DNA from: Labia minor
Taxonomy: Eukaryota > Arthropoda > Insecta > Dermaptera > Spongiphoridae
Direction of reading: 5' to 3'
NCBI GenBank assembly: GCA_963082975.1
Contig: OY720348.1
Span: 17,599,146 to 17,663,145 of the forward strand
DNA length: 64,000 bases
In this document: positions 1 through 64,000 of the stretch, one piece after another
Position numbering within the stretch: the stretch's first letter is position 1
How the letters are laid out: every line of letters begins with the position of its first letter
Program-made: the position numbers and the translations under genes
The notes under the pieces: model-generated
What the model saw: the letters and a program-made list of their open reading frames with translations, nothing else
Databases searched by the model: none
What the model was told of the DNA's origin: nothing

Positions 1-1
1 A

Positions 2-1105
2 TGTGATAAAAAACACTCTTTGAAAGAGTGTCATAAATTTCAAAAATTATCCCATGACGAGCGCAAGAGAAAAATTAGGGAATTGAAGCGATGCTTCAAT
101 TGTCTAGGATTAAAACATTCTGCGGCAGACTGTTTTAAACCTCCTTGCGCTCATTGCAATAAAAGATTAAATAAAATGTTGCATAATCATAAAGCAATTA
201 ATTTAAAGGTAGATGCGTTACAAACGCATATAATGCAGTCGAATGCGGAGTGTAACAATAATTTATTTAATCCATCACTATTGGCAACTGCGCAGGTACA
301 GATAATAGACACCGAGGGAAAATTGATAAAGGCTAGGTGTCTATTAGATAGTGGGGCACAGGTAAGCTGTGTTTCGCTTTCAATGGCGAAACGACTCGGT
401 CATAAAATTGAAAAGACCTCTACAAGTCTATTCAATTTGAGTGGCCGGTCAATGAGAGTAAAAGGGAAGGTTCAGCTCACTTTAAGCCCTCATTTCTGTA
501 CATCGCAAAATTATAAAATAGCACCTCTTGTTTTGGAAAAATTAACAAGTGAACAGCCAATACAACAGGTAAGGATCCCCCCTTTCACACTGCCGGCAGG
601 TAATAAATTAGCCGACCCAGAATTTAACATACCTGCAGGCATTGATATAATTCTCGGAGCAGAAATATATCCCCTTCTAATGAAATCGAAAACGAAAGTA
701 TTTAGAAGGGATTTACCAAAAGCGCAAGACACCCACCTGGGGTGGGTTCTAATGGGCCCTTGTAAATATATTAATTCATATCAACAAGGGTCCAATGGGG
801 AAAGGGTAGGGGAAAATAGGCTACCTGGCTCTAGGCGTGATCCTAGGCAAAGTTATTCAACCAATCGGCAATCTCGTAAAAAGTGGTTTCGGGAGAACCC
901 TAGTGATTTGCGTAATAGATTGGTATTGATACCCGATTCCGGCGTGTCCCCCTTGCAATGGAAACTGGGGAAAATCATTAAAACATTTCGAGGAAAGGAC
1001 AATTTGGTACAGGGGGTTAAAATAAAGACCGAGAGGGGAGAATATAACCTTTCGATCAACAAAATTACATTGCTACCCGATAGCGTAAATTTAAATAGAT
1101 TTTGA
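2..1105 (+). pseudogene. BEL/Pao polyprotein, core-deleted: zinc knuckle + protease + integrase C-terminus
   Basis: The frame is open from the left edge. Counting from the TTG at 20, there is a CX2CX4HX4C zinc knuckle (C25, C28, H33, C38) and a second Cys/His cluster (C43, C46, H55, H57). A retropepsin follows with the active-site triplet DSG (110-112) and the conserved GIDIILGAEIYP block (207-218). LGWVLMGP (240-247) is the usual junction before reverse transcriptase in BEL/Pao. From about residue 280 the sequence is instead the integrase C-terminal domain, with SPLQWKLGKII (310-320). Reverse transcriptase, RNase H and the integrase catalytic core, about 1000 residues in a full element, are absent, yet the reading frame is unbroken to TGA at 1105. 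The order protease before RT and the knuckle-DSGA-LGW combination identify BEL/Pao. It is a non-autonomous deletion derivative; domestication cannot be excluded. Confidence 0.85.
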
Positions 1106-1110
1106 CAGTC

Positions 1111-1125
1111 CGTCAAGGGGGGGAG
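1111..1125 (+). promoter_or_regulatory. Polypurine tract of the BEL/Pao element
   Basis: A purine run (AAGGGGGGGAG) lies directly after the polyprotein stop and directly before the LTR start. This is the position of the plus-strand primer in LTR retrotransposons. Confidence 0.7.
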
Positions 1126-1128
1126 TGA

Positions 1129-2200
1129 TGTTTCCGCATGGAACCTGAATTCAAATAAATTTGAATTCCCGCCCTCTGACTAAGTTTAAATAGTAATTAA
1201 TTTAATATTTATAAATATTAGTGTTAATTAATTATATAATGTAGTTTAATATTTTTAAGTTAATTTAATTTATAATTTTAAATATTTAATTGTTATTGTC
1301 ATAAATTCATGAGGTTGACCACCCCCCTCCCTTACTATCTACATAGAAAAAGACAGGCCGAGCTCTCTGAACCCCCCGCTGCTGTTGTCCTGTCTCCCGA
1401 GTGCTATTGCCTTTGTCTGTCACTGCTGCCTGTTGTTTTTATCTGCTCGTCCACTGCTTACTGGGGTCCCTTGGCCCACCGACGCCTTATTCGACCCGTT
1501 CGAATTTACAACTCGAACGCGGTGCTTTTGGGGTCGTCGACGAGGCTACAGATTGCAGCCGCCGGTCCTGTGCTCCAGAGTTTGTTCCGAGGGGGCAAAC
1601 CCAGTGATTCCTGAAGGGGATCATCTCTACTTTGGATCAGTGCTGGTCCATTCAACCCGTTGGAAACTCGAGGAGGGTCCAAAGCCAATTGATCGTTGGA
1701 TCAATTGCGAAACCAGCAGAGAAGACATCCAGGCAGCGAACGGCAGCGTAAACCCCCATTTATTTCAATTCCCGGTGGTCAGATAAGTGCACTTATGAAC
1801 ACTTAGAACTATATTAATTTTAGACTTAAAATTTAGATTTAAGTTGATATATAAAAATATTTAGGTGACCCTAAATATAATTAATCCGTTTTTAATTGAA
1901 CCTAATTTTAATTTAATTAAAGATAATAAAAGTTGATTATAGTTTTTATTTAGCGAGCTTTTTTCTATCCCAAATTCTTAATATATTAAAAATAGACCTC
2001 TAATACAGTCCACTTAATTTTCAAGGCGCGATAGAAGTGAAGAGGTAACTATCGCAATATTATATTAATTCCTCTTTTTAGCCTTCGAGCAAAATTGATA
2101 TATATTAAGGATTCATCCCCTTCCATTTCCTCCCACTTTCAATTTTCAGGAACACTAGCTTTCTATTAATTTTTAGGTCTTACAAGCCTCTATAGTCGAT
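1129..2200 (+). repeat. 3' LTR of the BEL/Pao element (right end approximate)
   Basis: The LTR should start with TG just after the polypurine tract, either TGATG at 1126 or, more typical for BEL/Pao, TGTTTCC at 1129. An AT-rich first part (to about 1300) is followed by a GC-rich block at 1310-1790 and AT-rich sequence again. The GC-rich block gives overlapping short ORFs in several frames with no recognised protein, so I read it as untranslated R/U5 sequence. The 5' LTR is outside the window, so the right end and target duplication cannot be fixed. Confidence 0.6.
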
Positions 2201-2390
2201 GTATCAAGCGGATACAAGAATAATATTAGATATTGATAAATTTATAAAAAATATTCATTTTATTAATACCATATTAGTATAATTATATATTTATAATCTC
2301 TATTTTAAATATTTGTATACAAATTTTGAAATTTGATGTCTCATGTGGGTAAATTGAGTTGGACTAGTGTATGGCTCATTTTTATAAGTT

Positions 2391-2960
2391 TTTACTATCT
2401 CGCCTCCAGATTTTGATGTTTTTATACATTTTAAAGGTCCCTGAGTCATTTTCACTAAGGTTGAGAAAAATGTATGTCGGTATGTGTGTGTGTGTATGTT
2501 GACAAGATTACGTAAAAACGGTTTGAGCTAGAATAATGAAATTTGGTACACGGGGATTATTCAAAATTCGTAGTTTTCCATCAACTTTTGAGAAATGTAT
2601 CTCATTCGAAGAGGGTCATTACCTACAACGTTTTGATTTTTTTTCCTCTAAAGTGACCGTAAAAATAAAGATATATGTTTGATAGTTTTTCACATGATTA
2701 AAAATTGTATAAAACTACTATATATAGAATTTCAGCTTGATTGAATGACTGAAAGTACTGGAATTAATTTTTTAACACGACTGCAAATCACGCGCCAGCA
2801 CGTAAAGTGGTGCCATCAACAAAGAGCCAAACACGTGCTGGTTTAATAAATATTATTTATTAATTTAAAATTATAATCTATAAATAATTAAATTTAATTT
2901 AAATATATATATGTTAATTAATCCAATTCAAAGTTGCGAGATAGTCGAGTGGAGACACTT
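2391..2960 (+). mobile_element. HINE family A copy 1
   Basis: It starts with ACTATCTCGCC and ends with the inverted repeat GCGAGATAGT plus GAGTGGAGACACTT. Inside are the ATTTTGATGTTTTTATA block, a GT-rich microsatellite, the conserved AGATTACG...GAAATTTGGTA block and an AT-rich 3' part. The 5' hairpin is partly lost here. Confidence 0.8.
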
Positions 2961-2969
2961 TAAATAATA

Positions 2970-3036
2970 ATTAGCTCTTCAAAATTCTGAAAATGGCATC
3001 AAAATGGGCACCGAAACGTCATAATCAATTGATAAT
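2970..3036 (+). other. Penelope-like end with hammerhead-type core
   Basis: A CTGAAAA box, a short G/C-rich hairpin and CCGAAACGTC (3011-3020) lie just after family A copy 1. The CTGANGA...GAAAC arrangement is the hammerhead ribozyme core found in the pseudo-LTRs of Penelope-like elements. The first box is degenerate, so activity is doubtful. Confidence 0.35.
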
Positions 3037-3383
3037 TCATAAAACACTTGAAAATAAACAGTAAATAACTTATCATATATATATGAATTTTCCCTAACTC
3101 TAAAGAAATTAATATTTAATATAATTACAAATCCGAGGGTCAGGTTATATCTATTTTGAATTTAACTTTCACCTATAAATATGCATCTGAATGATAATAA
3201 TCATATTGTTTAAATTTATAAAATAAATACAAAGGAATCTATTAATAAGTTTTTGCATTAGGTTATTTATAATTTGAATTATATATAATAAAGCACTGAA
3301 TTTCATTTTAATGAGTTGACTTTGATGAACTTGGACTATTTCAAAGAACTATGAGATATGTTTAAAAAACATCACTATTAGAT

Positions 3384-3858
3384 ATGTTATTTTCTATATC
3401 TATCTATCTATCTATCTTTGTGACTATACGGAACCCGAAAGTTCTTGGCCGCAGCAACTACAGTTCTCCAAGTATCCCTATCCTGAGTCACAACCCTCCA
3501 ATCCTTACCCTCTCCCATCTCTCTCACCTCTCTCACGTCCCTTCGTACATTGTTCAACCACTGCGTCCTTGGTCTTCCAAGCTGACATTTCCCACTCGGT
3601 CTCCTCGTCAATATAGTTTTTGGCATTCTTTCCATGCTAGCCACGTGCCCTGCCCATCGCAGCCTTCTCGATTTTATAATTCTAACTATATCTTATGCCG
3701 TCTCCGCCAATCCCCGTTGAACTCATTTTTCTTTGGTCCATAAATGCTCCTATTCTCAAATACTCTAAATCTACTTTCGTCTCCTAAGGTTATAGACCAT
3801 GCCTCACACCCATATAATACAACCAGCAAAATAATTGTTTTATATATTTTAATTTTTA
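3384..3858 (-). pseudogene. Non-LTR retrotransposon ORF2 C-terminus and 3' tail
   Basis: On the minus strand the C-terminal LINE signature GRPRTQWLNNV (with WRTVVAAAKNFRVPYSH following) ends at a stop embedded in a (GATA)n tract at about 3396-3416. Upstream on that strand (3650-3858) are degenerate pieces of the region after the RT. Frameshifts interrupt it. The same element continues at 4689-5250 on the other side of a SINE insertion. Clade not assigned. Confidence 0.75.
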
Positions 3859-3869
3859 TTCCCTTTGAT

Positions 3870-4676
3870 GAGGCGGCAGCATGGCTGAGTGGGTAGAGTA
3901 CGAGTTTCTACAAAGGAAGCCTGAGTTCGAATCCCAGCATAGAACTCAAGATTATATATTTAATAAAAATAAAAATCTAATTCAATTTAACATCGGCTGC
4001 TGCGGGTAGCGGGTAGATACCTTCTCACGTTCCCGGTGAGAGACAGATCTACCTCAGTGAGTGGCGCCCACTGCCCTACGCGAGCACATGCATTTTCTCT
4101 CATTCCTCGACCGAGGGAGTGCATGCCCTACCCAAATCATCCATCCAGACCCAATCCCCTTTATTTCCTCTTCCTTCTTTACAATCCACGCGTCAGGCTG
4201 TAGCGACAGGCCGGCTGGATCATCTTCGCGTCGCATCAACAATTAATGGAGAAATGTTATACGGTTAACGGCTAGGGCGTCCCCTGCAAGCGACGCGCAT
4301 TGTCAGCACCCGGGCGATGCGAGAAATGGGTTAGGGTTACCCACCTATGGACGAGGTGGGCTAAAGAAGATAGTCCAACATCCACATCCACATCAATATC
4401 AACATCATCACCGACACGAACATCGTCACATCGGTCAGCATCAGCATCATTGCCATCAACCTCACTCAAATCGTCCACAGCTACATCAAAAGTCGTCAAC
4501 ACCATCATCACCGTCATCGAAGGTTGAGTACCAAAGACCGCGTGGGAGGCCTAAAACCAGTTGGTCCTGCCGTATAACGGGAGATCTAATGGCATCTGGT
4601 CTCTCTACAGACGACGCCAACAACAGATTTAGTTGGCGCCAATTAACGAGAAGAGCCGACCCCACAGAAGAAGAAG
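3870..4676 (+). mobile_element. tRNA-headed SINE-like element with LINE-derived tail
   Basis: The head (3874-3938) has a Pol III A box TGGCTGAGTGG (3882) and B box AGTTCGAATCCC (3924). The body includes a CATCA-type simple repeat (4378-4515). The tail ends in (GAA)n. An imperfect 12-bp duplication, ATTCCCTTTGAT (3858-3869) and ATTCCATTTGAT (4677-4688), flanks it. The related LINE copy at 40.3 kb runs straight through this point without the insert, which confirms the boundaries. It is long (807 bp) for a SINE. Confidence 0.8.
3874..3938 (+). promoter_or_regulatory. Internal Pol III promoter (tRNA-like head of the SINE)
   Basis: A and B boxes are spaced about 40 bp apart as in a tRNA. The acceptor stem and a convincing anticodon arm do not form, so this is a tRNA relic and not a tRNA gene. 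Confidence 0.7.
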
Positions 4677-4687
4677 ATTCCATTTGA
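4523..4687 (+). pseudogene. LINE ORF2 C-terminal relic inside the SINE tail
   Basis: A 54-codon open frame reads GRPKTSW, then TGDLMASGLSTDDANNRFSW, then RRADP. This pattern (GRPKTSW, D.....GL...DA..R..W, RRADP) is the usual C-terminus of some LINE ORF2 proteins. It is a different LINE family from the minus-strand one that the SINE interrupts. SINEs often share their 3' end with the LINE that mobilises them, so this probably names the partner LINE type. Confidence 0.65.
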
Positions 4688-4688
4688 T

Positions 4689-5250
4689 AATACTTTTGAC
4701 GCGATAAGCCCCTTTACTCCATGATAACAGGCGTTTCCCGATTGCAACCTTACCTTAAATTCTTCTCGAATATTATTTTCATTATGATTACAGATCCTAA
4801 GTATTTAAATTTTTCTACATTTTGTATGTTAAGACTTGGTGTGTTAATACTATTCCTCTCTGTTACTAAGTGCTTCGATTAATTTTTCTAAGCTGTCTTT
4901 AATTGCAATTGCCGAATCTCTTATATTTAAGTCGTCTGCGTAACCTAATACTAGAATTTTTTTGTTTAATTCTATTCCGTTTGATTTTTCCCCAATTTGT
5001 CTAATTATATATTCCAATACTAAATTAAATAAAATTAGTGATAGTGCGTCCCCTTGTTTTAACCCATTCCATATTTCGAAAGTTTCTTTCAGCTGATACC
5101 CCCATCTTACTCTTCCTTTACTACCTACAAGACAAATTTGAATCATACGTACTAGTTTTTTTAGGAATTCCCATTAAAATTAAAATTTGAAAAAGTTTTT
5201 CCCGGTCTATTGAGTCATATGCATGTCTGCAAAAAATTGGTGAACAGAAA
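4689..5250 (-). pseudogene. Non-LTR retrotransposon reverse transcriptase fragment
   Basis: The 98-residue frame at 5146-4850 contains GLKQGDALS (RT block 5) and LGYADDLN, the YADD catalytic motif. Just upstream (5215-5150) the minus strand still encodes YDSIDREKLF-like and GIPKK-like blocks, around the first catalytic Asp, broken by frameshifts. It is the same element as 3384-3858. The finger domain and endonuclease are missing. Confidence 0.85.
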
Positions 5251-5710
5251 TATTGAATTTGCGTTTTGTTTCTAATCAACCTTAATGAAAATATCTGATC
5301 TAAAAGTTCGATTTGGCCTGAACCTGCATTGATATTCTCCGCATATGGTCGTACTTTTATTAAAACAATATTCGAGAGAGAATCTTATTTTCTATATTTC
5401 AACTTAATTTATTTTAAATCGTTTATATTATTATGAAGTAAAGTGTACACCAGTAGCTAAAGATTGGGTCACTTATCAATCTTTTCTATAGATTATCCTT
5501 ACTTCTTTACATTTTCATTCATTCATAGAGAACCGTCATCACCGGGGCACAAAACCAGATATCCATTGAACTGGATCCTAACCGATTTTATTATGCCAAG
5601 CAGGCTCTATGACCCTCGTTAGGATTTCTGCAATATTAACCTTAATAAATAAATAATTACAACAAAACATAACAGTCCTAAAGTAGAACACTAAAGGTTT
5701 ACATTGAGTT

Positions 5711-5746
<36 letters not shown>

Positions 5747-6030
5747 TTATATAATATATTATATAAACAAATAAACCCTGTGAATATGATAAACTGGGGT
5801 TATTGTAATTTAATGAATTATTATCATTTTACATTTACAAATGATGATAAAACAGAATTAAAACTTCAAATTGATTATATGTATATATTATATATTCATT
5901 TTTAATATTATTAATTTATGATGTTTATATTATATAATATTATAAAATAAATATAATATTATTTTTTTATTATTTCTCATTCATTAAGAATAATTAACAA
6001 CAAAATATAATAAGTATCAACTTTCATTTT
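5251..6030. other. Unassigned AT-rich stretch with (AAT)n
   Basis: No protein-coding signal. It has a 30-bp AAT microsatellite at about 5713-5743 and a moderately complex patch at 5525-5640 that I do not recognise. Confidence 0.5.
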
Positions 6031-6039
6031 ATCTATTAC

Positions 6040-6700
6040 TAAATAAAGTTCTTGGCTGCAGCAAAAACTTTCCTCCAGCTGTCTCCATCCAATTGTCGTT
6101 CTCTACCAATTCCCTCAGATCTTACTTTATATTGTCCACACATTAGTCTATCCATAAACAAGCTTTTCGCCAATCCTTCTCATCCATTCTACCCAACAGA
6201 CCTTCCCATCGCAAATTTCTCCATTTTATAAACTCTCTATGTTTAGAAATTTATCTAATCCGTTTCCCAGTAATTTCATCCATTTTAGGTACATAAATAC
6301 TACAGAGTATCCTATGTTCAAGTACCCTAAATTTATTATAGCCTCCTCCTTTACAAAGCCAATAATTTTGATCACACCTTACATCCAAATGATACTTCTA
6401 ACAAAATAAAAGTTTTGTTTTAACTTTAGTACTCTTTGAATTCTAAAATTTTATTTAATTTAATTTCTTCTCGAATATTATTAGCCTTAGTGATTATAGA
6501 ACTTAAATATTAAAATTCTATATTCAGTACTTTAAAATTTTGGGTGTTTTACTTTTCAATCAAAAAAATTTCTAAATTTTAGGAGATCCATTTCCCATTT
6601 CACAAATCTCCACGTTTCAAGTCATTCTCATTCCAAAAAGTCGTTTTCCCGTTGACCTACGTGTCTAATTTTTTGCCACCTCCCTCCTTTCTAGTTTACT
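6040..6700 (-). pseudogene. Highly degenerate LINE 3' end
   Basis: AAGTTCTTGGCTGCAGCAA at 6048, followed by decayed versions of the blocks seen at 3430-3860, shows a minus-strand remnant of the same LINE family. No open frame survives. Confidence 0.5.
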
Positions 6701-6879
6701 CGATATGTTATTTTACATAATTGCTCACTTTTTGAAGTGAAACTTCTTTAGCGGCGTCCTGACATTTGGTTGAGAATGGAGAGTGAATTGAAAAATTGAA
6801 ATTTCGTAACGCGTTACGAAACGCAAGAGAGAAAAAAGATATAGATATAACGAGTGAGAATGAGATAGCCTCTATCTCC

Positions 6880-7020
6880 GACTCTCTTTTGTGCGGTGTT
6901 TCGTTTTTGAGAGAGAGGCTATCTGGGTCTTTCTTTTGTCCGGTCTTTCGTCTTTGAGAAAGAGGCTATCTGCCTCTTCGTTTTGTGCTGTCTTTCGTTC
7001 TACTACGCTCTCGCTAGGTC
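6880..7020 (+). repeat. Three tandem copies of a ~47-bp repeat
   Basis: Units containing TTTTGTGCGGTGTTTCG-like sequence begin at about 6887, 6933 and 6981, separated by GAGAGGCTATCTG. A GC-richer patch (GGCGCGCATGCGCGG at about 7031) follows. Confidence 0.6.
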
Positions 7021-7374
7021 CAAAGTCCACGGCGCGCATGCGCGGTAGTACGTTGACGCGGAATAATATTTCTCAGCTTCTACTGGGTCAAAGAATAAAA
7101 ATTAGTATGACTTATGATCAAAAGAGGGCGAGATCTCCACCTTGTCCAGTAGATATCGCAATTAAATACAATTTGAATTTAAATATATATTAATTTCAAA
7201 ATTTGCCTAAACATTTATAAAAATAAATATACATATGAAATTTGTTATTTTTTTTTAATATTAAAAAATATTTAATTTGAGATTAATTATATGTAAAAAG
7301 ATCAACTATCAAATAGATTCAAACTTTTATTTTCTTTGATTAGATTATAATTAAATATTATTTATATTATTTAA

Positions 7375-7775
7375 AAATTATTATTAAATTTAATTAATTA
7401 TAAATTATAAATAATAAATAATAAATATTAAACCAGCGCATGTTTGGCTTTTTGTTGATGGCACCACGTCACGTGTTGGCGCGTGAGATTTGCAGTGTTA
7501 AAAAATTAATTCTGGTAATTTCAGCTAATCAATCAAGCTGAAATTCTATATATAGCAGTTTTATACAATTATTAATCATGTGAAAAATTATCAAACATAT
7601 ATCTTTATTTTTACGGTCACTTTAGAGGAAAAAAAAATCAAAACGTTGTAGGTAATGACCCTCTTCCGGTTGAGCTACATTTCTCAAAAGTTGATAGAAA
7701 ACTATGAATTTTGAATAATGTCCATGTACCAAATTTCATCATTCTAGCTCAAACCGTTTTTGCGTAATCTTGCCT

Positions 7776-7813
<38 letters not shown>

Positions 7814-7939
7814 ACACACACAGACATTTTTCTCAACCTTAGTGAAAATGATTCAGGAACCTTCAAAAAGTATAAAAACATCAAAATCTCAACATCGAAA
7901 ATTTTCGTGATCGCAATACTATCTCTGGCGAGATAGTAA
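7375..7939 (-). mobile_element. HINE family A copy 2 (3' end lost)
   Basis: On the minus strand it starts at about 7939 with ACTATCTCGCCAGAGATAG and carries the (GT)n core, which appears as (CA)n at 7782-7824, and the CACGTG region. It ends in AT-rich DNA near 7380 without the 3' inverted repeat and hairpin. Confidence 0.8.
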
Positions 7940-7964
7940 AAAATGATTCATTATTATTGGATTT

Positions 7965-8060
7965 GGCTGGTAATATTAATACCTGAGACACCGAGCTCGC
8001 TCTACCCTTTAAAAAATATTGATATACAATTCTTTAATTATTTATTACAATTATTAAATG
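7965..8060. repeat. Dispersed repeat R3, copy 1
   Basis: TAATACCTGAGACACCGAGCT followed by CCCTTTAAAAAATATTGATA. Near-identical sequence occurs at 50385-50460, and a diverged copy at 27238-27330. CCGAGCT..GCTCG could form a short hairpin. Confidence 0.6.
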
Positions 8061-8305
8061 TATTAAATAATATTTTATTGAAAAAATATTAAAAATTATA
8101 AAACTATCTAAAACTTAATTAATAAAAGAACAATGAATAAATAAATCACGAAAATAGATAAAAAAAAAATGCACGCGGCGAGTTTCGATCCTTCGAACTC
8201 GGGGAGTAAAAACAATTGTTCTTACTGCTGGTCTATGATATTTTGATAATTACAAAGATATTTTTACCATCTTTCAAAGACATTTATTTGTTTTGTTGTT
8301 TTTTT

Positions 8306-8747
8306 TTGAGAGAGATTAATAAATATATATATATTTTATTAAAAATAAATATTTTTAATTTTATTTCGAAATTAAATAATGAATTTTAAAATATTTTAAA
8401 TATAAAAAAATGTTAATACAATATCATTTAAAAAAAAGCGGGATTAATAAATATATATATATATTTTATTAAAAATAAATATTTTTAATTTTATTTCGAA
8501 ATTAAATAATAAATTTTAAAATATTTTAAATATAAAATTTCGAAATTAAATAATGAATTTTAAAATATTTTAAATATAAAAAAATGTTAATACAATATCA
8601 TTTAAAAAAAAAGCGGGATTAATAAATATATATATATATTTTATTAAAAATAAATATTTTTAATTTTATTTCGAAATTAAATTATAAATTTTAAAATATT
8701 TTAAATATAAAAAAAATATTAATACAAAATTAAAAAAAGGCGGGAGT
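8306..8747 (+). repeat. AT-rich tandem repeat, three units of ~130-175 bp
   Basis: Each unit starts with GATTAATAAATATATATA, passes through ATTTCGAAATTAAAT and ends in AAAAAAAGCGGG. Units start near 8306, 8443 and 8618. The middle unit carries an extra internal duplication of about 40 bp. Confidence 0.8.
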
Positions 8748-8759
8748 AAAATTTCAAAA

Positions 8760-8960
8760 TGGATGCCATTTACGTCACCCATATATAATTTTCAATTAAG
8801 AAATTAATAATGAAGCTGTAAGTTTCAAGAGATGTAATCAATAAAACTCAATTTTTCTTTATAAATACTATATCTAGTGTGAATTTGAAAAAAATCGTTA
8901 GAGCGGTTTTTGAGAACCAATGGTTATAGATAAATAGATAGATATATACAATTTTAGCTA
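8760..8960 (-). repeat. Fragment related to HINE family B 3' half
   Basis: The block TTTATAAATACTATATCT followed by GTGTGAATTTGAAAAAAATCG recurs at 28170-28225 and 51255-51300 and, inverted, at 59150-59195, next to family B sequence. Confidence 0.5.
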
Positions 8961-9225
8961 GCATAATAAGATAAGATATATATCGTGAAATAATTAAAAT
9001 TCTCAAGTCAAATATACAGCGTGCACGCATACCGACGCATGTAATTGTGTGTGTGAACATGGTCGGCGATTCACACGCCAACACATACAGTTATGTGCGT
9101 CGATGACCATTCACGTTATTTATCCGAATCTCAACATTACTTTAACACTACTAAATCAATTTAAAATTATTATTGCATTTAAAACTGCTTTTCTCTACTC
9201 CACAGATTTCACTATGCCGAAAAAA

Positions 9226-9618
9226 AATAACGACCAAAATTTAGACGATATTATTTATTTCATACACCTTTCACTACTGGTTTATAGCCACACAGGTGCT
9301 AATGCACTTGAACGAGGCGAAGATAAAATCCCTCTAATTCTCGGGGGAGATTTTAATGTAAATTTTGGATCTGATGATTCGTTGCCGTTGATCAACTTTC
9401 TTCGAGAAACATTTGGTCTGCTTATAAATAACGATCCCAAGGAATCAACAACAAAATCTGGAACTACAATAGATGCTGTTTTTACACGTTATATAGAAAA
9501 TATCGAATCACGAACATATATATCTTATTTTAGTTATCACAAGCCATTAATATCAGTATTACCAATTGAAGCACCAACCGACAATAGTACAGGCAATGTA
9601 GATATGATGATAGAGTAG
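9226..9618 (+). pseudogene. Endonuclease (AP/EEP-type) remnant, probably from a Helentron
   Basis: The recognisable part of a longer open frame (ATG at 9049) begins around DDIIYFIHLSLL. Residues 98-105 read LGGDFNVN, the Asp/Asn metal-binding block of endonuclease/exonuclease/phosphatase proteins. TTIDAVF (139-145) and SYFSYHKP (159-166, the position of the catalytic His block) follow. This pattern matches the C-terminal endonuclease-like region of large helicase proteins in animal Helentrons better than LINE endonucleases, but that assignment is from memory. The N-terminal ~70 residues are low-complexity and probably not coding. The upstream helicase is missing. Confidence 0.6.
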
Positions 9619-9851
9619 ATAATAATAATAATTAAGCGAATATTTGTTACGAAAATTGTATACTGTTATATGTCTTTCGAAATGATCCCTTTATTTTTCT
9701 CTATTTCTCTCTCACTCACACTCTCAACTAAAATTTATCTTATTCTCTAGATTGTAAGAAGTTTCACTTCCGCCACGTGTACGATGCTGCACATTTTGCT
9801 TTTTTTTATCAATTTTTTCAATTTTTTTTTATACCATAATTCGCGTTTCTT

Positions 9852-10502
9852 ACCGACCGACGATAGTAAGGGAGGTATTGTTTTCACACCAAATTTCACA
9901 TGTGGAGATTTTTACATATCTCCACGAATCATGCATTTTCTTAACAGAAAAAAGTATTTTTAGCATGATGTCTGTCCGTCCGTCTGTCTGTCCGTCTGTC
10001 CGTCTGTCCGTCCGTATAGATGTGTACAGCCTGAACGGCTTAACGGATTTTGATGAAATTTGGTATATTTACTTAATGCATCAGTGGGATGAATTGATCA
10101 ACTTTTGGTGCAAATCCGGAAACCGGAAGTGGTAGTATTAGCGATCGACGATAAGAAGGGAAGGGTTATTTTCGCACCAAATTTCACATGAGGAGATTTT
10201 TTTTACATATAACCACGAATGTATTGGTTTTATCCTCGGGAAAAATCATCTTCATTATGTTTTTCTTAATTTAAAATTATATGACGTCACCCAGCCCTTC
10301 ATGACGTCACAGCCTCGGGTAACGCCGGCTACCTCAGCTATATATTATAAATAAAATAAAATTAAAAATATTTATGTTATATCCATATCTGTTTTTTATT
10401 ACATTAATAGATATATTAAAATTATTTGAAATTGTTTCTGTAGCTGGAAATTAATTTATTTCAAACCGTCGGTCGGTTCGGACCTGGCCACAGGTCAACT
10501 TA
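9852..10502 (+). mobile_element. HINE family B copy 1 (full length)
   Basis: The 5' end ACCGACCGACG (9852) is exactly inverted at 10467-10477 (CGTCGGTCGGT). A 6-bp-stem hairpin, GACCTG-GCCA-CAGGTC, follows at 10481-10496. The core holds GTCCGTCTGTCTGTCC tandem repeats (about 9973-10015), then an AACGGATTTTGATGAAATTT block. Subterminal inverted repeats, a GTCC/GTCT core and a 3' hairpin are the DINE-1/HINE plan. A short ORF (9878-10135) is a by-product of the repeat. Confidence 0.85.
10282..10310 (+). promoter_or_regulatory. Paired CRE-like sites in HINE B
   Basis: TGACGTCA occurs at 10282-10289 and 10302-10309, 20 bp apart. The pair recurs at the same place in the 28 kb copy. Confidence 0.5.
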
Positions 10503-10618
10503 TTTTTATTAATGGTTTTAAAAGTCCCCTAAAAGTTAATATTTTTTTTTTATATTTAAAAATTTAAATTTTTTTTAATATTATAAAATATTATTAATTT
10601 TTTTATTTCCAATATTTT

Positions 10619-10792
10619 TACTATCTCGCCAGGGAAATTGTCGATGTCGAGATTTTAATGTTTTTAAACGTTTTGAAGGTCCCTGAGTCATTTTCACTAA
10701 GGTTGATTAAAATGTCTGTGTGTATGTAAATATAATATAATATTAATTAATCCAATTCAAATTTGCAAGATAGTCGAGTGGAGACACTCCAG
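10619..10792 (+). mobile_element. HINE family A copy 3, internally deleted
   Basis: Only about 110 bp of the 5' end and about 60 bp of the 3' end remain, joined after the short GT run. Both inverted repeats and the 3' hairpin are kept, giving a 174-bp minimal element. Confidence 0.85.
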
Positions 10793-10799
10793 ATTTTTT

Positions 10800-12490
10800 T
10801 TTTTTAATATTTTACTATTTTACTTTTTTTAGAAAAATATATTTAGAAATATATACATATATATATACTAAAACTACTGTATATATTGATTGTCATATGT
10901 GAGCTACCACATATATTCAACTGGTTTTACCTCAAATTGAGTGAATTTATTTGTGCATAGGTTCTATTAAAAGTTTTTCACTATATAATTCTACATTATC
11001 AAATTTAGTTTCGATACTTTATAAATTTGCAATTTCTATCTATTTCAATTACCATTGGTTTCTTTAATTTAATTACTTTTTCTATTGAGTCTATCATTAT
11101 CATTCCTATCATTCGAAATAGAATATTTTTTTTTTCAAAGATGATACTCTACATTTTATATTATAAATTTATTATTATCATTTTTATTAAATTTTTTATT
11201 TGATGACTCTTTTTGATAGCTTTAATTTCGAAGTATAAATCTATACTGCCCTTATTGGGACCATTACTCTTTCTTTAGTATTTTATTTACTAATAAAATT
11301 TCGATTTCCTTTCCATTACCATTTACCTGACATTAATTTACTCTTCGTGGTTTTTATTCATCCAATGTAATTTTGATTTTTTTTTATCTTTTATTTTTCT
11401 ATTAATTCTCAACAGTTCTGATCAAATCAATGCTTATTCTTTTTGTTATTTTTTAAATCCTATATTATTTCATGTTTTCTTCAATAACTAAACTTTTCAA
11501 TTGATTTTTTATACCAACCAGAAATATATCTAAATTGTATGTTTTGTGGTTTGGATTGTGAACCACACGGTACTCTCGTAACTTAATACTTTCAGATTTT
11601 CATCTTTTCATCTTTTGAAAAAAAAAAAAAAAAAAAAATTTAACCGATGAAGATGTCAAACAAGAAGTAAGTAGATTAAGTGAAGGAATGGATTGAGATT
11701 TCGATGAAGTGAGAATAACAAAAAAAAAAAAAAATAATAATAAAATAAAAATTGACAGTTTAAAACGGAAAATCAAAAAATAAGTAACATTCAATATAAT
11801 GTTATATTTTTTTTTTTGTATGAAATAAGAAAATTGGAAATTTAATTTCTGGACATAACTCGAATAGGCTCCTATCATTCGCCCGGCTTAACCGCCACTT
11901 TATCCGGCGTTGGGGAGGTGGAAAATATTATATAATAATAATAATAATAATTATATTAATATTAAGAAGAAGAAGTAAGTGTCAAAATCACTTAAATTAT
12001 TATAAAATAAATTAAATTAATTAATTAAATTAAATGTACACAAATTTTAGGTTCATATGATTCATAGCAAATTAGATTCGTTTCATTCACTTTGAAAACT
12101 ACGATAAAACTTGTCAAAGAAATCACTTTTTATCGATTTTGCATAATTTACATAATAATGAATAAAAATTTTTGCACTCCCTAAATGGATGAATTGATTA
12201 ATAAAAATCTTTATAAATTGGAGTATTATAGTTATAAAATTAAATTTGGATTTCGATGCTATTATCATATCACCTCGTAAAAAGATTTTCCTAATCAAAT
12301 GTGGATAAAAACAACAACAATATTTTATTGATCGAATATAGTATATTAGAGAATCATTTAAAAACCCATATTTAAATAATAAAAATACTTTCTTTGGAAA
12401 AAATATTCTATTTTTATAGTCTTCCAATAAATCCAAAAGCATTTGAAAATAATATACGGCAATTATGCATTAGTGAGTTTGTTAATTTAA
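10800..12490. other. Unassigned AT-rich region
   Basis: No conserved coding signal or named repeat. It contains homopolymer A/T runs (for example 11617-11638), AAT repeats near 11935-11950 and low-complexity ORFs judged spurious. Confidence 0.5.
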
Positions 12491-12492
12491 AA

Positions 12493-13088
12493 ATCTGGAG
12501 TGTCTCCACTCGACTATCTCGCATATTTGAATTGGATTAATTAACACATATATTATATTTAAAAATTAAATTTAATTAATTAAATTATAAATTAAAATTA
12601 ATAAATATATATTAAACCAGCGCATGTTTGCCTCTTTTATGATGGCACCTCGTCACCTGCTGGCTTGTTATTTGCAGCCGTGTTAAAAAATTAATTCCGG
12701 TACTTTCAGCTGAAGCTGAAATTCTATATTATAACAGTTTAATAGAATTTTTAATCATGTGAAAAACTATCAAATATATATCTTTATTTTTTTACGGTCA
12801 TTTTAGAGAAAAAAAAATCAAAACGTTGTAGGTAATGACGCTCTTCCGGATGAGCTACATTTCTCAAAATTTGATAGAAAACTACAAATTTTAAATAATG
12901 CCGGTGTACCAAATTTCATTATTCTAGCTCAAACCGTTTTTGCGTAATCTTGTCTACATACACACACATACACATACATTTTTCTCAGCCTTTGTGAAAA
13001 TAATTTAGGAACCTTCAAAACGTATAAAAACATCAAAATCTTGACATCGAACATTTTCTCTCTTACTATCTCTGGCGAGACGGTAAAA
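12493..13088 (-). mobile_element. HINE family A copy 4
   Basis: The 3' end is at 12493 (ATCTGGAGTGTCTCCACTCG read on plus) with its hairpin and inverted repeat. The 5' end is near 13088 (CTCTGGCGAGACGG). The core is (CA)n on plus at about 12960-12977. Confidence 0.85.
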
Positions 13089-13306
13089 ATTACCACATCT
13101 TCCTCTGAAGTGTGGGGCCGGTACTAGGGTTTTAAGTACCCCGGAAATAAAATTTGGCCCTTTCATATAAATTATTATCATATTATTTTCAAAATAAATA
13201 TAAAAATAATATTTTTTTAGAAATGAAAAACCATTTGTATGCATTAATGTTTTGTGATAAAATTCATAAAATTTCTTAAATTTCATTAATTTTATTAGCA
13301 ATTTTA

Positions 13307-13570
13307 GCGACGGTAGCAAGGGAAGGTATTGTTTTCACACCAAATTTCACATGTGGAGATTTTTACATATCTCCACGAATCATTCATTTTTTTAACAGAA
13401 AAAAGTATTTTTAGCATCATGTCTGTCCGTTGTATGTCTGTATATTCGTGTACAGCTTGAACAGCTCAACGAATTTAGATAAATTTTATTCTATTTACTT
13501 AATGCATCAGTACCATGAATTCATCAACTTTTGGTGTATATCCCGTAACCCGAAGTGGTAGTTTACAAAT
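13307..13570 (+). mobile_element. HINE family B variant, 3'-truncated
   Basis: GCGACGGTAGCAAGG at the start is a decayed family B 5' end. The CACACCAAATTTCACATG block and the GTCTGTCC block follow. After about 13558 it shares AGTTTACAAATTATTAATT with the copy at 60.97 kb rather than with copy 1, which defines a B variant. Confidence 0.7.
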
Positions 13571-14438
13571 TATTAATTTTATACTCACAAGTGCAAAAAT
13601 TCATAAATCATTATAACATTCTTCTAACACAGTGATTCTGAACCTTTTTTTTTTACCGCGGCACACTTTTAACGTTTTAAAAATTTTGAAATTGTTTCTT
13701 TTTTTGCGGGTGGAATATTTAAGTGCGAATGGGAAAAGAAAAAAATTAGTACAATGTTGATTCATGAAATGAAACCACTTGAAAAGTGAGCAAAAATTAA
13801 AATTTATCAGATTAAGTGAAATTAGTAATATTGATAAAATGAAATGTATAATAAATAATATTTAAATTTATTAGCATATCATTATAAATATGCAAACTAA
13901 ACAGTTGAAAATTTTAAAAAATTCATTAAAAATTATTTAAGAGAATTCAAAAAAAATAAATAAAAAATTAAAAATTAAAAATAAAATGGATATAAAAAAA
14001 ATCCTTTGAGATTACAATAGACTGTTGTTAAAAATACGTCTTAGCGAAACAGAGTCAAGGGTCGACCTTTCCTCCCTCGCCTGTTAAATTGTTTGTTCAC
14101 CAATGGGGGGGGGGGGGGGCTGATAAGCTAGTATTATCTGTATAGGCACAAGATATTTCGGGGATCCTTATATATACATAATTTATACCTAGTAGATGAA
14201 TATATATAAAAATAAAAAAATTATTAAGCAAAGAATTTTCATTTTAATAAATCACCTACAAAAATAAAAAAGTCTCTATAATTTTTAATATATCATACGA
14301 AATTATATTAAACTTATTTCAGATTTCATGGACAGTCATACCAACTTAAAAACAAATAATTTGATTGGTACGTATAGCGCGCGAATTTTTAAAACAAAAG
14401 TCAACATACGTTTTATTTATTATATATGTATATACTAC
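13570..14438. other. AT-rich DNA with hAT left-end fragment and G15 tract
   Basis: CAGTGATTCTGAACC at 13630 followed by ACCGCGGCACACTTTTAA matches the left end of the hAT element at 46852 and then decays. A run of 15 G lies at 14105-14119. No genes seen. Confidence 0.5.
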
Positions 14439-14934
14439 ATAGGCTGAAAAGTCCCGTGATTTTTCAATAGGTGACGCCACTAGAAAATGAACATGACTCA
14501 TTTCGAGAGGCTCATCTGTCACTTTATGTATCAAGTATCATGACATTTCGCTCATTGTTTACAAGTTACAGTCAGTTGAGTGATCCTACTTTCGCCTTCA
14601 TAAGAAAAATGGAAAAACAGGAATATCGCGTCTTGATAAACCTGTTGTTCTCGAAGGTGCAGATGTGGGATAACATTCCTGCAACCACTGCAATGATTGT
14701 TGACAAGTTTTTCCCATTAAAAAATAATGTTTAATCAAGATGTGATATTCCTATTTTTCCATTTTTTTATGAAGGCGAAAGTAGCGTCACTCAAACGACT
14801 GTAGCTTGTAATTAATGGACGAAATGTCATGAAACTTCATACATAAACTAGTGACAGATGAGCCTCTCGAAATGAGTCATGTTCATTTTCTAGTGGCGTC
14901 ACCTATTGAATAATCACGAGACTTTTCAGCCCAT
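14439..14934. mobile_element. Fold-back mariner derivative with ~200-bp terminal inverted repeats
   Basis: The left arm 14439-14641 and right arm 14732-14934 are near-perfect inverted copies starting at ATAGGCTGAAAAGTCCCGTG. The arms include the first codons of a mariner transposase (MEKQEYRVLI on the left). About 90 bp of spacer separates them. The termini and the MEKxEYRVLI start are characteristic of mariner. It looks like two 5' ends joined head to head, so it cannot encode transposase. Confidence 0.85.
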
Positions 14935-14939
14935 GAAAT

Positions 14940-15853
14940 ATATATATTACTAAGTAAGTAACTGTCATAACGATATATTGAAAAAAAAAATCAAATTATA
15001 TATTATAATATTAATATATTTTTTATACTAAAGTACTTGGTGTTTAAAAACAAACATACTCATTGAAACGTAAAATCCAATGCAATTTTATTTGTCACAA
15101 TAGTGACAAATAATGAAAAATAGTTTTTGATAAATTAATAATTTAAATAATATAATTCTTCAACTTGCTATTTGAATGTAGACACTTTAAATTTGTCTCG
15201 TAGGCACCACTTTACCGCTCCTTAGATATTTTAATATATACAAGTGCATTAAATAGATGTATCGATAAACCATCGCTTATGCTCATCTCAACCAAGATTT
15301 AAGAAGTGAGAGAGCATTCGACTTGAGTACAAAATTACAATTACTATAGTAAGTTATCAGAATACTTCCAAAGTTAAGTGGATTAAATTGAAGCGAAATA
15401 TATACATTTATTCGTAACATAATTAATTTAAGTCGTGTAAATATAGATTAAATCTACGTACGTATTATATTCATATTTTAAAATCGTAAGGCAATTTTAG
15501 GTTCGTTTATTTATTAATAAAGAATATAGAACACTTTTATATATGTTTAGAGGATGGTCGATGAAATTTTAGTTTAGTAGAATTTAAGAAATGTGGTCCA
15601 GACAAAAAAAGATGATTTCATTTTGAAATTGCATTGGCCCTTAAAAGAATGATTTGAAATCAAATGATTATAAGTTTAATCAATATTGATTATAAATTAT
15701 TTCCACTTCCTACACACTTATTTCTTACTGCCAAGAAGTATTGGGCCTACTTTTTAGAGGCACAGCACGTCAATAAATTGTTTAAATATTTGAGTATATA
15801 ATGAAATAAAATGATATATAACATAAAGTTAATAATATATTTGATGTTTTCAC
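14940..15853. other. Intronic AT-rich DNA 3' of the Shaw exon
   Basis: This lies in the intron downstream of the Shaw exon. No recognised repeat or gene. Short AT tracts only. Confidence 0.5.
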
Positions 15854-16071
15854 CTGTAATAGTTGAGCACCTGTGCGAAGACTCCGGGATGTCTGTCGAA
15901 GAAATACTCGTTAAGGATGGGATCATAGTTGGCCAGTGCTTCGGTAAGCCTTGATAACCGCGTGGCGGGTATCTTTTTAAGTGTTGCTTTATAAGTTTCA
16001 TGACGAATTCCACCGACGTTGAGAACAACGCGGTTCTCCGCGTCCATATTAATTAAATTCATCTTGGACAC
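15854..16071 (-). CDS. Shaw: Shaw-type (Kv3) voltage-gated K+ channel, first coding exon
   Basis: Coding starts at the ATG at 16062. It gives [20 protein letters not shown] and continues to [16 protein letters not shown]. This is the N-terminal half of the T1 (BTB-like) tetramerisation domain of Shaw channels, including the [10 protein letters not shown] and [12 protein letters not shown] blocks. It appears nearly identical to insect Shaw over its whole length. The T1 domain sets subfamily-specific assembly; the channel carries delayed-rectifier K+ current in neurons. The exon begins after a pyrimidine-rich TTTAG acceptor (AG at 16073-16072), so nine bases of 5'UTR precede the ATG. It ends AG|GTGAAA with the donor at 15853. 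The final Arg codon is split (phase 2). No later exon (rest of T1, S1-S6) is in the window. Confidence 0.95.
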
Positions 16072-16079
16072 CTAAATGA

Positions 16080-16304
16080 AAAAAAAAATATAATAAAAAT
16101 TAAATTGTTAATGTGGTAGCTCTCATATAACTAATTATATAATTTATCAATATATATATATATATATATATATATGTATAAATAAAATAATAAAATAATA
16201 TGTATATTTATTTTAAAATGATATTTATAAAATTTATCTACAAAATAAAATTATCAAAAATTTTAATAAGAATCTTGATAATATTTTAAATCTCTTATTT
16301 TATG

Positions 16305-16339
<35 letters not shown>

Positions 16340-16346
16340 TTCATTT
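16080..16346. repeat. AT microsatellites flanking the Shaw exon
   Basis: (TA)n runs at about 16150-16175 and 16308-16330 lie in the intron 5' of the exon. Confidence 0.7.
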
Positions 16347-16948
16347 TTACTATCTCTTAAGAGATAGTATTGCGATCACGAAAATTTTCGATGTTGAGAT
16401 TTTGATGTTTTTATACGTTTTGAAGGTTCCTGAATCATTTTCACTAAGGTTGAGAAAAATGTCTCTGTGTGTGTGTATGTGTGTGTATGTATGTAACCAA
16501 GATTACGCAAAAACGATTTGAGCTAGAATGATGAAATTTGGTATATGAGCATTATTCAAAATTCGTAGTTTTCTATCAACTTTTGAGAAATGTAGCTCAA
16601 CCGGAAGAGGGTCATTACCTACAACGTTTTGATTTTTTTTCCTCTAAAGTGACCGTAAAAATAAAGATATATGTTTGATAATTTTTCACATGATTAATAA
16701 TTGTATAAAACTGCTATATATAGAATTTCAGCTTGATTGATTCGCTGAAATTTCCAGAATTAATTTTTTAACACTGCAAATCTCACGCGCCAACACGTGA
16801 CGTGATGCCATCAACAAAAAGCCAAACATGCGCTGGTTTAATATTTATTATTTATAATTTATAAATAATTAAATTTATTTTAAATATAATATATTATGTT
16901 ATTTAATCCTATTCAAATTGCGAGATAGTCGAGTGGAGACACTCCAGC
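16347..16948 (+). mobile_element. HINE family A copy 5
   Basis: The 5' hairpin here is CTATCTCTTAAGAGATAG: the stem is the same as in the consensus but the loop has changed. Both inverted repeats and the 3' hairpin GAGTGGAGACACTC are intact. It lies about 280 bp upstream of the Shaw exon in its orientation, in the preceding intron. Confidence 0.9.
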
Positions 16949-17195
16949 TAATTTTAATATTATTGTTATAAATATATTTATTTTGAATTGAACAGAAATT
17001 GATAATTAGTCTTTATTTATCAATCAATTAATTAATTAATCTTAAAGTGGTCAGGACATGATAAAAATTAAATTATTTATCTCGAATTAAAATTAAATAA
17101 TAAACATTCAAATATAAATAATTTGTTTTTCAAATTTACGTTAATACTTGGTTTAGTTTAAATCGAAATAGTTTCGGTAGATACACTATCAAAAC

Positions 17196-17479
17196 CAGCG
17201 TTTCGCCAAACTTTTTGACTTCACGGACCAGTTAATTCATAATTTAAATCCCGCGGACCACTAATAGGATTTTTTTAAGTGTTAAATATATTTATAAATA
17301 AAAATTGTGATCAAAGAATACATAAACATTGAGTTTTTATAACTTATCACGTATAGTTATGAATTGAATCATGTTTTAATGCTTCTTAAAACATAACTTA
17401 ACATGATGAGTAAGTATATTCCACATTTTTCTGCGGACCAGCGAAATTTTCTCGCGGACCACCCCTTTGGCAACCGCTG
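17196..17479. mobile_element. hAT-type MITE with perfect 8-bp target duplication
   Basis: Ends CAGCGTTTCGCCAAA and TTTGGCAACCGCTG are inverted. The duplication ATCAAAAC is identical at 17188-17195 and 17480-17487. The body carries paired GCGGACCAC/GACC motifs near each end. 284 bp, no coding capacity. Confidence 0.85.
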
Positions 17480-17530
17480 ATCAAAACAATTGAGGATCTA
17501 CCACAATGTTTAAATTTTTAATTATTATTT

Positions 17531-18080
17531 TTACTATCTCGCCGGAGATAGTATTGCGATCACGAAAATTTTTGAAAAAGTTTGAGAAAAATGTCTGTGT
17601 GTGTGTGTGTGTGTGTGTATGTAGACAAGATTACGCAAAAACGGTTTGAGATAGAATAATGAAATTGGGTACATGAACATGATTCAAAATTTGTAGTTTT
17701 CTATCAAATTTGAGAAATGTAGCTCTTTCCAAAGGGGGTCATTACCTACAACGTTTTGATTTTTTTTCCTCTAAAGTGACCGTAAAAATAAAGATATATG
17801 TTTGATAGTTTTTCACATGATTAAAAATTGTATAAAACTGCTATATATAGAATTTCAGCTTGATTGAATGACTGAAAGTACTGGAATTAATTTTTTAACA
17901 CGACTGCAAATCACGCGCCAGCACGTAAAGTGGTGCCATCAACAAAGAGCCAAACACGCGCTGGTTGAATAAATATTATTTATTAATTTTAATTTTTAAT
18001 TTATAATTAATTAAATTTAATTTAAATATAATCTATGTTAATTAATCCAATTTAAATTTGCGAGATAGTCGAGTGGATAC
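17531..18080 (+). mobile_element. HINE family A copy 6
   Basis: The 5' end ACTATCTCGCCGGAGATAG is intact. About 80 bp after the CGAAAATTTTTG block is deleted, joining it directly to TTTGAGAAAAATGTCTGTG. The 3' hairpin is mutated (GAGTGGATACAAATC). Confidence 0.85.
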
Positions 18081-18084
18081 AAAT

Positions 18085-18860
18085 CGTTTAATTTGTAAAT
18101 TAAAAAAAAATTAATATTAGTTGATCCAAAAATATAGGTATCTAAAGATGAATTTAGTCGCCTAAATATTAATATTATTCATTTTCTAATGGAAAAATTT
18201 TATAAATTATAACTAGTGGTTTAATTTTATATAGAAAATTTGCACTCTTTCACATTCTCAAATCATAAAAACAAAATTTTAAAGGAGGGCATTCGTCAAA
18301 ATTTTTTTTTTACTTAATTTGAAAAATATAAATTGCAAATTTCGAATATTTAATCATTTCGCCATTACATTATAAATATTTGAACAAATACAAATAAATG
18401 AACAAGAAAGGGAAAGTGATGAATTAGTGAAAATAAAACAAAACGAGAAAGTAAACAGTAATGAGGGTACGCGTAAGAATTTCAAAAGAGTGAAAAAAGT
18501 AAGGGTGGGGGGAGGGGTGGTGAGGATAAGAACAAAAAAAAAAACTTATTAAAAAAAAAAACCTTCCACAATTCATTGAGACACGGTGAGGGTGGAATTA
18601 TGCAAGTGGCGGAGCACGACAACCAACTGGGACAGTTATAAAGCACAAGGAAGGGAAAATAAATCTTAAAAAGATAAAAACAACAACAACAACAACAACA
18701 ACAAACCCTACTACTCCAATTCATTCTTTAATATAAAATTTCAAATATAAACTCACCTATCCCCCTACCCACTCCCACATATACTGCCAGGTAAATAAAG
18801 TGACAGGATTAGAGAAGCCATCCATAATATGGGTTTGGATTTTTGATTCAAAAACATTTT
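18085..18860. other. AT-rich and simple-sequence region
   Basis: It has a purine-rich stretch around 18480-18545 and (CAA)n at 18679-18704. Not recognised; no convincing coding frame. Confidence 0.45.
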
Positions 18861-18867
18861 TTTAATC

Positions 18868-19018
18868 CAGGGGTGTCAAACTCATAGGTACACTTGGGCC
18901 AAACAAACAAGTTTTAACTTTAGGAGGGCCGCAAAAAAACATTTTACCTTTTTTTAAAGTCGAAAGTGGTCGCGGGCCGCAAAAATAGTTGTCGCGGGCC
19001 GCGAGTTTGACACCCCTG
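18868..19018. mobile_element. hAT-type MITE (151 bp)
   Basis: Terminal inverted repeats CAGGGGTGTCAAACTC and GAGTTTGACACCCCTG are perfect over 16 bp. Flanking 8-mers TTTTAATC (18860) and TCTTAATC (19019) differ at one base. GC-rich GCGGGCCGC motifs repeat inside. Confidence 0.9.
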
Positions 19019-19029
19019 TCTTAATCTAT

Positions 19030-19440
19030 AGTAAATATTAATTTTAGTGTTGAATTGTTGAGAAAAAGGACATTTTTAAAAAAAAAATGATTTTTGTTTG
19101 TTTGTATTTTATTGCAAAAGATACACCACTATTTTGGGTATATCCAAGTCTCTTGATTTTTATTATTATTATTATTATTAGCTGAAAAAATTCGTACTTC
19201 AATACGTTTAATATCATTAGTATGAAGGACTACTGACAAAAATTAGTAAAAGTTAAGTTTAACATTGATAATTAATTAATAAACTTAAAGAACTTAGAAA
19301 AATTTCAATAAGTAAATTTGACTATTTTCAAAAGTTAAAATTTTTTAAATTTTTGCTATATATTAATAAAATAATATATATATATATATGAATTTATAAA
19401 GTAAGAATGTATAAATTTATTACTCTCATTTTGGACCTAT
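19030..19440. other. AT-rich stretch; 3' end shared with 33.1 kb
   Basis: The last ~70 bp (19370-19441, ending TTTATTACTCTCATTTT) closely match 33085-33156, directly before another family A element. The rest is unassigned. Confidence 0.5.
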
Positions 19441-19441
19441 T

Positions 19442-19906
19442 TTACTATCTCGAAAGAGTATTGAGATCACGAAAATTTTCGATGTCGAGATTTTGATGTT
19501 TTTATACGTTTTGAAGGTCCCTGAGTCATTTTCACTAAGGTTGAGAAAAATGTCTGTTTGTGTATGTGTGTATGTTGACAAGATTACGTAAAAACTTTTT
19601 GAGCTAGAATTAGGAAATTTAGTACATGGACATTATTCAAAATTCGTAGTTCTCTATCAACATTTGAGACATGTAGCTCATCCGGAAGTGGGACATTACC
19701 TATTACGTTTTGATTTTTTTCCCTCTAAACTGAACGTAGAAAAAGATGAAATGATTAAAAATTGTATAAAACTGCTATATATAAAATTTCAGCTTGATTG
19801 AATCGCTGAAAGTACCGGAATTAATTTTTTAACACGACTGCAAATAATATATGTGTTAATTAATCCAATTCAAATATGCGAGATAGTCGAGTGAAGACAC
19901 TCCAGA
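19442..19906 (+). mobile_element. HINE family A copy 7
   Basis: The 5' end is slightly shortened (ACTATCTCGAAAGAG). About 100 bp including the CACGTG region is deleted near the 3' end (after CGACTGCAAATAAT). The inverted repeat and 3' hairpin are present. Confidence 0.85.
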
Positions 19907-19909
19907 TTT

Positions 19910-21128
19910 TTTTATTTAATATTCGCATGTCTCCGAAGCCTCTAAGGTCCAAGAGGAAGGTATGTTCTAAATTTCATTGCAATCTAATCTGTGTTTTTTG
20001 AGATTTCGTTATAAGTGAACATGGACATTCTTATCACTCTTGATGCCCTGGGGTTATAAACCAATTAAAATTCTTAAATATGATTTTTTAATATTTCATT
20101 GCAATTATAAATAAAATCATTTTGTTAAATGAAATTCAAGCTAACCTGCATTTTTCAATTTAAGCATATTTGAAAATTTCTCATCTTGACGTTCGTGGCG
20201 CCCCTTAAGTTACAGCGCCCCTGGACTGTAGCACAAACAGTTCATAGGGTTAATATGACCCTGTGAGTGAATGATTCGGTCCTATATGAGCTTTATATAC
20301 GTATATATCGATTATAATTATTATAATAGCTTCAATAGCATTCACATTTTAATTTTAAATTGATTTGCATAGACTTAATGACAGTTTTAAAAAAAAATGC
20401 AAAATACAATAATATTTTTTTTTAATTTATTTTTAATTCATCCAATAACGATATCCAGTAACTTTTCTAATATTAATATTTTAGTAAATGTCAAAAATTT
20501 CTTATTTTATTATATAAATATTAGATTTCCCCCATCCCGTATTAAGAATGATTTTTCTAATTTTTTCACTTTGTTTTCCGAAAAATGTGTAGATATCTCT
20601 GAAACGTTTTATTTACATTATAATAAATAATTTGTCTGTCTAAAAACTAATTTTCAAATAAAACAAAATACAAGAATAAAAATAGTGTTGTGGGGTGAAT
20701 AAATATACCTGTAAAATGTTATGGTTTGACGGAACGGGTTGTGGGTCGTGTTTTATTGTCCCTTTATTAAACCATTTCGGAGAGCTTTTAATGATTATTG
20801 AATTGAGTCAGTCATTGATGGACCAATACAATAGAATGATTTACATAGGGGTTTGATCAAAAGACATAAATATTTAATTTAAATCGGTAAAATTCAATGT
20901 TTATTATTTGGTAGGTGAATATTAAATCATTTTTAGTAAAAGCCACAATAACTGAATGTTTATTAAATAATTTATCTAATAATAAAAATAATATAATGTC
21001 CAAAGTTTACCTGATTTTGGTTGATGCTAATAGTGAGTTGTATGCCCTCTGGTTTTGTGTACTGCCATGATCCTGTTAGACATAAAAAAACAAATATAAA
21101 TAACAATCAAAGAAAACAGAAATATAAT
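19910..21128. other. Unassigned AT-rich region
   Basis: A slightly GC-richer patch at 20190-20270 (GTGGCGCCCC, GCGCCCCTGG) may be old element debris. The ORF at 20397-20630 is low-complexity and not credible. Confidence 0.4.
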
Positions 21129-21129
21129 C

Positions 21130-21632
21130 GGTAATTATTCAAGTAAACGCCTTTTCGTGAATTTGGTTAATACTTTACCAGTCGGTTCCTTTTGCAATTC
21201 CAAATAAACTTTTCTTATGCAATTTTTTCGGGCCTCTTCTAGTTTACGAAATAAAAATTATTAAAATAAAGATTTTTTAAGTTTGACAGATTCGTTATGA
21301 ACGTCAAAATTGGCCATTAAGTAATGTTTTATTGACTAATTCACTAATTATTCACTTATTCACTAATTTTCGGTTTTTATAAGTTCGGTTTGGATTTAAA
21401 CCGAACTTAAAAAACCCAAATATTAGTGCGCCATCTGGTCGTCAAAAGAATAAAACATGCTAGCTAAATAAAATGTCAATAGATTTATATGCAAATTTTA
21501 ATAATTTTTATCTCTTAAACTAGAAGAGGCCCGAAAAAATTTTATAAGAAAAGTTTATTTGGAATTGTAAAAGGAACCCACTGGTAAAGTTTTATCCAAA
21601 TCCACGAAAAGGCATTTACTTGAATAATTACC
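21130..21632. mobile_element. Long-TIR MITE, Mutator-like
   Basis: Terminal inverted repeats of about 118 bp (21130-21247 and 21515-21632) start GGTAATTATTCAAGTAAA. The 8-bp duplication ATATAATC is identical on both sides (21122-21129, 21633-21640). A second hairpin sits at the centre (AGTTCGGTTT...AAACCGAACT, about 21380-21410). Long TIRs with an 8-9 bp duplication suit Mutator-like elements; P-like is the alternative. No coding capacity. Confidence 0.8.
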
Positions 21633-21639
21633 ATATAAT

Positions 21640-22536
21640 CAAATGTTAATACAATAGAAATATTAAGAAATATATAATTTCTTAGATATTATTCATATTT
21701 TTATTTTTATTTGTTTATTTATTTATTTTTTTTAAATTTTTTTTTATTATCATTGATTTCTCATTTCAAAACAACAAATTTAATTTATTCATACATTTAT
21801 GTTTATTTTTCATAACAAAAACAGTCTCGTAATATTAATTCTAACGATAATAAGAAAGATGGTCGATGATAGAAAAATAAATATCCAAGAGAAGACATTT
21901 TCATGGATGCTCCTGGATGGATAGGCCGCCATAACTATGCCTGTCGATGTCATTCCTTCCACCCAGTGATAATAACAAAAAAAAAACCCTTGAAAAACCG
22001 ATTTCTTACAGACTAACCATACTTTATTTGGAGTGGAGGGGGAACAGATTCTAGACCGTTACCGATCGACAACCCGGAGCGACCCACGCATCAACCAACC
22101 CCACTCCAACCCAAACAGGTCAACTAAATTTTCTATTTTATAAATTATTAATTAACCCAAAACCATAAATAATCCTAATAAGGGATGTTCTCTGTATTAC
22201 CATTCTTATTGATTTATATGAAAAGGAAAATCTCTTTAATTCCAACTTTTAATAATCAAATATATAAAATCTATAAATTAAAAAATAATCGAATCATTAA
22301 TATACCTATAAATTATCCAAACAGTAATTTTTTATGATTATTTTGATTCTATTACTGCCATTATTGTGAATATCATATATAAATCACGATTTACTATACA
22401 AGTATTATTATTATTATTATTAAATTTATTTTTTTGCTTGTTTTATGAGTTATAATTAAAATTTTAGTATTTAGAGAAATATTAATGGGTTGAATATATA
22501 TTCATATATATAAGTATAAGTCAAAGTTCATTTATA
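21640..22536. other. AT-rich region with a GC-richer island at 22018-22120
   Basis: The island is non-repetitive within the window. On the minus strand it ends in AAGTATG|GTTAGT at 22018/22017. It is a possible 5' non-coding exon; everything else is AT-rich and unassigned. Confidence 0.3.
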
Positions 22537-23537
22537 CACCTGTCCCCCGTTTTACACGGAAGATTGGTTCCGAACTAAACCGTGTACAACGAAATACGCT
22601 AAAATGTGGATAATTCAATAACTTTTTATTCTTTTATTATTTCATTAGGTCGTATATGTAAGTACATAATACAGAATTTAATTCATTCTATATTAGGAAC
22701 AAAAAATATAAGAATATAAATGCGTGTATGCAGCCAATATACACTTTTACCAGTTTTTACTATCTCTCACGGTTTTCCAATCGGTCTCCTTACTCCAATA
22801 TATTTTTCGTAAATATAATATAATAACTGAAAATTTTAAAGTATACTTTATCTCATACATAAATTAAATATTAAAATTTCATTTTTTTTACCAGAGACCT
22901 TATTGCGATGACGAAAAATTTCGATGTCTAGATTTTGATGTTTTTATAGGTTTTGAAGGTTCTTGAATCATTTTCACTAAGTTTGAGAAAAATGTTTGTG
23001 TGTGTATGTGTGTATGTATGTAGACAAGATTACGCAAAAACGGTTAGAGCTAGAATCATGAAATTTGGTACACGGGCATTATTCAAAATTTGTAGTTTTT
23101 TATCAACTTTTGAGAAATGTAGCTCTCTACCTTTGATTACGTTTTGATTTTTTTTCCTCTAAAGTGACCGTAAAAATAAAGATATATGTTTGATAGTTTT
23201 TCACAGGATTAAAAATTGTATAAAACTGCTATATATAGAATTTCAGGTTGATTGAATAGATGAAAGTACCGAAATTCATTATTTAATTGCAGATTACACG
23301 CGCCAACACGTGACGTGGTGCCATCAACCAAGAGTCAAACATACGCTGGTTTAATAAATATTATTTATTAATTTTAATATATAATTTATAATTAATTAAA
23401 TTTTATTTAAATATATTATATATTATTTAATCCAATTCAAATTGGGAGATAGTAGAGTGGAGACACTCCAGCTTATTTGAAATCCGTTAATTTATAAACC
23501 GTTTAAAAAAAGTACCGTGTAAAACGGGGGACAGATG
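22537..23537. mobile_element. TIR element C (CACCTGTCCCCCG ends), interrupted by HINE A
   Basis: The left end CACCTGTCCCCCGTTTTACA (22537) is inverted at the right end (ACGGGGGACAGATG, to 23537), with TATA on both sides. Its own sequence is 22537-22756 and 23473-23537; a family A element fills the middle. A second left half lies inverted at 30569-31109. The TA-type site and CCCCCG-rich ends loosely resemble pogo/Tigger-type MITEs; the superfamily is not certain. Confidence 0.7.
22757..23471 (+). mobile_element. HINE family A copy 8 with captured sequence at its 5' end
   Basis: The 5' terminal TTTTTACTATCTC (22755) is followed not by the usual sequence but by about 120 bp beginning TCACGGTTTTCC, a LINE 3'-end piece plus flank. 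It then re-enters the family A body at ACCAGAGACCTTATTGCG (22890). The same foreign stretch precedes the copy at 52.85 kb. The 3' hairpin is at 23455-23471. Confidence 0.75.
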
Positions 23538-23539
23538 TA

Positions 23540-24241
23540 TATTATTTTCTAGCTATATATTAGATTGCATACAAATTATAAATTTGTTATATATAAATTT
23601 ATATATAAACAAACAGGAGAAACTAGTTAAATATTCCTTTCCTTCACATAATTTTTATACAATTGAAGAAAGAATCGATCTGTATTGGTATAAAAAAAAA
23701 ACATTTTAATTAATTTTTTATTCTTATTAAAAGTAATTCATAATAATCTCACTATTTCTTTGAATAATATTCTTTTAAAATCATAATAAATATAAAAACA
23801 AACATTTTTCATGTTTATATTATACTATTATACTAACAATATTTAATAGATAAAGAATTTATAAATTCAATATAAATATATTTATTTAAATAATTCTGTG
23901 AATTGTTGCAATTAATATTTTTATAATCATTGGGCAGCCATATAGGTTCTTTGGATCAAAGGTGTCAGTTGAACACCCCCCGTGGAGTTTCCCGTTCATA
24001 TCCAAGATATTCGTTAGTTTTAATATTAATTTGATCAAAATGAAAATTAAGATATTAGCCACGATCACATTCATTAATCTTGTGAGTATTTATATAAAAT
24101 TAATAAACTTTAATAATCTAGACTAATAAATAAATTAATTATCGATTATATTTTAAGCAACTATTATGCTATGAAAAATAATAATAGTTTATTAATATCA
24201 TAGATTATAAATAAATTGATTTGTGATTGGATTTTCTATTG
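23540..24241. other. AT-rich region; first part duplicated at 58.4-58.6 kb
   Basis: 23538-23650 (ATTATTTTCTAGCTATATAT onward) matches 58460-58568. The rest is unassigned AT-rich DNA. Confidence 0.55.
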
Positions 24242-24249
24242 GTGTATGA

Positions 24250-24565
24250 CACGGTCGCGGGGAATTGGGATAAAATACCCCAAATGGGGGGGGGGGGGGG
24301 GTAAAAATGAGATTTTTTTGGGGGAAAATAAAACTTTTGTGAATAAAAAGTATATATTTTTAATTTGATATTTTATAAACCTGTTAGTATTTTTATAAAT
24401 TAAATTTTTAGTTATTGTTTTCTTTTCAAAATTATCATGCGGGACTATAATAGGAAAGATGCTAAAAAGAGATGATTTCGTTTTTGTTGCTCTTCACAAA
24501 TGGGGTAATATCAACTTACACAAAAATATTTTGGGGTAATGATTAAAAAAGTTCCCCGACCGCTG
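24250..24565. mobile_element. hAT-type MITE with perfect 8-bp duplication
   Basis: Ends CACGGTCGCGGGGAA and TTCCCCGACCGCTG are inverted. GTGTATGA is duplicated exactly (24242-24249, 24566-24573). A run of 16 G at 24286-24301 lies inside. Confidence 0.85.
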
Positions 24566-24605
24566 GTGTATGAGGATTTTTTCAAAACCAATAGTAAAAA
24601 AATTT

Positions 24606-25203
24606 AGCTGGAGTGTCTCCACTCGCGACTATATCTCAATTTGTATTGGATTAAATAACATAATATATTATATTTAAATTAAATTTTATAAATTATAAAT
24701 TAAAATTAATAAATAATGTTTATTAAACAAGCGCGTGTTTAGCTCTTTGTTGATGACACCATATCACGTGCTTGCGCGTGATCTGCAGTCTTAAAAAATT
24801 AATTTCGGTACTTTCAGCGATTCAATCAAGCTGAAATTCTATATATAGCAGTTTTATACAATTTTTAATCACGTGAAAAAGTATGAACCATATATCTTTA
24901 TTTTTACGGTCACTTTAGAGGAAAAAAAAATGAAAACGTGATAGGTAATGACCCTCTTCCGGATGAGCTACATTTCTCAAAAGTTTATAGAAAACTACAA
25001 ATTTTGAATAGTGCCCATGTACCAAATTTCATGATTTTAGCTCAAACCATTTTTGCGTAATCTTGTCTATATAATTACACACAAACATTTTTCTCAACCT
25101 TAGTGAAAATGATTCAAGAACCTTCAAAACCTATAAAAACATCAAAATATCAACATCGAAAATTTTCGTGATCGCAATACTATCTCTGGCGAGATATTAA
25201 AAA
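24606..25203 (-). mobile_element. HINE family A copy 9
   Basis: On the minus strand the 5' end is at about 25203 (CTCGCCAGAGATAG) and the 3' hairpin GAGTGGAGACACTCC is at 24606-24624. An AT-run interrupts the 3' inverted repeat. The GT core is nearly gone. Confidence 0.85.
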
Positions 25204-25204
25204 A

Positions 25205-25619
25205 TAGATTTGTGAGAGAAACAAAAATGTTATTGACATTGAAATAAAATAGGAGGATCTATTTTGTTTTTAATAAAAAAAATTATTAAATAAATATATT
25301 CAGAAATGAATAACAAATCGTTAAATATCAATATTTCTGATGTTTTTCACTATAATTTAAAATAAAATATGGTTTCTAACGATAAGGAAGGGGAACAATT
25401 CAAACTTTTGGAATGGATAAACCATTGTGATCCGCACTCTCTAAAAATAACATTAAATGTCATGAATTAATTATTACTTTTAAATTTCATATTGATTATA
25501 TAATATTTCAACCAGTGGCGTCATTTCAAATTTTACTTGGGAAGGGGGGCTTTTAAATTTCTTTTTCTTAAAATTACCAAAAAATTAATTTTTAAAAAAA
25601 TATCTATGTAGTAACAAAC

Positions 25620-25658
<39 letters not shown>

Positions 25659-26282
25659 TTCTTTCTGTTTTGGAAAATGTTTATGAAATTGATTTGGAGG
25701 GTTTGGAGATAATGAATTTACACTAAAAATTATTTTAAGGTTTTTTTTTAATTAAAGTAATTAATAATAATAGATGTCAATATTTATCTAATTCCATGAT
25801 TCGAGATGGTTTCGGAAAACGTTATAAATATTATTATTAATAACATTTATATTCTAGATACAATATGATTAAATCAATAATTAATCACATTAATAATTTT
25901 TCTGTATTTATCAACTTTTTAAATAATTAAATGGTTTTCTTATAAATCTTATCTTATTATACTAGCAAAATTGTATTTTGCAATCCAATTACGAAATATA
26001 TATTATGTTATATCCACAGGCCATACTTTTCTGTCTTTCAGTACGTTAATATGTACGTTTAAGGGCTGATTGTTTTATGACTATTTTTTTTAATTTATGT
26101 TCTTTTAAATTATTTGAAATTGTTTCATATATTTTGTTGTTTTTATTAAATAATAATCTTAATCGTAAATATCATAAAACCATATATTATATAATTAATT
26201 CAATAAATTTATTATGCTAAAATTTAAAAATATAAAATTGCGAAGAAGATAATAGATTTAATTTTTTAAAACTTTTTCAATT
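25205..26282. other. AT-rich region with hAT-like end and long (TA)n
   Basis: CAGTGGCGTCATTTC at 25513 looks like a hAT-type left end, without a matching right end. (TA)n occupies about 25624-25658. The remainder is unassigned. Confidence 0.4.
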
Positions 26283-26283
26283 T

Positions 26284-26890
26284 TAAGAGATAGTATTGCG
26301 ATCACGAAAATTTTCGATGTTGAGATTTTGATGTTTTTATACGTTTTGAAGGTTCCTGAATCATTTTCACTAAGGTTGAGAAAAATGTCTGTGTGTGTGC
26401 GTGTGTGTGTGTGTATGTGTGTGTATGTGTGTGTGTATGTATGTAGACAAGATTACGCAAAAACGGTTTGAGCTAGAATGATGAAATTTGGTACATGGAC
26501 ATTATTCAAAATTCATAGTTTTCTATCAACTTTTGAGAAATGTAGCTCAACCGGAAGAGGGTCATTACCTACAACGTTTTGATTTTTTTTCCTCTAAAGT
26601 GACCGTAAAAATAAAAATATATGTTTGATAATTTTTCACATGATTAATAATTGTATAAAACTGCTATATTTAGAATTTCAGCTTGATTGATTTCCTGAAA
26701 GTACCAGAATTAATTTTTTAACACTGCAAATCTCACGCGCCAACACGTGACGTGATGCCATCAACAAAAAGCCAAACATGGTTAATATTTATTATTTATA
26801 ATTTATAATTAATTAAATTTAATTTAAATATAATATATTTTGTTATGTAATCCAATTCAAATTGCGAGATAGTCGAGTGGAGACACTCTA
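26284..26890 (+). mobile_element. HINE family A copy 10
   Basis: It begins at TTAAGAGATAG, so the first half of the 5' hairpin is missing. It has a long GT/GTAT core (26390-26443). The 3' part has a small deletion after CCAAACATG. The 3' hairpin is GAGTGGAGACACTC. Confidence 0.85.
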
Positions 26891-27237
26891 GCTTATTTTT
26901 TTTATAAAAATGAAAATAGTAAGATTTTTATTTAGAAAAAATAAATTTGTTAATATTATTGAAATTAATAGTTAAAAAAAAACTACGTATCTAATATTAG
27001 ATATTAGACTATATAAATAACTTTCTGATCATGGAAATTGTGTACACAATTTTTTTTTTAAATTCATGTATTTATTAAGATTTGAGGAGGTGAAAAAATT
27101 GGATTATAAATCATTTTAATTGGATCTTTCTTAATTAAAGAAATTGATTACTTGACTCAATGAATATCTAAATCAAAATTTGGCTTTTAAGGTCATTTTG
27201 TTAAATAATTTATTTAAATGAATATTCATAATATTAT

Positions 27238-27330
27238 AATACCTGGAACACCGAGCTATCGCTCGACCCTTTAACAAATTTATACAATTTATTATTATAT
27301 AGTTTAAAAATTTTAAAATTTTTAAATTAT
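27238..27330. repeat. Dispersed repeat R3, copy 2 (diverged)
   Basis: AATACCTGGAACACCGAGCT, then CGCTCGACCCTTTAACAAAT. Same family as 7965-8060 and 50385-50640. Surrounding 26895-27470 is otherwise unassigned AT-rich DNA. Confidence 0.55.
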
Positions 27331-27471
27331 TTATTACAATTGTTAAATGGGTTTTCTAAAAATGACCACCAAAAATTTGTTTCCTAAAATAACTTGCATT
27401 TTCATTTGAAGATGAAAAATATATTCGAATTTATATGATAAAATATTTGATCCTATATTACGAGGGTCGTT

Positions 27472-27655
27472 CACAAAGTAACCGCCGTTTTGAAGTAAAA
27501 ATAAACCAATTGAGATACAAAAATTTTATTATATACATTTTAAAACTACACTTTTTCTCTACTTTTCTACATATTCACCAAATAAATTCAAGCACTTATC
27601 ATATCTTTTAACAGTTTTTGAAATGCCGTCTGCATAAAAATCTGCCCCCTAATTA
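27472..27655. mobile_element. Mariner-type terminal fragment
   Basis: It starts with ACGAGGGTCGTTCACAAAGT, a mariner-like terminal repeat next to TA, and continues about 180 bp with no opposite end. It is a different family from the AGGTCAATAAGT mariners elsewhere in the window. Confidence 0.5.
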
Positions 27656-27679
27656 GATAGTTTCAGTTTTATATAATTT

Positions 27680-28150
27680 TTTTCACACCAAATTTCACAT
27701 GTGGAGATTTTTACATATCTCCACGAATCATGCAATTTTCTTAACAGAAAAAAGTATTTTTAGCATGATGTCTGTCCGTCCGTCTGTCCGTCCGTATAGA
27801 TATGTACAGCCTGAACGGCTCAACTGATTTCGATGAAATTTGGTATATTTACTTAATGCATCAGTGGGATGAATTGATCAACTTTTGGTGCAATTCTAGA
27901 AACCGGAAGTGGTAGTATTAGCGATCGAAGATAGGAAGGAAAGGGTTATTTACACACCAAATTTCACATGAGGAGATTTTTTACATATCACCACGATTCA
28001 TGCACTTTGTATTGGTTTTATCCTCGAGAAAAATCATATTTATTAGTTTTTTCTTGATTTAAAATTATATGACGTCATCCAGCCATTCATGACGTCACAG
28101 TCTGGTCTTACATATATATTATAAATAAAATAAAATTAAAAATATTTATG
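27680..28150 (+). mobile_element. HINE family B copy, ends missing
   Basis: It runs from CACACCAAATTTCACATGTG through the GTCCGTCC core (27772-27797) to the ATGTTGTATTCATATC block. The ACCGACCGACG start and the 3' hairpin are lost; after 28160 it joins the TTTATAAATATTATCTATGG segment. Confidence 0.8.
28070..28097 (+). promoter_or_regulatory. Paired CRE-like sites
   Basis: TGACGTCA at 28070-28077 and 28090-28097, with the same 20-bp spacing as in the 10.3 kb copy. Confidence 0.5.
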
Positions 28151-28225
28151 TTGTATTCATATCTGTTTTTTCTTTATAAATATTATCTATGGTGTGAATT
28201 TCAAAAAAATCCATAGAGCGGTTTA

Positions 28226-28232
<7 letters not shown>

Positions 28233-28273
<41 letters not shown>
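28233..28273. repeat. (TA)n microsatellite
   Basis: About 20 TA units next to the Penelope-like inverted repeat. Confidence 0.9.
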
Positions 28274-28278
<5 letters not shown>

Positions 28279-28309
28279 GTTTAGATTTCCGTGAATGTTA
28301 TTATTATTA

Positions 28310-28775
28310 TTATTAATACATTTATCCGGGATATAATAACGTATTTTTGTAAGATTGTTTTCTCGACGTTTCGGCACCCATTTTGGCGCCATTTTCAAGA
28401 GGTTATTTAGGCGGAAATAACTTTTGGATTCTGGGTTAATAGGTTGGGTTGTTGTAGAGTTCAGAAAAAAGAATCCTGAGCACTCCTGAGACTGGCACAC
28501 GGACAACAGTCAGCCTCGGGCTATTGTCCAGTGTAGACGTGTGCCCAGGATTCTTCGGAGCTCTACAACAACGCAGTGAGTACAAAACCACCCAACCCAT
28601 CAATCCAAAATCCCAATATCGACTCTTGGTCACACAGACTAAGGCCCAGAATCCCAAAAATATTCTCGCCTAAATAACCTCTTGAAAAGGCCCCAAAATG
28701 GGCGCGGAAACGTCGAGAAAACAATCTCACAGAAATACGGGATATAAACCCGGATAAATCTGACAATAATAATAT
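28310..28775. mobile_element. Penelope-like inverted repeat with hammerhead-type cores
   Basis: Arms at 28318-28430 and 28665-28775 are inverted (TTTATCCGGG...CCCGGATAAA; AGGTTATTTAGGCG...CGCCTAAATAACCT). Homology extends inward, with the left arm internally deleted: AAGAATCCTGAGCAC near 28470 against TGTGCCCAGGATTCTTC near 28550. Each arm carries a CTTGAAAA-hairpin-GAAACGTC motif, minus strand at about 28410-28365 and plus strand at about 28681-28714. GAAACGTC with such a hairpin is typical of Penelope-like element ends, which carry hammerhead ribozymes. No protein remains. Confidence 0.55.
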
Positions 28776-28799
28776 ATATATATGTATTTTTGCTAGTAT

Positions 28800-29760
28800 A
28801 ATATAATAAAACCCATATTTTTTTTTCAAAAACAATCTTTTTCTTTAAAAGATATTCATATATATTCTTAAGGAGGCAGCTAACCGAGAGGGTAGCGTAT
28901 ATATAAATTTATATGAAAATTATATGAAAAATTAATAAAATATATAATAATTTCTATTTCATTCTAAAATGATTTTGATAAGTCTAATCACAATATATAA
29001 AATTAATTCAATATAATTAGAAAATCTTATATATATATATATATATTTATTACATTTAGTTATATTATATATTTATATAAATAAATTAAATATCAGATTA
29101 TTTTATTTAAATTAATAAAAAAAAAAATGATTTATATAATTACAAGTAAAAATTTATATATGAAAAATTAATAAAATATATAATAATTTCTATTTCATTC
29201 TAAAATGAGTTTGATAAGTTAAAAATATAAATTGTAATGATATATATTAATATTAAAGATTTTAAAAATGAAATTCAATCATTTGTTTTATTTTTTAATA
29301 TGACTATTCTAATAATAATATTACTTGTATGTTTTAAATTGATAAAACATATATTTTAGTATATATTCATATTATTATTTTATATTATATTTTATTAAAT
29401 ATTAATATTTTATTTTTATAAGAGAATGATTAATTAATTTCAAGAATTGAACGCGACTCGCCAGCACGTTGCTGTTATTATAATCGAGTGATAAGCAAGT
29501 CGGCCAATTCCATGAAAAGGAATTAAAAGAAAAATTAAAAAAGGAAAAAATAGAATTTATTTAGTTTCGATTGAGCAGTGAAAAGGTTAAGACGCCAAGG
29601 GGGTTGAGTGAACCTTGCTAGGTAAGAAATACATGGACTTTGAATTATTATTAATAATATAGAATACATTATATATAAGAATATTAATAAGTAAATATTA
29701 AGTATTTATTATATAATTAATCCTCTGTACCTGGTTCATTTCATATCATTGCTAAATAAA
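28800..29760. other. AT-rich region with short repeats
   Basis: 28871-28898 resembles the SINE head (GGCAGC...GAGAGGGTAGCGTA). A direct repeat of about 65 bp (ATATATAATAATTTCTATTT block) lies near 28920-28985 and 29150-29215. The 29445-29625 patch is less AT-rich and ends CTTGCTAG|GTAAGA, a donor-like site on plus, with no supporting frame. Confidence 0.4.
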
Positions 29761-29763
29761 TAA

Positions 29764-30568
29764 GCTGTAGTGTCTCCACTCGACTATCTCGCAATTTGTA
29801 TTGGATTAAATAAGATAATATATTATATTTAAATTAAATTTAATTAATTATAAAAATTATAAATTAAAATTAATAAATAATATTTATTAAACCAGCGCAT
29901 GATTAGCTCTTGGTTGATGGCACCAGGTCACGTGTTGGCGCGTGTGATTTGCAGTGTTAAAAAATTAATTTTGGTACTTTCAGCGATTCAATAAAGCTGA
30001 AATTCTATATATAGCAGTTTTATACAATTTTTAATCATGTGAAAAACTATCAAACATATATCTTTATTTTTACGGTCACTTTAGAGGAAAAAAAATCAAA
30101 ACGTAATCAAAGATTGAGCTACATTTCTCAAAAGTTGATAGAAAACTACGAATTTTGAATAATGCCCATGTAGCAAATTTCATGATTCTAGCTCAAACGG
30201 TTTTTGCGTAATCTTGTCTACATAAACACACACACACACACACACACAGAGAGAGAGACATTTTTCTCAACTTTAGTGAAAATGATTCACGTGGTAGGTA
30301 ATGGTCCTTCCTCTTCCGAATGAGCTACATTTCTCAAAAATTGATAGAAGACTACGAATTTTGAATAATACCCGTGTACCAAATTTCACCATTCTAGCTC
30401 AAACCGTTTTTGCGTAATCTTGTCTACATACATACAGACATACACACAGAGAGACATTTTTCTCAACCTTAGTGAAAATGATTCAGGAACCTTCAAAACG
30501 TATAAAAACATCAAAATCTCAACATCGAAAATTTTCGTGATCACAATACTATCTCTGGCGAGATAGTA
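29764..30568 (-). mobile_element. HINE family A copy 11 with internal duplication
   Basis: On the minus strand it starts at 30568 (CTCGCCAGAGATAG). After the first pass through the core and GGTAATGACC-type block, it jumps at about 30288 back to the AGTGAAAATGA point and repeats the core. It ends with the 3' hairpin at 29764-29782. Confidence 0.85.
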
Positions 30569-31109
30569 AAAGCTGGTAAAAGTGTATATTCGGCTTCATA
30601 CACGCATTTATATTCTTATATTTTTACTATCTCGTAAGAGATAGAATTGCGATCACGAACATTTTCGATGTTGAGATTTTGATGTTTTTATACGTTTTGA
30701 AGGTTCCTGAATCATTTTCACTAAAAGGTTGAGAAAAATATGTGTGTGTGTGTCTGTAACCAAGATTACGCAAAAATGGTTTGAGCTAGAATGATGAAAT
30801 TTGGTACATGGGCATTATTCAAAATTCGTAGTTTTCTATCAACTTTTGAGAAATGTAGCTCAACCGGAAGAGGGTCATTACTTACAACGTTTTGATTTTT
30901 TTTCCTCTAATTTGTTGCTAATATAGAATGAATTAAATTCTGTATTATGTACTTACATATACGACCTAATGAAATAATAAAAGAATTAAAATAGGCTTGA
31001 ATTATTCACATTTTAGTGTATTTCGTTTTACACGATTTTAACATAGAAAATTTAAAATTTACACGGTTTTGTTCGGAACCAATCTTCGGTGTAAAACGGG
31101 GGACAGGTG
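30569..31109 (-). mobile_element. TIR element C, second copy (left half), split by HINE A
   Basis: The inverted end ACGGGGGACAGGTG is at 31096-31109. The sequence matches 22537-22756 read backwards, interrupted at 30622-30908 by a family A fragment. As in copy 1, it meets a family A 5' end right after TTTTACCAG. Confidence 0.7.
30622..30908 (+). mobile_element. HINE family A copy 12, 3'-truncated
   Basis: The 5' end ACTATCTCGTAAGAGATAG has an intact hairpin. It runs through the core and stops at TTTCCTCTAA, where element C sequence resumes. Confidence 0.85.
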
Positions 31110-31114
31110 TATAA

Positions 31115-31660
31115 GAAAACATATATTTTTTTTTTCAAAAACAATCTCTTTCTTTAAAAGATATTCATATATAAAATATGAATTACAATCTGTATGAATT
31201 GTATATCTTATTTCAACTAGAATATTTAATAAATATTATCTAAAAATATTCATTTAATTAAAAATGCGAACTTTTAGAATAAAGTTCGAAATAAATAATT
31301 TAAATATTTGTTTATTATGAATAAAAATAAATATTTATATATTTTAATAATTCTGGGAATTGTTAGAATTTAATTTAATTTTTTTTTTTTTTTGATTGTC
31401 GAACGTGTGTCGACAGGTTTTACTGAATCAAGGTAGAGGGGCGTGATTTAACTTTCATTCTTATTAAGGATTTTATACCAGAAAATTTTTAGTTTTTTGT
31501 TAAAACGAATTGAAATCTAATGACAAAATAGGTTCAATAATTTGTAATTAGAAAAGTAAAAAGGGGGATATTTATAATAATCGGCTTATTCATTAATATC
31601 TCAGGTAAGACATATTTTTATATTAATATTCTCAATTCGTAAAGAATCATTTTTTTAAAA
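31115..31660. other. Unassigned AT-rich region
   Basis: 31128-31180 duplicates 28806-28857 (CAAAAACAATCT...AAAAGATATTCATATAT). A T-run lies at 31378-31394. Nothing else recognised. Confidence 0.45.
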
Positions 31661-31663
31661 ATT

Positions 31664-32305
31664 AGCTGGAGTGTCTCCACTCGACTATCTCGCAATTTGA
31701 ATTGGATTAAATAACATAATATATTATATTTAAATTATATTTAATTAATTATAAATTATCAATTAAAATTAATAAATAATATTTAATAAATCAGTGCATG
31801 TTTGGCTCTTTGTTGATGGCACCATGGCACGTGTTGGCGCGTGAGATTTGCAGTGTTAAAAAAATTAATTCTGGTATTTTCAGCGATTCAATCAAGCTGA
31901 AATTCTATATATAGCAGTTTTATACAATTTTTAATCATGTGAAAGACTATCAAACATATATCTTTTTTTTAAGGTCACTTTAGATGAAAAAAATTCAAAA
32001 CGTTGTAAGTAATAATCCTCTTCCGGTTGAGCTACATTTCTCAAAAGTTGATAGAAAACTACAAATTTTGATTAATGCCCATTTACCAAATTTCATGATT
32101 CTAGCTCAGACCGTTTTTTGTCTTTGTAATCTTGTCTGCATACATACACACACACACACCAACACACACACACACACACACACACAGACATTTTTCTCAA
32201 CCTTAGTGGAAATGATTCAGGAACCTTCAAAACGTATAAAAACATCAAAATCTCAACATCGAAAATTTTCGTGATTGCAATACTATATCTGGCGAGATAG
32301 TAAAA
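31664..32305 (-). mobile_element. HINE family A copy 13
   Basis: The 3' hairpin and inverted repeat are at 31673-31695 (read on plus as CTGGAGTGTCTCCACTCGAC). The 5' end is at about 32305. Long (CA)n core at 32144-32186. A 96-codon ORF across it is spurious. Confidence 0.9.
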
Positions 32306-32339
32306 ACGAAGGGCGGCTCAGATAATCAGATACGATATA

Positions 32340-32746
32340 TATGAGATCATTCAATAAGTAAAGAGACACATGGCACAAAACAGTTTATTTGATTCTTAAA
32401 AAAATCAGGCTATTTCTCAACATAATCACCCCCCCCCCCCCCCAAACACACACAGTTATGCACTTGTCCCATCATTCTTGCACCGCTTCTTTAACTTGCT
32501 CATTGTTAGCAAATCTTTTTCCACGTAGGGCACATTCAAGTGTTAAAAATCAGATGGAGCGAGGTCGGGTCTGTAGGCAGGATGAGGTAAGATCTCCCAA
32601 CACAATTGGGTCAGCTTAGGAAGCTGCAAGAAAGTGCATAACTGTGCGGGTGATTATGTTGAAAAATAGCCTGAATTTTGTAACCATCAAAAAAACCGTT
32701 TTTGATCTATAGTCATTTGTCTCTTTACTTATTGAATCTTCCTTAT
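32340..32746. mobile_element. Fold-back mariner-like MITE
   Basis: Ends AGATCATTCAATAAGTAAAG and CTTTACTTATTGAATCTTCC are inverted, flanked by TATA. Inner inverted segments (CAACATAATCACC.. and ..GGGTGATTATGTTG) extend the arms to roughly 120 bp. It contains a run of 15 C (32429-32443). No intact coding frame. Confidence 0.7.
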
Positions 32747-32749
32747 ATA

Positions 32750-33155
32750 TATATATATATATATTAAAAATTAAATAGATCTTTTATATATTTTATTTGA
32801 AAACCAAAAGCAAATAATGAAATCGGTCCAAAATTGAGCGGAATAAACTTTGAATGTAAACAAACTCACCTTCCCCTCTCATTTTCCGCTTATTTAAATC
32901 CTAATTTAACTGATTTAGAATTTGAACCACATATTTTTGAAAGATATTAACAGAGCATATTTATTAGAATAAATAAATAGAACGGTTCAGTTAAATAATG
33001 GAAAGAAAACGTGGAGATGAATTTTAAACAAAAATACAACCCTTATATCAGTGGATAAAATAAAATTCCATCTCGGGGATATATTAATAAAATAATATAT
33101 GCGTATATATGATAACTAAGATTGTATAAATTTATTACTCTCATTTTTGAACCTT
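32750..33155. other. Unassigned AT-rich DNA
   Basis: Nothing recognised except the final ~70 bp (33085-33156), which match 19370-19441 before another family A copy. Confidence 0.5.
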
Positions 33156-33156
33156 T

Positions 33157-33719
33157 TTTACTATCTCTCCAGAGTATTGCGATCACGAAAAATTTCGACG
33201 TCGAGATTTTGATGTTTTTATACGTTTTTAAGGTTCCTGAGTCATTTACACTAAGGTTGAGAAAAATGTCTGTCTGTGTGTGTGTATGTAGACAAGATTA
33301 CGTAAAAACGGTTTGAGCTAGAATAATGAAATTTGGTACACGGACATTATTCAAAATTTGTAGTTTTCTATTAACTTTTCAGAAACGTAGCTCATTCAGA
33401 GGAGGGTCATTATCTACCACGTTTTGATTTTTTTCCTCTAAAGTGACCGTAAAAATAAAGATATATGTTTGATAGTTTTTCACATGATAAAAAATTGTAT
33501 AAAACTGCTATATATAGAATTTCAGCTTGATTGAATCGCTAAAAGTACCGGAATTAATTTTTAAAATGTTTTAACACGTTTACTACGCACTGCTTTAATA
33601 AATATTATTTAATCTTATATATAATTTATAATTTAATTAATTAAATTTAATTTAAATATAATATATGTTAATTAATCCAGTTCAAATTTGCGAGATAGTC
33701 GAGTGGAGACACTCCAGAT
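33157..33719 (+). mobile_element. HINE family A copy 14
   Basis: 5' end ACTATCTCTCCAGAGTATTG; core, inverted repeat and 3' hairpin present. The CACGTG region is deleted (GTTTTAACACGTTTACTACG instead). Confidence 0.85.
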
Positions 33720-33771
33720 TTTTATTTTTGGATTTTTCTTTTCGAATAAAATATATAAATTCTCTATTAGA

Positions 33772-33778
<7 letters not shown>

Positions 33779-33805
<27 letters not shown>
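33779..33805. repeat. (TA)n microsatellite
   Basis: A pure TA run within unassigned AT-rich DNA (33720-34030). Confidence 0.9.
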
Positions 33806-33812
<7 letters not shown>

Positions 33813-34134
33813 TTGAATGACCACAATAATATATATAATATGGATATTAATTAAATTACCTCACCCTTCAATTGTATCTTATCTAAATGAGAGTTAAGAA
33901 TAAAAAATTTCCGATTCGTTAGGAAGAAACTAGTAGATCGTTTGAATAAATTTCAACGAGGAGAGATATAAAACGAACTGAATAATGGAAGGTGGAAAAG
34001 ATAAATTTTAAATGAAAAACAAACCGCCTCCCACCCATTGAGTTACCCCCTCCCCCCTTCGTTTCTCTCTCTTTCTCTTCGTCTCCCTTCGACGCGACTA
34101 AAAGGGGGTCAGCAATATAAAAATCTGACTCACC

Positions 34135-34316
34135 GAGTCAGGAGGGGCTGACCAGAGAACAATTGAGGGCATGACAGACAGACACCCAAATCGGACACCA
34201 CTCCGAGGACTGATTCTATCAGCGTGGCCCTTGACAGGTTGTTCGCTAGAAAAACCACCCCACACCCATCCGATCCACCCATCTCTCCCCCCCCCCCCCA
34301 CACGCCTCACACACGA
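34135..34316 (-). other. GC-richer island, candidate 5' non-coding exon
   Basis: This stretch contrasts with its AT-rich surroundings and is not repeated in the window. On the minus strand it is preceded by TTTCGTGTGTGAG and ends GACTCG|GTGAGT, a good donor. It lies upstream of Shaw in the same orientation, so it could be part of a 5'UTR. A C13 run (34287-34299) and the lack of a conserved frame make this weak. Confidence 0.25.
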
Positions 34317-34408
34317 AAGAGACAATTTTATAGTATTCATTTGTTTCATTTTATTTATTTTTTTTTAAATTAAAAATATTTGCTTTTTTAATAATAATAT
34401 ATTTAAAG

Positions 34409-34447
<39 letters not shown>
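34409..34447. repeat. (AT)n microsatellite
   Basis: The same AT run and following ~170 bp recur inverted at 62.93-63.17 kb. Confidence 0.85.
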
Positions 34448-34451
<4 letters not shown>

Positions 34452-34621
34452 TATTTTCTATTTAGGCTATTGAGATCTAATCAAATTTCAACTACTCCAA
34501 ATATTTTAATTGTCCTATAATAATCTTAATTTTTAATTGAATTTTATATAATTTCTTTTTAATTTTTGTGATTTTGAGGAGAAATGAACTCAGATTCTTA
34601 AGTTCTTTATGTCAACATTAT

Positions 34622-35134
34622 CCGTAACTTTTTGGATTTTCTAATTCTTAAATAAAATGGCAACATTGGTCGTGTCAGCAGGAAACTATCTGCTGTCCCC
34701 TGTCGACATTAGAACCAGTTGAATCTTTTAGTTTTTGTTTGACATCTATTAATAGCAGACTATCTCGTGATTGGAAAATAAAATGGTAAAAAGTGAATTT
34801 CCATAAAAATCCATGAATTGGGATACGAATTGCTCCCTCATCCGGCCTATTCTCCGGATTTAGCCCCAAGGGACTATTTCTTCTTTCCAAACATGAAGAT
34901 ATGGCTCAGTGGAACGAGATTTCACTCCAACGATGAAATCATCTCACAAACAAATACCTATTTTGATGTCCTCGACAAATCTTATTTTTTTGTAAGGGAT
35001 ATGAAAATTGGAGAAACGTTGAATGAAGGGTATAGATCTCAAAAGAGACTACGTTGAAAAATAATATAATTTTTTTTTATCAAAAAACCCAAGTTTCCTT
35101 TAAAAAGTCACGAACTTATTGACCTGCCCTCGTA
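34622..35134 (+). mobile_element. Deleted mariner M1
   Basis: The right terminal repeat reads ACTTATTGACCTGCCCTCGT (ending 35133). On the left the first ~20 bp of the repeat are missing. The interior joins a 5' segment to the transposase C-terminus. Confidence 0.8.
34811..35057 (+). pseudogene. Mariner transposase C-terminal fragment
   Basis: It encodes HELGYELLPHPA (the HEL encoded by ATGAATTG at 34813) and then YSPDLAPRDYFFF. This block carries the third catalytic Asp of the mariner D,D34D triad (the RD in place of SD). The helix-turn-helix and first two Asp residues are missing, so it is inactive. Confidence 0.8.
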
Positions 35135-35139
35135 CCACT

Positions 35140-35395
35140 TAAATGTATTTTATTTTAATTTTTAACGCTAACTCTACTACTTGATTGTGCTATGCATAAA
35201 ATATATGAAAATTTTCCAATACCACTTTCCACTATTCTTACTGATTTTCTTTTCTTTTTCCTTCTCATTTACTCTCTTTACTCTCGCAATTTCCATTGAA
35301 AATGGAATCGAATAAAATTCACTTGATGATTTGTATTGACAGAAGAATACCGGGCTTGGGGATCTGTTGCTTCTATTCGCGATAAAAAATCGAGT

Positions 35396-35431
<36 letters not shown>

Positions 35432-36195
35432 TGATATGATTTAATCTTCTAAAAAATTCATTGTCATTAATATTTATTTATATTATCAGTCAAATATCAA
35501 TTAATTAAATAATCAAGAGAATAATTATTTTAATTTATATATACAAAAAAAAAAATCTCAATGTAGATCACTCAATTGATTTCTTTGTATATACGAGAGT
35601 TACAAAAAGAGAGAAACAGAGAAGAAAATAGACGGGGAGAGGGAGAAAGAGAGAGGGATAGAAAGAGCGTGAATTGAAATAAACATCGTGAATAAAAATT
35701 AAAAATTGAATAAAAAGAAAAATGTGTCAACAAATGAAATTTAGATCTTGATCATGAAAAAAATAAAAATAACAAATCATATATAAATGAATATATATTA
35801 AAAAAAAAATAATAATAAATAAATAAATACATAAATAAACATGATGAATGGATTGGTGTGTTTGTAAAGGGTTGATATTTTTATTTTATTTTATACAATT
35901 TTTATTTTTTTTTTTTTTATTTTATTCGATGAATAGATAAAGGGGGCCGTGTTTGGAAATACACAAGATTTGTCATCTACTTCCAAACGTAGCCGAACCA
36001 CCCTCCCACTCTTTTCCCACGATAACCTGACACACAGCGTTGTCCCACCCGTGATCGAAACCGAAACCCCGCCGTAGTAGTAGGAGGGTTGAAACTAAGC
36101 CACTAAACAAGAAAGAGTCCGTTTTCTTTACCGTTGTGGATTGTGATATTGATTGAGTCTCGTTAGACGTTAAACAAGCATAAATAATAATAATA

Positions 36196-36230
<35 letters not shown>

Positions 36231-36690
36231 TATAAAATAATAAATGAAAAATAGTATCAATTTTAAAATAAAACCTAAATTCAAAATAAATAATAATATT
36301 AATAATAATAATAAATAATAAATTAAACATTAATGACTAAATTTTTGGAGCATTCAATATATAGTAAATTAATAAATCACATGGTCTGAAGGGTTAATTC
36401 TTTCTAATAATAAATAAATAATATTTATGTATTTATTTATCTATCTATCTATATATATATATATATAGTAATAATTTTCTTGTTAATATATATTTTTGAT
36501 GGTTATTCAATTTTGAGAGGAGTGATTAATTTATTAATGAATTAATTTTAATATATATATATATATATTAATTCAATAATAATAATAATAATAAAAAAAA
36601 AAAATTAAAATAAAGTGAGGTGGTGGGTTTGGATAGACGAGATGGTGGTTTGATTAAAAAGGGTATATGTCAGGGGTTGAGTATTTACTA
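35140..36690. other. AT-rich, simple-sequence region
   Basis: It holds (CA)n at 35399-35427, (AAT)n at about 36187-36232, GA-rich DNA at 35595-35670 and TA runs near 36460 and 36550. A patch at 35940-36180 is less AT-rich and unassigned. No credible genes. Confidence 0.5.
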
Positions 36691-36692
36691 AC

Positions 36693-36930
36693 CGGCAGAG
36701 AGCACTCATGAAGAAGGCACCCATCCGACTGTACGCCTTGTGTCCGACTAATGGGCAACGCACGAAACCGACCGTCCTCGGAAACTCCCAGGCGACGCCG
36801 CATTCGCCATCGAGTGGCGCGGAGGCAGGGAGTAGGCGCACGCGCCGCTCCAGTGCGCATGCTCCCGTCGCAGACGCACGAGTGCGCGTCGCTATGGCTA
36901 CTTGGCGCCTACCTTACGCCCCTACGGCCA
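36693..36930 (-). other. CpG-rich island, candidate promoter or 5' exon
   Basis: This is the most GC- and CpG-rich stretch of the window (GACGCCGC, GGCGCGGAGG, GCACGCGCCGC, GACGCACGAG). On the minus strand it ends CTGCCG|GTTAGT. It sits about 20 kb upstream of the Shaw start exon in the right orientation. The overlapping ORFs on both strands (36605-36981) have no recognisable domain and reflect low stop density. It could equally be old element DNA. Confidence 0.3.
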
Positions 36931-36939
36931 AGCCAGGTG

Positions 36940-38950
36940 CTCAACACTAATTACCTAATTGGAAGACCAGCTAAAGAATAGCGACTAATTCATAACTCTT
37001 GGCCTATGTACCCTCGATTCACCTCCGTTGCTCTTATCCTAAGGGTGGTGGTAATACGCACCACCACCCAACAACTCAACTCATTCACGCATATATATAT
37101 ATAGATATAGATATATAGATATATACATCCTAACTCATTGCGCTCACTCTCCCCTGGGTAAATGAACTTCAAGAATTAGCCAGGCAGAAATAGGAAAGGG
37201 TGGAATTCATTCGGATTTAGCCAATGATGAAATTCGTTTACAATCTTTCTGCAACGAGCGTTTAGTAAATAAAAATTTATCTCCACAAACAAAGAAAAAA
37301 ACTACTAATTAAAAAAAAAAAAAAAAAATTAAAAAGTAAAAAAAAAAAAAAAAACGATAGAAAGAAAGAGGGTGAAAGGGAAACGAACGCTTAAGATAAG
37401 CTGAAAGTGATAGGGGATGGAAGGGAGTTGGGGGAGGATTGGGAACTAAAAGCATTGCATCCATTTAAATCAAATCAGAAACATCAGAATAAACTTAATT
37501 ATAAAAATGTAATAGACAATTTTTATAGAATAACTATTGATGACATTGAAGAATAATATAATAATAAAATATTTTATATAATAATTAATATAATATATTA
37601 ATAATTTTTAAAGATTATATTTATTGACTTTGAAAAAAAAGAGAAATCCAAAATCTATCTATCTCTGGGAACGCGAAAGATTTAGGCGGCAGCAACCACA
37701 CTCATCCAAATGTCTCCCTATCGTGAGCCATTTCCATCCAACTCGCATTCTCTCCCAACTCCTTTCTTGACTATCAACCGCTCACTTCCCAACCGATTTC
37801 CCTCCAAATAAGGTTCTCGCCAGTCTTTTCTTTCCCATTCTAGTCACTTAAACTTGAAAATATAGAATTTAATAGGAATAATTTCTCTTGTTTATTAAAC
37901 ATTCAGTGATGCTATATTGAGTTAAGCTTATTGATATATTTGTATTCATTCATTTCGGTTATAACACCATCATTCTTTTTCTCACTGAAAATCAGTTAAA
38001 TATCGTATTTATTACTTGAAAAGGAAGTCGTGGTCGACCACAAAAGAGGTGGAAAGACGCTTTGGTCTAATCAGGTCCTAGACCTAATAAGAAGTAGAAG
38101 AAGAAGAAGAATAAGTCATTCATTAGTTGGGCCGACCATATTTAAGAGCGAGAGAGGCAAAGCGGGCGCCAATATTAAGGGGCACCAGAAACTCTGAAAA
38201 CTATAAAATGTATTTTTAAATAAAAATACTGAGAGAATAATTTTAATTATTATTGAACAGCACAAACTATTTATAACTGAACCAGGAAGAGTTAACTTGC
38301 GTTCTCTCTTTGAAAAACAGTACTGTACTTATTAACATTACATTGTTGATATACCATCTATTAAACTTTCGACAGGTTTCACAAAATTTCATCTTTCTTA
38401 CTCGCTCAATCATTATTGCAAACAATCATGATATAATAAAGGAAAAAATATCTTATAAGCCTTAGCAACAACCTTATTAAAGTGATTTGAATGAACAAGA
38501 TTTTTTATGTAATGCATAAAACTTCATGGTTATAAAATGAAAATTTTGAAAATTTTTTTGAAATTCTCTATCGATTTAACTTAACTTCAATGGAGGTGGG
38601 TCGGAATAGAGGATGAATGGTGAAATTCGGTTACTGGGGTCATGAACTTTCGAGTTCATTAATTCCATAATGATAAACATTTGTATTTGATATATAATTT
38701 ATACTTATACTATTAATTATATGATATCAATAAACTAATATCAATATTATTATAAATATATTAATTAGAAAGAGCACAAAATACTAAAATTTTTGCGGAA
38801 TTTTTGGATTATATATACATTGAGTATATATGTTTTTAATTATTTATTTTTCCAAAATGAACATTAACCTCATTAAATTTAAATAAAACAATAAATAAAG
38901 TTTTTCCATTTTATATTTGAATAATTAATTAATAGTGCAAAAAATGTATT
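36940..38950. other. Unassigned region with LINE 3'-end remnant
   Basis: 37666-37850 is a degenerate minus-strand LINE end (TCTATCTATCTCTGGGAACG, then GGCGGCAGCAACCACA). Two A-runs lie at 37311-37354 and TA/GATA repeats at 37090-37125. A short GAA repeat is near 38100. The rest is unassigned. Confidence 0.45.
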
Positions 38951-38955
38951 AAAAA

Positions 38956-39512
38956 ATCTGGAGTGTCTCGCAATTTGAATTGGATTAATTAATATATATT
39001 ATATATAAATTAAATTTAATTAATTATAAATTTTATATTTATAAATCTTTATTTTTACGGTTAGTTTAGAGGAAAATAAATGTAAACGTGGTAGGTAATT
39101 ACCCTCTGTGTGTTAAAAAATTAAATCCGGTACTTTCAGCGATTCAATCAAACTGAAGTTCTATATATAGCAGTTTTATACCATTTTTTATTATGTGGAA
39201 AACTATCAAACATTTATCTTTATTTTTAGGGTCAGTTTAGGGAGAAAAAAATGAATACGTGGTAGGTAATGACCCTCTTCCAAATGAGCTACATTTCTCA
39301 AAAGATAGAAAACTACGGATTTTGAATAATGCCCTTGTACCAAATTTCATTATTCTAGCTCAAACCATTTATTCGTAATCTTGTCTACATTCACCCCCCC
39401 CCCCCACACACATATATACATACACACACAGACATTTTTCTCATCCTTAGCGAAAATGACTCAGGGACCTTCAAAACTTATAAAAACATTAAAATCTCTG
39501 TCGAGATAGTAA
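38956..39512 (-). mobile_element. HINE family A copy 15, rearranged
   Basis: The 3' hairpin is partly deleted (CTGGAGTGTCTCGCAATTTG). A segment with the ACGTGGTAGGTAAT block occurs twice (39050-39110 and 39230-39275). The 5' end near 39512 is shortened. A C12 run is at 39394-39405. Confidence 0.8.
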
Positions 39513-39514
39513 AA

Positions 39515-40110
39515 ATTAAGTAATCTTAATAAAACTGCTAAACTAAATAATTAATTAATTTTATTGATAAATTCTTACAACCTAAGCCTTTATAGCTTTT
39601 TTTCTACATCGACCCCTTTTAAAATTTCTTATTGTTTTATAGTCCCTTATTTTTTTTTATTACAAGATTGGTATGCCATGATTATACTGTTAGTGAATTT
39701 ATCTTTAACAGAATTAATCTGATTCTTTAAACATCAAAAATTTACACCTAAAAATTTAAAAGTAAGCTAAAAAGCTAAGAGTATGCGTTTAAAATAATTA
39801 TGGATATACATTTTATATGTGTGTGTGTGTGTATGTTTATATATATAAATAAGTTTATAAGCACATTGTGAATTACAACAGCTAAGAATCGTATGTGATA
39901 TATATATAGATATATATGAATTATAACTGAAACAACATGGAACTATGAGTATTTGATACAGTCTATTTTTAACAATTTTAAAATAAAGTAAACATTTTTA
40001 TTACATTAGTAGTAGTAATAGTTGTAGTAGAGCTAATTTAACAAACTTTCAATTCAATAATTTATAAATGAATAATTTAATAAATGTGATAATAGAATAA
40101 TAATAATAAT
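39515..40110. other. Unassigned AT-rich DNA
   Basis: GT run at 39820-39833, short TA repeats, AGT repeats near 40008. No genes seen. Confidence 0.5.
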
Positions 40111-40112
40111 AA

Positions 40113-40500
40113 TAATTTTATAATTCTAACTATATCTCGAGATGCATAGAAGTCATGCAATTCCTCGTTATGCAGTCTCCGCCATTCCCCGGTGGCCTAA
40201 CTTTCTTTGGTCCATAAATAATCCTATTCTAAAATACTCTAAATCTACTCTCGTCTCCTAAGGTCATAGACCATGCCTCACACCCATATAATACAACCGG
40301 TAAAATAATTGTTTTATATATTTTAATTTTTATCCCCTTTGATAATAATTTTGACGCGATAAACCCCTTTATTGCATAATAACAGGCGTTTCCCAATTGT
40401 AACCTCGATTTAAACTCATCTCGAATATTATTATCTTTCGTTATCACACAATCTAAGTATTTAAACTTTTCTACATTTTCAAATTCTTTATCTTCTATGC
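40113..40500 (-). pseudogene. LINE ORF2 post-RT fragment
   Basis: The 72-residue frame contains SRLQLGNACYYAIK and VLYGCEAWS, the conserved region after the RT palm in many LINEs (YGCETW block). It is the same family as 3384-5250 and shows the uninterrupted site of the SINE insertion (CCCTTTGATAATAATTTT at about 40333). Confidence 0.8.
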
Positions 40501-40697
40501 TAGAATTTTGTATGTTAATAAGTTAAAGGGTATTTTATTTAGATTAAAAATATTTAAAACTAAAATTCCAATGGCAAATTCCTCAAAAATAACTTAAAGT
40601 ATGGAGGATTATATAAATATATAAAATTGTAATAAATAATACTAATATGGGGACTGGAAGTTGTTGGCAATTGTTTATATTTACTTTTTTTTTTTAC

Positions 40698-41197
40698 GAG
40701 GACAGGTCAATAAGTCCGTGACTTTTTGATTAAATCTCAGGTTTTTTGATAAAATATTATTTTATTTTTCAACGTAGTCTCCTTTGAGGTTTATATACTT
40801 CATCCAACGTTTCTCCAATTCTTTTATCTCGTCCAAAAAATAAGATTTCTTGAGGACATCGTTGGTGCCGATTCACCCCAAGAAACCCACTGTTTTGACT
40901 TTGGTCTCTTGTGTTTTGTGGCGGATCTACATTTCATCCACGGTATTGAAACGGTTCAAAACTTGGTTTCACAGTGATGTTTTTTTTCTACAAAAAATAA
41001 TGTTTAATGAGCATAAGAAATTCACTTTTGGAGGCAGTCTGCTATTGATGGATGTCAAACAAAAACTAAAAGACCCAGCTGGTTCAAATTCTGATAGGAG
41101 TCAGCTCATAGTTACCTGCTGACAGGAGCAGTGTTGCCATTTCATTCAAAAGATAGGAAGTTCTAAAAGTCACAGACTTATTGACCTGTCCTCGTAT
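40698..41197. mobile_element. Deleted mariner M2, both ends intact
   Basis: Terminal repeats ACGAGGACAGGTCAATAAGT and ACTTATTGACCTGTCCTCGT face each other, flanked by TA. About 500 bp with internal scraps of transposase sequence in reverse orientation, no full frame. Confidence 0.85.
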
Positions 41198-41199
41198 TT

Positions 41200-42938
41200 A
41201 GTTTTTATTTCGTATAGAAATCCTTTATTTTTTTATATAATTGTTTCTGAAAGGGAAAATTTCGTTATATAGACCTTAGAGCCCCCTTATGTTCTATAGA
41301 CCTTATTCAAAACTTCATAGACCCCTAAGGGGCTCTCCATGACCCCTTTGGGAATCCCCTCTTTATTGTCCTCATTTTAGTCTATTTTAATTCAATTAAT
41401 TCTTATTATTTTATTTATTTATTTATTTACAAAAAAATTTTAATCAAAATTTGTATTTATGAGAAGAATGTTAATCGTCTCATATAAATAAAAAAAAAAA
41501 ATAAATAAAAAATATACATTATACTCGTATACATTATACTCGTATATACTTTTACAATAGTTTATATATTATTTAATATGAAAGTGAGATTTTATTACAC
41601 CAACTGCAAATATATTTATCATTTATTTCATAAATGCTTAAAAAAAATGAAAATATCTATGAATATTAATATTTATTATACGTGAAGGTATTTATTTATG
41701 TAAAAATAAAAGAATAATAATGATTTTTTATCAAAAAATATTTTTGTTCATTTACAATAGAGCAAAAAATTTATAATGGAAAAATTATAAATGAACCCTG
41801 GATAAATTTTTTCTCGCTGTTTGTTCATTATTGTCATTTTATTTGATTTCTTTTTTTTTTTCTGAATATATAAATCATTTTGTGTAAAAATTAGTGAGAG
41901 AAGTAAGATTTTAAATAAAATAAAAATATCTAAAATATTTGATGAAGAAAGAATTTAAACAAAGATAAATATTTTTTATTACATTCCAATTTTCTACTCC
42001 ACATGAAATACTTTAATCAATACTATATTTATTAATTAATTTAAGAAATTTAAGATTTCGCACTCTAATTGAGTCCCTATATATATATATATATATTTTT
42101 TAGGGATTATTAATTTTAATCAACAATATTTATTATCTAAGTAGATATTTTTACAATTATTTAGTTCTAATTTACTATTAAAGAAGAAAATAAAATGATA
42201 TTTATATTTACTTATTATCCTATAAAATGTTTAATAAAAGATCCCACTTGGGAGTTGCTTGTTCCTATATATATATAATTTATAATATTATATAAGAAAG
42301 AAGGGAAGACAACATTTGGCTATAAAGAGTGGAGAAAAACCATGATGCTTATTAACATCTCCCATTTTTCTTACTCGCCAAGATTGGTGTCTCTTTTCTA
42401 TAAAAATCGTTTTTTCTTATAATTCATACTAATAGATCTATTACAATATTTTAGCCTATTAAATTTATAAATATTTATCAATACTTGATTTAGAATTATA
42501 CTTATGGGATGGTCTCATATTACTATATTTAGATAAATTAACGTTGTGGTCTCCCTTGGCTTTAAATCATTATTTTATAAGTCTCCAACGTATGGGATTT
42601 ATCCTAAGTTTACTAGTTAATTAATATACTTGCAGATATTTTACACTCTTTCATTCCCCTTGTGAAAATTGTAATTTTAATTAATAACAATATTTTTTAA
42701 AGAAAACTTATAGGTATATATTCTATATTACTAGTTAATATATAAAATCTTTTACTTCCATTTAATAATAATTATTAATTTTTTATTTGAGATGATAAAA
42801 AATTAAATAAACTCACAACAAATTTTAATCATACAAAAATATAATGGTTTATAATATTGATTTTAAAAATTTTTAATTAGTATTAGTTATTGCAGTAAAC
42901 TAAAAACATATTAAAAATATTTATATTTAGTCTATCCA
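41200..42938. other. Unassigned AT-rich region
   Basis: Only low-complexity AT DNA with short TA runs (42079-42096). A patch at 42300-42400 is slightly richer in GC. No genes or known repeats. Confidence 0.5.
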
Positions 42939-42939
42939 T

Positions 42940-43870
42940 CTATCGTTTTGCTTCTGGGAAAGTCGAAAGTTCTTGGCTGCAGCAACCACATTTCTCCAAA
43001 TGTTCCTACCATGAACTACTCTCATGCGATTCCTATTCTCTCCTCTTTTCCTCACGTCACGTATATTGTCTGCTCAGTGTCTAATAAAAATAAGTCTCTC
43101 TATTTATCTATTTATGTGGCTCTACGGAACTCGAAAGTTCTTGGCCTCAGCAACCACATTTTCCCAAATATCCCTATTAAGTGCCACTCCCATCCACCAC
43201 CTACTCTTCCATCTCTTTTACGTACTTCTTACTTTTTCTGCCAACCGCGTCCTTGGTCTTCCAAGCGGACGTTTCCCAATCCGTTTCCCCAACAATATAT
43301 TTTTGATATAAATAAGTAAATAACAGAATGAGTATATACTTCGTTCAACGTTACTCCAATTTTTTTATTATCTATCTATCTCTGTGACTATACGGAACTC
43401 GAAAGTTCTAGGCCGCAGCAACCATACTTCTTCAAGTATCCCTATATCAATAGCTACAACCACCCAACCCCTACCTTCTCCCATATTCTCACGTCTCTTC
43501 CTACATTATCCACCCACCGCGTCCTTGGTCTTCCAAGCGGACGTTTCCCAATCCGTCTCCCCAACAATATATTTTTGATATAAATAAGTAAATAACAGAA
43601 TGAGTATATACTTCGTTCAAAGTTTCTTCAATTTTTTTTTATCTATCTATCTCTGTGACTGTACGGAACTCGAAAGTTCTTGACCGCAGCAACCACGTTT
43701 CTCCAAGTGTCCCTAACCTGCGCTATAACCATCCAATTATTACCCTCTCCCATCTCTCTCAAGTCCCTTCCTACATTATCCACCCACCGCGTCCTTGGTC
43801 TTCCAAGCGGAGTTTCCCAATCGGTTTCCCCAACAATATATTTTTCATTTAAATAAGTCAATAACAAAAT
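42940..43870 (-). repeat. Tandem array of LINE 3' ends
   Basis: The marker GAAAGTTCT occurs at about 42964, 43132, 43401 and 43670; the last three are 268-269 bp apart. Each unit encodes on minus the LINE C-terminus (GRPRTRWVDNV...; the last unit reads AAVKNFRVPYSHRDR) and ends in (GATA)n. About 100 bp of linker with ATATATTGTTGGGG and TTATTTACTTATTT separates the units. The linker also appears at 48.9-49.0 kb. Confidence 0.8.
43643..43840 (-). pseudogene. Best-preserved LINE ORF2 C-terminus in the array
   Basis: It reads ETPLGRPRTRWVDNVGRDLR, then WRNVVAAVKNFRVPYSH, then stop. It has no RT and is a truncated 3' end. Confidence 0.75.
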
Positions 43871-44885
43871 TCATAAGAATTTCTTGAAATAGGAAAGACA
43901 GATGATGGATATAAAGCATAATAAAATCGTGATAAGTAGAATAAAATAAATAAATATTTTTAATAGAAAATCATACTTATATCTATTGTAAATTCATTAG
44001 TTTCTAATAATGTTTATCGCTAGTCACCATAAAAGTGAAACGCCCCAACCATTCCAATCGTTCATCCCCCACCCAGCCACCCGCCGACCAATTCTAAACC
44101 GGGCTTTAGGTCGTCTCCCTTACAAAATCAATCAACTCCCATATAGACGGAATCATTCATCTGAACATCTATCTCACTCGATTAGAAATATGATTATAGA
44201 ATGGATAGAAATAATTTTTTCAAACCCTCTAGTCACATTCCTTATTTTGATTTTTAACATAATATGTCTATATCTATAACCATATATATATACTTTCTTT
44301 TATCAATTAATTAAAAAATAAATAAAATTATTATTATTATTTTATTTTAATAAAGAAATAAAGAATAAAATAAAATATATAATTTGGTTATCATAATTTC
44401 ATTATATATACATATATTTATATACGATAATAATAATTTTTCTTTTGATAAAACTTTGGCCGGTATAATTAAAAAAAAATATGTGGGCAGATATTCACAA
44501 ATGAATCAATTACAATTATTTCAATGAAAATTATATATAAATATTAAAACAACAAACGAACCTTTATAGACAAAATTCACAACTAATAAATAATTAAATT
44601 TCAATATTTTATCAGTATAATTGGTAAACGTATGTTATGAAAATGATTTTGTCACATTGTCATAAAATGTATTATCCTTTATAAATTCTTTTGTATATTT
44701 CATCAGAAAAAATGAATTTCAATATTTATTTATTTCTTCATTTTATATGTATAATTTTGGTTTGGAGTATCATTTTCATCGATATGATAGGATTGGAAAT
44801 TACTTTTTTTTTATGACATCGAGCAAACAAACAGCCCATTTAGGTAAACAATTTTAAAATTTACAAATAATTTATAAAATCTCAA
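43871..44885. other. Unassigned region with a GC-richer patch
   Basis: 44010-44200 is less AT-rich and holds an 89-codon ORF (44010-44279) without recognisable domains. The rest is AT-rich. Confidence 0.4.
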
Positions 44886-44886
44886 T

Positions 44887-45459
44887 ACAATCTCGCCAGA
44901 TAGTATTGCGAACACTAAAATTTTCGATGTCGAGATTTTGATGTTTTTTTACGTTTTGAAGGTTCCTGAATCATTTTCACTAAGGTTGAGAAAAATGTAT
45001 GTTTGTGTGTGTGTGTGTGTAGACGGTTTGAGCTAGAATCATGAAATTTGGAACATGGGCATTATTCAAAATATGTAGTTTTCTATCAACTTTTGAGAAT
45101 TGTTACTCATCCGAGAGAGGACCATTACCTACCACGTTTTCATTGTTCTCCCTCTAAACTAACCGTAAAAATAAAGATATATGTTTGATAGTTTTTCACA
45201 TGATTAAAAATTGTATAACACTGCTATATCTAGAATTTCAGCTTGATTGAATTGCTGAAAGAGTACCGGAATTAATTTTTTAACACTTCAAATCACGCGC
45301 AGCACGTGACAAAGAGCCAAACACGCGCTGGTTTAATAAATATTATTTATTAATTTTAAATTATAATTTATAACTAATTAAATTTAATTTAAATATACTA
45401 TATGTGTTAATTAATCCAATTCAAATTTGCGAGATAGTCGAGTGGAGACACTCCAGATT
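44887..45459 (+). mobile_element. HINE family A copy 16
   Basis: Starts TCTCGCCAGATAG, with the first hairpin arm shortened. Core, inverted repeat GCGAGATAGT and 3' hairpin are intact. A small deletion removes GTGGTGCCATC after CACGTGAC. Confidence 0.85.
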
Positions 45460-46556
45460 TTTTGCTATAATAATAGGGAATGTTAAATATTATAAATAAA
45501 ATAAATAACATTTCATTTGTTAGCTAATGTGAAAGGATAATGATGTGTGTAGAGGTTAATAATTGATATGTTAATATAATACCATTGACATTAAAATGAA
45601 TCGAAAATTCTCCATACGCTCACTCCTTCATACATCAGAAGATAAGCGCCTCTTCCTTCTATTAATAATAATAATTATTCATATATTATAATAGATATGG
45701 ATATTAAAATATTTTTATTTAGTCATTTTTCAATTATTTTGTTTAATTGATTTTCAAAATATTAATGCGATATAGTTAGAACTCTGAAAAGTTATTTTTG
45801 GTTAATTCTGGGACTATTGTTCAGATTTTATTTTTTATTTTTTAAGAGTAATTTATTTCAATAATTGTTTTAATTTTTATAATATAAAATTGAAATAATA
45901 AAATATTAATATATTATAAAAGTAATTTTCAAATAATAATAATTATAAAATACTTATAATAAAATTTAAACAGTTTACTGGAGGCATTATGTATTGGAAA
46001 CATTATTGACATGATTATTATTCTCCCGAGGGCATCAATATTATATATATATATATATGTATGTATATCGGTTTTTGAAAATTCTCCATAGAATGACAGT
46101 GATACGATTTACTGAAAATGATCTTTTATTCTGACACAAACGAATATTTGATTAAAAACTTAAATACAAATATATATATATATATATATATATATTGAAT
46201 GTATATATGTATACTATATATAAATGTAAAGTTTAGTATAAAAAATTTCATTTCCAGTTAAATGAAAAATAAATAAATATCTTTTTTTCGTTCGTGATAA
46301 TGGAGCTGTCCGGAATGAATGATTAAAACAATTAAATACTGTTTGGATTTGTCTTCTTTTTTTTACTCCTAAAAAAAGAACGATAGGAGGGTTAGGGGAA
46401 TGAAAGGGTAAAAAGGGAATGACAATGTGTTGATTACTAAATTCGATCTATCGATAGACAATTTATTGAGAAAAAATTGATAATTTTATTTTAAATTAAT
46501 TCTTATTGGATTTTTAAAGATATTTATGAAATGTTAGTTTATTTTTTTTTAACATT
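45460..46556. other. Unassigned AT-rich region
   Basis: TA runs at about 46040-46058 and 46170-46194. No genes or recognised repeats. Confidence 0.5.
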
Positions 46557-46557
46557 T

Positions 46558-47454
46558 TTACTATCTCGCCAGAGATAGTATTGCGATCACGAAAATTTTC
46601 GATGTCAAGATTTTAATGTTTGGTTACGTTTTGAGGGGTCCTGAGTCATTTTCACTAAGGTTGAGAAAAATGTCTGTGTGTGTATGTGTGTATGTAGACA
46701 AGATTACGCAACAACCGTCTGAGCTAGAATAATGAAATTTGCTATAAGGGCATTATTCAAAATTCGTAGTTTTCTACCAACTTTCGAAAAATGTAGGTCA
46801 ACCGGAAGAGGGTCATTACCTACCACGTTTTGATTTTTTTTTCCTCTAAACCAGTGATTCTCAACCTTTTTTTTTACCGCGGCACACTTTTAACAGTTTA
46901 AAAATTTGGCGGCACACAAAGAAAAAGATAAGTGTAAAAGTTTACCATATTGAAAAAAACAATACCTCCCTTACGGTCGGTAAAAAAGTGGTGCAAAAAC
47001 GGTTTTTTTTATCGAACCAAATTGAAAGAATTTAGAAAAAAAGTCGGAAATGTTTAAGAGCCTCATAATCTTGCGGCACAATTTTGAAAATCTCGCGACA
47101 CGCTAAAGTGCCGCGGCACAGTGGTTGAGAATCACTGCCATAAACTGACCGTAAAAATAAAGTTATATGTTTGATAGTTTTTCACATAATTAAAAATTTT
47201 ATAAAACTGCTATATATAGAATTTCAGCTTGATTGAATTGCTGAAAGTACCGGAATCAATTATTTAACACTGCAAATAACGCGCCAGCACGTGACGTGGT
47301 GCCATCAACAAAGAGTCAATCACGCGCTGGTTTAATAAATATTATTTATTAATTTTAATTTATAATATTAAATTAAATTTAAATATAATATATGTGTTAA
47401 TTAATCCAATTCAAATTGCGAGATTGCCGAGTGGAGACACTCCAGCTTATTTAA
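46558..47454 (+). mobile_element. HINE family A copy 17, split by a hAT element
   Basis: Both ends are intact (CTATCTCGCCAGAGATAG; 3' GAGTGGAGACACTC with an altered inverted repeat GAGATTGCCG). The hAT at 46852-47137 interrupts the CCTCTAAACTGACC block. Confidence 0.9.
46852..47137. mobile_element. hAT-type MITE nested in HINE A
   Basis: Terminal repeats CAGTGATTCTCAACC and GGTTGAGAATCACTG are perfect over 15 bp. Flanking 8-mers CTCTAAAC and CCATAAAC match at 6 of 8. ACCGCGGCACAC and GTGCCGCGGCAC extend the end similarity. The interior (46960-46985) carries an inverted scrap of the family B 5' end (AATACCTCCCTTACGGTCGG). Confidence 0.9.
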
Positions 47455-47455
47455 T

Positions 47456-47966
47456 CTATGTTAATTGTTGATCAATTATTGATGCAAAAAATTACAATAT
47501 TCCTAAAAAGTCACAAAAAATTTTAAATCTATTATTATTTTAATACTCTCCATATGATGAAATATAAAGATATGTAATATATTTGATTATACAAAATTAA
47601 TTCTAACCAATGTGGATTTTATTTAATTTATTTAACTATAAAATTGGATTTTTTTGAAATTAAAAATAAATTAAGTTATTATCATTGGAATATAGAAAGC
47701 GGCTGAAAAATGGGTGGAGGGGAGTGCAATCTCTCAGTCGTATCATTAAATATCTACCATCATGGGTGTCCAAACATTTCGCCCCAAGGGCTGGATTGCA
47801 AAGTGCGGCGGGCCACATGAATATGTGAACTGAACAATTTCTTTATGATATTTAAATTTTTTTTTTTTTGTAACAGTACATTACAAATACACTAATATCT
47901 CAATTACTGTATAACTATATATTTTTCTACTAAATTTATAAATTATTATTTTTTTAATCCTTTTTA
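47456..47966. other. AT-rich DNA with possible hAT end
   Basis: CATGGGTGTCCAAACATTTC at 47761, followed by GCGGGCCACA, resembles a hAT left end. Related GCGGACCGG sequence at 48367 may be its other side, split by family B. Not proven. Confidence 0.35.
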
Positions 47967-48320
47967 CCGACTGACGAGAGTAAGTAGGTATTGTTTTCAC
48001 AACAAATTTCACATGAGGAGATATTCTACATATCTCCACGAATCATGCACTTTGTATTAGTTTTACCCTCGGGAAAAATCATCTTCGTTAGTTTTTTCTT
48101 AATTTAAAATTATATGATGTCACCCAGGCCTTCATAACCTCACAGCCAGCGCCTCAATATATATTATAAATAAAATAAAATTAAAAATATTTATGTTCTA
48201 TCCATATCTGTTTTTTATTGCATTAACAGATACATTTAAATTATTTGAAATTGTTTCTGTAGCTGAAAATTAATTTATTTCAAACTGTCGATCGGTTCTG
48301 TGCCTGGCAAACTTATTTTT
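47967..48320 (+). mobile_element. HINE family B, internally deleted
   Basis: 5' ACCGACTGACGAGAG is joined directly to the second CACATGAGGAGAT block, so the microsatellite core is missing. The 3' end is decayed (CTGTCGATCGGTTCTG, TGCCTGGCAAACTTATT). Confidence 0.75.
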
Positions 48321-48429
48321 ATCATGTTTGGGGTATACATAAAACAATATTTTCCAAAAACTCGTCGCGGACCGGATTTCAGAAGCAATATACTATTAAA
48401 TTTTGTATTGTTTTCTCATTTGATAATAA

Positions 48430-48530
48430 ATAACAACACTGAACTGTGAACTTCTGAAGAGGGATTTAACCAAGGACCGAAACGTTGACCTTTAGTAAAA
48501 ACGAAGATAAATGCATATTATTTCTTACCA
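48430..48530 (+). other. Hammerhead-type motif, Penelope-like
   Basis: CTGAAGAGGG (48453) and, after a short insert, GGACCGAAACGTTGACC (48474-48490). This is the best match in the window to the CTGANGA...GAAAC core layout. No associated protein. Confidence 0.4.
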
Positions 48531-48738
48531 TCATCTCTAAATGACTGCTGCTTATTTCCCTTTCTCTAAAACAATTATAAATTTTTAAATAACATTTATA
48601 TAATTATAATCTATTGGTATATAATACAATACAAACTGTATAAAGTAGGGAATAATCTAAATCTAAAAAAATAAATATATTTTCTATGAATTTATTTCTT
48701 TTAGAATATTAAAATTAATTGATTTTTTTTTGTTTTTC

Positions 48739-49060
48739 AGAAACATTGGATGGATTGGAAGACCAAGGACGCAGTGGGTGGATAATGTAGGAAGGGACGT
48801 GAGAAAAATGGGAGAGGTTAGGGATTTGAGGGTTGTGGCTCAGATTAGGGATATTTGGAGAAGTATGGTTACTGCGGCCAAGAACTTTCCAGTTCCGTAG
48901 AGTCACAGAGATAGATAAATGGAGTAAAGTTGAACGAAGTATATATATCGTTATTCACTTATTTATATCAAAAATATATTGTTGGGGAAACGGATTGGGA
49001 AACGTCCGCTTGGAAGACCAAGGACGCGGTGGGCTGAAAAAGTAAGAAGTACGTAAAAGA
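48739..49060 (+). pseudogene. LINE 3' end plus partial second unit (plus strand)
   Basis: It encodes GRPRTQWVDNVGRDVRKMGE, then FPVP and a stop before the GATAGATA tail (48910). The linker with ATATATTGTTGGGGAAACGG and a second truncated GRPRTRWAEK start follow. This is the array unit of 43 kb in the other orientation. Confidence 0.75.
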
Positions 49061-49074
49061 GATGGGAGAAAGTA

Positions 49075-49212
49075 GTTTAAAAAAAATTGAGAAACGTTGG
49101 ACGAAGTGTAAAGAGCTCAAAGGAGACTACGTTGAAAAATAAAATAATTTTTTTAACCAAAAACCTGGGCTTCATTCAAAAAGTCACGAACTTATTGACC
49201 TGCCCTCGTATA
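49075..49212 (+). mobile_element. Mariner right-end fragment M3
   Basis: It runs from GAGAAACGTTGGACGAAGTG to the terminal repeat ACTTATTGACCTGCCCTCGT (49191-49210). It is fused directly to the truncated LINE unit on its left. Confidence 0.75.
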
Positions 49213-49214
49213 TA

Positions 49215-49293
49215 CAGTGACGAAAATATCTAAACCCCATGGGGGCAACAGGGCCATCATGGCGATAACATTTTCCGTCACTATAATTACAAT
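49215..49293. mobile_element. Very small inverted-repeat element
   Basis: CAGTGACGAAAAT and ATTTTCCGTCACT face each other about 55 bp apart, with TATA outside. Possibly a deleted TA-inserting MITE. Confidence 0.35.
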
Positions 49294-49308
49294 AAATTGA
49301 ACAAATAT

Positions 49309-49910
49309 TTTTACTATCTCGCCAGAGATAGTATTGCGATCACGAAAATTTTCGATGTCGAGATTTTGATGTTTTTATACGTTTTGAAGGTCCCTGAATA
49401 ATTTTCACTAAGGTTGAGAAAAATGTCTGTATGTATGTATGTATGTAAACAAGATTACGCAAAAGCGGTTTGAGGTAGAATCATGAAATTTGATATACAT
49501 GCATTATTCAAAATTCGTAGTTTTCTATCAACTTTTGAGAAATGTAGTTCAACCGGAAGAGGGTCATTACCTTTGATTACGTTTTGATTTTTTTCCTCTA
49601 AAGTGACCGTAAAAATTAAGATATATGTATGATAGAGTATTTCATCTGATTAAAAATTGTATAAAACTGCTATATATAGAATTTCAGCTTGATTGAATTG
49701 CTGAAAGTACCGGAATTAATTTTTTAACACTGCAAATCACGCGCTTACACGTGACGTGGTACCCTTAACAAAGGGCCAAACATGCGCTGGTTTAATAAAT
49801 AATTAATTAATTTTAATTTATAATTTATAATTAATTAAATTTAATTTAAATATAATATATGTTATTTAATCCAATTCAAATTGCGAGATAGTTGAGTGGA
49901 GACACTCCAG
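49309..49910 (+). mobile_element. HINE family A copy 18
   Basis: One of the most complete copies: CTATCTCGCCAGAGATAG at the start, CGAAAATTTTCG palindrome, GTAT core, CACGTGACGTGG block, inverted repeat and GAGTGGAGACACTC at the end. Confidence 0.9.
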
Positions 49911-49911
49911 C

Positions 49912-50380
49912 TTATTTTTAATGTTGAAATCACCCTGAGGATATATAAAACTCAAAATTAATTTTTTTAATTCTTCAAATTGGTTCAATTTAATTCTCAA
50001 ATGTATGTATCTAATATATTTTTTTCTGTAATTAGTCTTTCAACATGCTCACCAATGTCATCCACATCATCCGATGTGGGAGTATAAACCTGAATCAAGT
50101 TTAAATTGAAAGATTTGGAATTCAATTTTACAGTCATGATTGAAATGAATCGAATTGTAATCCTGTGTGTGGATAGAGATAAATATTTTTTTTTATTTAT
50201 TTTAAAGGTTACCCCTTCATTTGATTGGTAGTAGTGGGGAAGACTGCATTATTTCAATATTAAGTTGTCTTCTAAATCTAAAATTATCATTAACTTGGTT
50301 GATAAGTTAAATACTAATTTTTCATAAAAATAAATAAAAATACTAGAATTTTTTTTTATTTATATACTATATTACATAGT
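49912..50380. other. Unassigned AT-rich DNA
   Basis: No recognised feature. Confidence 0.5.
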
Positions 50381-50384
50381 ACCT

Positions 50385-50640
50385 GGGATACCGAGCTGTC
50401 GCTTGACCCTTTAAAAAATATTGATATACAATTCTTTAATTATTAATTACAATTATTAAATGTCACATCATTGCAACAATCTGATTAAAATGAGTGGAAC
50501 TTGGGGTCCTCAATAATGATACGTGGTTCACCGAGCCACCACTCGGTCAATAAAAAAAATGATTCTTTATTACCGGGTTTGGCTGGTAATATTAATACCT
50601 GATTCACCGAGTCACCGTTCCAATAATTTAAAGAACTTAA
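50385..50640. repeat. Dispersed repeat R3, copy 3
   Basis: It contains ACCTGGGATACCGAGCTGTC with CCCTTTAAAAAATATTGATA. After about 55 bp of other DNA come two more CACCGAG-containing segments, one shared with 7940-7985 (TTTGGCTGGTAATATTAATA). Confidence 0.6.
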
Positions 50641-51039
50641 ATGACTAATAAAACATATACTCCTTAAACGTATGTATTAATGCACTGAAAGACTGAAAAG
50701 TAGACATGTTGATATAAAATATATATATTTTCGCAAATTTGATTTATTTATATCTATATATAGATATAAAAAGGTTTTTTCTGCACATTGCTGTGAATTT
50801 AAAATTTTTTCATATCATTTTCATTACCTCTAGAATCCAAGAGTGACTTTAGAATTTTTCATGACTATCTCTCTGGTCAAAATTGGCTGAACCGATTTCG
50901 AGGAAATTACACATACCTATATTTTTTCGATATATATTTAATAACCACAGAAATTAAGTCTTCCTGTCGGGAAATTTTGACGATATAGATTCAAAATTGT
51001 ACAGATTATTTGCGGAGGCGTTGAATGACGAAATTGGAT

Positions 51040-51325
51040 GTTGTGAAACAATTTCAAATAATTTAAATGTATCTATTAATGCAAATAAAAAACAAATATG
51101 GATATAATATAAATATTTTTAATTTTATTTTAAGAATAGATATATCTTAGAAGCGCTGACTGACGTCATTTGTGACGTTATATCTATTTAAATTAAAAAA
51201 ACTAATGAAGATGATTTTTCCCAGAGATGTGATAAATAAAACTCGATTTTTCTTTATAAATACTATTTATGGTGTGAATTTCAAAAAATCGATCTAGCGG
51301 TTTATGAAAACCCATTTACATATAT
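51040..51325 (-). mobile_element. HINE family B-related 3' half
   Basis: Reads backwards through the GAAACAATTTCAAATAATTT, AATATGGATATAAT, TGACGTCA and AACTAATGAAGATGATTTTT blocks of family B. It then enters the TTTATAAATACTATTTATGG segment. 50770-51040 has GGCTGAACCGATTTCGAGGA, a diverged core block. Confidence 0.6.
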
Positions 51326-51334
51326 ATATATATA

Positions 51335-52061
51335 CAATTTTACCAAGCATACTAATCTTATTAGATATGTAAGTTGATCCAATATAACAAAAATATCAAA
51401 TTTAAATGAGGTGAATGTATTTCTGTAAATGAAAGCCATACAACAACTCATGGCATATATTTTTTTCCCTAACAAGGTCGTTATCTATTACAAGTGCCCT
51501 TTCTCTTTCTCAGAATAGATTTGCAGTCATTTTTCAAAAAAGTGTTCTTTGCACGTTTTCGTTGACACAATGAATCTCGAATGCCGCTGCCTCATTTAAT
51601 ATCCATTTCCTTCTTTCCTCTGGATCAAATATCCTATAAAATTAATCTCCGTTGTGAAGACGGCTTGATCCTATTTTCGAATAAACTACCAGTCAATTTG
51701 GACAATGAATTATGATTAGACTCTTCATAATGGAAGGAATTTATTTACTAATTCTATTTAATAACAATATAATTATATGATATGTAATTAGAGATTGAGA
51801 ATTAAAAAAAAAAAAATTAAAAGATAAAATAATTGGGTGTTTGTTACAAAAGCGGTGAAAAAAACTAGGGCAACTGAGAGGTCAATTTCAAACTCACCCC
51901 TAATAGATCCCATTAAAATTGATTGTATCACAAGGCGACTTGTAAATTCAATTTATCGCTAAACATTCCTTTATAGAATTATTCTACTTAATTAACCACT
52001 AAAGTTTGTTTTACCAATCGTAAAATATATAGAATTATTTTAATTTAGATTAATGTAATTT

Positions 52062-52096
<35 letters not shown>

Positions 52097-52190
52097 ATAT
52101 ATATTATACTACAATAGTACAACAGCACGATGAAATAATATATGCAATTTTCATTATGTTATGTAATGAATAGAAAAATATCAATATATA
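51335..52190. other. Unassigned region
   Basis: 51470-51720 is moderately complex but has no recognised coding signal. (TA)n at about 52064-52092. Confidence 0.45.
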
Positions 52191-52194
52191 TTAT

Positions 52195-52765
52195 AACTTG
52201 AAAGTTTTTGATCACAGCAACAACATTCCTTCGACCATCCCAATCCTGAGATACCTCCATTCAACTCTTATTCTTTCTCAATCTCTCTTCACCCCCTCGT
52301 TATATTTTCTACTCTCCGGGTTCTTGTTTTTTTTTCAAAAAAACGATTCTCTCTTATCTTTTTTCATCTATTCTACACAGCTGTCCTGCCCTTCACCACC
52401 TACTCGCTAACCTTAACAATGTTTGGAGATGCATAGAAATGTTGCAATCCCTATGCAGTCTCCGCTATTTACCATATATTTCATCCCTCTCCAGTTCAAA
52501 AAATGCTATTTTTCAAATATAATGAATCTATTTTCGCTCTCCTAAATCATACACCAGAATACATAACATATTGTAAATATAATATAATCTCTCTCTCTCT
52601 CTCTCTGTGGCTCTACGGAACTTGAAAGTTCTTGGTCGTAACAACCACATTTGTTCAAGTATTCCTATCTTGAGCCACAACCATCCATTCCCTACCCTCT
52701 CCCATCTCTCTCACGGTTTTCCAAAAGGACGTTTTCCAATCGGTCTCCTTACCAATATATTTTTC
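52195..52765 (-). pseudogene. Two LINE 3' ends, degenerate
   Basis: A decayed copy (52198-52560) with TTGAAAGTTTTTGATC...GCAACAAC is followed by a clearer one (52590-52765): CTCTCTGTGGCTCTACGGAA, GGTCGTAACAACCACATTTG, then CCAATCGGTCTCC. Both are minus strand. No intact frame. Confidence 0.6.
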
Positions 52766-52845
52766 GTAAATATAATATAATAACTGAAAATTTTAAAGTA
52801 TACTTTATCTCTTACATAAATTAAATATTAAAATTTCATTTTTTT

Positions 52846-53424
52846 TACCAGAAATAGTATTGCGATCACGAAAATTTTCGATGACGAGATTTTGATGTTT
52901 ATATACGTTTTGAAGGTCCCTGAGTCATTTTTACTAAGGTTGAGAAAAATGTCTGTGTATGTGTGTGTTTGTATGTAGACAAGATTACGCAAAAACGGTT
53001 TGACCTAGAATAATCAAATTTTGCAAACGGGTATTATTCAAAATTCGTAGTTTTCTATCAACTTTTGAGGAATGTAGCTCATTCGGAAGAGGACAATTAA
53101 CTACCACTTTTACATTTTTTTCTCTAAACTGACCGTAAAAATAAAGATATATGTTTGATAGTTTATCACAGGATTAAAAATTGTATAAAACTGCTAGATA
53201 TAGAATTTCAGCTTGATTGAATTGGTGAAAGTACCGGAATTAATTTTTTAACACTGCAAATCACGCCCCAGCACGTGACATTGTACCATCAACAAAGAGC
53301 CAAACACGCGGTGGTTTAATAAATATTATTTATTTATTTTAATTTATAATTTATAATTAATTAAATTTAATTTAAATATAATATATGTGTTAATTAATCC
53401 AATTCAAAGTGGAGACACTCCAGA
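52846..53424 (+). mobile_element. HINE family A copy 19
   Basis: It begins at ACCAGAAATAGTATTGCG, with the first hairpin arm missing, after ~120 bp (52725-52845) shared with 22768-22888. The 3' end is shortened: AATTCAAAGTGGAGACACTC lacks GCGAGATAGTC. Confidence 0.85.
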
Positions 53425-53429
53425 TTTTT

Positions 53430-54386
53430 ATTTTGTACTTTATTAATTTATTTTTTTTATGGTTTGAAATTATTTTTATTTTACTTTAAATAATATCTAT
53501 GTATAGTATTTTATATAAAATTATCTTATCATAAAAAATAATAATGAATGTTTCTATCTATTTATTTATTATAAATATTTCAATATTTTAGTGATATTGA
53601 TCTTGAATTAAAAAAAAAAAATGTTTAAACATTTTTTAAAAAAATGTAATTATTCCTTGAATGATATCATAAGGACGTTTTTCATAATATGTATTTTTAA
53701 GGGAAAGTAAAAGAAATGTGAAATATTACCAATTTTGCTATTCCAATCGTGTAACGTATGTCTATGGAAGATTGATTGGTCAGGCTTAACAGGGACTTCG
53801 GAAGAAATTGCACCCCTTTATCTGTGTTTGGAATAGAAACGATAGAAAGGATCTATTCATACTGGTTAGCAAAAGAATTGTTAACCCCAAACCAAATCAT
53901 CAATTATATAATTTATAAATAACGACTGGTGTTTATTTAGTAAATTGTTGAAGAAAGGGAGATTTTCTTTTCTTTACAAAACACTAATATAAATTGAGAT
54001 TAATGTTTATTAATTTCAAATGTTTTAAAACTAAATTCTATTAAATATATCATTAAAATCTAACAAATATTCTAAATTTCAAAAAGATAGAGAGACAAGT
54101 AGTTATTTTTTAATGAATGATCTTGTTTAGTGGACATCAAGTTAGAAGTTCTTCGGATAATGAGCTGTAACTTCTGTCTCGGTTTACGAACAAATTTTCG
54201 GGTTCCGAGATTCAAGTTCATAGTTCAATGTGGTTACAACTAAAACAGTTTGAAAAAGAAGCTATTTCACTTAAATTATGACACATAATCACAAAAAAAA
54301 TCCCTCTTAAAATATTCTCTTGAAAATGGAGTCAAAATTGCCTGGAAACGTCGAAAATCATATCTCACAATTAAATATTTATAGAT
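53430..54386. other. AT-rich DNA with a Penelope-like motif
   Basis: CTTGAAAATGGAG and CCTGGAAACGTCG at 54318-54352 repeat the hammerhead-type layout seen at 28.7 kb. The rest is unassigned. Confidence 0.4.
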
Positions 54387-54920
54387 ACGGGGACAAGGCA
54401 ATAAGTTCATGACTTTTTGAATTTTCCGTTTCTTGAATGAAATGACAACACTGCTCCTGTGAGCAGGAAACCATCAGCTGAGTTCTGTCGAAATTGGAAC
54501 CAGCTGAGTTTTCTAGTTTTTGTTTGACATCCATTAATAGCAGACAACCTCGTGATTTGAGAACAAAATGGAAACAAGTAAATTTCCATGAAAATTCATG
54601 AATTGGGATACGAATTGCCCCCTTATCCGCCATATTCACCGGATTTAGCCCCGAGTGACTATTTCTTGTTTCAAAACCTGAAGAAATGGCTTTGCGGAAA
54701 GAGATTTGACTCCAACGATGAAATTGTTTCATCATTTCACAAACAACATTTTGATGTCTTCAACAAATCTTATTTATTGAAAGGAATAAAAAAAAATTGG
54801 AGAAACCTTGGACGAAGTGTATAGAGCTCAAAGGAGACTACGTTAAAAAAATAAAATAATTTTTTTATCAAAAAACCAGTGGTTCATTCAAAAGGTCACA
54901 GACTTATTGACCTCCCAAAA
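54387..54920. mobile_element. Deleted mariner M4
   Basis: Left end ACGGGGACAAGGCAATAAGT; right end ACTTATTGACC at 54901-54911, truncated before CTGCCCTCGT. The interior encodes the transposase C-terminus. Confidence 0.8.
54588..54824 (+). pseudogene. Mariner transposase C-terminal fragment
   Basis: MKIHELGYELPPYPP continues to YSPDLAPSDYFLFQNLKKWL, with the third catalytic Asp in the SDYFLF block. KKNWRNLGRSV precedes the stop, which truncates the usual tail. The N-terminal half is missing. Confidence 0.85.
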
Positions 54921-55090
54921 ACTTCATCAACACCGGAAATCATCGGAAAAATAAAAGATATAGTATTGGAAAACCGTCGACAGACTGAAAGAGATTTAAC
55001 AGAGGTTTTAAGCATTTCATTGGGCACAGTGAGCAATACTTTGAGTGTTTGCGCGTTAAGTTCCGCGAACTTATTGAACAACCTATTTCA
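54912..55090 (+). pseudogene. Mariner transposase N-terminal HTH fragment
   Basis: PKTSSTPEIIGKIKDIVLEN, then RRQTERDLTEVLSISLGTVS, is the second helix-turn-helix region of mariner transposases (RP.TS.TPE...R..T..E......S.G.V). It abuts the truncated end of M4 and decays after SNTLS. Confidence 0.75.
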
Positions 55091-55109
55091 TAAAAAAATA
55101 ATTTAACTG

Positions 55110-55660
55110 CTTCCCCTTGATTTATAAATCAATTTTACTCCTTTTTTTCATTATTCATACGATAAAAATTTAAATATAATTCTCTATCAATAAACGATTT
55201 AATCTCAAAGGGGTTGATTTAAACAAATTGTGACGAAGAAAAAATAATAGTTCAGGCTAAATTTTCAAATGATGTCATCTCCAGATAGAAGCAGATTTCA
55301 ATGCTTACTTTCTTTACTATTGAATATTTTATTAATATTTTTTTATTAATTTATTTCACATTTAAATGTCAATTAAGACTTTATGAATATTACATTAAAA
55401 TATATTATATACAGAATATCATTTTATTTATACAATTAATTGGATAATAATAATAAAATCAATTCTTACAAGGAAAATTAAAAATACACATTTATCCATA
55501 TTTTTTTTAATTGATGTATTAATAAATGCCACCTTATTTGGAGAGTTGTGGTATCCTCTTCTCTCCCACATCACACTTCCTACAAATGATTAGAGTCCTT
55601 AAAATATTATCCCATCTCCTATAATTTTTATAATTTATAAAATAATTATTTATAATGTAA
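55110..55660. other. Unassigned AT-rich DNA
   Basis: No recognised feature. Confidence 0.5.
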
Positions 55661-55663
55661 TTT

Positions 55664-56229
55664 TTACTATCTCGTCAGAGATAATAGTGCGATCACGAAA
55701 ATTTTTGATGTCGAGATTTTAATGTTTTTATACGTTGTGAAGGTCCTTGAGTCATTTTCGCTAAGGTTGAGAAAAATGTCTGTGTATGTGTGTGTTTGTA
55801 TGTAGACAAGATTTGAACGGTTTGAGATAGAATGAAATTTGGTACACGGGCATTATTCAAAATTCGTAGTTTTCTATTAACTTTTGAGAAATTTCCTCTA
55901 AATTGACCGTAAAAATAAAGATTTATGTTTGATAGTTTTTCACAGGATTAAAAATTGTATAAAACTGCTATACATATATAGAATTTTCGCTTGATTGAAT
56001 CGCTGAAAATACCGAAATTATTTTTTTAAATTTTTTAACACTTTAACTGCCAATCACGGACCAGCACGTGACGTGGTCTCATCAACAAAGAGCCAAACAC
56101 GCGCTGGTTTAATAATTATTATTTATTAATTTTAATTTATAATTTAATTAATTAAATTTAATTTAAATATAATATATATTAATTAATCCAATTCAAATTT
56201 GCGAGACAATTGAGCGGAGACTCTCCAGA
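55664..56229 (+). mobile_element. HINE family A copy 20
   Basis: 5' ACTATCTCGTCAGAGATAA; lacks the GTAGCTCA...GGTCATTACC segment. The 3' inverted repeat and hairpin have mutated (GCGAGACAATTGAGCGGAGA). Confidence 0.85.
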
Positions 56230-56324
56230 TTTTTTCTATTTAATAATAAAATATATAATAAGAACCTTAAAGTGCTTTTGTTTTTCAATCATATTAATAG
56301 CATTTAAAAGCTAAAACCTATCCC

Positions 56325-56562
56325 AACTTTTGAAAAGCTCATCCGGAAGAGGGTCATTACCTACCTCGTTTTCATTTTTTTTCTGCCAATTACGCACCAG
56401 CACGTGACGTTGTGCCATCAACAAAGAGCTAAACACGCGCTGGTTAAATAAATATTATTTATTAATTTTAATTTATAATTTATAATAAATTAAATTTAGT
56501 TTACATATATTATATGTGTTTAATTCAAATTTGCGAGAATGTTGAGTGAAGACACTCCAGAT
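56325..56562 (+). mobile_element. HINE family A copy 21, 5'-truncated
   Basis: It begins at CTTTTGAAAAGCTCATCCGG and, with an internal deletion, reaches the 3' end (GCGAGAATGTTGAGTGAAGA). Eight bases separate it from a family B 5' end. Confidence 0.8.
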
Positions 56563-56570
56563 CTTTTTTT

Positions 56571-57193
56571 ACCGACCGACGATAGTAAAGGAGGTATTGT
56601 TTTCACACCAAATTTCACATGTGGAGATTTTTACATATCTCCACGAATCATGCATTTTCTTAACAGAAAAAAGTATTTTTAGCATGATGTCTGTCCGTCC
56701 GTCCGTCTGTCCTTATAGATGTGTACAGCCTAAACGGCTGAACGGATTTCGATGAAATTTGGTATATTTACTTAATGCATCAGTGGGATGAATTGATCAA
56801 CTTTTGGTGCAAATCCGGAAACCGGAAGTGGTAGTATTAGCGATCGACGATAGGAAGGGAAGGGTTATTTTCACACCAAATTTCACATGAGGAGATTTTT
56901 TTATATATCACCACGAATCATGCACTTTGTATTGGTTTTATCCTCGAGAAAAATCATATTTATTAGTTTTTTCTTGATTTAAAATTATATGACGTCATCC
57001 AGCCATTCATGGTCTTGCATATATATTATAAATAAAATAAAATTAAAAATGTTTATATTTATTATTTATGTATACATATCTGTTTTTTATTACATTAATA
57101 GATATATTAAAATTATTTGAAATTGTTTCTGTAGCTGGAAATTAATTTACTTCAAACCGTCGGTCGGTTCGGACCTGGCCACAGGTCAACTTA
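56571..57193 (+). mobile_element. HINE family B copy 5 (full length)
   Basis: 5' ACCGACCGACG; GTCCGTCC core at about 56694-56712; 3' inverted repeat CGTCGGTCGGT (57158-57168) and hairpin GACCTG-GCCA-CAGGTC (57172-57187). Only one CRE-like site remains (56990). Confidence 0.9.
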
Positions 57194-57194
57194 T

Positions 57195-57818
57195 CTTTAA
57201 AGGACTTGTTGCGGTCAATTATAGACCATACAAACCGTTTTGTGCTCCATTTTTCTTAATGTATGATACAAGTAATATTATAAATGTTTTTTTTTTCAAG
57301 AAGGTATTTTATTTATATATTTTATGTTATTTTTTATATTTTTACCCTTTTATGATCGGAAAGCATCGTAAACGGAAGGGTTATCTTTTTTTAAAAGGGT
57401 TTTCCATAAATTGAGAAATCGTAACAAACCCAATGAATTGCCATAAGTTCTATTTTATTATTATGAAGATTCGAATTTATGAATCTATCGACGAAATGGC
57501 CATTAAAAATACCAACCACTCAAGAGATTAATTATACTAACCAAACCTTTATATAATAAACAAATAAATAAGATCAAAACATCAATAAACATAAGTAAAA
57601 TGCATTTACAAAATTTCAACATCTCAAGGGTTAATAAAAAGATAATCAAAAATTAATAAACATTTCGCTCTGACTACAAATATTCATTTATAGGTTACAT
57701 AATTTTAAATATATGGTAGTAAACCGCCTTAAGAGAAATTTTCATAAAAAACACTATTATTCTGTAACAAAAGTGAGAATAAAAACAAAACAAGTGCTAA
57801 CCTATTGTATAACTATTC
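57195..57818. other. Unassigned AT-rich DNA
   Basis: No recognised repeat or gene. Confidence 0.5.
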
Positions 57819-57819
57819 T

Positions 57820-58390
57820 TAATATCTCGCCAGAGATAGTATTGCGATCATGAAAATTTTCGATGACGAGATTTTGATGTTTTTATACGTTTTGAAGGTC
57901 CCTGAGTCATTTTCACAAAGGTTGAGAAAATGTCTGTGTGTGTGTGTAGACAAGATTACATAAAAACGGTATGAGCTAGAATAATGAAATTTGGTACACG
58001 GACATTATTCAAAATTCGTAGTTTTCTATCAACTTTTGATAAATGCAGCACATCCGAAAGATGGTCATTTCTTACCACGTTTTCATTTTTTTTTCTATAA
58101 ACTGACCATAAAAATAAAGATATATGTTTCACATGATTAAAATTGTATAAAACTGTTATATATAGAATTTCATCTTGATTGAAAGTACCGAAATTAATTT
58201 TTTAACACTGCAAATCACGCGCCAGCACGTGACATGGTACCATCAACAAAGAGCCAAACACGCGGTGGTTTAATAAATATTATTTATTAATTTTAATTTA
58301 TAATTTCTAATTAATTAAATTTAATTTAAGTATACTATATATTATTTAATCCAATTTAAATTGCGAGATAGTCGAGTGGAGACTCTCCAG
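57820..58390 (+). mobile_element. HINE family A copy 22
   Basis: 5' ATATCTCGCCAGAGATAG, GT core, CACGTG region and 3' GCGAGATAGTCGAGTGGAGA are present. It is followed without a break by sequence shared with 23472-23650. Confidence 0.9.
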
Positions 58391-58568
58391 CTTATTTGAA
58401 ATCCGTTAATTTATAAACCGTGTAAAAAAAGTACCGTGTAAAACGGGGGACAGGTGTATATTATTTTCTAGCTATATATTAGATTGCATACCAATTATAA
58501 ATTTGTTATATATAAATTTATATATAAACAAACAGGAAACTAGTTAAATATTCCTTCCCTTCACTTAA
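58391..58568 (+). other. Transduced 3' flank: right end of element C plus host DNA
   Basis: It matches 23472-23650: CTTATTTGAAATCCGTTAAT, then the element C end ACGGGGGACAGGTG, then non-element DNA to CCTTCACTTAATTTT. No left half of element C is present here. Confidence 0.7.
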
Positions 58569-58573
58569 TTTTA

Positions 58574-58616
58574 TTCAATCCAAATTAGCGAGATAGTCGA
58601 GTGGAGAGACTCCAGA
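58574..58616 (+). mobile_element. Solo HINE family A 3' end
   Basis: Only the terminal ~43 bp: TCAATCCAAATTAGCGAGAT, then AGTCGAGTGGAGAGACTCCA. Confidence 0.8.
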
Positions 58617-58893
58617 CTGTTTAAACCTGAAGTCACAATATTCTGAACTATTAACACGATCCTTACCAACTGTCTTTCCTCCCTTTATTTTTTTTTTCGC
58701 TATCCAACTTTTTCGTTCATTTCTTTTTACTTTGCCTCTCTAAAGCTGCTTATTTTTAATCTTTTCTAATTATTCTTATTTAACTAATACATAAATTTAA
58801 TAAAATATATTTATTATTATAGTATATATTATATTATATTATAATATATATATACTAAAAGATATAATAAAAAAGTATATCTTATTATACTAG

Positions 58894-59069
58894 CAGGGCC
58901 ATCCTAAAATTTTCGGCGCCCGTGGGCTCCTAAAATTTTGCGCCCCTTTTCATAAGAAATTACACAGAAAATGGTTAGTAAAATATATAAACCAATTAAA
59001 AATGCCGCCCCTAGAAGGCTAGCGCCCTAGGGCTATAGCCCAATTAGCCCTGTGTTTAGGGCGGCCCTG
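58894..59069. mobile_element. hAT-type MITE with perfect 8-bp duplication
   Basis: CAGGGCCATCCTAAA and TTTAGGGCGGCCCTG are inverted with two mismatches. TATACTAG is repeated exactly at 58886-58893 and 59070-59077. 176 bp, GC-rich ends. Confidence 0.9.
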
Positions 59070-59139
59070 TATACTAGTAGAAATTTTATATATATATATA
59101 TATTGATATATATTTGTATATTTTTCAGATATTAAATCG

Positions 59140-59280
59140 CTCGATGAATTTTTTTTGAAATTCACACCATAGATAATATTTATAAAGAAAAATCGATCTG
59201 TGTTGGTTTCAGTCTCGAGAACAATCAACTTTATTAGAATTTTCTTAATTTAAAATAGTAATTCCAAATGACGTCATTCA
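59140..59280 (-). repeat. HINE family B-related segment
   Basis: AAATTCACACCATAGATAAT, TTTATTAGAATTTTCTTAAT and TGACGTCA (59269) are blocks of the family B variant also seen at 28.2 and 51.2 kb. Confidence 0.5.
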
Positions 59281-59284
59281 TATT

Positions 59285-59879
59285 TGCCTCATCCCATTCT
59301 TTTTTAATTGATATTGTATTAATCTTATTCAAAATAAATTGTTGAATAAATATGATCTAATAATATTAAATAGAAATTGATAGCTGAAATGTTAGTTTTA
59401 TTCTTAATATTTTGTTTTATTAAAGATTATGTTGATTTATTTAATGTGTGTTTATCATTTTAAAAATATTTCTAAATTATTTAAGATAATTAATTCAACC
59501 ACATCAAAAATATTTTTATAATTTCTAGTATATTATATATATATATATATATAATAAAAAGATAATATAATATATAACTATTATTATTAATTTAAGTTAA
59601 ATGAAACATAATTTTTTAATAGATCATTATAATACTCTTTAAGGATATTAACCGTCTCTTAAATCATAGTGTATTCGTTGTTCATTTTTACTGGGAATGA
59701 GGGTGAAAATAATAATTATCAAACAGAAGTTAAATAAATATCATCATTAAGTCTGGTGGCTGTAAAAGGATCAACATCAAAGAATAAATAAATTGTAGAG
59801 TAAAGAGATTGTTGAATTAATTTATGTGTTTGTTTTTATGTTAAATATATAATTCTACCTTCAGTTAAAATAATAAAAA

Positions 59880-59919
<40 letters not shown>

Positions 59920-60415
59920 AATAATGTCATTCATAAATTTATTTTAAGGATTGAAAGAAAGAAACAGACAATTAAATCTTACTTCATGTCTTCGTTCATA
60001 TTTATTTCATTAAAATACAAAATATTTCATATAAATAGTATATTTTTGTGTAATTAACTATATTATATAACTGTGATTTGTGTGGTTAACATTTTTTACT
60101 TTTCAATCGGAAAATTTTTTTTGAGAATAAAGTAATTATAATTCCGATTCACATTTCCGGTATGCGTTTGGTCACTAATCTCCACGTTTCAATTCATTCT
60201 GATTTCAAAAAATTGTCCCCCCCCCCCTCACCTTATCAATCCGATAGAATTAACAACCTCACGCGTTGCTTTTAATTGCTCAATCTTTTTCCTTTATCAA
60301 TTATTTTTAAACCATAATAATTTTTAAATAATTAATAATAATTTTAATATCGTTTTTACAAGTCCTATGTAATAAATAATATTTTTTTATATTTTGGTCA
60401 ATTTTTACCGACCGA
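59285..60415. other. Unassigned AT-rich region
   Basis: Long (AT)n at about 59882-59916. A C-rich run near 60216. No genes. Confidence 0.5.
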
Positions 60416-60416
60416 C

Positions 60417-61235
60417 GATAGTAAGGGTGGTGTTATTTTTACACGAAATTGCACATGTGGGGGTTTTTACATATCTCCACGAATCATGCATTTTGTTAAC
60501 AGAAAAAAGTATTTATAACCCTTTCCTTCCTATCGTCGATCGCTAATACTACTACTTCCGGTTTCCGGAATTGCACCAAAAGTTGATCAATTTATCCCAC
60601 TGATGCATTAAGTAAATATACCAAATTTCATCAAAATCGGTTGAGCCGTTCAGGCTGTACACATCTATACGGACGGACAGACGGACAGACGGACAGACGG
60701 ACGGACAGACATCATGCTAAAAATACTTTTTTCTGTTTAGAAAATGCATGATTCGTGGAGATATGTAAAAATCTCCACATGTGAAATTTGGTGTGAAAAC
60801 AATACCTCCCTTACTATCGTCAGTCGGTAAAAAGTATTTTTAGCATGATGTCTGTCCGTCCGTCCGTATAGATGTGTACAGCTTGAACGGCTCAACGGAT
60901 TTTGATAAAATTTGGTATATTTACTTAATGCATCAGTATGATGAATTGATCAACTTTTTGTGTATATCTGGAAACCGTAAGTGGTAATTTACAAATTATT
61001 AATTGTATATTCATTGTCAGATAATATTTCACTTAAAATATAGTGGTGATAAATAATTCATTAATTAAACTAAAAATGAAAATTAAGATAATATAATTTA
61101 GTCATTTGAATTCAAATTTTAAAAATATTTTTTTTATACTTTATATAAACATATAGGTACATATATAAAAATGTTGTTTGGAAATTAATTTATTTCAAAT
61201 CGGTTCTATGACTGGCCACAGCTCATATTTTTTAT
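60417..61235 (+). mobile_element. HINE family B variant with inverted B copy inside
   Basis: A plus copy starts ACCGACCGACG (60417) and runs to AAAAAAGTATTT (60515). It resumes at AAAAAGTATTTTTAGC (60834) and ends near 61235 (ACTGGCCACAGCTCAT). An inverted B copy occupies the gap. Confidence 0.75.
60516..60833 (-). mobile_element. Inverted HINE family B copy, 3'-truncated
   Basis: On the minus strand it starts ACCGACTGACGATAG at about 60832, passes the GTCC/GTCT core (GACAGACGG on plus, 60671-60710) and stops at GGAAAGGGTTA (60516). AAAAAGTATTT flanks both sides. Confidence 0.8.
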
Positions 61236-61239
61236 AATT

Positions 61240-61909
61240 ATGTTTTTTTTTTAAATTTCAATAATATTAATTTTTTTTATTTTCAATTTATTTTTTGCTT
61301 AATGTATTATTTTTTTAAAATAGATTTAGAAATAGGATAGACAATAGATTCAAATATATTTAAACTAATATATATATCGATTGAAAAGTCATATGACAAC
61401 TACCGCATCAATTGGTTTCTTTAAAATATTTACTTAAATTTCCGTTTTTTTTTTATTTTTTAGTTAAATTTTAAAGCGCTATATCAAACAGAACGAAAAT
61501 GAAATTGATTTCACCCTTCATTATTTTTATTTTTATTCTTTTAAAAATTTCTATCCCTTTATCATCCCTGGTCAATAACGTTTCAAATTAACTATATTTT
61601 AATGGTGCTGCCATCTTTAGAGACGAAATGTTTTGTTTAAAATTAATTTGCCACCTTATTTCAAGATTACAGTCTTATTTTGTTTTCTAAAACACAATTA
61701 CTACAATAGATTAATTAAAATAAATAAATCGTTCAATTGAACAAAATGATTTCCAAAATTTGTGGATTTTTTTATTTTTTTTTTTTTCAATACCTTTCTT
61801 TAACCGAAATTGAGATTTTCCTTTATTCTTTTTTTCACCTTATCTGTATTTTCAATAAAACTCTACATTAAAACGTACAAGTATATTGGAATACTAAATA
61901 TAATAAAAT

Positions 61910-61948
<39 letters not shown>

Positions 61949-62180
61949 TTTTCTACACATACCTTAACACAATATATATATATATAAGAATGTTTAGGAT
62001 TTTGTGTTACCTTATTCAATTTTCTTTTTCTGTAAAAAAATCTTTTATTTACATTTTTAATACTATAAAGTGATTACATATATTTACAATAACAAGATTT
62101 TCTAGTGTAAAAGAAATCTGTGTGGTTATATCCAGAATTTTATAAATTTTCAAATTTTCGCTAACATTTACTTTAATAAA

Positions 62181-62218
<38 letters not shown>

Positions 62219-62440
62219 TAATAAATAATATATTAACAATTCCAATTATAATAGATTTATATAGTATTACATAACAATTCTTACAATTACTAAGGCCAAC
62301 TGTTTTAATTTAATTCCCTAAGTAATTAAAGAGGTGAATTAATTTTAATAGTTTTAAAATAGTTTAATAGTTTTAAAAAATAAATAAATATCATCATTAT
62401 TAAATTAGTTGATGATTACATAAATATAATTTGGTAAATG
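61240..62440. other. Unassigned AT-rich region
   Basis: (AT)n at about 61914-61947 and 62186-62212. ORFs here are low-complexity. Confidence 0.5.
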
Positions 62441-62447
62441 CATATTT

Positions 62448-62930
62448 AGTCAATAAGTCCCTGATTTTTTTAATAAAACACAAGTATTTGGATAAAAAAT
62501 TATTTTATTTTTCAACGGATACACTTCGTCCAACGTTTCTCCAATTTTTGTATCCTTTCCAAAAAATAAGATTTGTCGAGGACATCATAATAGGTATTTG
62601 TTTGTCAGATTATTTCATCGTTGGAGTCAAATCTTTTTCCGCCGAGCCATTTCTTCAGATTTGGAAACAAGAAATAGTCACTTGGGGCTAAATCTGGAAA
62701 ATAGGGCGGGTGAGGGAGCATTTCGTATCCCAATTCATGGATTTTCATGGAAATTCGCTTTTTCTCAAATGTGATTTTAATGAATGTCAAACAAAAAATA
62801 AAAGACTCAGCTGTTTGCAATTTCGACAGGAGTCAGCTGATAATTGCCTGCTGACAGGACCAGTGTTGCCAATTTCATTTAAGAAACGAAAAATTCAAAA
62901 AGTCACGGACTTATTGACCTGCCCTCGTAT
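62448..62930 (-). mobile_element. Deleted mariner M5
   Basis: The right terminal repeat is ACTTATTGACCTGCCCTCGT (62909-62928). The left end begins only at GTCAATAAGTCCCTGA. The minus-strand interior (62820-62605) encodes MKIHELGYEMLPHPPY and SPDLAPSDYFLFPNLKKWL, the C-terminal catalytic Asp block. It is an inverted relative of M1, sharing its outer flank. Confidence 0.85.
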
Positions 62931-63108
62931 AATGTTGACATAAAGAACTTAAGAATCTGAGTTCATATCTCTTCAAAACCACAAAAATTAAAAAAAAAAA
63001 ATTATATACAATTCAATTAAAAATAAAGATTATTATAGGACAATTAAAATGGTTAGTGTAGTTGAAATTTGATTAGATCTCAATAGCCTAAATTGAAAAT
63101 AATTATTT
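62931..63108. repeat. Flank duplicated (inverted) at 34.45-34.62 kb
   Basis: ATGTTGACATAAAGAACTTA through GAGATCTCAATAGCC-type sequence (TTAGATCTCAATAGCCTAAA) matches 34455-34621 read backwards. Confidence 0.75.
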
Positions 63109-63144
63109 TACGAGGCAGGTCAATTATAATTGACCTGCCTCGTA
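63109..63144. repeat. Perfect 36-bp palindrome made of two mariner ends
   Basis: TACGAGGCAGGTCAATTA is followed immediately by its reverse complement. The half-site matches the first ~14 bp of the mariner M-type terminal repeat with one G fewer. The duplicate locus at 34.45 kb lacks it. Confidence 0.85.
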
Positions 63145-63418
63145 TATATATATATATATACAGTAAGACCCCGCTTAACGCTGTCTCGGTTAGCGCTGTT
63201 TCGGTTTAGCGCTCTTTTATTTGAACCTGGGGATTCCCCGAAATCGTTCGCAGTGCTAGGTTTTCCAAACAGTGTAGTTGTGTTTTTTGTTTGGTACGGT
63301 GCTGTGCGAACGCAATTTTATTATTTGAAACATTTGGTGACATTATTGTAAGTATAAATTTATATAATATGTATAACGATTAATACAGTGACAAATATTA
63401 TGATCTTTAGTTTTTAAC

Positions 63419-63628
63419 ATGGGTGATAACAAAAAACAAGAAAAGAAAGCAACCAGAAAAAGGATTTCACTGGAAACTAAAATGCAAGTGATTAGAAGAT
63501 TAGATTCTGGTGAACATCAATCTCAAATTAGTGCTACATTGAATTTGGCAACTTCAACAATAAGAACAATTCTTAAGAATAAAGAAAAGATACTCTCATC
63601 GGCAACTGCAACATTTGGCCAGATTTAA
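63419..63628 (+). pseudogene. Tigger transposase N-terminus (Psq/CENP-B-type HTH)
   Basis: After a basic start (MGDNKKQEKKATRKRISLET) it reads KMQVIRRLDSGEHQSQISAT, then NLATSTIRTILKNKEKI. This is the first DNA-binding helix-turn-helix of pogo/Tigger and CENP-B proteins. Coding breaks at SSATATFGQI and a stop (63626). The second HTH and the DDE catalytic domain are absent. Confidence 0.85.
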
Positions 63629-63660
63629 GTAAGAGTGAAGACATTGGACACTCCGTCGAT

Positions 63661-64000
63661 ATGAATAAAATTTTGAAAGAAATAGTGGAATTAGCGAAAC
63701 AAACCGGTTTAGATGAGGTAAATGTGGAAGACGTCGAAGAAATAGTTCAAGAAACAGCAGCTAGTATTTCTAATGATGAGCTCAAGGAATTAACTGAGCA
63801 AGAAGAAAACAAAAATTTAATAGTAATGATTCCGAAGAAGAGCAAAAAGAACTTTCGATGGCGTTTGTAAAAAACAGTTTGACCACTATAACTGAAATTA
63901 TGGACCAATTTGTTGAAATTGATCCAAATTTTGACACTAGTTCAAAAGCAAGACGAGGTGTTATAGATGCTTTATCCACTTATCAACAACTTCTAAGAGA
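63661..64000 (+). pseudogene. Tigger transposase C-terminal fragment, frameshifted
   Basis: One frame gives IVELAKQTGLDEVNVEDVEE and ISNDELKELTEQEE. After a frameshift near 63820-63837 another frame continues EEEQKELSMAFVKNSL, then FVEIDPNFDTSSKARRGVID and ALSTYQQLLRE. The L.ELTEQE and DPN...S.K.RRGV.DAL..Y blocks are typical C-termini of TIGD1-like Tigger proteins. About 250-300 residues including the DDE domain are deleted between this and the N-terminal piece. Confidence 0.8.

Follow-up and report, generated by a model that had tools for sequence, protein, structure and literature searches.

A double-ended HINE in Labia minor carrying flanking DNA probably acquired by copying between neighboring elements

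When a rolling-circle element is followed by flanking DNA, end bypass is among the two explanations usually offered. About 11.7% of Helraiser events include the capture of flanking DNA even though the end is intact (Grabundzija et al. 2016, PMC4778049), and filler DNA has been argued for the insect Helitron Hel1 (Han et al. 2019, PMC6544945). For animal DNA transposons, gap filling and fork template switching with a local bias have been described (Tan et al. 2021, PMC8277862). HINEs, or DINE-1 elements, are non-autonomous Helentrons, and the account of Thomas et al. (2014, PMC4067079) gives them a palindromic 5' subterminal repeat, a matching 3' repeat, a 3' palindrome, a microsatellite, and a T-rich target. 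We describe here a HINE that is followed by flanking DNA and a second 3' end in a 64,000-nt stretch of Labia minor DNA (contig OY720348.1, positions 17,599,146 to 17,663,145), which is referred to below as the window.

The window has a GC content of 28% and contains many copies of one short repeat that can be assigned to the HINEs by its T-rich targets, its GT microsatellite, its palindromic 5' repeat, and its ends (TTTTTACTATCTCGCCAGAGATAGT... and ...GCGAGATAGTCGAGTGGAGACACTCCAG); each of the features listed above from Thomas et al. is shared. Copies are named here by position, as h57 (57820 to 58390), h22 (22754 to 23471), h52 (52848 to 53432), and h30 (30566 to 29765, minus strand). Alignments showed a palindromic subterminal repeat near the 5' end, with ACTATCTCGCCAGAGATAGT-like 5' ends, and GCGAGATAGT-like repeats near the 3' end. 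The 5' palindrome, folded as a typed majority string, gave -6.7 kcal/mol with a z score of -10.6. A palindrome near the 3' end, TGGAG-NNN-CTCCA, folds in both the first and the second 3' end of the h57 unit; z scores for these two ends and that of h22 are weak (-0.8 to -2.2). The 3' subterminal repeat starts about 28 to 35 bp from the 3' end, which is closer than the 38 to 60 bp given by Thomas et al. (2014, PMC4067079), a figure for mite families that may not define all HINEs.

Insertion into a T-rich target without target duplication, apart from a possible gain of Ts, was seen at one paralogous empty site. The HINE at 30621 to 30910, which is without its 3' part and is nested in the 30-kb copy of a second element, element C, lies inside a run of six T on the strand of that HINE. 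The corresponding empty site in element C at 22.7 kb has the T run whole, as six A on the plus strand at 22701 to 22706. A HINE-free site at 50554 to 50611 is 90% identical to the 5' flank of another copy, h07 (7938 to 7995), and ends in a T run; from this match, it is likely to be half of an empty site for h07. Exact searches of viral_contigs with a 28-base 3' end and with a 36-base body pattern, and of genome_contigs with a 20-base pattern, gave no match in these collections, which are unlikely to contain animal genomes, and blastn against phages, where an animal genome is not expected either, returned no match.

The unit at 57820 to 58616 lies on the plus strand and begins with h57, which has a 5' end with the palindromic subterminal repeat (TATCTCgccaGAGATA), a GT microsatellite, and a first 3' end (58345 to 58397) with a TGGAG-ACT-CTCCA hairpin. 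This first 3' end is of the '...TTATTTAAT...CCAGCTTATTT' type, as in the clade of the HINE in element C, and the copied tract may start here or earlier. It is followed by the captured flank (58391 to 58564), by an exit junction (58565 to 58584) with a short similarity, TAATTTT(T)AT.CAAT, common to the donor flank and the HINE 3' tail, and by a second HINE 3' end (58568 to 58616) of the 'CCAGA' type with an intact TGGAG-AGA-CTCCA hairpin. The original prediction had been that about 180 bp after h57 are the same as the sequence after the HINE ending at 23471 and take in host DNA as well as the right end of element C, that the 5' flank of h57 is different, and that the shared stretch stops near the start of a solo HINE 3' end. 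All of this was borne out by alignment. Over 176 alignment columns, the 174 bp at 58391 to 58564 were 96.6% identical to 23472 to 23647 (E 2.9e-81), and the match begins immediately at the HINE 3' end (distance 0). The match consists of 43 bp of element C interior, the 23-bp right terminal repeat (58434 to 58456), a TA (58457 to 58458), and about 106 bp of host DNA beyond, or up to 121 bp if the fading end at 58579 is included.

On the 5' side, the sequence from 57600 to 57830 gave a single AT-rich match, at 65%, within the window. The 5' edge of h57 is uncertain by a few bases, since HINE-to-HINE alignments start between 57803 and 57830. On the 3' side, homology fades at 58565 to 58579, at the start of the second 3' end, stretches of which are 82 to 90% like other HINE 3' ends, and between 58626 and about 59069 only AT-rich matches were found within the window. 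A separate repeat at 57010 to 57199 (92% to 10339 to 10508) and other repeats from 59.07 to 59.3 kb are not joined to the unit. The whole shared stretch is present in only two copies in the window, the remaining matches being the 25- to 27-bp element C terminal repeat, AT-rich sequence, and short self-palindromes. Homology beyond 58616 or on the 5' side, which had been named in advance as the mark of an ordinary segmental duplication, was thus not seen within the window. We rejected such a duplication because, within the window, the unit has no adjoining homology beyond 58625 or on its 5' side. A simple crossover between HINEs was also rejected, since the flank would then carry on, yet it stops at 58565 to 58579.

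Element C (22537 to 23537, plus strand) has 23-bp terminal inverted repeats (CACCTGTCCCCCGTTTTACACGG, one mismatch) with TA on both sides and carries h22 as a nested plus-strand HINE whose 5' palindrome is interrupted. As had been claimed, this is the sole locus in the window with both halves of element C; the left half alone is present at 31109 to 30560 (minus strand) and the right half alone at 58391 to 58456. The 22.5- to 23.5-kb locus or a sibling had also been proposed as the donor, and the 96.6% match agrees with this to the extent that the flank has a recent common source with the element C locus at 22.5 to 23.7 kb. Judged by this match, the 58-kb flank was derived from the element C locus or from a sibling of it. 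A sister of the 22.7-kb composite lies at 29765 to 31109 on the minus strand and consists of the left half of element C and a HINE, h30, with an uninterrupted 5' end, together with the second, nested HINE at 30621 to 30910; the right half of element C is absent. We also observed that h30 contains an internal repeat of its own 5' part (30114 to 30289 and 30318 to 30485) and that the sequence outside the left end of element C at 31.1 kb (31110 to 31173) is the same as 28802 to 28864 at 92%, possibly a related insertion site.

A one-step 3' transduction predicts equal divergence of the HINE and the flank from the donor, and comparing the two is a simple test that separates bypass from filler-type capture. 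Between h57 and the h22 locus, the flank differed at 5 of 181 sites (2.8%) and the HINE body (57830 to 58270) at 60 of 427 (14.1%; p 1e-5). The body still differed at 46 of 357 sites (p 7e-5) when alignment columns at most 4 from a gap were dropped together with 58050 to 58085, and the whole HINE differed at 55 of 477 (p 2e-4). Of the 25 aligned HINE rows, the 18 long ones entered both the tree and the distance table, and the fragments h46, h46L, h10, h30L, h30b, h56, and s58 were excluded. In the likelihood tree of these 18 bodies, h22 and h30 were sisters (99/98), and the closest body to h57 was that of h52 (88/71, not firm). A forced clade of h57 and h22 was rejected (AU p 0.0067), while the wider clade of h57, h22, and h30R, the 30-kb copy, was not rejected (p 0.078).

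The pair of h22 and h30 served as a control. The left half of element C differed between these two loci at 13 of 230 sites (two alignments summed, with about 10 bp of HINE edge included), and the HINE differed at 31 of 438 sites with near-gap columns dropped (p 0.52) or at 36 of 477 (p 0.43). The weak spot of this control is the first part of h22 versus h30: aligned apart, it had 11 differences in 93 sites, which compared with the left half of element C gives p 0.063; pooled over all HINE parts, the count was 47 of 570 (p 0.24). Thus, where a HINE and its flank moved together, the divergences of body and flank are not seen to lie as far apart as in the 58-kb unit. The body and the flank of the 58-kb unit do not have the same history, and the unequal divergence and the AU result together leave one-step terminator bypass unsupported. 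Of the predicted 3' transduction by terminator bypass, the recent common source of the flank and the closing second 3' end stand, but the one-step bypass itself does not. What is expected of filler or template-switch capture was found, namely, a source locus and a filler identity above that of the surroundings.

Recombination within the HINEs was examined in the same alignment. The PHI test, run with a custom script (18 rows, 70 sites), gave no recombination (p 0.45), and the trio of h57 with h52 and h22 was not significant (p 0.28). When 272 trios were scanned, each with 300 shuffles, all 12 listed trios were at the floor of 0.0033, uncorrected; among these 12, h07, whose 3' end is lost, is involved in 6 and h22 in 3, and we draw no inference from them. 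The first 3' end of h57 differs from h22 at 4 sites within its final 48 bp and is there no closer to h22 than to other copies of that type (rate versus flank, p 0.09). Given this lack of a closer match and the nonsignificant recombination tests on the HINEs, the entry point of the copied tract is placed between about 58270 and 58397.

Bypass had been expected to occur when the 3' hairpin is missed. However, the TGGAG-ACT-CTCCA stem of the first 3' end of h57 was intact on folding, and the loss of this hairpin, which bypass would favor without requiring it, was rejected. Although these letters are also present in the 3' end of h22, that end folds best as an overlapping GAGTG/CACTC stem. Fold energies for the first end of h57, the second end, and h22 were -3.7, -4.5, and -3.9 kcal/mol, with weak z scores of -0.8, -1.7, and -2.2, respectively. 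Since Helraiser, in the account of PMC4778049, can read past an intact end, the intact hairpin of h57 is compatible with bypass. The alternative downstream end that bypass calls for is present at 58568 to 58616, but the 22.7-kb locus has none after 23663. At position 58345, a T is found in the first 3' end of h57, in all 7 rows of the tree group that includes h22 (80/90), and in 1 of the 10 other rows outside that group. In the second 3' end, the base after CCAG is A, as in 8 of the 10 outside rows and in none of the 6 readable rows of the h22 group; at alignment column 58345, this end has T and not A, in a column that falls within the ambiguous junction. We read this second 3' end as presumably the recipient HINE's own.

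A second captured flank is located at the 5' end of h22. Within element C, h22 starts with TTTTTACTATCTC at 22754 to 22766 and is then interrupted by about 124 bp (22767 to 22890, plus strand), after which CCAGAGA occurs again at 22891. A 119-bp part of this piece (22772 to 22890) is the same as the 5' flank of h52 at 52731 to 52847 on the plus strand, with 1 of 117 sites differing, compared with 75 of 549 between the bodies of h22 and h52 (p 4e-6); a clade of h22 and h52 was rejected with the 18 bodies (p 0.0098). The left side of the 52.7-kb stretch is continuous with a dispersed repeat (52576 to 52788) that has matches at 3.4, 43, and 49 kb, indicating that the stretch belongs naturally at 52.7 kb. 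In the 30-kb sister, the HINE end at the same position of element C is uninterrupted, and this sister represents the recipient without the filler, indicating that the piece of about 124 bp was inserted into h22. Because this insertion lies in the 5' palindrome, failure of a 3' terminator cannot explain it. For the 58-kb case, no sister without filler was found within the window. Short similarities at the junctions were TAATTTT near 58566, TCTC at 22763 to 22766, and CCAGA at 22891 to 22895, which in this AT-rich sequence may be due to chance.

We lean slightly toward the view that the unit at 57820 to 58616 is a chimera of two HINE copies that arose by templated copying. One HINE, of the lineage represented by the h57 body and the second 3' end, would have paired near its 3' end with the HINE in element C. 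Synthesis would then have exited through the 3' end of the element C HINE into element C and host DNA for about 175 to 230 bp, and copying would have returned to the 3' tail of the recipient through short AT-rich similarity. The product would be one HINE with a first, copied 3' end, the captured flank, and its own 3' end. The best reading is filler or template-switch capture between HINE copies that overran an element boundary, which is a known kind of process, and the flank was probably acquired by copying between neighboring elements and not in one jump. We infer the direction of copying, the start of the copied tract, and the setting (break or fork repair with filler DNA or gap filling, versus rolling-circle copying). 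For both young cases, the most economical account would be copying that starts or ends in HINE homology, crosses the boundary of the other copy, and returns. Several results weigh against the chimera, namely, the negative recombination tests within the HINEs, the 4 differences from h22 in the 48 bp of the first 3' end, the nonrejection of the clade of h57, h22, and h30R, the weak spot of the control, and the T of the second 3' end at column 58345.

Such capture resembles the filler capture described for Hel1 in PMC6544945 in that the captured pieces lie inside an element, their source loci are traceable, and the junctions have short similarity, although in the window this may be due to chance. 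In the Hel1 account, however, the pieces are host DNA with end junctions of 2 to 13 bp, whereas the filler here crosses from another copy of the same element into the flank of that copy, which suggests that element homology may have primed the capture. Similar to Helraiser end bypass as reported in PMC4778049, the 58-kb unit has an intact 5' end, DNA beyond the 3' end, and a new 3' end downstream. In contrast to it, the body and the flank lack one donor history, the hairpin is kept, and a 5' counterpart exists. The cases of Tan et al. (2021, PMC8277862) appear to share local donors, short junction similarity, and capture after insertion with those in the window, although the data of that study concern elements with terminal inverted repeats, and Helitron template switching enters there by citation. 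In the one window analyzed, the donors of both captures lie only 35 and 30 kb away, much as gap filling in animal transposons is biased toward local donors (PMC8277862).

The intact 5' end of h57 and the closing 3' end are what bypass predicts, and they would also be accounted for by two steps, in which a true 3' transduction by bypass from the element C locus or an unsampled sibling reached the downstream HINE 3' end, and the body was later overwritten by non-allelic gene conversion from another copy or came from a sibling donor with a different body. The Helraiser capture rate cited above favors such a history, as does the gene conversion among copies of a Helitron-derived element documented in Drosophila (PMC4384637). 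We nevertheless consider it unlikely, since it requires an additional whole-body conversion or an unseen donor, the 22.7-kb locus offers no 3' end after 23663, the PHI test gave no sign of pervasive conversion, and the 5' case at 22767 to 22890 is left unexplained.

The order of features might also have been assembled from independent, older pieces if the right part of element C and the host flank were duplicated to 58 kb with part of a HINE and if separate HINE insertions, deletions, and repairs followed, with the second 3' end being a preexisting truncated HINE. The window is dense in HINE copies, some of them nested, and bat Helitrons are described as acquiring new 3' ends by insertion next to 5'-truncated copies (PMC4778049). 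However, the shared stretch begins exactly at the HINE 3' terminus, which here would have to be a chance hit, and nothing else of the duplicated locus is present on the 5' side; such an origin is improbable. Marginally less probable still is a dispersed composite repeat, in which host flank, the right end of element C, and the HINE 3' end form a multicopy family of their own with the two loci as members. The 30-kb locus also combines the left half of element C with a HINE inserted at the same position, indicating that the composite was copied at least once, but the flank occurs in only two copies in the 64-kb window, and the disagreement of the HINE bodies would go unexplained.

One-sided flank sharing was also sought among the other HINEs of the window. 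A scan of 22 HINE features, with 200 bp per side and flanks with more than 150 masked bases skipped, gave one further pair, h33 and h19, which have only the 5' flank in common at the element edge (87 bp at 84%; 33079 to 33159 and 19358 to 19443) and not the 3' flank. Their bodies differ at 39 of 365 sites and the flank differs no less, so that there is no sign of a younger flank. Of the four one-flank pairs thus counted in the window, 22.7/30 kb, 22.7/52.7 kb, and h33/h19 have the 5' flank in common and 22.7/58 kb the 3' flank; direct BLAST, and not the masked scan, detected the 22.7/52.7-kb pair. The flank is younger than the body only in the 22.7/52.7- and 22.7/58-kb pairs. Sharing on the 5' side is outside the reach of 3' bypass. 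It is conceivable, if doubtful, that HINE copies routinely trade flanks by boundary overrun on either the 5' or the 3' side, giving double-ended composites that may move as units with no failed terminator needed. If boundary overrun holds genome-wide, sequence capture by HINEs would be independent of 3' hairpin strength.

Other repeats were also observed in the window. A further family with 90 to 96% identity is present at 9846 to 10169, 27676 to 28157, 47956 to 48056, 56566 to 57063, and 60402 to 60986, and the copy at 56566 starts directly after a HINE 3' end. About 280 bp of other sequence, which may be a small nested element, divides the HINE at 46555 to 47445. Pfam searches with three open reading frames gave no match for two of them and retroelement-type matches for the third, at 20 to 1105 (361 amino acids), which matched DUF5641 and, below the cutoffs, two aspartyl protease models. 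Its matches suggest that this frame is a retroelement fragment, which we presume may be BEL/Pao-like.
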